Assembly: GCA_024230435.1 (NCBI GenBank)
Contig: JAAERL010000175.1
Coordinates: forward strand, 1-34,061
Direction: 5' to 3'
Length of the DNA stretch: 34,061 nt
Origin: Desulfobacteraceae bacterium
GTDB lineage: Bacteria > Desulfobacterota > Desulfobacteria > Desulfobacterales > Desulfosarcinaceae
The translations under genes and the position numbers were made by a program. The first letter of the stretch is position 1. Each line of letters starts with the position of its first letter. Shown in pieces: positions 1 to 34,061 of this stretch. The notes beneath the pieces are model-generated. The model was given only the letters and a program-made list of their open reading frames with translations. It was not told the origin of the DNA and searched no databases.

Positions 1-369
1 ACACTTTCTGATAAACAACTTTTTGCCTCCGTTGGTGCTGACGGCATGACCATCGACAGTACCGGCAATGTATATCTTTGTGAAGATAGCGTTCTGGTGT
101 TCGACCAAAGCGGAAACCAGATCGAAACCATCACTTTGCCCAATAGCCAGACGCCCACCAATGCCAGCTTCGGTGGCCTAAGCAATCATATTTTGTACAT
201 TACGACAAAGACTTCTTTATATTCATTGAACATGAATGTTGCCGGTGCCGATTTCCAGGACAGCAGCAACGAAAATCAAGAAAATCAAGAAAATCAAGAA
301 GAAGAAAATCAAACTAATTCTTCAAACGATGATAGTAGTTCATGTTTTATTTTATCGGCGGCTTCCTAA
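1..369 (+). CDS. SMP-30/gluconolactonase-like secreted protein, 3' end only
   Basis: The reading frame is open from the first base, so the gene starts upstream of the window; the first internal ATG (46) is not the real start. The visible part resembles the last blades of an SMP-30/gluconolactonase/LRE-like beta-propeller: DGMTIDSTGNVYL, then VFDQSGNQIETITLP, then FGGLSNHILYITTKTSLY. After the propeller comes a low-complexity acidic linker encoded by 9-bp repeats (NQENQENQE), a Ser/Asn/Asp stretch, and a C-terminal CFILSAAS. A Cys-Phe-Ile motif after a Ser-rich linker recalls the CFI-box C-terminal motif seen on some exported proteins, but it ends at once, so this is only a resemblance. Family assignment is by motif only; the enzymatic role is unknown. 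Confidence 0.65.
   Translation, partial: TLSDKQLFASVGADGMTIDSTGNVYLCEDSVLVFDQSGNQIETITLPNSQTPTNASFGGLSNHILYITTKTSLYSLNMNVAGADFQDSSNENQENQENQEEENQTNSSNDDSSSCFILSAAS
271..312 (+). repeat. 9-bp in-frame tandem repeat (GAAAATCAA)
   Basis: GAAAATCAA occurs three times head to tail (271-297) and once more after a 6-base spacer (304-312). In frame it encodes Glu-Asn-Gln repeats in the linker of the SMP-30-like protein. Such repeats can change copy number by slippage without breaking the frame. Confidence 0.85.
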
Positions 370-493
370 AATCCGCTGCTGTATCAGGCGATTGGCGCCT
401 TCCAAGACCCAAAGGCTTGATATTTGCGTTAAGGGTAAGAACCGGTTTGCCAAACAGGCTTTGAAATATTAACATAAGCATCGTATGAAAAGA

Positions 494-557
494 GCAAGGC
501 AATGGCTTAAGGGTCGCGGAAAACATAGTTGGTTTTTAACCATTGCCTTGCTTTTAC
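494..557 (+). terminator. Long-stem hairpin downstream of the SMP-30-like gene
   Basis: A 12-base arm (GCAAGGCAATGG, 494-505) is exactly complementary to 540-551, followed by TTTT. The 34-base loop is long for a classical intrinsic terminator. It is the only strong structure in the 370-661 gap and lies between this gene and the 3' end of the converging exported-protein gene. Confidence 0.4.
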
Positions 558-661
558 CTGAAAATTTTTGGTTGTCAGTAATAAATATTCGGCATTGAAC
601 AAAAACAAGCGGTGCAACTTATCTTAGAAAATCTTAATTTTTACTCCTGTAGCTGCTGTAT

Positions 662-1315
662 TTATGGTAACGAGCTTGGAGATGCTATTTCTTCAGTTGA
701 AACATTAACATCAATGCCATCAATGCTTATATTCACCAACTCTTTGAATAATTCAGCGGCAACAAATGAGCTTTTACCTTGATATGCCGATAAATCATCT
801 CTGAAATATTGAATTACTGAAGGTTTCATTATAACAATTACACTTGGGAAAAAACCATTTCCCTGAATTTGAGTTCTTAAATAATAAGGATTATCTTGGT
901 ACGCAATGTTTAATAAAATCTGTGTTTTTTCATAATCAGTCATCGTATCTGAAAAACCAAGGTCGTTTTCAAAATCAATGTCTGATTCTGTAATGACGTT
1001 ATCATTTTGATCGACAACTTTAATTTCCAAGTATCCTATCTGTGACGGCATGATTTTGTAAAGCGCGTAATGAAGCGCCTTGCCGCAATTTTGCTCCGTG
1101 TCGACAACTATATTAAGAGCATAATAGCTGTTTTCTCCAGTTTTATCTTCAATTAACACTGGTTCTTCAATAGTAACTCCAGGAGTTAGACCTATTGTAT
1201 GAGCTAATGCAAAATAGGTATCGTACCATGGCGGAATAAGTGCGATAGAAGTGGATACTAAACTCGTACAAAGTAAAATGGTCAACATTACAATCGACAA
1301 ACTTCTCTTAATCAT
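662..1315 (-). CDS. Exported protein of unknown function
   Basis: This 217-residue protein has a clear signal peptide: positive start MIKR, then a hydrophobic core (about residues 5-25) ending in small residues near STSIA. The mature part is acidic, with no transmembrane helix and no family I recognise. An IPPWYDTYFALAHTIG stretch follows the signal, and the C-terminus is Ser/Pro-rich (ASPSSLP). The start is supported by GGAGGC six bases before the ATG. It is a single gene with no operon partner. Secretion is supported; the function is not known. Confidence 0.6.
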   Translation of the reverse strand: MIKRSLSIVMLTILLCTSLVSTSIALIPPWYDTYFALAHTIGLTPGVTIEEPVLIEDKTGENSYYALNIVVDTEQNCGKALHYALYKIMPSQIGYLEIKVVDQNDNVITESDIDFENDLGFSDTMTDYEKTQILLNIAYQDNPYYLRTQIQGNGFFPSVIVIMKPSVIQYFRDDLSAYQGKSSFVAAELFKELVNISIDGIDVNVSTEEIASPSSLP

Positions 1316-1863
1316 GCTGCCTCCGGAATTTTTTATTTGGATTCAATCAAGCTATCATTTAATATGTACCCAATAATGAGTTGATATATTTATGTCAATT
1401 TAAAATATTGATGCTATCTTTTTCAAAACGGCCAGAATGAAAAAAAAGTGCAGTTATAAATCCTTTTGGCTCATGCTGGATTCCGTGGCTTATTATCCTA
1501 AGCATTGTAACTAATTGAACTTATAGAAAATATTATCCAGAATGGAAAATTAAAGACTTGACCGCAAACAATATAAAATCAATAAGTTATCTTGTATAGC
1601 TGATTTGCAAAATCTTGAAACACAACATGAGCCATCCTTTTTTTCAAGGTTTTGGATGATATAATACATCACAGTAACCATTCAGGTCTCCGGTGATCAT
1701 GTATCATCTTGAATTTGTTTTTTAATTTTTAAATTACAGGAAAAATCAATTCATTCATTTATATCACGCCAAGATTGATGTATAAATATAATCATAGACT
1801 ATCTAATTAATGTCCGTTCGGAATGCGGCCGCTATGCCTGCTATCTGTGTTTCGTTCAAAATC
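1316..1863. other. AT-rich intergenic stretch
   Basis: No convincing coding frame or RNA gene was seen. The left edge must hold the promoter of the minus-strand exported-protein gene, but no clear -35/-10 pair stands out. The right edge runs into the MITE-like element at 1864. Confidence 0.5.
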
Positions 1864-2036
1864 TTAGGCGATTTGTGTTAAATAATATACAATCTTGCTT
1901 GTCTTTTTTTCCAATCTTGTGCGCTATGCCAAAGGTGCGAATACGTTAAGTATGCAAACTTTGGTGCGCCTTGAAAACAAAAAAGTACTGCCCGATATGG
2001 TATATTCTTTTCCGCTAATCGCCTTATCATTTGAAT
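1864..2036 (+). repeat. MITE-like palindromic repeat, copy A
   Basis: The left end TTAGGCGATT...AATATAC is matched by the inverse complement of the right end (TAAGGCGATTAGCGGAAAAG...). Inside is a second nested inverted repeat around ATACGTTAAGTAT, flanked by GCCAAAG and CTTTGG. The whole element is about 75 percent identical by eye to the reverse complement of 31281-31442. No ORF is inside, so it would be non-autonomous. Its right end lies about 100 bases upstream of the next gene. Confidence 0.75.
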
Positions 2037-2137
2037 TTTAATCATTATTCATGTTGTAAAAAATTCAGCATGCCTTGATTTCTTCTAAGTCAGTCCGTTT
2101 AAGCTTTGCGCCGCAAGGATTCATCAATGAGGTGAAA

Positions 2138-2848
2138 ATGGCTTTTCACATAATTCAAGGCATAGAAATATTCATACTTTTTATTATAGGATTGAGTTTG
2201 ATAGGGGCGCTTAATCCGCCTTCTATACTAACGGCCATGATCGCTGCGATTATCGGTTTTTTTGTATGTTATCGATGCAAACGCATTAAAACTAAAAAGG
2301 GGCTTTTCGTTGTGGGAGCACTACTGATCATTTGGATAGTTGCTTTTGAATATGTTCGCCCCGGTGATATTTACCCTAGTACGATAATAAATCAAATTCG
2401 ATTTGATCAAATTGCAGGCAGTTATTATCATGGAAATGGTATTGGAATAAATAAACGGCTTATTATAACTTCCGAAGGCCGGTTTTTTTACAAATATTCT
2501 GGAAGCTTAGGAGTTTATGACAGAAATAAAGGCTGGGTAAGCAAACAGGACGGATGTCTGGTGTTACATCCTAATTTTTGGAGCCGAAAAAGTTTTCCAA
2601 CTAAGTTGTTGCCTGTTAAATGGGGACAAAGATTATATCTGGTATCTGATAAAAGGCTTAAAGATTTTTGTAATGATATAAAAAAAGATCAGGAGCCCCG
2701 AAAAAAAATTCAGGGGCGCTATTATCTTCGCACCAATAAAGATTCTTACGCGGATTATGAACACATACCATCAGGGAGTCCCCAATTGCCTGAAAAGTGG
2801 CTCAAATATCTTTTTGACAATTCATTAAAGAACCAGTTTTACCCATAA
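2138..2848 (+). CDS. Membrane-anchored protein of unknown function
   Basis: The protein has about 236 residues from ATG 2138, which is preceded by GAGGTG. The frame also stays open to a TTG at 2075 that lacks a good ribosome site. Three hydrophobic segments lie in the first ~80 residues (IFILFIIGLSLIGAL; ILTAMIAAIIGFFVCY; GLFVVGALLIIWIVAFEY). A soluble region of about 150 residues follows, rich in Tyr, Lys and Gly (SYYHGNGIGINKRLIIT, then EGRFFYKYSG). The repeated G-(S/R)-YY pattern (GSYYHGN, GRYYLRT) suggests two related beta-rich modules. No family is recognised. Confidence 0.55.
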   Translation: MAFHIIQGIEIFILFIIGLSLIGALNPPSILTAMIAAIIGFFVCYRCKRIKTKKGLFVVGALLIIWIVAFEYVRPGDIYPSTIINQIRFDQIAGSYYHGNGIGINKRLIITSEGRFFYKYSGSLGVYDRNKGWVSKQDGCLVLHPNFWSRKSFPTKLLPVKWGQRLYLVSDKRLKDFCNDIKKDQEPRKKIQGRYYLRTNKDSYADYEHIPSGSPQLPEKWLKYLFDNSLKNQFYP

Positions 2849-3206
2849 ACCAGCAAATACCGGAAAAAGTTAAACAACTTTGCGTATTTTAGAAATTCTT
2901 TAGCCGAAGACTTCTTTTGTCCTGTTCGTCTCCCATCACAAAATAAATATCGTCTTGTTTTGAGTGTTTTTCAAAACGCGCCCGGCCTTATCCCGGTCTG
3001 CTGCAAGGATGATAAGCCGTATATTTTTTGTTAAAATTCTCGTTAAAGTTAATTGAAATAAAGTCGATATATAAAATAAGCACTTTCTTGATAGCCTTAA
3101 ACAAGCATTTCATTTTGAACACATAGCAATATGCGTTGAGCAAGTTTTGAGCCAAGTTACAGACTGTTTTTGATAGAATCAAAAATTTGGTGAGAAACAC
3201 ATTTTT
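2849..3206. other. Intergenic region without a convincing gene
   Basis: AT-rich sequence between the membrane protein and the REP-like hairpin at 3207. A 70-codon minus-strand frame (2988-3200) is Lys/Phe/Asn-rich with no ribosome site or recognisable motif, and is probably not a gene. Confidence 0.4.
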
Positions 3207-3260
3207 AGGATTATCCAGCGATAATTCCCGGCAATTTATTGCCGGCGGCTGCCACCAAGG
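3207..3260 (+). repeat. REP-like hairpin repeat, copy 1
   Basis: It reads AGGATTATCCAGCG followed by a hairpin with CCGGCAAT/ATTGCCGG arms (3228-3245), then a GC-rich tail. The reverse complement of 18611-18670 has the same layout (AGATTATCCAGCG, CCCGGTAATTTATTGCCGGG, GC-rich tail). It lies in an intergenic space about 70 bases upstream of the gene at 3331. Confidence 0.65.
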
Positions 3261-3330
3261 ACCGGCGTATCGCGCACTAGCGCCTTTAAGTTTTTAACCT
3301 ATAAACCGGTTTGCTCAATGGAGAAGTACT

Positions 3331-3747
3331 GTGAACCAAAAAAAACTTGAAGGTCCGGTTGAAAAAAAGCATTGCGGTCATCTTTCTTCAGGATGTAAAA
3401 TATGGTTTGATGACCATCTGGCAAGCATAAGACAACAAATTTTACAGGAAACCTCACAAATTTCAGGCAACGGCGGAAGTAAAAAAGTTCTGCCAAAGCA
3501 CGTATCTCAGGCCGCCCTGGAATTTGCACCTGAAAGACGATATCCTTCAGATCCGACATGGGGTCAAAAAATTATTGGGACCGTTTCCGGGATAACTGTT
3601 ATCTCAGCAATCTTAGCCGTTGCATCTGGAATGATTGACTACTTTGACAAGGGGACTCAGTATATTGATATTGTAAAAATTTTTGCCGGCGCTATTGTGG
3701 GCTCGACCGGGGCTTCCGCAGTTACACATCTCAGGAAAAGCAAATAA
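3331..3747 (+). CDS. Small two-helix membrane protein, unknown (possible histone-fold-like N-terminus)
   Basis: A 138-residue protein starting at GTG 3331, with GGAG upstream. The soluble N-terminal half contains a Cys/His pair (HCGHLSSGCKIW, about residues 15-26) and then DDHLASIRQQILQETSQ...KKVLPKHVSQAALEF. Two hydrophobic helices follow (about 84-105 and 113-130), with a basic end (HLRKSK). The amphipathic helix, GG turn, KKVLPKHV and short helix are spaced like the second half of an archaeal-type histone fold (xxHAGRKTVxxxDVxxA). That is a visual resemblance only. A second small two-helix protein lies on the other side of the MATE gene (5479-5754). Confidence 0.5.
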   Translation: MNQKKLEGPVEKKHCGHLSSGCKIWFDDHLASIRQQILQETSQISGNGGSKKVLPKHVSQAALEFAPERRYPSDPTWGQKIIGTVSGITVISAILAVASGMIDYFDKGTQYIDIVKIFAGAIVGSTGASAVTHLRKSK

Positions 3748-3986
3748 AGCAAGTTTGCTGCAGAAAATCCAAATCAACTCAATAACGGCATATTGTTAAT
3801 TGCCAAGACCCGGAATGTCTATGTTGCGCGGCTGGACCGATAAAATGAATTAAAAAGGATATGACTCATGTTGGATTTCAGAGCGTGGTATGATAAAAGG
3901 CATTTTTTACCCGCTGCATGAAAAGGCAAAAGCCCTATTGTATTCTTTTATCGAACTGACGGATAGAAAAGTCCCTGAAACACAAA

Positions 3987-5384
3987 ATGAGTTTAAAAAA
4001 AAACACACAAACCTTGGATCTGACTGATGGTAATGCTCTTGGGTGCAACCACCCCTTTATCACGGAACCAAACAAGACCTTAATGCGGCTTTCACTGCCT
4101 GTTTTGTTTTCACTTATCGCCGAGCCTGTGACCGGGTTGGTGGATACGGCTTTTATCGCCCGCCTGGGGGCAACATCTTTGGCTGCCTTAGGAGTCGGCA
4201 CAATGGTTTTGTCCAGTTTATTCTGGATTTTTAATTTTCTGGGCATTGGAACGCAGACCGAAGTAGCCAAGGCTTTTGGGCAGGGCCGAATTTCACGTGT
4301 TCGCCGTATGGGCACACTGGCCATTGCACTTGCTTTAACTTTTGGCGTGCTGATGGCATTGATCATATGGCCATTGATCTCTAAGCTGGCTGTTTTTATG
4401 GGTGCTTCAGGGCAGGTGCATAGCCTGGCCCTCGAATATATCCGGATTCGGCTTTTCGGCGCACCGGCTGTTTTGATAACGGTAGCAGCCTTTGGCGTGT
4501 TTCGCGGGCAACAGGATATGCGTACGCCGCTTGTTATTGCAACAGCAGTTAATTTGCTCAACATGGTCCTCGATCCTTTATTGATTTTCGGTTATGGCCT
4601 GTTGCCTCAAATGGGAGTCGGCGGTGCGGCTTTGGCTTCGGTGATCAGCCAGTGGGCCGGGGCTATTACACTTATGGCGCTGATTTATCAAAAGGCCGGT
4701 TTTTCCGATAAACTGCAAATGGCCGAAGCGGGTAAGTTGCTCAATATTGGTAAGAACCTGGTTATACGTACCGGTATGCTTACCCTTTTTTTATTGTTGG
4801 CCACCAGGGCAGCCACCGAATTGGGAGCAGCTCAAGGTGCGGCCCACCAGGCCATTCGGCAGGTGAGTGTGCTGACCGCGTTTTTGCTTGATGCATATGC
4901 TGTTACCGCCCAAAGTCTTGTTGCTTATTTTGTTGGAGCGCAGCAGTTTTATAATGTGCGCCGGGTAGTCTGGGTTGTTTGTAAGTGGAGTTTGCTCACC
5001 GGTGTGGTTATAGGGCTTGCGATGTGGTTCTGCCAGTCAATGGTTATCAAACTTTTAGTCCCCGCTGTGGCGGTTTCCCATTTTACAACAGCCTGGCTTA
5101 TCAGTTTGCTGACCCAGCCTATCAACGCCCTGGCATTTGCAACTGACGGCATCCATTGGGGCATGGGCGATTTCCGGTTTCTTCGTAATGCCGTATTAAT
5201 CGCCACCATATTAGCCGGTTCGGTGATTTTTTTCATGCAGGGGCAAGACAGTTTTTCCGTGGGCTGGATTTGGGCCATAACAACCCTTTGGATTGTCATT
5301 CGCGCCGGGGCAGGTATTCTGCGCATTTGGCCAGGCACTGCCTCAAGCCCTATGCGGCAGATAAAAGAAGCTCGTTCAGTTTAA
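3987..5384 (+). CDS. MATE family efflux transporter
   Basis: This 465-residue protein has about 12 hydrophobic segments and the N-terminal MATE signature: SLPVLFSLIAEP, then VDTAFIARLG (about residues 50-60), then ALGVGTMV and GIGTQTEVAKAFGQG. The second half repeats the fold (AYAVTAQSLVAYFVGAQQ). MATE proteins export cationic drugs or metabolites in exchange for Na+ or H+; the VDTAFIARLG form resembles the DinF-like branch. The length is typical. The ATG at 3987 has a weak ribosome site, and an in-frame stop at 3957 limits any upstream start. A short frame at 3868-3921 with a better ribosome site could be a leader peptide but is unproven. The substrate cannot be told. Confidence 0.9.
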   Translation: MSLKKNTQTLDLTDGNALGCNHPFITEPNKTLMRLSLPVLFSLIAEPVTGLVDTAFIARLGATSLAALGVGTMVLSSLFWIFNFLGIGTQTEVAKAFGQGRISRVRRMGTLAIALALTFGVLMALIIWPLISKLAVFMGASGQVHSLALEYIRIRLFGAPAVLITVAAFGVFRGQQDMRTPLVIATAVNLLNMVLDPLLIFGYGLLPQMGVGGAALASVISQWAGAITLMALIYQKAGFSDKLQMAEAGKLLNIGKNLVIRTGMLTLFLLLATRAATELGAAQGAAHQAIRQVSVLTAFLLDAYAVTAQSLVAYFVGAQQFYNVRRVVWVVCKWSLLTGVVIGLAMWFCQSMVIKLLVPAVAVSHFTTAWLISLLTQPINALAFATDGIHWGMGDFRFLRNAVLIATILAGSVIFFMQGQDSFSVGWIWAITTLWIVIRAGAGILRIWPGTASSPMRQIKEARSV

Positions 5385-5478
5385 CGTACTCCCAAAGCTA
5401 AAACTTCCGGGCCTAAAGGCTAAATTGTAAGGGGCTTGGATGTTATAAAAAAAGATTTTTTCAAATCTGCAGTCTGGC

Positions 5479-5754
5479 TTATTGCCCGTTGTAACCGTTG
5501 CTTCCTCCATTTCCGGACAAAACCCCGGCTATGGCGCCAATTGCGCCTGATCCGAAAGCGATGAATGCATCAGGAATTTCTATTCCATCCTTTGCAAGGA
5601 GAAATACAAAAATTACTGAAAGCAAGGCCGCCAAACCAAGAGAGCAGACTATAATCCGGTAAAAGTGTTTGTCTTTTTGATAGGCTGGTCCTGTGTTTAT
5701 TGCGTTTGCGATAAGCTGGTCTTGTGATAAAGGCTCAACTGAGTCTTTTTTCAT
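5479..5754 (-). CDS. Small two-helix membrane protein, unknown
   Basis: A 91-residue protein with a polar N-terminus (MKKDSVEPLSQDQLIANAIN) and two hydrophobic helices (about 32-54 and 60-80). The last is a Gly/Ala helix, GSGAIGAIAGVL, followed by a Gly/Asn tail. It converges on the MATE gene. The Gly-Ala helix loosely recalls AGAIVGSTGAS in the 3331-3747 protein. The ribosome site is weak. The MITE-like copy C lies just upstream (5771-5830) and separates it from the RHH gene. No family is recognised. Confidence 0.45.
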   Translation of the reverse strand: MKKDSVEPLSQDQLIANAINTGPAYQKDKHFYRIIVCSLGLAALLSVIFVFLLAKDGIEIPDAFIAFGSGAIGAIAGVLSGNGGSNGYNGQ

Positions 5755-5770
5755 AAGTTTTCAAGCCTAC

Positions 5771-5830
5771 TTAGGCGATTAGCGCAAAAGAATATATCGT
5801 CTTAATATTCTTTGGCACAAATCACTTTAA
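5771..5830 (-). repeat. MITE-like repeat, copy C (short deletion form)
   Basis: The left terminus TTAGGCGATTAGCGCAAAAG...AATATA and the inverted right terminus (reverse complement TTAAAGTGATTTGTGCCAAAG...AATATTA) are both present. Almost the whole interior found in copies A and B is missing, leaving a 60-bp terminus-to-terminus hairpin. It abuts the stop codon of the RHH gene. Confidence 0.65.
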
Positions 5831-6049
5831 TTATATGGCGATTGGCAGTATCACCTCTTTGTATGTGTCTTTTTTTTCATCTACAGATGCTATGATTCGC
5901 TTGTGCTCACTTTTTTCCTTTATAGCCCATTTTAACAAATTCAGTGAAATATTAAAGAGCTCTTTTTTTGTTCCAATTCCGTATTCAGCCATAAGTTTTT
6001 CAAGCTCCACAAAGTTTCTGTCCGGAATATCTATCTGTATTCTTTTCAT
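5831..6049 (-). CDS. Ribbon-helix-helix-type DNA-binding protein (putative)
   Basis: A 72-residue protein. Its start MKRIQIDIPDRNFVELEKLM matches the short beta-strand plus helix of RHH (CopG/Arc-like) proteins, followed by a turn and a second helix (KKELFNISLNLLKWAI). RHH proteins bind DNA as dimers and often act as antitoxins or autorepressors. A G-rich ribosome site (GGGGGG) lies six bases before the ATG. No toxin partner is evident: the next gene downstream is a small membrane protein across the MITE-like copy C. It is divergent from arsR with a 208-bp spacer that contains a TTGACA on this strand near 6120. Confidence 0.55.
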   Translation of the reverse strand: MKRIQIDIPDRNFVELEKLMAEYGIGTKKELFNISLNLLKWAIKEKSEHKRIIASVDEKKDTYKEVILPIAI

Positions 6050-6196
6050 TTTTTAACCCCCCGCAGAAAAGTTAAAACGCTAATTATATTATTAGGTTAC
6101 GAATGCATTATTCATATGTCAATGTTTTATTATTATATTTATACTCGATAGATACTCATGTAATACGATATAAATCCATTGTTAAGCAAAATTTTA

Positions 6197-6225
6197 TTGA
6201 CAATTTTTTGTGGAATGAATACTAT
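6197..6225 (+). promoter_or_regulatory. Sigma70-type promoter of arsR
   Basis: TTGACA at 6197-6202, a 17-base spacer, and TACTAT at 6220-6225. This is near-consensus and correctly placed about 30 bases before the arsR start, with the operator (6232-6248) covering the expected transcription start. Confidence 0.7.
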
Positions 6226-6231
6226 TTAGTA

Positions 6232-6248
6232 TATTAGCAAATACTAAT
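6232..6248 (+). promoter_or_regulatory. ArsR operator 1
   Basis: The 17-mer TATTAGCAAATACTAAT lies directly downstream of the -10 box. It sits inside a longer inverted repeat (TTAGTAT...ATACTAA, 6226-6247). The exact reverse complement recurs at 6597-6613 before the next gene, which strongly suggests a shared repressor site. Confidence 0.7.
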
Positions 6249-6257
6249 GGGAGTGAT

Positions 6258-6578
6258 ATGGATAAAATCGAAAAATTGAGTGAAATTTTCAAAGCCTTAT
6301 CAGATCCAACGCGGTTGCGGCTGATGAAACTGCTGGGCGAATGCCAACCAGGAATCTGCAATGGCGGCCCTTTGTGCGTAAATGCGCTGGCCCGCCGGTT
6401 GAATGTTACACAATCAGCGGTTTCTCAACATTTACGCATTTTAAGAACCGCCGGTTTTGTAAAAGGTTCGCGTAAGGGTTCTTTTATGCATTACTTTTTA
6501 GATCCCTCTGGCATCGAAAAGTATAAATCCGTGCTTTGTGAAACCCTTGGAGAAGAATTCGTTGTGAATAGTCAATAG
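6258..6578 (+). CDS. ArsR/SmtB family transcriptional repressor
   Basis: A 106-residue protein with the ArsR winged-helix layout: FKALSDPTRLRLMKLL (about 11-26), recognition helix VTQSAVSQHLRILRTAGFV (50-68), and a beta-wing, KGSRKGSFMHYF (69-80). Family members release DNA when they bind metal or metalloid ions. Cys29, Cys34 and Cys40 lie around the start of the DNA-binding helices, roughly where ArsR-type As/Sb sensors place their thiols, so a thiophilic metal or metalloid ligand is plausible (inference). The ribosome site is GGGAG. Operators precede this gene and the next, so autorepression of a two-gene unit is likely. Confidence 0.88.
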   Translation: MDKIEKLSEIFKALSDPTRLRLMKLLGECQPGICNGGPLCVNALARRLNVTQSAVSQHLRILRTAGFVKGSRKGSFMHYFLDPSGIEKYKSVLCETLGEEFVVNSQ

Positions 6579-6596
6579 TTTTTTTTATCCAGATAT

Positions 6597-6613
6597 ATTA
6601 GTATTTGCTAATA
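6597..6613 (-). promoter_or_regulatory. ArsR operator 2 (inverted copy)
   Basis: ATTAGTATTTGCTAATA is the exact reverse complement of 6232-6248. It lies between arsR and the Cys-rich gene, 33 bases before that gene's ATG. No strong -35/-10 was seen here, so it may act as a looping partner or a roadblock. Confidence 0.65.
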
Positions 6614-6646
6614 TTTGAATATCTTAATATTAAAGGAGGTGAGATT

Positions 6647-6859
6647 ATGTGTTGCAATACTGCGAACCATTATGGTTTCCGGCGTATGGAAAATCATCCG
6701 GCCGCTTGTTTTTGCGGATGTGATGATTCGTTTCCTTGCGGTCCGCGCCTCATTACCAAAGAGCGAAAGATTTCCAGGCTCGAACAGCATCTTGAAGACT
6801 TGCGTGATGAAGTAAAGGCCGTTGAGGAGTATATTGCCGGATTGAAGAAAAAAAAGTAG
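6647..6859 (+). CDS. Small Cys-rich protein with C-terminal coiled coil, probable metal binder
   Basis: A 70-residue protein; the ATG at 6647 follows AAAGGAGGTGAG, an excellent ribosome site, so the longer frame from 6605 is rejected. The N-terminal half is Cys-rich: Cys2, Cys3, Cys21, Cys23, Cys25 and Cys31 in MCCNTANH...ACFCGCDDSFPCG. The C-terminal half (about 38-70) is a charged amphipathic helix with heptads (ISRLEQHLEDLRDEVKAVEE) ending in Lys residues. That suggests an oligomeric metal-binding protein. Linkage to ArsR through a shared operator sequence supports a metal or metalloid response role. No named family is recognised with certainty. Confidence 0.7.
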   Translation: MCCNTANHYGFRRMENHPAACFCGCDDSFPCGPRLITKERKISRLEQHLEDLRDEVKAVEEYIAGLKKKK

Positions 6860-6872
6860 GCGGTTTTAGAAA

Positions 6873-6908
6873 AAATCAGAAGGGGGATCAATGTATTCCC
6901 CTTCTGAT
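6873..6908 (+). terminator. Intrinsic terminator-like hairpin after the Cys-rich gene
   Basis: ATCAGAAGGGG (6874-6884) pairs with CCCCTTCTGAT (6897-6907) around a 12-base loop. A clear poly-T tail is lacking. It ends the arsR unit and separates it from cdd. Confidence 0.6.
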
Positions 6909-7005
6909 ACCTGTATGGATGTTGACCTGTTGACCGCTTACTGGCATATTTAGCGCCGGGAGAATAAAAACGTAAAATAAGGCCCTAAATCAAAAGGATT
7001 GGTAA

Positions 7006-7425
7006 ATGCATAACAAAGCTCACCGTACAGATCTTATGCAAGCTGCGCAAAAGGCGGCTTTAAAAGCTTATGCACCGTATTCAAACTATCGGGTAGGCAG
7101 CGCTGTTGAAACTGATATCGGTATTTTTACCGGCGCTAACGTAGAGAACGCTTGTAATAATCTGGGAATTTGCGCTGAAAGGGTCGCTCTGGCAAATGCC
7201 GTGGCCAGCGGCGCATCAACAATCTACGCTGTAGCGGTCTGCTGCCTGGATGCAACCAAGGATAACAATGGTCATTTTTTCAAGGAGGAAACCATGCCAT
7301 GCGGCGCCTGCCGTCAATGGTTAGCCGAACTGGCGCCTGAGGCGGTGATTTATACCAATGCCTCACCCAAGGGTATGGGCCTTGATGAATTGCTTCCCAA
7401 TGCCTTTAGGATACCGGGCAGTTAA
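7006..7425 (+). CDS. cdd: Cytidine deaminase
   Basis: A 139-residue homotetrameric-type enzyme that hydrolyses cytidine or deoxycytidine to uridine or deoxyuridine and ammonia. Visible motifs are YAPYSNYRVGSAV (substrate loop), ENACNN, zinc ligand Cys56 with catalytic Glu58 in CAER, and zinc ligands Cys99 and Cys102 in PCGACRQW. The length is typical of the short class. The ribosome site AAGGA lies eight bases before the ATG. A loose TTGACC/ATATTT promoter-like pair is visible near 6921-6950. It converges on the ABC permease gene with only nine bases between the stops. Functionally it feeds uridine to the nucleoside phosphorylase at 14230-15549. Confidence 0.95.
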   Translation: MHNKAHRTDLMQAAQKAALKAYAPYSNYRVGSAVETDIGIFTGANVENACNNLGICAERVALANAVASGASTIYAVAVCCLDATKDNNGHFFKEETMPCGACRQWLAELAPEAVIYTNASPKGMGLDELLPNAFRIPGS

Positions 7426-7434
7426 ATCGCATTT

Positions 7435-8391
7435 CTAAGCTTCTTTTTCATATTGCAGGCCAACGGCTGACGGGGCTACGGCCTTGCCCACAAACCCAAC
7501 AAGGACAACGAGGGTGACGGCATAAGGCAGCATGGCCAGTATCTGGGAAGACATTCCGATTTTGAATATGCCTAAATCAATTTCAAGACCGGATGCTCCC
7601 AGAAAGATTTCAAAACCCTTGGCCGATCCAAACAGCAGGCATGCCAGCATTGCTCCCTGGGGTTTCCATTTGCCGAAAATCATTGCTGCGATGGCGATGA
7701 AACCGTGCCCGGAAATCAGGGTGGGGCTGAACCGGGAAACTATGGCAATACTCATGGCGGCGCCGCCGAAACCAGCAAAAACACCTGAAAGAATAACTGC
7801 AAGATAGCGCACCCGCGATACATTGATTCCCAGTGTATCGGCTGCTTTTGGATGTTCTCCCACAGAGCGTATTCTCAAACCGATCCGGGTTTTGTAAAGC
7901 AGGTACCAGACAATTAGAACCAAAATAAAAGCCAGGTAGACGGTGGCATACTGATTAAATACAAGATCGCCAAAAGAGTTTGGTTCAAAAGCACCGTTAA
8001 ACGGCCTTGGCATTTTTTGATCGAAATTTAATGAAAGGCTCATGGTTGCGCCATCGAAGAAAATGCGGCAAAGAAACAGCGCAAATCCGATACTGAAAAA
8101 GTTGATTGCAATTCCTGATACAACATGATCTGCATTAAACGATATGCAGGCAATACCATGAAGACAAGCAACAAGGGCGCCAACGGCGCCTGCTGCGAGA
8201 AAAGCAATCCAGGGGTTGCCCAAGTAGTAGCCAACGGTTGCGCCAATAAAAGCCCCCATGTACATCATGCCTTCAAGGCCGAGATTGACTACCCCGGAAT
8301 TTTCCGATATTGCGGCTCCTAAAGCGGCATAGATCAATGGGGTGGCATACATCAAGGTGGTTCCCAAAATAAAACCGATGTCACTGAGCAT
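7435..8391 (-). CDS. ABC nucleoside transporter permease (NupQ/YufQ-like)
   Basis: A 318-residue integral membrane protein of the branched-chain/ribose-type permease superfamily. It has about 8-9 hydrophobic segments and characteristic SENSGVVNLGLEGMMYMGAF near the N-terminus, then GLRIRSVGEHPKAADTLGIN before the coupling-helix region. Together with the preceding genes it forms the importer for nucleosides delivered by the BMP lipoprotein. It is the last gene of the operon; its ATG comes one base after the stop of the other permease, with GGGAAG as ribosome site inside that gene's 3' end. Confidence 0.9.
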   Translation of the reverse strand: MLSDIGFILGTTLMYATPLIYAALGAAISENSGVVNLGLEGMMYMGAFIGATVGYYLGNPWIAFLAAGAVGALVACLHGIACISFNADHVVSGIAINFFSIGFALFLCRIFFDGATMSLSLNFDQKMPRPFNGAFEPNSFGDLVFNQYATVYLAFILVLIVWYLLYKTRIGLRIRSVGEHPKAADTLGINVSRVRYLAVILSGVFAGFGGAAMSIAIVSRFSPTLISGHGFIAIAAMIFGKWKPQGAMLACLLFGSAKGFEIFLGASGLEIDLGIFKIGMSSQILAMLPYAVTLVVLVGFVGKAVAPSAVGLQYEKEA

Positions 8392-8392
8392 C

Positions 8393-9538
8393 TTATTTTT
8401 CTTCCCTTTTTTGATTTATCCTGGAGGTAAAATACCGGATCAACTTGGGCATGGCGGTAAAAAACAGGATTGTCCCAATTACAATACTGATGATTTCCCT
8501 CGGTGCTCCCATCATGCTCTGAAGTTTGCCTCCGCCGTATTTCAAAGCCCCGAAAAGCAGTCCCGATAAAAAGCAACCGGCAGGTGTGTTGCCGCCGATC
8601 AGAGCCACTGCGATACCGTCAAAACCGTATCCTTCCATGTTGGACAGGTTTACGCATTCGAGGCTTACTCCCAATACCTGAAGCGCACCGGCAGCACCTG
8701 CCAATCCGCCTGCAATGGCCATGGACGACATAAAACTTCTATTTACGTTAATACCGCCATTTTCAGCAGCGTCTTTGTTAAATCCGACTGCCCGGAGCTC
8801 ATAGCCCAAAGTGGTTTTTTTCAGAATCAGGAAGATCATGACGCCAAGTAAAATAGCCACTATAATACCGATATTGATATCAGGCTTTAAAAGATCATGA
8901 AAAAAACGGTTCTCCATCCGCCAGGCCATCCCCTGTTCAGAAACTTTCCATACGCCAAAAAGATCAATACGGGCGGTAGCCAGTATCTTATGGGTCGCTT
9001 CGGATTCAGCGCGTTTTACTGCAGGCGACATGACTAAATAATTGCTCAGGTAAAGGGCGATCCAATTGAGCATGATCGTTGAGATGACTTCATGCACACC
9101 GAACCTGGCTTTTAAATAACCTGCTGCTGCCCCCCAGGCGGCAGCGGCGCCAACAGCCAGGGCAAAGGCAACCATGGCGTGGATAACGGGAGGTAAATGC
9201 AAAAAATACCCCGCAAGAGCCGCAACGATGCCGCCCACGATAAATTGCCCCTCGGCGCCTATGTTGAAAAGTCCGGTCCGGAACGCAAACGCCACAGAAT
9301 ACCCGGTAATAATAATCGGGGTAGCCTTGATAATCGTGTATATGATGTATTTGGGTTTTGAAAAAATCCCGACAGCCATGGCCCAATAGGATTCAAAAGG
9401 GTTGAAACCAGCAAAGGCGAGGATAATCGCTCCTGTGATCAATCCGATAAAAATGGCAATCAGGGTGAATACAAATGTGTTGTCCAGGTAGCGCTTAGCG
9501 CTGTTGGACCAATTAGTCAGTTTTGCTTTAATTGACAT
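8393..9538 (-). CDS. ABC nucleoside transporter permease (NupP/YufP-like)
   Basis: A 381-residue membrane protein with about 9-10 hydrophobic segments. Family hallmarks are FRTGLFNIGAEGQFIVGG (about residues 85-103), GVHEVISTIMLNWIALYL, and YELRAVGFNKDAAENGGIN, the cytoplasmic coupling loop. It pairs with the 7435-8391 permease as the heterodimeric channel. The ATG overlaps the end of the ATPase gene by 11 bases, so translation is probably coupled. Confidence 0.9.
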   Translation of the reverse strand: MSIKAKLTNWSNSAKRYLDNTFVFTLIAIFIGLITGAIILAFAGFNPFESYWAMAVGIFSKPKYIIYTIIKATPIIITGYSVAFAFRTGLFNIGAEGQFIVGGIVAALAGYFLHLPPVIHAMVAFALAVGAAAAWGAAAGYLKARFGVHEVISTIMLNWIALYLSNYLVMSPAVKRAESEATHKILATARIDLFGVWKVSEQGMAWRMENRFFHDLLKPDINIGIIVAILLGVMIFLILKKTTLGYELRAVGFNKDAAENGGINVNRSFMSSMAIAGGLAGAAGALQVLGVSLECVNLSNMEGYGFDGIAVALIGGNTPAGCFLSGLLFGALKYGGGKLQSMMGAPREIISIVIGTILFFTAMPKLIRYFTSRINQKREEK

Positions 9539-11057
9539 GTCCGGCCATCATCAATCCGATTTTTTTTTCGTCAGCATCGCCGTTTTGCAAAAGTCCTATA
9601 ATCCGGCCTTCGTAAATAATTGCGATTGTGTCCGAAAGGTTGATAATTTCATCCAGCTCCAATGATATTAAAAGCACAGCTTTGCCCTCGTTTCGCTGTG
9701 CCATAAGGGCCTTATGAACATACTCGATCGCACCCACATCCAAGCCTCGTGTGGGCTGGGCGGCGATAAGCAGATCAGGGTTATTGGCAATTTGCCTGGC
9801 AATGATCATTTTTTGCTGATTGCCGCCTGAAAGGGCTCCGGCCCGGTAGTCCGGGTCGTCTGGGCGAACGTCAAACCGCTGTATCAGGGTTTGTGCATTT
9901 TCTTTTATTGGAGCGGTTTGACTGAACCCTTTTTTGGAAAAAGGCGGTTTATAATAGTTCTCAAGGATCATGTTTTCGGCAATGCTGAATTCGGATATCA
10001 TGCCCCGAAGTTGCCGGTCTTCGGGTATGGTGCTCACTCGGCGGCCGTGGATTTGGCGTGGGGTCAGGTTGTTGATCTGCTTGCCCTGAATGCTAACTGA
10101 GCCGGACTCAATCGGCCGTAAACCAGTGACCGCTTCAATCAGTTCGCTTTGACCGTTACCATCGACTCCGGCCACTCCGATAATTTCACCGGCGCGAACA
10201 CAAAGATCAAGTCCCTTCAATGCGGGCAATCCGCGATTGTCTTTTACATGCAATCCTGAGATTTCGAGTACCGGGCCGCCTTTTGCACCGTTTTGTTTAT
10301 CCACTTTAAAGTTGACCGTGCGGCCGACCATCATTGAGGCCAATTGCTGTTCATCAACCTGGTCAACTTGCACCGTGCCGATGTGTTTTCCACGGCGGAT
10401 TATTGTGCAATAATCCGCCGATTCCTTGATTTCCTTCAGTTTATGGGTGATTAATATGATTGATTTGCCTTCGGCTGTCAGGTTTTTTATGATGCGTGTT
10501 AAGTCTTTGATTTCCTGGGGAGTCAGAACAGCGGTGGGTTCATCCAGGATCAATGTCTGTGCGCCGCGGTAAAGCGCTTTGAGAATCTCAACCCGCTGTT
10601 CCATACCTACGGTTATATCCTGAACTTTTGCCAGGGGATCAACTTGCAGGCCGTATTTTTCAGAGATTTTGCTGACATCTTTGGCGGCCTGATTCATATT
10701 GATCTTACCGAAACAGCCCGCCGTTTCTTTTCCAAGAATAATATTCTCCGTAACTGTAAACGGTTTAACCAGCATGAAATGCTGATGGACCATACCGATG
10801 CCTTGGGAAATGGCTACACTGGGGCTTGAAATTTCCACCGGAGAACCATTTATTCTGATCTGACCTTTTGTAGGGGTGTAAATACCATAAAGAACGTTCA
10901 TTAAAGTACTTTTACCCGCGCCGTTTTCACCTAAAAGGGCATGGATTTCTCCCTGATGAACAGTAAGGCCGATGGCGTCATTGGCCGTAAGGTCGCCAAA
11001 TTTTTTTGTAACACCGATCATCTCTACAACTTTTTTGCTCAAATCAATATGCTTCAA
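9528..11057 (-). CDS. Double-domain ABC ATPase for nucleoside import (NupO/YufO-like)
   Basis: A 509-residue protein with two fused nucleotide-binding domains, as in ribose-type importers. The first domain has a full Walker A (GENGAGKST, about 43-51) and Walker B (LILDEPTAVL). The second has the usual degenerate Walker A (GVDGNGQSEL), plus ALSGGNQQKMIIARQ and AAQPTRGLDVGA. It powers the two permeases downstream. The start is TTG at 11057, preceded by a run of six G, about seven bases away; no in-frame ATG is better placed. Confidence 0.93.
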   Translation of the reverse strand: MKHIDLSKKVVEMIGVTKKFGDLTANDAIGLTVHQGEIHALLGENGAGKSTLMNVLYGIYTPTKGQIRINGSPVEISSPSVAISQGIGMVHQHFMLVKPFTVTENIILGKETAGCFGKINMNQAAKDVSKISEKYGLQVDPLAKVQDITVGMEQRVEILKALYRGAQTLILDEPTAVLTPQEIKDLTRIIKNLTAEGKSIILITHKLKEIKESADYCTIIRRGKHIGTVQVDQVDEQQLASMMVGRTVNFKVDKQNGAKGGPVLEISGLHVKDNRGLPALKGLDLCVRAGEIIGVAGVDGNGQSELIEAVTGLRPIESGSVSIQGKQINNLTPRQIHGRRVSTIPEDRQLRGMISEFSIAENMILENYYKPPFSKKGFSQTAPIKENAQTLIQRFDVRPDDPDYRAGALSGGNQQKMIIARQIANNPDLLIAAQPTRGLDVGAIEYVHKALMAQRNEGKAVLLISLELDEIINLSDTIAIIYEGRIIGLLQNGDADEKKIGLMMAGHVN

Positions 11058-11122
11058 TAATTGCCCCCCTCGCTTGAACTGACTTTAAGCATGCTTTGAT
11101 ATGGTCCGGATAAGCGCAGAAA

Positions 11123-12169
11123 TTATTGCTTGGCTATATAAAATTTCTCGTAGGTTTTCGCATTATAGGGGATCACGATTTCTTTACGTATAATCTTGGT
11201 TTTAAGTTCGGCAACTTCGCTTAGAATTTCTTTGGGAACGTGTTTATCCGATGACGGCGCAATGTCCACGCCTCCTTCTTTGAGACCATATACTACAGTG
11301 GCGCCACCGGCAAATTTTCCTTTTTGCAGGTCTGAAACGATATTGAAAATCGCATTGTCGACGCGTTTTATAGCTGAGGTGAGAACATTGTCGGGAGCAA
11401 GCGAATTCTGATCTTTATCTACACCGATGGCCCATTTGGATTTTTCTTTGGCCGCTTCGATGACTCCGTCGCCCACTGGGCCTGAGGCATGGAAGACAAT
11501 ATCGGCGCCTTGCTGGTACATTTGATTGGCGATACTTTTGCCTTTGGCGGCATCAGAAAAAGATTCGACATATTGTCTGAGAATTTTTACATCGGCATTG
11601 GCATAATTGACACCGGCATGAAATCCGTAATCGAATGAGTCGATGATAAAGCCCTTGATGCCTCCGATAAACCCGACTTTATTGGTTTTTGTCATTCTCC
11701 CTGCGATGTATCCGACCAAAAAGCTGGCTTGCTCAGACTTGAATAATACGCTGATCAGATTTGGCGGAGTATTGTTTCCGTACGCCATGTCAACGATACC
11801 GTATTTTTGTTCAGGATTGGCTTTAGCTGCTTCTAAAGCGGCGTCTCCCATCATGAAACCAATTGACCAGATCAATGAATTGCCTGCATCGGTAAGGGAC
11901 TCGAGGTTTGGGCCGTAGTCGGAATTGTTATTCGACTCCAGGTATCCGATTTTTATGCCAAGCTCATTTTGGGCTCGCAGCAGCCCTTCCCATGCCGACT
12001 CATTGAACGATTGGTCCATTACACCTCCCAAATCCGATACCATGCCAACTTTCATAACCCCTGATTGGGAAGTAGAATCAGGATCTTGTTTTTCTTTTTT
12101 TCCGCATCCTGACAAAAGCAATCCGGAAATGATCATTGCCGCCATACAGATTTTTAAATACCTTTTCAT
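11123..12169 (-). CDS. bmpA: BMP-family nucleoside-binding lipoprotein
   Basis: A 348-residue protein with a lipoprotein signal: MKRYLK, hydrophobic core, LLLSGC with the lipidated Cys at 22. The mature part matches the BMP/PnrA family: VGMVSDLGGVMDQSFNESAW, NPEQKYGIVDM, SEQASFLVGYIAG, VGFIGGIKGFIIDSFDYGF, and VDKDQNSLAPDNVLTSAIKR. Characterised members (PnrA, the NupN-type proteins) bind nucleosides. AGGAG precedes the ATG. It sits between deoB and the ATPase, linking uptake to catabolism. Whether it prefers purine or pyrimidine nucleosides cannot be read from the sequence. Confidence 0.93.
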   Translation of the reverse strand: MKRYLKICMAAMIISGLLLSGCGKKEKQDPDSTSQSGVMKVGMVSDLGGVMDQSFNESAWEGLLRAQNELGIKIGYLESNNNSDYGPNLESLTDAGNSLIWSIGFMMGDAALEAAKANPEQKYGIVDMAYGNNTPPNLISVLFKSEQASFLVGYIAGRMTKTNKVGFIGGIKGFIIDSFDYGFHAGVNYANADVKILRQYVESFSDAAKGKSIANQMYQQGADIVFHASGPVGDGVIEAAKEKSKWAIGVDKDQNSLAPDNVLTSAIKRVDNAIFNIVSDLQKGKFAGGATVVYGLKEGGVDIAPSSDKHVPKEILSEVAELKTKIIRKEIVIPYNAKTYEKFYIAKQ

Positions 12170-12351
12170 AATCTTACTCCTGTTATAGATAATGTCCTTT
12201 GTGTTTTACCGGTTCATGCCAATATATAGTGTGAAAAAGTTGTTTTCGCATGGATAAAATCCGGATTAACAATAATTCCCATTTGTAAGTGTTATGAAAG
12301 AAGCAAATTCTCCGATATTGCAAGGCTGGACGCTTTACATCTTTCACGGGC

Positions 12352-13530
12352 CTAGTAAAAGCTGTTTGCTTTGGAAAACGGTGCTGTGCGAAAAAAATCG
12401 CAAAGCGTCTGCGCCACATCTGAAAACTGCTTTCTTACTCCCAGGTTCCTGCCTGCCCTATTGGTGCGGTAACTTAACAAGGGCACATATTCCCTCGTGT
12501 GATCCGTGCCCCGGAAAGCCGGGTCACAACCGTGATCGGCCGTTATAATGAGCAGGTCCTGCTCCGTTATCCGTGTTATTACGTGTTTGAGCCATTGATC
12601 AATTTCGCTGACGGCTTTGAAGTAACCTTGTGCATCGCGCCGATGGCCGTAAAGCATATCCGTATCAACCAGATTGACGAAGATCAAGGCGCCGGACGAA
12701 ACTGGCTGGCTCATTAATTGTGCCGTTTTTGCCATACAGGCCTGATTGCCTTTTTCAGGATAGGTGCACGCCAGTCCTGTTTCATTAAATATATTTCCTA
12801 TTTTACCAACCCCGATGGTGATTACACCTTTGTCCGACAGGTGATCTAAAACAGTTTTTCCCGGCAGCCGGATGCTAAAATCCTTACGTCTTCCGGTGCG
12901 TATAAAGCTGCCGGGCGAACCGGTAAACGGCCGGGCGATAACGCGCGCTACCTGATAGGCATCGCACAGCTGTCTTGCCGTGCGGCAGATCCCGTAAAGT
13001 GTTTCAATGGGAATGACATCTTCATGGGCGGCAATCTGAAATACCGAATCAGCCGAGGTATAACAGATAGGCGCACCGCTGCTCATATGCTGTTGACCTA
13101 GGGTGTCGATGATCTGCGTTCCCGAGGCGGAGCAATTTCCGATGATTTTCCGGCCGATAGCCGCCTGCAACTCATCGACCAGGGGCTGGGGGAATGATGG
13201 ATATTCAGGATCAAAAATGTGAAAAGGGCTGTCAAGTTCAAGGCCGGCAAGTTCCCAATGGCCGGTGGTTGTGTCTTTTCCAGATGATTTTTCGGCCATA
13301 ATCCCGTAATCGGCCAATGGATTTTCTACAGCCTCACAGCCTGGCAGCGTTTTGCCGCTGAGCATGGCGCAATTTCCCAGCCCCAATGCTTTAAGTACCG
13401 GCCATTTCGGACCTTTGACAGCCTTGCAGATATTGTAGGCCGTGTGGGCGCCCGCATCGCCATAGCTGGCTGCATCCGGAAGTGCGCCCATGCCAAAACT
13501 GTCTATAACGATAAGAAAAGCCTTTTTCAC
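12352..13530 (-). CDS. deoB: Phosphopentomutase
   Basis: Interconverts (deoxy)ribose-1-phosphate and -5-phosphate with Mn2+. About 392 residues from GTG 13530. The frame is open to 13563, but VKKAFLIVIDSFGMGALPDA aligns with the usual N-terminus of DeoB, and this start lies four bases after the deoC stop, with GGA upstream. Metal-site motifs are VIDSFGMG at the start, GKDTTTGHWELAG with the catalytic Thr region, and VDTDMLYGHRRD, ITADHGCDP and GTDHTREYVPLL near the end. The length is normal. It links the nucleoside phosphorylase to DeoC. Confidence 0.93.
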   Translation of the reverse strand: MKKAFLIVIDSFGMGALPDAASYGDAGAHTAYNICKAVKGPKWPVLKALGLGNCAMLSGKTLPGCEAVENPLADYGIMAEKSSGKDTTTGHWELAGLELDSPFHIFDPEYPSFPQPLVDELQAAIGRKIIGNCSASGTQIIDTLGQQHMSSGAPICYTSADSVFQIAAHEDVIPIETLYGICRTARQLCDAYQVARVIARPFTGSPGSFIRTGRRKDFSIRLPGKTVLDHLSDKGVITIGVGKIGNIFNETGLACTYPEKGNQACMAKTAQLMSQPVSSGALIFVNLVDTDMLYGHRRDAQGYFKAVSEIDQWLKHVITRITEQDLLIITADHGCDPAFRGTDHTREYVPLLSYRTNRAGRNLGVRKQFSDVAQTLCDFFRTAPFSKANSFY

Positions 13531-13534
13531 GGAA

Positions 13535-14206
13535 TTATTCCATAAGGCTTTCGATGATGGCAATGCCGGAGCTGGTTCCTATCCGGGCGGCCCCGGCATC
13601 CAGCATGTCCTGTGCCTGCTCCAAGGTGCGGATGCCTCCGGAAGCTTTAATTTTCAAGTCGTTGCCCACAACCGAGCGCATCAGTTTGATGTCTTTTGCC
13701 GTCGCTCCGCCCGAACCGAATCCGGTAGACGTTTTTACGTAATGGGCGCCTGCGCGAGCAGACGCCTCGCAGGCAACTTTCTTTTCATCATCAGTGAGAA
13801 AGCAGGTTTCAATAATTACCTTAACCCGTGCGGCGCCGGACATATTTACAACAGAACTGATATCGTCCAGGACGAACTTATACTCACCTGCTTTTAACGC
13901 GCCGATGTTAATTACCATATCGATTTCACGGGCTCCTTTGCCAACGGCTTCATGTGCTTCCCGGCTCTTGGCAAAGCTGGTATTGGCTCCAAGGGGAAAC
14001 CCGATTACCGTGCATGGCTGAACCTTTGTTTGCTTGAGCCTTTCGGCAACGTGTTCTATATAAAAAGGATTGACGCACACTGCCGCAAAACTGTTGGCAA
14101 TAGCCTGATCGCATAGTTTTGTAATTTGATCTTTCATCGCGTCCGGCTTAAGCAGCGTGTGATCGATGGTGGCGGCCAATTGAGCTTTATTTCGTTGTTC
14201 TTGCAT
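13535..14206 (-). CDS. deoC: Deoxyribose-phosphate aldolase
   Basis: A 223-residue class I aldolase that splits 2-deoxyribose-5-phosphate into glyceraldehyde-3-phosphate and acetaldehyde. The Schiff-base lysine is Lys158 in HYVKTSTGFG. IDHTLLKPDA is near the N-terminus, the conserved Asp lies in EIDMVINIGALK, and the proton-relay lysine in KIKASGGIRT. The ribosome site GAGAAG is six bases before the ATG. It follows the phosphorylase gene by 23 bases and is followed by deoB, completing deoxynucleoside breakdown. Confidence 0.96.
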   Translation of the reverse strand: MQEQRNKAQLAATIDHTLLKPDAMKDQITKLCDQAIANSFAAVCVNPFYIEHVAERLKQTKVQPCTVIGFPLGANTSFAKSREAHEAVGKGAREIDMVINIGALKAGEYKFVLDDISSVVNMSGAARVKVIIETCFLTDDEKKVACEASARAGAHYVKTSTGFGSGGATAKDIKLMRSVVGNDLKIKASGGIRTLEQAQDMLDAGAARIGTSSGIAIIESLME

Positions 14207-14229
14207 TATATCTTCTCACTTTGTGTTTA

Positions 14230-15549
14230 TTATTTTTTTTCATCAAAACCGATCACTTCATAAATCAGCTTGGGCAAATCTGCATAATTTTCTTCAATGA
14301 CGATTGATTTTAAGAATAGTTCCATAGATTCCCGGAGATGTTTCTCATCATTCACATGAAAGACAGCCAGGGTTTCTCCTTTTACAACTTGATCACCCAA
14401 TCGTTTTTCCATGCAGATGCCAACGGCCGGATCTATGGGGTCTTGCTTTTTCTTCCTGCCCGCTCCAAGTATCGCGGCGCAATGGCCGACCCGAGCCGTA
14501 TCGATAAATTTAATCGAGCCGCCGGTTTGCGCGGTCACAGCAATTTGAAGCTGCGCCGAAGGCAGCAGCTCGGGTTGATCAACAACACCGGGATTGCCCG
14601 ATTGTGCAGCGATCATACGGGCCAGGCAATCAAGGGCCCGGCCGCTTGTCAATGCGTTTTCAAGTTTTTCATGGGCATGTTCGATCCGGGAGGCAATCCC
14701 GGAAGTTATCAGTATTTGGGAGGCGATGGCAAATGACACGGTTTTCAGATCGCCGGACCGCTTGCCATTGAGCACATCAATGATTTCCCTGATTTCAAGG
14801 GCATTGCCCACGTTTGAACCCAGCGGCTGATTCATATCAGTTACCAGAGCCGATATCTTCTTACCGGCCGCGGTACCGATTTTTACCATGGTTTCGGCAA
14901 GGCAAACGGCCGAAGGCAGGTCTTGCATGAACGCGCCGTTTCCGGTTTTAACATCCAGCACAATTACGTCACTGCCAGTGGCCAGTTTTTTGCTCATGAT
15001 GCTAGCTGCAATCAGCGGGATGCTGTCAACTGTGCAGGTAACATCGCGCAGTGCATAAAGCAGTTTGTCTGCCGGGGCAAGATCCGCAGTCTGGCCGATA
15101 ACCGAAAGGCCGCAGTCTGAAACCGTTTGGACAAACGATGACATGCTCTGGTCCACTGAAAATCCGGGGATCGATTCGAGCTTGTCTATCGTACCGCCGG
15201 TGTGCCCAAGCCCCCGGCCGGACATTTTGGCGACTTTACAGCCGCAGGCAGCCACCAGCGGCGCAACGATCAATGTGGTAGAGTCAGCAACTCCGCCGGT
15301 ACTGTGCTTATCGGCTTTTACTCCTTCAATTGCCGAAAGATCTGCAACATCACCCGACTCGGCCATTGCAATCGTCAGCTCCGTTGTTTCCGCGGCAGTC
15401 ATGCCTGTAAACCAAATAGCCATTAAAAGGGCCGAGATCTGGTAATCCGGAATTTTGCCGGCAACATAATTGCTGACAAGGAACCGGATTTGTTCCCTGC
15501 TTAAAGGCTCGCCGTTTTTTTTTTGGCATATCAACTGTGGCACATTCAA
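14230..15549 (-). CDS. pdp: Pyrimidine-nucleoside (thymidine) phosphorylase
   Basis: A 439-residue phosphorylase producing free base and (deoxy)ribose-1-phosphate. Motifs: phosphate loop KHSTGGVADSTTL (Lys81 on), SGRGLGHTGGTIDKLE, the base-binding segment ALRDVTCTVDSIPL followed by IMSKK, and DVKTGNGAFM. The length and the R...S...K arrangement fit either Pdp or DeoA; I prefer the Pdp name but cannot exclude thymidine-specific DeoA. The start is TTG 15549, with AGGAG seven bases upstream; a GTG six bases further in is too far from it. It is the first gene of the operon. Confidence 0.92.
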   Translation of the reverse strand: MNVPQLICQKKNGEPLSREQIRFLVSNYVAGKIPDYQISALLMAIWFTGMTAAETTELTIAMAESGDVADLSAIEGVKADKHSTGGVADSTTLIVAPLVAACGCKVAKMSGRGLGHTGGTIDKLESIPGFSVDQSMSSFVQTVSDCGLSVIGQTADLAPADKLLYALRDVTCTVDSIPLIAASIMSKKLATGSDVIVLDVKTGNGAFMQDLPSAVCLAETMVKIGTAAGKKISALVTDMNQPLGSNVGNALEIREIIDVLNGKRSGDLKTVSFAIASQILITSGIASRIEHAHEKLENALTSGRALDCLARMIAAQSGNPGVVDQPELLPSAQLQIAVTAQTGGSIKFIDTARVGHCAAILGAGRKKKQDPIDPAVGICMEKRLGDQVVKGETLAVFHVNDEKHLRESMELFLKSIVIEENYADLPKLIYEVIGFDEKK

Positions 15550-15780
15550 CTTTTTTCTCCTATTGAGTTGATATCCTGTTTATGGATTTTACGAAAAATT
15601 GCTATCTTCATACCATTATTTTAAAGGTTTAGGCAACACGCCATTGTTCAGGATTTAGGAAGTGTTCAAAGATAACTGTTAATGAGTATAATAAAGGGCC
15701 GGATATCATAAAAAAAGAATGGCATTTATTGGCAGGTAACGGATGAACACTAAAACGATTATATAATCATCATTGACTTG
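15550..15780. promoter_or_regulatory. Probable promoter region of the nucleoside operon
   Basis: This is the only long non-coding stretch upstream of the minus-strand pdp-deoC-deoB-bmpA-ABC operon. On the minus strand a TATTATACT sequence (around 15690) resembles a -10 box, but no clear -35 pairs with it. No DeoR, CytR or riboswitch-like element is recognisable. Confidence 0.3.
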
Positions 15781-15822
15781 ACAAGATAGCTCCCGGCAAA
15801 GCTTTGCCGGGAGCTATCTTGT
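15781..15822. repeat. Perfect 42-bp palindrome
   Basis: ACAAGATAGCTCCCGGCAAA (15781-15800) followed by G, then its full reverse complement to 15822, with no central loop and no mismatch. There is no poly-T on either side, so it is not a standard terminator, although it lies downstream of the HU gene. It shares CTCCCGGCAA with the REP-like hairpin at 18611-18670. Confidence 0.85.
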
Positions 15823-15979
15823 GTCCATCCGGAAATGTCCGGTTTTCCCGATATCTTCCGTTGCGTGCGAAAATTTTTAATCCTCGCGATATCAACCCTT
15901 GGGCATATGAGTCATATTATAATTCAAACGCTTTGATGCCGGACAAATTTTCCTGTTTTGCAGATGGGCGGGATCTTGC

Positions 15980-16252
15980 TTAGATTGCGTCTTTTAATTT
16001 TTTTCCGGCTTTGAATTTTACTACATTTGTGGCCTTGATTCTGATTGACTCGCCGGTTTGCGGATTTCGTCCTTTACGGGCTTTGCGGCGGGTTTTTTGA
16101 AAAGTGCCAAAGCCTACCAGCGTCACCTTACCGTCTTTTTTCTTTAACGCCTTGGTTACGCAGGACATAAAGGACTCTAAAGCCTCTCCCGCTGCGGATT
16201 TGGTAATACCTGCATCGGTTGCCATTTTTTCGATTAAATCTGCTTTTGTCAT
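15980..16252 (-). CDS. hup: HU-family DNA-binding protein
   Basis: A 90-residue nucleoid protein of the usual HU length. MTKADLIEKMATDAGITKSA forms the N-terminal helices, and the conserved core is VTLVGFGTFQ. The beta-arm that inserts into the DNA minor groove reads RKARKGRNPQTGESIRI, with the intercalating Pro in RNPQTG. The C-terminus is FKAGKKLKDAI. AAGGGGA lies eight bases before the ATG. HU rather than IHF is favoured by length and the lack of an IHF-type C-terminal extension. It is monocistronic. Confidence 0.95.
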   Translation of the reverse strand: MTKADLIEKMATDAGITKSAAGEALESFMSCVTKALKKKDGKVTLVGFGTFQKTRRKARKGRNPQTGESIRIKATNVVKFKAGKKLKDAI

Positions 16253-16685
16253 TCAATTTTCCCCTTTCTGAAAATTAAGTTAGGCCCATACACGACCCTT
16301 AAAAAGACATGTTGCTTTTATGGCTATATTAAACACCGTCACCGGTGGCGGCACGATTTGCAGAAACCGTATGAACTGCGCTTTTCAGATGAGAGGCTAT
16401 ACCCCTTCTATATAGTATCGCCTGATGTGGAAGATTGATGACATATTTTTTAATTGAATCCGCTCAACGCTGTTATTAATTTTTCATATCATAAGCAAAA
16501 AGATGTGAACAAGCTGAATTTGTTTTTATCCGTTGTTTTGTTGAAAAAAAAGCCGCGCTTGGCTGGTTAACAAAAGAAAATTGTTATTTCAGGTACCGGC
16601 CGGTATTATTTTTTGATAAAGTTAACAATTCAACAATAGCTTGTAACTTTTTACATTTTAATTTTTCTGCCCTGGAGATATTTGT
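16253..16685. other. Divergent intergenic region between hup and tag
   Basis: AT-rich, no coding frame of note. It must hold the promoters for both divergent genes, but no convincing consensus pair was identified. A 12-bp palindrome, TACCGGCCGGTA (16594-16605), lies about 80 bases before tag and could be an operator. Confidence 0.35.
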
Positions 16686-17264
16686 ATGCAAATAAAAAGA
16701 TGCCGCTGGTGCACGGATGATCCTGAGTATATTGCCTACCATGACCTGGAATGGGCGGTTCCTTTGCGCGATGACAAGAGCCTGTTCGAATTTTTAATCC
16801 TTGAAGGCTCTCAGGCAGGATTAAGCTGGCTGACCATTTTAAAAAAACGGGAGAATTACCGCAAAGCCTTTGAGGGTTTTGACCCTGCTGCGGTTGCAAG
16901 ATTTGACCAGCGGCGCATCACGCGTCTTCTTTCAAACCCGGGAATCGTGCGCAACCGGCTAAAAGTAGAAGCAGCCGTTAAAAACGCCCGGGCCGTGTTA
17001 AAAATTAAAGAAAAATATGGATGCCTAAGTGACTACTTATGGCGTTATGTCGATGGCCGTCCCATACAAAACGCCTGGAAAACCCATGTGCAGGTACCTG
17101 CCGCCACCGAGCAGTCTAAAGCTATGAGCAAAGATTTAAAAGCATTTGGGTGCAGTTTTGTCGGCCCGACGATCTGCTATGCCTTTATGCAGGCGGTAGG
17201 CATGGTAAACGATCATACTACGGACTGTTTTCGTTATCATGAGGTCCGGCAACTGGCCGGTTAG
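16686..17264 (+). CDS. tag: DNA-3-methyladenine glycosylase I
   Basis: A 192-residue base-excision repair enzyme that removes 3-methyladenine from alkylated DNA. The zinc site matches the known Tag pattern with a two-residue offset: Cys6 (KRCRWC), His19, His177 and Cys181 (NDHTTDC). Other hallmarks are GSQAGLSWLTILKKRENYRK with the substrate-pocket residues, and FVGPTICYAFMQAVGMVNDH near the C-terminus. GGAG precedes the ATG. The antiporter gene follows after 101 bases, in the same direction. Confidence 0.96.
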   Translation: MQIKRCRWCTDDPEYIAYHDLEWAVPLRDDKSLFEFLILEGSQAGLSWLTILKKRENYRKAFEGFDPAAVARFDQRRITRLLSNPGIVRNRLKVEAAVKNARAVLKIKEKYGCLSDYLWRYVDGRPIQNAWKTHVQVPAATEQSKAMSKDLKAFGCSFVGPTICYAFMQAVGMVNDHTTDCFRYHEVRQLAG

Positions 17265-17365
17265 ATTACCGCTTGCATTGAGCGTATGACTTTACTAAAA
17301 GATAGTGCAAACAAAATAGTCGTTGCTTTGCCGCATATCAATCATTTTTCAAAAAGCGAAAATCT

Positions 17366-18592
17366 ATGGAACTGTTTAATATTTTGGCAGTTTTGATTAC
17401 CCTTTCAGCGGTGTTTAGTTATCTTAACTACCGGTTTATCAAACTGCCCACCACCATAGGGGTAATGGTTATCTCGCTTCTCGGGTCCCTGGCCATCGCT
17501 GTGTCGGGCCCCATGGGATTCGGCTTTGAACACGAGGCCATGAGACTGCTCGAGAGCATTGATTTTGACGAAACTCTTTTGCATGGCATGTTGAGCTTTC
17601 TGCTGTTTGCCGGGGCGCTGCACATTGAACTTGGCCGTTTAGCCCGGCAGAAATGGATTATCGGTACGCTGGCAACAGTGGGAACCATTTGTTCAACGTT
17701 TATTGCCGGAATTATGGCCTACCTGGTACTAAACTGGCTGGAAATCCGGCTGCCGCTGATACAATGTCTTTTGTTCGGCGCGTTGATTTCTCCCACAGAC
17801 CCCATTGCCGTGCTTGGCATACTGAAAAAAGCCAATGTACCGGAAAGCCTGGAGACGACTATCTGTGGCGAGTCCCTTTTCAATGACGGGATCGCGGTGG
17901 TCGTGTTTCTGGTGATGCTTGAGGCCGCGGCCGGGGAACATAGCATTTCCGCAGGGGCAGTGGCTTTATTGTTTGCCAAAGAGGCGGCTGGGGGGATTAT
18001 TTTCGGGCTTGTTATCGGACTGATTGCATACCGCATGCTCAAAAGCGTTGATAACTACCAGGTGGAAGTATTGATTACCCTGGCTCTGGTAGCGGGCGGT
18101 TATGCCCTGGCGGGTGCGCTCCACTTGTCCGGGCCGATTGCCATTGTGGTGGCCGGACTGCTCATTGGAAATCATGGCAGGCTGCTGGCGATGTCCGATC
18201 GCACGCGCAAGAATCTGGATATGTTTTGGGAACTCGCCGATGAGGTGCTTAACGTAGTCCTGTTCGTTCTCATCGGCCTGGAAGTTCTGGCGATTTCCTG
18301 GAACCGCGGTAGTTTGATCGCCAGTGCAGTGTTGATCCCTTTATTGTTGCTGTCACGGTTTGTTAGTGTATCGGCGCCTGTTGTCATTCTGAAAAGATTT
18401 CGCTCCTTCAGTCCGAATGTAATTAAAATTCTCACATGGGGAGGCTTGCGCGGGGGCATTTCCGTGGCCATGGCACTATCTCTGCCTCCGGGAACTTACC
18501 GTGATACCATTTTGACAATTACGTATGCGATTGTAGTATTTTCTATTGTCGTGCAGGGCTTGACTGTCGGAAAACTTGTTAAATCCCCCTAA
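17366..18592 (+). CDS. NhaP-type Na+/H+ antiporter (CPA1 family)
   Basis: A 408-residue inner-membrane protein with about 12 hydrophobic segments. CPA1 motifs are FLLFAGALHIELG (about residues 79-91), the ion-binding SPTDPIAVLGILKK, and GESLFNDGIAVVVF with the conserved ND pair. GWGGLRGG-type LTWGGLRGGISVAMALSLP lies near the end. These transporters exchange Na+ (or K+) for protons to control pH and salt. The length is short for CPA1 because there is no long C-terminal cytosolic tail. It converges on the glucosylglycerate gene, with a REP-like hairpin between; the pairing suggests salt adaptation (inference). Confidence 0.92.
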   Translation: MELFNILAVLITLSAVFSYLNYRFIKLPTTIGVMVISLLGSLAIAVSGPMGFGFEHEAMRLLESIDFDETLLHGMLSFLLFAGALHIELGRLARQKWIIGTLATVGTICSTFIAGIMAYLVLNWLEIRLPLIQCLLFGALISPTDPIAVLGILKKANVPESLETTICGESLFNDGIAVVVFLVMLEAAAGEHSISAGAVALLFAKEAAGGIIFGLVIGLIAYRMLKSVDNYQVEVLITLALVAGGYALAGALHLSGPIAIVVAGLLIGNHGRLLAMSDRTRKNLDMFWELADEVLNVVLFVLIGLEVLAISWNRGSLIASAVLIPLLLLSRFVSVSAPVVILKRFRSFSPNVIKILTWGGLRGGISVAMALSLPPGTYRDTILTITYAIVVFSIVVQGLTVGKLVKSP

Positions 18593-18610
18593 CTTTTGCA
18601 GTGGCGCCAG

Positions 18611-18670
18611 ATTGCCGCCTCGTGACTGCTCCCGGCAATAAATTACCGGGAATTCACGCTGGATAATCTT
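18611..18670 (-). repeat. REP-like hairpin repeat, copy 2, possible bidirectional terminator
   Basis: CTCCCGGCAATAAATTACCGGGAATT forms a strong hairpin between two convergent stop codons (18592 and 18669). Read on the minus strand (AGATTATCCAGCG, then the hairpin, then GGAGCAGTCACGAGGCGGC) it matches the layout and most bases of 3207-3260. Confidence 0.65.
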
Positions 18671-19643
18671 AAAAAATGTTACGTTTTTCCTGGTATTCGG
18701 GGATTTCGATCATCGGCGGCCTTTCATAGCCTTGCAGGTTGGCAATATCGGGCTCGATATGATCCTTGACTATGCTGTATTGAATCATTTCATCAAACAT
18801 TTTTCCCTTGGTGTCGATCAATCCTTGTGCGCTAATCCGGTTGATAAAGGTTTTGAGTATGGCAAAGGACATCTTTCCCAAAGCCCTGGTGTCCTGGTTG
18901 CGGTGGATGCGCCTTTCAAGGTCCACCTGGGCTATAACATCAAGGCCCCATTGGTTGTAGATGTCTAAAATCATACTGGTTTCAATGCCATAGCCAATGG
19001 GGAAGGGGATTTTTTCAAAGATTTCCCGGTAACCGGCATACTCACCGGAAAGCGGTTGCATGATTTGGGTGAGCTCGGGAAAAAAAAGTGAAAATAAAGG
19101 ACGAATCACTAATTCAGTCACCCGTCCGCCGCCAGTAGGGCGCATTTTTCCGGTGTCACTGGCTATAGGACGGTCATAGAACGCTTTTGTATATTTAATC
19201 TGGTCAGTGATTAAAAGGGGCCCCAGAAGGCCGTAGACAAAACGGTGATGGATATTTTTTATATCCGCGTCAAGGTAGATGATAATATCGCCTTGTGTAA
19301 TATACAAAGCTTTCCAGAGGTTTTCTCCTTTGCCTTTGTATTTCTCCAGGCTGGGCAGGATATCATCGGCTTTGAAAACGTCTGCCCCGTATGACCGGGC
19401 AACTTCTAGTGTTTTATCTGTGGAGCCCGAGTCGATCACCACAATTTCGTCCAGCAGAGGGTAACGGGACATAAGCTCGGATTTGAAGATAACAATTTCT
19501 TTAGCAATGGTTTTTTCTTCATTCAACGTGGGCAGGCATAATGAGATTGTCAGACCTTTTCGATGCTTGATATCCACAAGAGCTGCAAGGTCCCCGAAAT
19601 CATGATAATTAAACGTATTAGTTCTAATCCATGGGTGATTCAT
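18669..19643 (-). CDS. gpgS: Glucosyl-3-phosphoglycerate synthase (GT-A glycosyltransferase)
   Basis: About 324 residues from MNHPWIRTN (ATG 19643). The frame extends to 19712, but family alignment and the 20-base overlap with the upstream gene support 19643. GT-A features are CLPTLNEEKTIAKEI, VIDSGSTDKTLEVA, the metal-binding YLDADI, MRPTGGGRVTELVIRPLFS, and PLSGEYAGYREIFEKIPFP followed by GYGIE. GpgS makes glucosyl-3-phosphoglycerate from an NDP-glucose and 3-phosphoglycerate, the first step to the osmolyte glucosylglycerate. A mannosyl-3-phosphoglycerate or related product is the main alternative. No gpgP-type phosphatase is visible next to it. Confidence 0.87.
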   Translation of the reverse strand: MNHPWIRTNTFNYHDFGDLAALVDIKHRKGLTISLCLPTLNEEKTIAKEIVIFKSELMSRYPLLDEIVVIDSGSTDKTLEVARSYGADVFKADDILPSLEKYKGKGENLWKALYITQGDIIIYLDADIKNIHHRFVYGLLGPLLITDQIKYTKAFYDRPIASDTGKMRPTGGGRVTELVIRPLFSLFFPELTQIMQPLSGEYAGYREIFEKIPFPIGYGIETSMILDIYNQWGLDVIAQVDLERRIHRNQDTRALGKMSFAILKTFINRISAQGLIDTKGKMFDEMIQYSIVKDHIEPDIANLQGYERPPMIEIPEYQEKRNIF

Positions 19644-20793
19644 CGCATATCCCGCTGTCAATAGCCATAATTGCTCCCACGATCTGGGCGATTCCCTTGA
19701 ACATGGGATCAATTTGCATTGACGATATCGTTTGGTGGTATTTTTTGCCGTAGGTTACGCCCAGAGTCAAGGCTGGTATCTTCCGGGATAGAAAAATCGA
19801 GAGCTCGGAAGTACTGGGCTCTTTGAACGGTTTGATTCCCAGGGTTTCCATAATTGCAACAGCGCTTTTTACCAGGGGATGATTATATTTTAGACGTGCG
19901 GCGCGGACATGGCTGATGGTTTTTAATATTAATTTTATGTCGTATTCATGTTCAATCCCGCTGACAATGTCTTGAATGTCTGTATAGACGTCTTTGGCCA
20001 ACTCATCATAATCACTTCTGATTTCAAGGCCCAGCCTGGCCTCCAAGGCCATATCGCCATGCTTGACGCCGCCTTCGATGGTACCGAAGATGACTTTGCA
20101 GCGAGGTTTGAGCGGCAGGCGTAGTTTTTGAATTTGATTGATGACTTCGTTGATTACCACAATTGCGTTGGGACTGAATTTTGAATTTGGAGATGCCACG
20201 GGTTTGCAGGTGCAATTGATTTCACACCGGATCATTCCGTCTGTGTAGTAATTTAGCCGGCCCAATTCGCCGCTTTCGATGCAAATTGCTCCTCTGATCG
20301 GAGCTGACCAGGTCTTGAGCAGATGCCTGATCCCGCGCAGGTTGCCTTTTCCGATGGATTGGATAACGCCAGCGAGAACAATATCGGAGTCAAATGATAT
20401 TTCAAGCAGCCGGAAAATTTCCGGTAACGAGAGCAAAACACCCGCTCCCAGTGAATTATCCATTAATCCCGTGCCTGAAATGGTATCCTGTTTTACAGTA
20501 AAATTATGATCGATATCTTTGCTAAAGGGTGTATCCATATGGGCGACCACAAAAATGGGAGGCTTGTCGCGTGATTTGCCTCTAACGATGCCGATAGGAT
20601 TACGGTAGCCGTCTGTTGTGCATTCATCAATCTGAAGTTCAATCAGCCTCTCCATGAAAAAGGCCACCCGTTTTTCCTCTGAAAATGTTGGCGCCGGAAT
20701 TTGGCCGATCAGCAAGATATTAGTGAGGATCAAATCCATCATGGATTGCAGCCGATTGCTGAAATTTGGAAGCATTTCCAAATTTTTGAACAT
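19624..20793 (-). CDS. M20-like zinc peptidase homologue lacking the catalytic glutamates
   Basis: A 389-residue protein with the M20 di-zinc peptidase fold. The first metal site is AHMDT (His85, Asp87) and the bridging Asp is Asp112 in GTGLMDNSLGAG. An acidic residue sits at Glu173 (CIESGE) and a late His in KKYHQTISS. The usual catalytic/ligand Glu-Glu pair after the LAGV strand reads Gln-Ser (Gln145-Ser146, in AGVIQSIGKGNLRG), so peptidase activity may be lost or altered. Its 3' end overlaps gpgS by 20 bases, so the two are probably co-translated. A role in glucosylglycerate synthesis or turnover is inferred from this alone. Confidence 0.7.
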   Translation of the reverse strand: MFKNLEMLPNFSNRLQSMMDLILTNILLIGQIPAPTFSEEKRVAFFMERLIELQIDECTTDGYRNPIGIVRGKSRDKPPIFVVAHMDTPFSKDIDHNFTVKQDTISGTGLMDNSLGAGVLLSLPEIFRLLEISFDSDIVLAGVIQSIGKGNLRGIRHLLKTWSAPIRGAICIESGELGRLNYYTDGMIRCEINCTCKPVASPNSKFSPNAIVVINEVINQIQKLRLPLKPRCKVIFGTIEGGVKHGDMALEARLGLEIRSDYDELAKDVYTDIQDIVSGIEHEYDIKLILKTISHVRAARLKYNHPLVKSAVAIMETLGIKPFKEPSTSELSIFLSRKIPALTLGVTYGKKYHQTISSMQIDPMFKGIAQIVGAIMAIDSGICDESPMD

Positions 20794-21198
20794 AGAAAAG
20801 ATCCTTTATGCCGGTTTGTTAGGGCGTTCAATGCCTAAAATTTTGAAACGCTGTAAGCCAGCTGCCGGAAGCATTGCCTGCACTTGAATGCACGAACAGG
20901 CTGCAAATATTATAAATATCCATCCGGATATGGCGTTTTACAACTTTTCAAGTCTTGCACGTTTGCGCAAAAACTCAACGTTGCCCGCCACTGCGCCACG
21001 AGTTCACGCAAAATCGTTTCGGCCTTTCTAATAACCGTCATCTGCAATTATGGGATGGGCGCTTTTTAAATTTAATATGTTATCAGAATACAATCATATG
21101 AGGAATTTGGTCAATAGACAGGGAGAAATGTTTCGGGAAAATTGTGTAACTATTGTATAATTGTTGAAAAATAAAATAATTATTTCCCAAACAGGCTC
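20794..21198. other. Intergenic region, no gene supported
   Basis: It holds the upstream region of the M20-like gene and the 3' side of the radical SAM gene. A 61-codon plus-strand frame has no ribosome site or recognisable motif. No hairpin with a T-tract was found. Confidence 0.4.
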
Positions 21199-22107
21199 TT
21201 AGAGCCGGCTGCAGGACATGCCGCAGGCAAAGCAGGAAAAACAACGGTAATGCTTTAACATTGTCCTTATTTTCACTGATTCGCTCAGGGTTTCTCCAAA
21301 ATCATAAAACGGCATATCGTCCACCAGTGTACAGGCGTAGACCCTCATTGCGCCATTTTGTTTGATCACCATGCGGCTGAAGGCGCACATCATCGCCGAG
21401 CGTGTATGCGGTGTGTGAAAGGTGCGCATACAGGTTTCCGTAATTTCAGGGGTTCCTGTTTTTTCCAAATCCGGAAAACTGATGATGGGCGTGTCCCGGG
21501 CTATCCCAATTGATTCAAAAATGGGTTTGTAAGCGGCGTCAGCCTGGGGGGTATTTTCATCTTCTTGCCTGCGCCGGGCCACAGAAATGGAAAACCCGGC
21601 TTTATGGAGTTTGGCAAGGCTTTCAAGCGCAAGTTCAAACATGCCTTTGCCGCGCCCGGCATCGTGTTTTTCAGGCTCGGAATAATCAAGGCTGATTCGC
21701 AGTGAAAGGCTGTTTTTCTTTTTTTTCAGTGGCGCAATTTCATCGAACCGGGCAAGCAGGGGGCGGGTTCCGTTGCTCAATACAAGGCAAGGAGCAAAAT
21801 CAAGCACGTAATCGAGAATGGGAATAATCTGTTTGTTGACAAAGGGTTCTCCCCCTGTAAAAGAAAATTGCCGAACGCCAAGCTCCAGGGCTTCGTCAAT
21901 ATATGGTTTTACATCTTGAAGGCAAATCAGATCCAAACGATGAACTCCTGGACCCGAGCGTTCAAAACAGTCAGGGCAACTCAAGTTGCAGACCGTGCCC
22001 GTATGAAACCAAAGTTCTTTTAATTGGGCAAAGTCGATATAGCCTCGCGGCTCTCCTTTTGATGTTTTGAGCCATCGGTTTTGCTCTATCAAGCTTGAAC
22101 TATTCAT
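21199..22107 (-). CDS. Radical SAM protein with Cys-rich C-terminus
   Basis: About 302 residues from MNSSSLIEQ (ATG 22107), preceded by GGAGG at seven bases; a longer frame to 22146 lacks such a site. The [4Fe-4S]/SAM motif is CNLSCPDC (Cys40, Cys44, Cys47), followed by FTGGEPFVNKQII. The C-terminal third contains ACTLVDDMPFYDFGETL and ends in CFSCFACGMSCSRL, which looks like a SPASM/Twitch-like auxiliary cluster site. It stands alone, just downstream of cobA-hemD in the same direction. Substrate unknown; neither a peptide precursor nor a clear partner gene is next to it. Confidence 0.82.
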   Translation of the reverse strand: MNSSSLIEQNRWLKTSKGEPRGYIDFAQLKELWFHTGTVCNLSCPDCFERSGPGVHRLDLICLQDVKPYIDEALELGVRQFSFTGGEPFVNKQIIPILDYVLDFAPCLVLSNGTRPLLARFDEIAPLKKKKNSLSLRISLDYSEPEKHDAGRGKGMFELALESLAKLHKAGFSISVARRRQEDENTPQADAAYKPIFESIGIARDTPIISFPDLEKTGTPEITETCMRTFHTPHTRSAMMCAFSRMVIKQNGAMRVYACTLVDDMPFYDFGETLSESVKIRTMLKHYRCFSCFACGMSCSRL

Positions 22108-22232
22108 CCAAAATCCTCCAGTCGCCAGTGCGTACCAATCATGCATTCGCGCATGGCCTTTGCCGGATCTTCAGGGCCGTGATCCGACCTGTAATTCTCC
22201 AAAACTTAGATAATTACGGTCTGATCAGGAAT

Positions 22233-23762
22233 TTACTGATAATAATCAACAATTGCCTTGCAAAGTCCTTCAATGGTAAAGGAATCGGCGGTCAAAGCAA
22301 CCTGAAAGCCTAAGGATTCGGCCGTTTCGGTAGTAATGGGACCAATGCTGACAACGGTAGCGGCTTTGATCAGTTCGCAGGCCCGGTCTTGTGGCAGAAG
22401 AGCTTTATAGTTGCGGACAGTGGAAGAACTGGTGAAGGTTACCATATCTACTTTGCCCTGCGCCAGTTGCTCGGCCAGCAGGCTTGCGCCTTTTTTTACC
22501 TGTATCGTTTGATAAACGGAAACTTCGTCCACCAGGGCCCCCATGCGGGTAAGCTCCTGGGGAAGAATAGGGCGGGCTTGGCTGGCGCGTGGAAGTAATA
22601 CTTTTTTTCCTGAAATAGATTGTTTTTCAAAAACGGCTACAACGGATTCGGCCCGGTAACTGTCAGGCAAGATGTCAGTATTCAATCCGTAACTAAGCAT
22701 GCATTTTGCAGTGGCGGGCCCGATCGCTGCGGTTTTTAAATGCCCTAACGCGCGAGTGTCAAGCTTTTTGCCAAAAAGTCTTTCAAAGAAGAAATTGACG
22801 CCGTTTACGCTTGTGAAAACGATCCAGTCATAGTCTTTCAGCGCTGAAATGGCATTGTCCAGCGGTTGCAGATTTTGAGGAGCAACGACTTTAATCGTGG
22901 GAATTTCAATACAGTGAGCACCTAATCCGGTAAGTTTTTTCACCAGTTCGCTGGCCTGGGCGCGGGCTCTGGTAACGACAATTCTTTTTCCCAGCAAAGG
23001 ACGTTTTTCAAACCATTCAAGGCTTGAGCGCAAAGTGACCACTTCGCCCACAACAATAATTGCCGGTGCTTTTATACCTTTGTCATGAGCGAGCTGGACA
23101 ATGTTTTCAAGTGTGCCGCAAACCGTAACCTGACGGGCAGTTGTGCCCCAGCGAACCAATGCCGCCGGGGTTTTCGGACCGCGCCCGTTATCAAGAAGCT
23201 GTTTGACGATATGGGGCAGGTTCTTTACTCCCATGAAAAAAACCAGGGTTCCGATGCCCTGGCTGAGCGCCTTCCAGTTTATGCCCGATTCGGGCTTTGT
23301 GGGATCTTCATGTCCGGTTACAAAAGCTACCGTGCTGGTAAAGTTGCGGTGCGTCAAAGGGATGCCCGCATATGCCGGTGCGGCAACGGCCGAGGTCACT
23401 CCCGGAACGATTTCAAAGTCAATGTCGGCTTGTACCAGTACTTCGGCTTCTTCACCGCCGCGTCCGAAAATAAAAGGGTCTCCGCCCTTGAGCCGGGTTA
23501 CAATATTGCCGTTTTTGGCCTTTTCAATAATCAGCTGGTTGATTCCATCCTGGGAAAGGGTATGATCCCCGCCTTTTTTACCCACGTAAATGCGTTCACA
23601 ATCCGAGCGGGTGTGCGCTAAAAACGCTTCAGCGGCCAGGTAATCGTAGATTAATACATCCGCCTTGGCGATACATTCTGCGCCTTTTACTGTAATGAGT
23701 CCCGGATCACCAGGTCCGGCGCCTACCAGATAAACAATGCCACGGGAAGAATTAGCCGGCAT
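22233..23762 (-). CDS. cobA-hemD: Uroporphyrinogen-III C-methyltransferase / uroporphyrinogen-III synthase fusion
   Basis: A 509-residue two-domain enzyme. Residues about 8-245 are a SAM uroporphyrinogen-III methyltransferase (CobA/SUMT): VYLVGAGPGDPGLITVKG, RLKGGDPFIFGRGGEEAEVL, PGVTSAVAAPAYAGIPLTHR, and FMGVKNLPHI. Residues about 255-505 are uroporphyrinogen-III synthase (HemD): KRIVVTRARAQASELVKKL, WIVFTSVNGVNFFFERL, AAIGPATAKC, and TFTSSSTVRNY. It closes hydroxymethylbilane to uroporphyrinogen III and methylates it to precorrin-2, toward siroheme, cobalamin or alternative heme. It overlaps hemC by 11 bases, so coupling is likely. Confidence 0.95.
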   Translation of the reverse strand: MPANSSRGIVYLVGAGPGDPGLITVKGAECIAKADVLIYDYLAAEAFLAHTRSDCERIYVGKKGGDHTLSQDGINQLIIEKAKNGNIVTRLKGGDPFIFGRGGEEAEVLVQADIDFEIVPGVTSAVAAPAYAGIPLTHRNFTSTVAFVTGHEDPTKPESGINWKALSQGIGTLVFFMGVKNLPHIVKQLLDNGRGPKTPAALVRWGTTARQVTVCGTLENIVQLAHDKGIKAPAIIVVGEVVTLRSSLEWFEKRPLLGKRIVVTRARAQASELVKKLTGLGAHCIEIPTIKVVAPQNLQPLDNAISALKDYDWIVFTSVNGVNFFFERLFGKKLDTRALGHLKTAAIGPATAKCMLSYGLNTDILPDSYRAESVVAVFEKQSISGKKVLLPRASQARPILPQELTRMGALVDEVSVYQTIQVKKGASLLAEQLAQGKVDMVTFTSSSTVRNYKALLPQDRACELIKAATVVSIGPITTETAESLGFQVALTADSFTIEGLCKAIVDYYQ

Positions 23763-24684
23763 CTTGTTGTAACCTCTCTAAAATGTCGTCAGCACCTTGT
23801 TTTAATAAATCTTCGGCCAGGTTTACGCCCAAGGTTTCGGCGTCTGCCCGGGGGCCTTTTTCGGTGGCGTGGATAATTCTACTTCCATCCAGCTCGGCCA
23901 CCAGGCCGTTTATAATGACCTGGTCTTTTTCCACAACGGCATGGGCGGCAATGGGCACCTGGCAGCCGCCTTCCAGGCGGTTGAGAAAACCTCTTTCTGC
24001 AATGACTGCGGTTCGGGTGTCAGGATCTTCCAGTTTTGCTGCAATAGGTCCGGCAAACTCATCGTGCTGCCGGGTCTCAATGCACAAAGCGCCCTGGCCA
24101 ACGGCCGGAAGCATTTGATGGGCAGGCAGATAAGACTTGATACTGCTGGTCAGTCCCAGGCGTTCGAGCCCCGCAGCCGCAAGGATAATGGCGTCAAGAT
24201 TTTCGGAAGTTAGCTTTTTAAGACGCGTGTCAATATTGCCTCTAAGAGGTTCGATGGTAATGTCCGGCATAAGATGTAAAAGCTGTGCGGCGCGGCGTAA
24301 ACTGCTGGTTCCCACCCTGGCGTTAGGTCCAAGCGATTCTATGTTTTCGCAGGACTCGGAAACAAAAGCGTCCAGGGCGCTGGCCCGCTTGGGAATCGCG
24401 CCGATGATCAATCCTTCCGGCAAAGCAGCGGGCATGTCTTTCATGCTGTGAACCGCCAGGTCGATTTTTCCGTTGATCAGGGCCTCTTCAATTTCTTTTA
24501 CAAAAAGCCCCTTGCCGCCAACCTTGGCCAACGGCACATCCAGAATTTTATCTCCCTTGGTTTTAATAACGGCCAGCTCAACCGGAATTCCGGGATTTAC
24601 ACTTTCAAGGGCCTTTTTGACCCACTTGGCCTGCCATAAAGCAAGTTGACTGCCCCGTGTTCCTATGAATAATTTATTTTTCAT
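23752..24684 (-). CDS. hemC: Hydroxymethylbilane synthase (porphobilinogen deaminase)
   Basis: A 310-residue enzyme that polymerises four porphobilinogens into hydroxymethylbilane. The start at ATG 24684 (MKNKLFIGTRGSQLALWQ) matches the family; the frame's longer extension to 24804 is out of place. The catalytic Asp lies in HSMKDMP (about residue 83), and the dipyrromethane cofactor attaches to Cys241 (LEGGCQVPIAA). VGTSSLRR and AVGQGALCIE are also present. The ATG overlaps the stop of the zinc-ribbon gene (TAATG), and the 3' end overlaps cobA-hemD, making a tight three-gene unit. Confidence 0.96.
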   Translation of the reverse strand: MKNKLFIGTRGSQLALWQAKWVKKALESVNPGIPVELAVIKTKGDKILDVPLAKVGGKGLFVKEIEEALINGKIDLAVHSMKDMPAALPEGLIIGAIPKRASALDAFVSESCENIESLGPNARVGTSSLRRAAQLLHLMPDITIEPLRGNIDTRLKKLTSENLDAIILAAAGLERLGLTSSIKSYLPAHQMLPAVGQGALCIETRQHDEFAGPIAAKLEDPDTRTAVIAERGFLNRLEGGCQVPIAAHAVVEKDQVIINGLVAELDGSRIIHATEKGPRADAETLGVNLAEDLLKQGADDILERLQQDAG

Positions 24685-24908
24685 TATCCGCTGCAACTTG
24701 AGCAACTCGTGGCTTTGCAGCCGGTGCAGGAAGATGAAGATGAACTGACGGTTTGTCCGGCTGCGCCTTTGGACACAAAACCACAGGTTGACATCAGTTT
24801 GCAAACTTTATTACTTTCGCACACAGGGCAGGCTGGGGTCTCTTGTCCGAAAACAAGTTGCTCGAATTCTTTATCGCATGCTTTGCATTTATATTCAAAA
24901 ATGGGCAC
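24684..24908 (-). CDS. FmdB-type zinc-ribbon protein
   Basis: A 74-residue protein beginning MPIFEYKCKACDKEFEQL. The zinc ribbon is Cys8-x2-Cys11 and Cys27-x2-Cys30 (CPVC). A Gly/Ser-rich tail ends with six Cys in CTGCKATSCSSC (plus Cys-Ser-rich flanks). The start is GTG with GGAGG at seven bases. It is the first gene of the hemC/cobA-hemD unit and is coupled to hemC by a one-base stop/start overlap. FmdB/CxxC_CXXC_SSSS family members are small presumed regulators or metal-binding proteins of unknown exact role. Confidence 0.85.
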   Translation of the reverse strand: MPIFEYKCKACDKEFEQLVFGQETPACPVCESNKVCKLMSTCGFVSKGAAGQTVSSSSSSCTGCKATSCSSCSG

Positions 24909-25152
24909 TTTTAAACCTCCGTAAGATACCGGAACATTTGGGGGCTGACCAAAGGATCCGAAAAAAATTTAACCCTAACGCTTTATTAAGGGCAAACAAA
25001 AATACTATAACGATTGGTGCTTAAAAATCAAGTGATGTGCTATGTTTTCGGTATAATGGCCTGGCTGTGGGTTGTTGTCCGGATAACAGGTTGATATTAT
25101 TTTAAAAAGATTATAATAAAGACATTTCAAAAACTGAAGGAATTTACCGCTT

Positions 25153-26445
25153 ATGTTTAAATTTGTACATGCTGCCGATATTCATTTGGACAGCCCTTTG
25201 CATAAACTAAATTCATATGAAGGCGCGCCGGTGGAAGAGTTCCGCCAGGCAACGCGCCGGGCGTTTGAAAATCTTGTTCAACTGGCCATATCCGAAAAAG
25301 CGGCCTTTGCCGTGATTGCCGGAGATCTTTACGATGGAGGCTGGAAAGATTTCAACACCGGCCTTTACCTTGTCTCCCAAATGAAAAGGCTTCGCGATGA
25401 AGGTATTAATGTTTTCGCTGTTTCAGGAAATCATGACGCAGCCAGCTTGATTACCAGGAAATTGCGGTTTCCCGATAATGTTCATCTATTTAGCGCTGAC
25501 AAACCGTCTACCCATATACTCAAAGAGCTTGGGGTGGCAGTTCACGGGCAAAGTTTTGCAAACCAGGCTGTAAAAAAGAACTTGGCCCGGACTTACCCCC
25601 AGGCTTTGGATGGCGTGTATAATATCGGGTTGTTACATACTTGCGCAACAGGCCGCGAGGGACACGAACCATACGCCCCATGCTCGCTGGAGGATTTAAA
25701 AAATAAGGGATACGAATATTGGGCTCTGGGCCATGTTCACAGCTTTGAAATCCTTGAAAACCATCCGCCCATTGTATTCTCGGGCAATATCCAGGGCCGG
25801 CATATCCGTGAACAGGGCGAAAAAGGCTGTGTTCTGGTGACAGTGAGCGATACATATGAAACAGAACTTGAATTTGCCCCCGTTGACGTAGTCCGATGGC
25901 AGATTGCCCAAGTGGACGCCTCCGGCGCACAATGCGGGTATGACGTAGTAGATATGGCCCGCCGGGCAATAGAAGAGCTAATCGGGCAAAATAACGGCAT
26001 CCCGCTTGCCGTCCGTTTGCAAATAAACGGAGAAACCGTCGCGCATGATGAAATCCTGTCGGACCATGAACGCTGGGTGAACGAAATACGCTCCGCCGCT
26101 ATGGATGCCGCTGGAAGGGTTTGGGTGGAAAAAATTAAGATAAAGACATCATTGCCATCCTCGGATCAATTGTTAGAGCAAAAAGACGGGGCCGTTGGCG
26201 AGCTGCTTAGCTTGTTTGAGGAGCTGGCCGATTCTGACTCTGTGTGCCGGGAGCTGGGCGAAGAATTGGCCGATTTACACAGAAAGCTCCCCTCCGAATT
26301 AAAAGGAGGCGCTGACGGTCCGGCATTTGATGATCCGCAATGGATAAAAGATATGCTCGGACAGGTAAAACCTTTGCTGGTCAGGCAATTGCTGGGAAAA
26401 GAGGAATCTATAACGGGGGGAGCCAAAGTGAGGGAGAGCAAATGA
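25153..26445 (+). CDS. SbcD/YhaO-like DNA repair nuclease (metallophosphoesterase)
   Basis: A 430-residue protein with a calcineurin-type phosphoesterase domain. Motifs: HAADIHLDSP (Asp9, His11), AGDLYDG (Asp58), SGNHD (Asn93, His94), LLHTCATG, and GHVHSFE (His194, His196), all metal ligands of the Mre11/SbcD fold. The C-terminal ~200 residues are the capping and partner-binding part. Its stop overlaps the ATG of the ATPase gene by four bases (ATGA), so the two make a nuclease/ATPase complex in fixed ratio. YhaO is favoured over classical SbcD because of the YhaN-type partner. Confidence 0.9.
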   Translation: MFKFVHAADIHLDSPLHKLNSYEGAPVEEFRQATRRAFENLVQLAISEKAAFAVIAGDLYDGGWKDFNTGLYLVSQMKRLRDEGINVFAVSGNHDAASLITRKLRFPDNVHLFSADKPSTHILKELGVAVHGQSFANQAVKKNLARTYPQALDGVYNIGLLHTCATGREGHEPYAPCSLEDLKNKGYEYWALGHVHSFEILENHPPIVFSGNIQGRHIREQGEKGCVLVTVSDTYETELEFAPVDVVRWQIAQVDASGAQCGYDVVDMARRAIEELIGQNNGIPLAVRLQINGETVAHDEILSDHERWVNEIRSAAMDAAGRVWVEKIKIKTSLPSSDQLLEQKDGAVGELLSLFEELADSDSVCRELGEELADLHRKLPSELKGGADGPAFDDPQWIKDMLGQVKPLLVRQLLGKEESITGGAKVRESK

Positions 26446-29400
26446 GAATAGATGAATTACAATTGATCGCTTATGGGCCTTTTACCGGAACGGTGCTTGA
26501 TTTGAGCGGCGGATGCCAGGGGTTTCATATTATTTACGGACCCAACGAGGCCGGAAAAAGTTCGGCCCTTCGCGGACTACGGGACTTGTTATATGGCATT
26601 CCCGCCCGGTCAGCCGACAATTTTGTTCATCCGCATTCAAAAATGCGCATTGGCGCAACCTTAAGAAACGGCAACGGCAACGACAACGGCAACGGCGACA
26701 GGCTGAGCTTTATTCGCCGTAAAGGCCGCAATCACACCATTCGGGAGACGGATGACAAAAGTGTTGTTGAAGAGTCCAGGCTGAGGCGTTTTCTCAGCGG
26801 TGTGGATGGGGATCTTTTTGCTACGATGTTCGGTATTGGTTACGAAGATCTTGTCCGCGGCGGACAAGAAATCATCAAGGGGGGAGGAGACCTCGGCCAG
26901 TTAGTGTTTTCAGCCGGTTCGGGAATCGTCAATCTGCTTGAAATTCAAAAGGAACTGCAAACCGAGGCTGACCGTTTTTTCAAGCCCGCCGGGCAAAAAC
27001 CAGTCATTAACGAAGCCTTGAGACAATTAAAACAAAACCGGGCGGATTTAAAAGCGTCTCAGCTAAAGGGGCAAGATTGGTTTGATCATGACAAAACCTT
27101 GCAAGAGGCACGCAGCCAAAAGCACAAGGTTCAGGAAAAGCTGAATTTGCTGAGTAAAAATCTCAGCCGCTTGCAACGAATAAAACAAGCTCTTCCAGTG
27201 ATAGCAGAGCGCAGGGAGCTCGATAACGACTACCGGGAATATGCCGAAGCTGTAATTTTACCTGCGCAGTTTTCTGAACAACGGCGTCAGCTTCTTTTAA
27301 AAGCGCATACGGCGGAAAATCAAAAACAACAGTATCTGAACAATATCGATTCATATCGCAAAGCCATAGACGATTTAAGTATTCGCCAAAGTCTGCTTGA
27401 TAACGGCGAAGTTGTCGAAACTATTCACCAGGAGCTGGGCAGCCGGAATAAAGACCTCAAGGATCGCGGCAAACTGGAAGCGAACAAAAGCGCTTTGCTG
27501 TCCGAAGCTGGGGAGATATTCAAGAACCTGGGATATCATCAATCCCTGGTAGAGGCTGAAAAACTTCGTATCCCCAAACCCGAAGAGTTGAAAATCCAGA
27601 AACTTGGTGTAGAGTATGAGAAAACCATTACTCGCATCGAAAGCGCTAGAGAAAAATTGCCTGAAATCGATCAGGCCATGGAACAAATCAGGCAGGACCT
27701 GAACGCCTTGACCGAGCCGTTTTGCATATATGCTTTACAGGCGGCGCTGGGCCAGGCACAAGAGTACGGCCCCCAGGAAAAACTCGTTCATACCGGGCAG
27801 GTTGAACTTGAATCCGCTTTAAAAACCATTCAACTCGGCCAAAAGAAACTGGGATTGAAAGACCTGACTTTAGAAGAATTGGAAAGCCTGCCGGCGCCTG
27901 AAATTGATGTCATTGGTGACTACCAGCAACGGTTTGATAAAAACTTGCGCCGCACCGAAGATATACGCAAGGCGATTGGCAAATCAAAGGACGCCCTGCT
28001 GGTAAACCGCAAGCAGATGGAAACAAGCCGATTGCAGCAAGATGTGCCAACCGAAGAAGATCTTTTAAGTGCCAGGGCGCTGCGCAACGAAGGCTGGAAG
28101 TTGATTGTTCAAACCTTGAACAAAGAGACGGTCAACCAGGGCTTAGTGGATAATTACATTGCAGGGACACCGGATGCGGTAACGCTGGCCGATGCCTTCG
28201 AGGCGAATTTAAATCACACTGACCTTATTTCTGACCGATTACGCAGAGAGGCGGACCAGGTTGCCCAAAAAGCGATATTGCTGGCCGAACAAAAAAATCA
28301 CGAGCTTCAATTGCTGCAATTGGAAAAAGACCTTAGCGATGCCCAAAGCGATAACCACAGGCTTACACAGGATTGGGAAAGCCTGTGTCAGGAGGCAGGT
28401 GTTAGACAAAAATGGCCTAAGCAGATGGGCCAATGGGTCCGGGATTTTGACAATCTTGTGGAAAAGGCGGGCGAATATAGAATCCGGGAGGCTAAAATAA
28501 ACGCATTGGCCGGGCAGATCGAAGCCCATCGCATCAAATTGATTCAATGCCTAAATACTATAGAAAATGGTTCAGGGGAAATAGGTTCCGGCAATGAACG
28601 GGACGGATTAACCGTTTTGATAAAAAAAGCTCAATCCATTATTTCGGCGGAACAGGAGCGCCAGCGCAGGCGGGAGCAGTTATTGCGCGATCAGAGCAAG
28701 CTGCAAAATCAAATGAAAACCGCCCAATCCAAGTTGGCTTCCAGTGAAAAAGATCTGGAGCTCTGGCGTTTGCAATGGCAGCAAGCGGTCAACAAAATAG
28801 GGCTTGGCGCGGATACTACGCCGGACCAGGCCAATGCCGTGATGGCTGAGTTGAAAAGTTTGTTTGAAAAACTCAAGCAAGCGCAAATTCTCAAAAAGCG
28901 TATTGTCAGAATTGACCATGACATGAGCCTGTTTGATGAAAAGGTTTCCACACTTGTGGATGTGGTGGCCCCGGACTTGGCAAACCATCCGGCAGCCGGG
29001 GCGGCAAGCGAGCTTTATCACCGGTTGAAACACGCAAGGGATGCCTGGACCAAAAAAGAAACCCTTGAAAAACAATTGTCCCAGGAACAAAAACGTCTCG
29101 GCAAGGTTAGCCAAAACGCCGTGGATTTGCAGGCCCGGTTAACCCAAATGTGCAAGGACGCGGGCTGTGAAACACCTGAGCAGTTGCCGGATGTTGAACA
29201 ACGCTCGTCTATGCGCTGTGAAATTGAATCCCGGTTGGAATCCACCGGCGAACAGTTGCGCAGGCTTTCCGGAGGGGCCGCCATCGAGGCGTTTATCCAG
29301 CAGGCCCTTGAAGTAGACCCGGATGGGATTTTGGCGCAGATCAGGCAACTGGAGGAATCCATTGAAGAGCTGAATACAAAAAAATCGCATCTGGACCAGA

Positions 29401-29990
29401 CAATCGGAAGCGAGCGCACTGAGCTGGAAAAAATGGATGGAAGCGCAAAAGCGGCGGTTTTGGCTGAACAAGGCCAGATTATCATGGGGGGTATCGAAAA
29501 CAGCGTGGAGCAATATGCAAGATTTAAGATCGCCTCCAGGGTTTTAAACATGGCCATTGAGCGTTACCGGGATAAAAGCCAGGGGCCGGTGATGAAAAGG
29601 GCATCGGTTCTTTTTCATGAAATAACATGCGGACAGTTTGAAGGTGTCCGCGCAGAATATGATAATAAGGGGTTACCGGTTATCGTCGGCATCCGCAAAT
29701 GTGGCGACCTGGTACATGTTCAAGCTATGAGCGATGGTACTGCAGATCAGCTTTTCCTTGCACTCAGGATCGCAGCCCTGGAACTTTATCTTGATAAAAA
29801 CGAGCCTATGCCGTTTATTGTTGATGATATTTTGATAAAATTTGATAATGAACGATCTGGTGCGACCCTGCGAACCCTGGCGGCGCTATCTCAAAAGACC
29901 CAGCTTATTTTTTTTACGCATCATCATCATTTGGTGAAACTGGCTCAAAAACATATTGATTCGTCAATGCTGTTCCAGTATCAACTGTGA
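26442..29990 (+). CDS. YhaN/SbcC-like ATPase with long coiled coils
   Basis: About 1182 residues from MRIDELQLIAYGPF (ATG 26442); the longer frame to 26340 only runs back into the nuclease gene. Walker A is YGPNEAGKSS (33-41). YhaN-type features follow: LLYGIPARSADNFVHP, IRRKGRNHTI, and MFGIGYEDLVRGG. A long Gln/Glu/Lys-rich coiled-coil region occupies roughly residues 180-1010. The C-terminal head carries the signature MSDGTADQLFLALRIAALEL, Walker B PFIVDDILIKFD, and a His-rich switch (FFTHHHH). No CxxC zinc hook was seen. It works with the upstream nuclease on DNA ends. Confidence 0.9.
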   Translation: MRIDELQLIAYGPFTGTVLDLSGGCQGFHIIYGPNEAGKSSALRGLRDLLYGIPARSADNFVHPHSKMRIGATLRNGNGNDNGNGDRLSFIRRKGRNHTIRETDDKSVVEESRLRRFLSGVDGDLFATMFGIGYEDLVRGGQEIIKGGGDLGQLVFSAGSGIVNLLEIQKELQTEADRFFKPAGQKPVINEALRQLKQNRADLKASQLKGQDWFDHDKTLQEARSQKHKVQEKLNLLSKNLSRLQRIKQALPVIAERRELDNDYREYAEAVILPAQFSEQRRQLLLKAHTAENQKQQYLNNIDSYRKAIDDLSIRQSLLDNGEVVETIHQELGSRNKDLKDRGKLEANKSALLSEAGEIFKNLGYHQSLVEAEKLRIPKPEELKIQKLGVEYEKTITRIESAREKLPEIDQAMEQIRQDLNALTEPFCIYALQAALGQAQEYGPQEKLVHTGQVELESALKTIQLGQKKLGLKDLTLEELESLPAPEIDVIGDYQQRFDKNLRRTEDIRKAIGKSKDALLVNRKQMETSRLQQDVPTEEDLLSARALRNEGWKLIVQTLNKETVNQGLVDNYIAGTPDAVTLADAFEANLNHTDLISDRLRREADQVAQKAILLAEQKNHELQLLQLEKDLSDAQSDNHRLTQDWESLCQEAGVRQKWPKQMGQWVRDFDNLVEKAGEYRIREAKINALAGQIEAHRIKLIQCLNTIENGSGEIGSGNERDGLTVLIKKAQSIISAEQERQRRREQLLRDQSKLQNQMKTAQSKLASSEKDLELWRLQWQQAVNKIGLGADTTPDQANAVMAELKSLFEKLKQAQILKKRIVRIDHDMSLFDEKVSTLVDVVAPDLANHPAAGAASELYHRLKHARDAWTKKETLEKQLSQEQKRLGKVSQNAVDLQARLTQMCKDAGCETPEQLPDVEQRSSMRCEIESRLESTGEQLRRLSGGAAIEAFIQQALEVDPDGILAQIRQLEESIEELNTKKSHLDQTIGSERTELEKMDGSAKAAVLAEQGQIIMGGIENSVEQYARFKIASRVLNMAIERYRDKSQGPVMKRASVLFHEITCGQFEGVRAEYDNKGLPVIVGIRKCGDLVHVQAMSDGTADQLFLALRIAALELYLDKNEPMPFIVDDILIKFDNERSGATLRTLAALSQKTQLIFFTHHHHLVKLAQKHIDSSMLFQYQL
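26667..26696 (+). repeat. Hexanucleotide AACGGC tandem repeat inside the ATPase gene
   Basis: Five in-frame units (AACGGC x2, AACGAC, AACGGC x2) encode Asn-Gly/Asp repeats at residues 76-85, in a loop of the N-terminal ATPase lobe. Copy-number change would keep the frame. Confidence 0.8.
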
Positions 29991-30025
29991 AAATATTGTG
30001 CAATGTGCAACCAATAAAGGATTAA

Positions 30026-31096
30026 ATGAACATGAAGATAACCAGGTTTATTCCCAAAGTGCTCTTTGGAAGAAAACATTTTAATGATTTGAACCGGTTT
30101 ATAGGCGATATCTGTCCAAGTAAAAAACGATATGCTGTTTATATAATTGATAGCATTCATCAAACTACGGGTTTGTTTGAAAGGCTGCAACCTGGCAAAA
30201 ACGATATGGTGATAGAATTCAATGCGAGTAGCAAAGAGCCTAAAACATCTGATATTGATTCTATTCGTGATCAAATTGTGAAACAAAAAGCAGCACAATT
30301 GCCCCATGTGGTTGTTGGAATCGGCGGCGGGTCAACCATGGATGTAGCTAAAGCTGTATCGATCATGCTGACAAATAAAGGATCGGCTGAAAATTACCAG
30401 GGCTGGGATTTGGTAAAAAACAAGGCTGTAACAAAGATAGCCGTTCCAACGCTTGCGGGCACCGGCGCTGAAGCTTCCCGTACAACCGTATTGACAGGAC
30501 CGGTCAAAAAGCTCGGTATCAATAGTGATTTTAGCATTTTTGACGGTGTGCTGATGGACCCGGATTTGCTTGAAACAGTGCCTGCGGAGCAGGAATTTTA
30601 CACAGGTATGGATAATTTTATTCACTGTGTAGAAGCAATGAACGGCAGCGCCATCAATGCAATGGGAAAATCATTTGCAATTCAGGCAAAAGCGGCTGTG
30701 GAAAATTTTTTCCTGAAAGAAAAAAATTATGAAGAACTCATTGTGAGTTCTTTTTTTGGCGGCAGTTCCATAGCCAATTCTTCTGTGGGAATTTGCCATG
30801 CGCTTTCTTACGGAATAGCTTTTTTGCTTAATTACCGCCATGGGATCGCAAATTGTATCGTGTTCAACCAGTTAGAGGAATATTACGGGTCTGATGTGGT
30901 TACGTTTCGCAAGATGATGGATAACCATGGTATTAAGCTGCCCGTCAATGTTACCGCTGACGTGACGGCTGAACAATTTGATACGATGATTGAATTGGCC
31001 TACAAGCTTGAAAAGGATTTGATCAGTGCTCTTGGGCCGGATTTTAAAAACATTCTGACTCCCGAAAAAATAATAAGCATTTATAAAAAGATGTAG
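30026..31096 (+). CDS. kdnB: Iron-type alcohol dehydrogenase, KdnB-like 3-deoxy-D-manno-octulosonate 8-oxidase
   Basis: A 356-residue group III metal-dependent dehydrogenase. The NAD-binding motif is VVGIGGGSTMDVAKAVS. Metal ligands are visible in GMDNFIHCVEAM (Asp, His), GICHALSYG (His) and YRHGIANCIVFNQ (His). The long stretch SAENYQGWDLVKNKA...VPTLAGTGAEASRTTVLTG...KKLGINSDFSIFD closely resembles KdnB, which oxidises C8 of Kdo before transamination by KdnA to 8-amino-Kdo for lipopolysaccharide. No kdnA-like aminotransferase is next to it. AAAGGA precedes ATG 30026; a second ATG six bases later is equally possible. A generic alcohol dehydrogenase is the alternative. Confidence 0.8.
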   Translation: MNMKITRFIPKVLFGRKHFNDLNRFIGDICPSKKRYAVYIIDSIHQTTGLFERLQPGKNDMVIEFNASSKEPKTSDIDSIRDQIVKQKAAQLPHVVVGIGGGSTMDVAKAVSIMLTNKGSAENYQGWDLVKNKAVTKIAVPTLAGTGAEASRTTVLTGPVKKLGINSDFSIFDGVLMDPDLLETVPAEQEFYTGMDNFIHCVEAMNGSAINAMGKSFAIQAKAAVENFFLKEKNYEELIVSSFFGGSSIANSSVGICHALSYGIAFLLNYRHGIANCIVFNQLEEYYGSDVVTFRKMMDNHGIKLPVNVTADVTAEQFDTMIELAYKLEKDLISALGPDFKNILTPEKIISIYKKM

Positions 31097-31149
31097 TGGC
31101 CAGGATTGATAATAGTGGTCATCTTTCAATTGGTATCATTTGTTTCTTT

Positions 31150-31193
31150 GTAAGACGGACACCTTTTCGATAGTTTTTTTTGATCAGTCTTAC
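31150..31193 (+). terminator. Weak hairpin downstream of the kdnB-like gene
   Basis: GTAAGAC (31150-31156) pairs with GTCTTAC (31187-31193). The loop is long and includes an eight-T run, but no T-tract follows the stem. It is a poor terminator candidate, noted because nothing better follows the gene. Confidence 0.25.
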
Positions 31194-31280
31194 AGCAAAA
31201 GCCACAATAGCGCGGCAGATGTGCCATGCATATCTCTATGGCCTGATGGTTTAGTTTTATCGGAAATTGAGATTTAGACT

Positions 31281-31442
31281 TTAGGCGATTGGCGGAAAAG
31301 AATATACCAGATTGAGCAGGATTTTTTTTCGTATTCAAGGCGTGCCAAAGTTTGCATACTTAACGTATTCGGGCTTTGGCATAACGCAGAAGACGGGAAA
31401 AAAGACATACAAGATGGTATATTCTTTAACAGAAATCGTCTT
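31281..31442 (-). repeat. MITE-like palindromic repeat, copy B
   Basis: Termini TTAGGCGATTGGCGGAAAAG and the inverted TTAAGACGATTTCTGTTAAA, both followed by GAATATACCA. The internal inverted repeat is GCCAAAGTTTGC...GGGCTTTGGC around ATACTTAACGTAT. It aligns end to end with the reverse complement of 1864-2036. Its right end abuts, and just overlaps, the stop codon of the TPR gene. Confidence 0.75.
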
Positions 31443-31956
31443 AATTATCATTAAAAATTTTAGAAGCTACGATTTTTTCAAATAGTTTCTGATGACGTTC
31501 ATCTCCCGGATCGGCATAAACAGCTTGTTGAGCCCAGTAGATAGCTTGGCTCCATTTTTTTAACCTGCTGAAATTTTTTGCAAGAACATAGAGTATGTGT
31601 TTATCCGGGACATTGCGTTTTTTAGGCGATAGTTTCAATAGACGGAAAAAATCTTCAATTGCCTGCTCATGTTCGCCGATAACCGTAGCGCAGCTTCCGC
31701 GTCCGATCAGGCTTTGTTCGTCTGCCGGATCAATTGCCAGTGCACGGGAATAATACACGAAGGCTGCGGTCAGCCTGCATTCAATTTCAGCTATTTTTCC
31801 TAAATAAAAATACGGGTTGTCGCCATCATGGTGGCGGTATGCCGGATTGAGCCGGATGACTTTTTCAAAGCCCCTGATGGCTTCAACGCCGTTAGGCAGG
31901 TGAAAGCACTTTCTGCCGTATTCAAACCACTGCTCAATGGTTTTTGACTTTTTCAT
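31441..31956 (-). CDS. Tetratricopeptide-repeat protein
   Basis: About 171 residues from ATG 31956 (MKKSKTIEQWFEYGRKCFHL); a TTG at 31971 is also in frame, and neither has a strong ribosome site. Three to four TPR helical pairs are visible: GVEAIRGFEKVIRLNPAYRH, AAFVYYSRALAIDPADEQSL, EQAIEDFFRLLKLSPKK, and SQAIYWAQQAVYADPGDERH, each with the Ala...(I/L)xP pattern. There is no signal peptide, so it is probably a cytoplasmic scaffold. Its stop codon lies at the edge of the MITE-like copy B. The partner is unknown. Confidence 0.75.
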   Translation of the reverse strand: MKKSKTIEQWFEYGRKCFHLPNGVEAIRGFEKVIRLNPAYRHHDGDNPYFYLGKIAEIECRLTAAFVYYSRALAIDPADEQSLIGRGSCATVIGEHEQAIEDFFRLLKLSPKKRNVPDKHILYVLAKNFSRLKKWSQAIYWAQQAVYADPGDERHQKLFEKIVASKIFNDN

Positions 31957-32032
31957 GCGTTTTTTAGCCAAATTGTCATTGATTTTAATATGTAAAATTT
32001 AATAAATTTATCATGACATTATTCGTTTTTCC

Positions 32033-32146
32033 ATGCAAGAATGTTCACAAGCCGAGCTACCGGCTAAAGAATTGCCGATGATGACCGATAAACTGTATTA
32101 TACTGATATGCAGTTGTTAATTGATAGTTTTGGAGCCGTATTATAG
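32033..32146 (+). CDS. Possible 37-codon upstream ORF before the PilZ gene
   Basis: The short frame MQECSQAELPAKELPM...DSFGAVL ends in TAG exactly one base before the ATG of the PilZ gene (TAGATG), an arrangement that allows re-initiation. No good ribosome site precedes its ATG and no family is recognised, so it may be chance. Confidence 0.25.
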   Translation: MQECSQAELPAKELPMMTDKLYYTDMQLLIDSFGAVL

Positions 32147-32866
32147 ATGGTGGATACAAGTAAACTGCAAGGAAAAAAATTAACGGATCTTTTTCAAGGA
32201 TTGGTTCAGAACAGGTCGATTATTTCAGTAAGTGTGGCTGGCCTCCAGTATGAACGCTTAACGTGTGTAACCGGCATCAGGCAGGTCTCCGGCCGCGAGT
32301 ATCTGAGTATCGCCCGCCCGGATGGTTTGGAAAAGGCCGCTTCTGATTCAGGTGGATTGAATCTGCAATTTACCTTTAACGGACCAGACAAGCTTGAATA
32401 TTTATTCAGCACCAAAGGGGGAAAATATTTAGGGCTGGATGTCGAAATCCCCTTTCCCGATTATGTCGAACGGTTACAGCGCCGGCGTGATTTCAGGGTT
32501 GTTACAACCGCAGGCACACACATGCTGTTCAAGTCCAAAAAATTGTGCGGTATGATCGATGTTATCAACGTGAGCATGGGAGGCTTGTTAGGGATTATAA
32601 GAAAACATAATCAAAAGGGCGCTAAAGAGCCTCTTTTAAAAATGGATCAACACCTTTACAAGTTAGGCATTTTTTTTCAGAAGACCGAAGATAGAAGTAA
32701 AAAAGTTGTTGTTATCGAAAAAGCAAGAGTTTGCCGAATCGAGAAGGATGAAAATCGAAATATTTGCAGATACGCACTAAAATTTCTTGATTTAAAAAGG
32801 CAAGAACACGCAAAACTCACACAGTGCATCTATGGCATCCAGCGCGATATCCTAAAGCGCCGTTAG
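32147..32866 (+). CDS. YcgR-like PilZ-domain c-di-GMP receptor
   Basis: A 239-residue protein. Residues about 1-105 look like the YcgR N-terminal beta-barrel (flagellar-brake type), and residues 106-235 like PilZ. The c-di-GMP motif RxxxR is Arg113-Arg117 in QRRRDFRV. The second motif, normally DxSxxG, reads NVSMGG (Asn141, Ser143, Gly146), an accepted variant. Such proteins slow the flagellar motor or regulate exopolysaccharide when c-di-GMP rises. No flagellar gene is in the window. GGAG lies 11 bases before the ATG. Confidence 0.85.
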   Translation: MVDTSKLQGKKLTDLFQGLVQNRSIISVSVAGLQYERLTCVTGIRQVSGREYLSIARPDGLEKAASDSGGLNLQFTFNGPDKLEYLFSTKGGKYLGLDVEIPFPDYVERLQRRRDFRVVTTAGTHMLFKSKKLCGMIDVINVSMGGLLGIIRKHNQKGAKEPLLKMDQHLYKLGIFFQKTEDRSKKVVVIEKARVCRIEKDENRNICRYALKFLDLKRQEHAKLTQCIYGIQRDILKRR

Positions 32867-33268
32867 GCGAAAAAAGCCTGCCAACACACTCATCGCATAT
32901 TTGCAAATCGGAACCTGGTCATCCTTATTTTGGGATTATAGAAAAAATTACATGCAGATCCTGTGTCAATTTTGCACTGTGCTTTAAATCAAATCGGTTT
33001 AGAAAAAACTGGCATGAGCGGAATTAATGTACTATTTTTTTGCGCTTAGGTAGAAACTGCATATGGCGCCCAGGTAAACCAAGCAAACCTATTGTTTTTA
33101 AAAAAAACATCTTTTTTACCTTAGTGGCTCATCAGTTTGTCCATTTTTTTTAAAATGGACAAACTTGCAGCGGATAATTAATACAAATTTTCATAACGCA
33201 CTCTATCTATATAACCGTCTAATTTGAGTTAATTTTTCATCATTTTGCAACAAAAAAAGTTATAAGAT
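32867..33268. other. Intergenic region with a hairpin and a doubtful Cys-containing frame
   Basis: The frame at 32824-33027 ends in PYFGIIEKITCRSCVNFALC, which looks protein-like, but it has no start codon with a ribosome site outside the PilZ gene. A perfect hairpin follows at 33134-33165. Nothing else is recognised. Confidence 0.35.
33134..33165. terminator. Perfect 14-bp-stem hairpin
   Basis: AGTTTGTCCATTTT (33134-33147) pairs exactly with 33152-33165 around a TTTT loop. Neither side has a T-tract beyond the stem, so terminator function is uncertain. It lies between the PilZ gene and the FkbM pseudogene. Confidence 0.5.
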
Positions 33269-33880
33269 ATGGAAATCATGCAGAAACTGGAAGAACTCTA
33301 TCCTTCACCGTTGATAAATGTATTGATCAAAGATGATTCGGGCGACCGCTCCATTAAGATTAAGCTTCCGGAAAAGGAACTTTTTCGTGTCAGAGACGTT
33401 TTTAGCCGCCAGGAATATAAAATTTATAGTAAGTATTTGCCCAGTGAAGGTCTCACCATTGTTGATGTGGGCGCTAATGTAGGGCTGTTCGCTTTGTATA
33501 TGAAGTTGAATTGGAAGGATAGCGAGATCTATTGTTTTGAGCCTGCATTACATACTTTCAAACTGCTGGAAGCAAACATGACGCAATTATCTGGCATCAA
33601 GTGCTTTGCCTATGGGCTTGCAAACCAGAGTGCCACGGTCAATCTATTTCTGCACCCGCATAACACCGGACAGAATTCCATTAAACATCGGCCAGAAATA
33701 TCATTACGAAATCAGTAGGTTAGAATAGAAAAGGCATCTGATACCTTCGAAAGGCTGGGTTTGACCTATGTGGATATTCTGAAAATAGATACAGAAGGTT
33801 GTGAAGTGGAAATTTTGGAAGACTTAGAACACAGGCTGAAATATATTAGGATTATTCTCGTTGAACAAAAAATAAGCGGC
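33269..33880 (+). pseudogene. FkbM-family methyltransferase, broken by an amber codon and truncated
   Basis: The first 149 codons carry the SAM-binding VDVGANVGLFALYM and YCFEPALHTFKLLEANM of FkbM (Methyltransf_21) proteins. TAG at 33716-33718 stops it. The same frame resumes at once with family-typical VRIEKASDTFERLGLTYVDI followed by LKIDTEGCEVEILEDLE. So this is a nonsense change, not a frameshift. Similarity fades after RIILVEQK (about 33872), and a stop follows at 33896, next to the 3' end of a transposase gene, so the C-terminus was probably lost to the insertion. Intact FkbM enzymes O-methylate sugars or polyketides. Readthrough is possible but unlikely, since TAG ends several intact genes here. 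Confidence 0.8.
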
Positions 33881-33894
33881 GCATTCTCCATCCT

Positions 33895-34061
33895 CTAAGC
33901 GTAGCGTAGGGTGGCCCCTGTGTCAGGATGGATGCCGCTATTCTGGTTTTCGATATATCGCTTAATTACCGATAATGAAGCGCCACCAGCCGATACAATG
34001 CAGTAGGATCGAGACCATAGAACAGGCTTCCAATAAAATTTTTTTAGATGTTCGGCAAACT
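33895..34061 (-). mobile_element. tnpA: IS200/IS605 Y1 transposase (TnpA), C-terminal part only
   Basis: The frame enters from the right edge and ends with TAG at 33895-33897. The 55 visible residues include KKFYWKPVLWSRSYCIVSAG and then IKRYIENQ. That is the C-terminal helix of HUH/Y1 transposases with the nucleophilic Tyr and, four residues on, the Gln metal ligand. The HUH motif lies outside the window. These enzymes cut and join single-stranded DNA at subterminal hairpins. The frame abuts the truncated FkbM gene. A REP-associated (RAYT) transposase is possible. No TnpB is visible in the window. Confidence 0.8.

Follow-up and report, generated by a model that had tools for sequence, protein, structure and literature searches.

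A TWA-flanked MITE with a conserved hairpin core in genomes of the Desulfobacterales

In this report, we describe a short palindromic element that is dispersed in high copy number in the genome of a Desulfobacteraceae bacterium and whose hairpin core occurs in many genomes of the order Desulfobacterales. By its ends, its target duplication, its size, and the absence of genes, the element is a MITE, and an unusually conserved variant of that class. High copy number, duplication of TWA at the insertion site, nested insertion, a compound copy that moved in one piece, and order-wide occurrence were all observed. An imperfect hairpin with matched changes through the core and the ends was also observed, the length of which is constant, though not strictly so: a subgroup of the source genome measures 174-194 bp with the duplications (the length modes of this genome are 163 and 178), and forms of 103 and 268 bp are found in the two-contig genome G077. 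The explanation that we favor, and regard as probable, is that the element is a non-autonomous DNA transposon of ~157-163 bp that inserts at TWA with duplication of this sequence and is moved in trans by way of its GG...CC terminal repeats.

The window, the whole stretch of 34,061 nucleotides that was analyzed, is an entire contig of a genome of 6.13 Mb that is assembled in 1238 contigs. The three related repeats reported in the first-pass annotation, copies A, B, and C, are all present, with copies A and C in opposite orientations (Table 1). When 66 copies from the same genome were aligned, their consensus shared 83% identity with copy A. Folding of the copies had been suggested as a check, and when copies A and C were folded, each gave one long hairpin with z-scores of -5.04 and -6.28, respectively, that none of 200 dinucleotide shuffles of either copy matched. 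The inner inverted repeat described earlier is real and forms the tip of this single continuous imperfect hairpin. The terminal repeats are likewise present, but the TTA that had been counted with them is the target duplication, and the inverted repeat itself begins with GGCGATT.

Table 1. Copies of the element and an adjoining gene in the window
Feature	Position	Strand	Remarks
Copy C, full-length	31281..31443	+	TTA duplications at 31281-31283 and 31441-31443; element proper 31284-31440 (157 bp)
Copy C hairpin core, conserved, 107 nt	31310..31416	+	Covariance model R1, 112.1 bits
Copy A, full-length, older element	1864..2026	-	TTA duplications at 1864-1866 and 2024-2026
Copy A hairpin core	1891..1997	-	Covariance model R1, 64.1 bits
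Copy B, minimal form	5771..5829	+	TTA at 5771-5773 and 5827-5829; two terminal repeats, hardly any interior
TPR-repeat protein gene	31441..31971	-	TAA stop formed by the right-hand TTA duplication of copy C

Copy B was found to hold little beyond its termini, as had been noted, with TTA at both ends, and forms of 48-60 bp like it were found at loci L280, L241, L317, and L318. Copies B and C had both been reported to end at the stop codon of a minus-strand gene. This is correct for copy C, which ends in a TAA stop because the duplicated TWA lies there and insertion into TAA rebuilds the stop; for copy B, the nearby minus-strand ORF of 72 amino acids, which has no Pfam match, has its stop at 5831-5833, one base off the right-hand TTA. 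A second dispersed palindromic repeat, of the CCCGGCAATAAATTGCCGGG type, is located at 3202-3255, 15789-15812, and 18622-18675 of the window; the complementarity between its two long arms is 85%, and L248 contains a stretch that resembles it.

The family had been thought to have three members. The terminal-repeat pattern, with up to 3 mismatches, was found 525 times in the genome (263 matches on the plus strand and 262 on the minus strand; 0 and 1 for the reversed-pattern control), which corresponds to about 260 copies with such an end. The first-pass annotation had staked its case on further copies and on conserved ends or structure, and these were clearly found. A BLAST search with copy C gave 530 first-look candidates, and the 40 that were scored are all near-full copies with 91-100% identity. 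In a 434-kb sample of this genome that comprised the window and 20 further stretches, 56 elements or fragments were identified with a profile built from 13 diverse elements, and the covariance model R1 gave 50 matches at E ≤ 0.01, among them a few on the strand complementary to that of others. Contigs of the assembly often break within the element. The copy at L225:12126-12307 is a hybrid with one end of the GGGTTTTGG type and the other of the GGCGATTGG type.

In the same 434 kb, 29 of 31 near-full copies are not in called ORFs: 14 are flanked by co-directional genes, 8 by converging genes, and 5 by diverging genes, and 2 are at the ends of stretches. Of the two copies called inside ORFs, one is a nested copy and the other comes after the stop of a gene. 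Relative to co-directional neighbors, 7 copies are in the sense and 7 in the antisense orientation (n = 14). Among 24 copies with exact ends, the target was a natural TAA stop in 5, where 4.3% was expected from the TWA sites outside ORFs (154 stops and 3412 intergenic sites; p = 0.003). Stop codons are therefore targeted more often than intergenic TWA sites predict. Since the stop is re-created by the duplication, such an insertion does no harm.

The element proper begins with GG and ends with CC, and TTA or TAA adjoins it on either side. Among 119 distinct full-length hits, 93 had both TWA-GG and CC-TWA ends and could be scored, while 26 lacked both and were left unscored. The two flanks carry the same TWA in 82 of the 93 copies (52 of 59 in the source genome and 30 of 34 in other genomes; binomial p = 1.4e-14 against one half). 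This agreement cannot result from pairing between the ends, since TTA...TTA sets T opposite T. The length including both duplications was determined to be 162-167 bp in all 34 scored copies of other genomes. On contig C130, a younger copy has inserted into an older one with doubling of TAA, and joining of the flanks restores the older element. A 268-bp compound in G077 consists of the element with a second, TA-type repeat (another MITE) in its apical part. This compound was found at two loci, 265 of 268 positions identical, with unrelated flanks and TTA on both sides of each, and the terminal repeats thus move whatever lies between them. Also in G077, copies of the element at L311, L312, and L313 are interrupted, at two different positions, by another short repeat, which has TATAGATTGTC-type ends. 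The proposal that the repeats are MITE-like and mobilized in trans is supported by the TWA duplications, the nested insertion, the compound at two loci, and the lack of genes between such ends in the samples searched; the family is made up of short non-coding units with terminal inverted repeats and a target duplication, in dispersed, near-identical copies.

The core was aligned for 21 elements from 12 genomes, and its length was found to be 106-108 nt in all 21. Elements in the more distant genomes have other terminal repeats and other palindrome arms in the same layout. The core contains 35 pairs, with 94.1% of cells paired and 23 pairs changed on both sides. None of 500 shuffles reached any of the five covariation measures; this control is free of structure-derivation bias but ignores relatedness. 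When the partner was shifted by 1-3 columns, pairing of the core fell to 40-46%, a comparison that favors the derived structure because that structure was taken from the same sequences. The consensus of the whole element is a single imperfect hairpin with 51 pairs, of which 35 have changed on both sides. The mid-stem motifs CAAGGCG and AACGCAG are fixed while the arms vary. In 20 of the 21 elements, copy A being the exception, the plus strand (the orientation of copy C) forms a better fold than the complementary strand, and the fold energies for the alignment are -56.8 and -38.2 kcal/mol for the plus strand and the complement, respectively. Counted over the 41 pairs that both strands are predicted to form, G-U occurs 34 times and A-C 17 times. 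What is new here is one order-wide core hairpin despite differing ends and arms, and this core of constant length, changing pair by pair, is the distinguishing mark of the element.

A search with copy C matched 17 of 97 genomes (16 besides the source genome). Model R1 of the core, trained on sequences from 12 genomes, matched 100 of 194 genomes of the order at E ≤ 1e-3, 7 of the training genomes among them, and 46 of 194 at E ≤ 1e-10; 20 candidates were scored per genome, so that copy numbers are lower bounds, and the E-values are rough. At E ≤ 1e-3, the matches cover 61 of 123 good-quality genomes and 72 of 121 genera. The other 94 of the 194 genomes, including several of the family of the source genome, gave no match to R1. 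The assignment of the source genome to the Desulfobacterales was made from relatives of a protein encoded in the window. Thirty R1 loci were returned, and the 27 with room on both sides have ends of the TWA-GG kind or are decayed forms. Among 35 loci of named records, mostly of the Desulfobacterales, R1 found 3 matches (two in the Desulfobacterales and one in the Deltaproteobacteria). Genome G065 carries the core with a longer tip between GTGTCCGTCCAGAAACG repeats, TA-flanked in the 3 loci seen, at 36-44 bits; the GTGTCCGTCCAGAAACG end pattern has 306 matches in this genome and none in the control.

As a control, R1 was applied to the other 45 loci from the HemC search (884 kb, mostly Bacillota and almost all from outside the group), and a single match was obtained, with 22 bits and an E-value of 0.066. 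This match is on a contig of Candidatus Troglogloeales and lies within a hairpin of ~150 bp with GGGCACCTCTAAAAACC ends and the motifs CAAGGCG and AACGCAG; it may be either a relative or a look-alike. Two hairpins of ~150 bp with GGGCAYCTCTAAAAACC ends, one of them with the weak R1 match, were noted in Troglogloeales at L093:12350-12510 and L093:13880-14041. Plasmids and phages gave no match to the element, and viral contigs gave no match to one exact 26-base pattern of it. No report of the element was found in the literature searched, a body of text that leaves most subscription journals outside its coverage.

In 34 copies from the source genome there are 41 singleton changes, of which 33 fall at paired sites (31.9 ± 2.5 expected) and 13 preserve the pair (13.6 ± 1.9 expected). 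With these small numbers, selection on the fold after insertion is not detectable. Constraint on the fold was thus seen between lineages and not in resident copies, which agrees with a role of folding in the spread of the element. Since the copies are mostly intergenic, are equally divided in orientation, and show no detectable selection after insertion, the fold probably serves the spread of the element itself and not the host mRNA. The RNA-level role suggested earlier (3'-end processing or termination) found no support in the even orientation, the lack of a terminator-like site in copy C, or the singletons, which hit paired sites as often as expected. Copy C has neither a terminator-like site nor a T-tract hairpin, and 1 promoter-like site was found around it, compared with a shuffle mean of 1.4. 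Rfam gave no match at the gathering cut-off in the window, and the best match on five loci was to a miRNA model far below its cut-off (E = 0.91).

In the transposon model that we favor, insertion occurs at TWA and duplicates it, and a transposase encoded elsewhere, which would be IS5-like, would move the element by its terminal repeats. The plus-strand fold would be kept because the copies that fold are those that spread. As a cruciform, a single strand, or a short RNA, the fold would aid mobilization or protect the element; it would not be kept for any service that single inserted copies render to the host. A bolder version, which we hold only tentatively and consider rather doubtful, is that a family of mobile elements has its conserved heart in the portable 107-nt folded core rather than in the terminal repeats. 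The ends would diverge or even be exchanged, as in the TA-flanked version of G065 and the look-alike of Troglogloeales, and the plus-strand hairpin would be kept over the order since a trans factor recognizes it as single-stranded DNA or RNA.

Three other explanations were weighed against the favored one. The element could be a mobile structured RNA, the plus-strand hairpin being transcribed to act in trans or to mark mRNAs, with selection on the RNA keeping the fold. The better folding of the plus strand and the excess of G-U over A-C are what this predicts, as are the fixed mid-stem motifs between changing arms and the presence of the same core between different, TA-flanked ends in G065. We nevertheless judge it unlikely, given the even gene orientation (n = 14), the undetectable selection after insertion, the lack of an Rfam family, and promoter-like sites around copy C at the level of the shuffles. 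Template switching, a known mutational process at quasi-palindromes, could also copy one arm onto the other within an imperfect palindrome, so that the fold would need no function, and the undetectable selection on the inserted copies agrees with this. Such a process should erase mismatches, but internal loops and one-strand T-G pairs are retained throughout the order (in alignment A3, columns 19 and 20 are U-G in 11 and 13 of the 21 elements, respectively), and the mid-stem motifs are fixed. A mutational by-product is thus quite improbable.

The third explanation is a REPIN-like element moved on a folded single strand by a Y1 (RAYT/IS200-type) transposase. Y1 genes were found in 13 of the 14 element-bearing genomes tested, and the long hairpin and the missing autonomous copy would be in keeping with it. 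REPs are described as carrying GTAG or CGTC tags in the available text of PMC3733652. The present element has no such tag at its foot (it ends in TWA-GG) and it duplicates TWA; moreover, it was near only 2 of 30 fetched Y1 loci, both in the source genome, which is dense in the element. Based on the absence of these tags and the position of the Y1 genes away from the element, it is not a REPIN. No replichore bias was detected in the semicircle permutation for G019 (61 elements among the matches listed, p = 0.81) or G077 (30 elements, p = 0.32), which makes a lagging-strand single-strand route less likely and also counts against the favored explanation if its fold acts as a single strand at the replication fork. 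We therefore regard mobilization by a Y1 enzyme as very improbable. Other Y1 sequences were noted as follows: a transposase fragment at 33943-34053 (minus strand) at the right end of the window, with a fragment of equal length at C120:8532-8642; a copy of the element at L198:1758-1932 of the source genome that overlaps a Y1 transposase match; and, at G077:C1:3849532-3894064, densely clustered genes for Y1 transposases of about 338 amino acids.

To return to the DNA transposon, a transposase gene with the same terminal repeats was not found in the samples searched. When 40 terminal repeats of the source genome were followed up to 2.2 kb beyond each, no autonomous copy was encountered; 34 belonged to ordinary elements, and the remaining six comprised one minimal form, one contig-cut copy, and otherwise solo or partial ends. 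Inward-facing end pairs in 2.1 Mb of fetched loci gave no autonomous copy, and in G077 no such pair within 5 kb was longer than 268 bp. The single distant pair of ends, in L241 (1.7 kb), was considered and rejected as an autonomous element: the genes that it encloses are of the GNAT and PEBP families, with no transposase among them, and the right end is that of a 48-bp minimal form. The pair was therefore ascribed to chance.

TWA duplications fit the IS5 superfamily, and the IS5 insertion sequences with TNA/TWA duplication are those that we take to be the IS1031-like group. PF01609 and PF13586 are present in the source genome, where none of the 6 matches to PF01609 has ends of the element nearby. 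PF13586 was searched in 31 genomes, PF13340 and PF13359 in 12, and Y1 in 14. For PF13340, there was no match in 9 of the 12 element-bearing genomes (including G019 and G077), and for PF13359 there was none in 11 of the 12. An IS5_3 transposase remnant of the source genome (NCBIfam NF033580) starts with TAA followed by GAGCGTGTCTGAAAAATAAT in both of its copies, and this end resembles the ends of the element more than 211 of 215 control sites do, with 0 of 300 shuffles as good. In G017, a genome of the same bacterial family as the source genome, an IS5_3 element (also NF033580) is flanked by TTA on both sides. Its two ends are not beyond the control: 13% and 57% of control sites and 37 and 97 of 300 shuffles, respectively, were as good. 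One of the three tested IS5 ends thus resembles the ends of the element beyond the control. IS5 elements share with ours the 3-bp TWA duplication (in the G017 copy) and ends that begin with G followed by an A-rich stretch, but they are about 930 bp, coding, and unrelated in their interior. An IS5-family enzyme is the leading candidate for the mobilizing enzyme, a candidacy that we put forward with reserve.

Comparable elements are known from other bacteria. ERIC, like our element, is not known to have an autonomous partner. Like our element, the ERIC of enterobacteria is described in the available parts of PMC10969869 and PMC2229807 as small, non-coding, intergenic, of high copy number, spread over related taxa, and folded into a whole-length hairpin. 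As given there, ERIC is 127 bp with a short TIR, TA ends, and 30 to 711 copies, whereas our element is 162-167 bp with a TWA duplication, a variable TIR of ~25 bp, and a core fold maintained by compensatory changes across the order. The Correia/NEMIS elements of Neisseria resemble ours in the long TIR, the target duplication, and more than 100 copies; they have TA ends, their hairpin is part of a transcript, and RNase III processing of mRNA is reported (available text of PMC2229807). No sign of an mRNA role was seen for our element, and it is likened to Correia/NEMIS by description and not by sequence. By this analogy, and within the accessible text of PMC10969869 and PMC2229807, our element would appear to work like ERIC or Correia elements. 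The Chunjie MITE of Geobacter uraniireducens, likewise of a delta-type proteobacterium, is intergenic and present in tens of copies, but at 178-235 bp it is set apart by the description in the available part of PMC10969869 and not by sequence.

The element is a major repeat of these genomes and can occupy stop codons without harm, and model R1 provides the means to find and count it. If the portable core does prove to be the conserved heart, it would represent a hairpin-dependent system of mobilization or protection unlike that of ordinary MITEs. As a rule, a bacterial MITE derives from one IS in a single lineage and does not last long; this hairpin has persisted through an order, and it raises the question of what selects the fold in a non-coding sequence whose resident copies look unconstrained.
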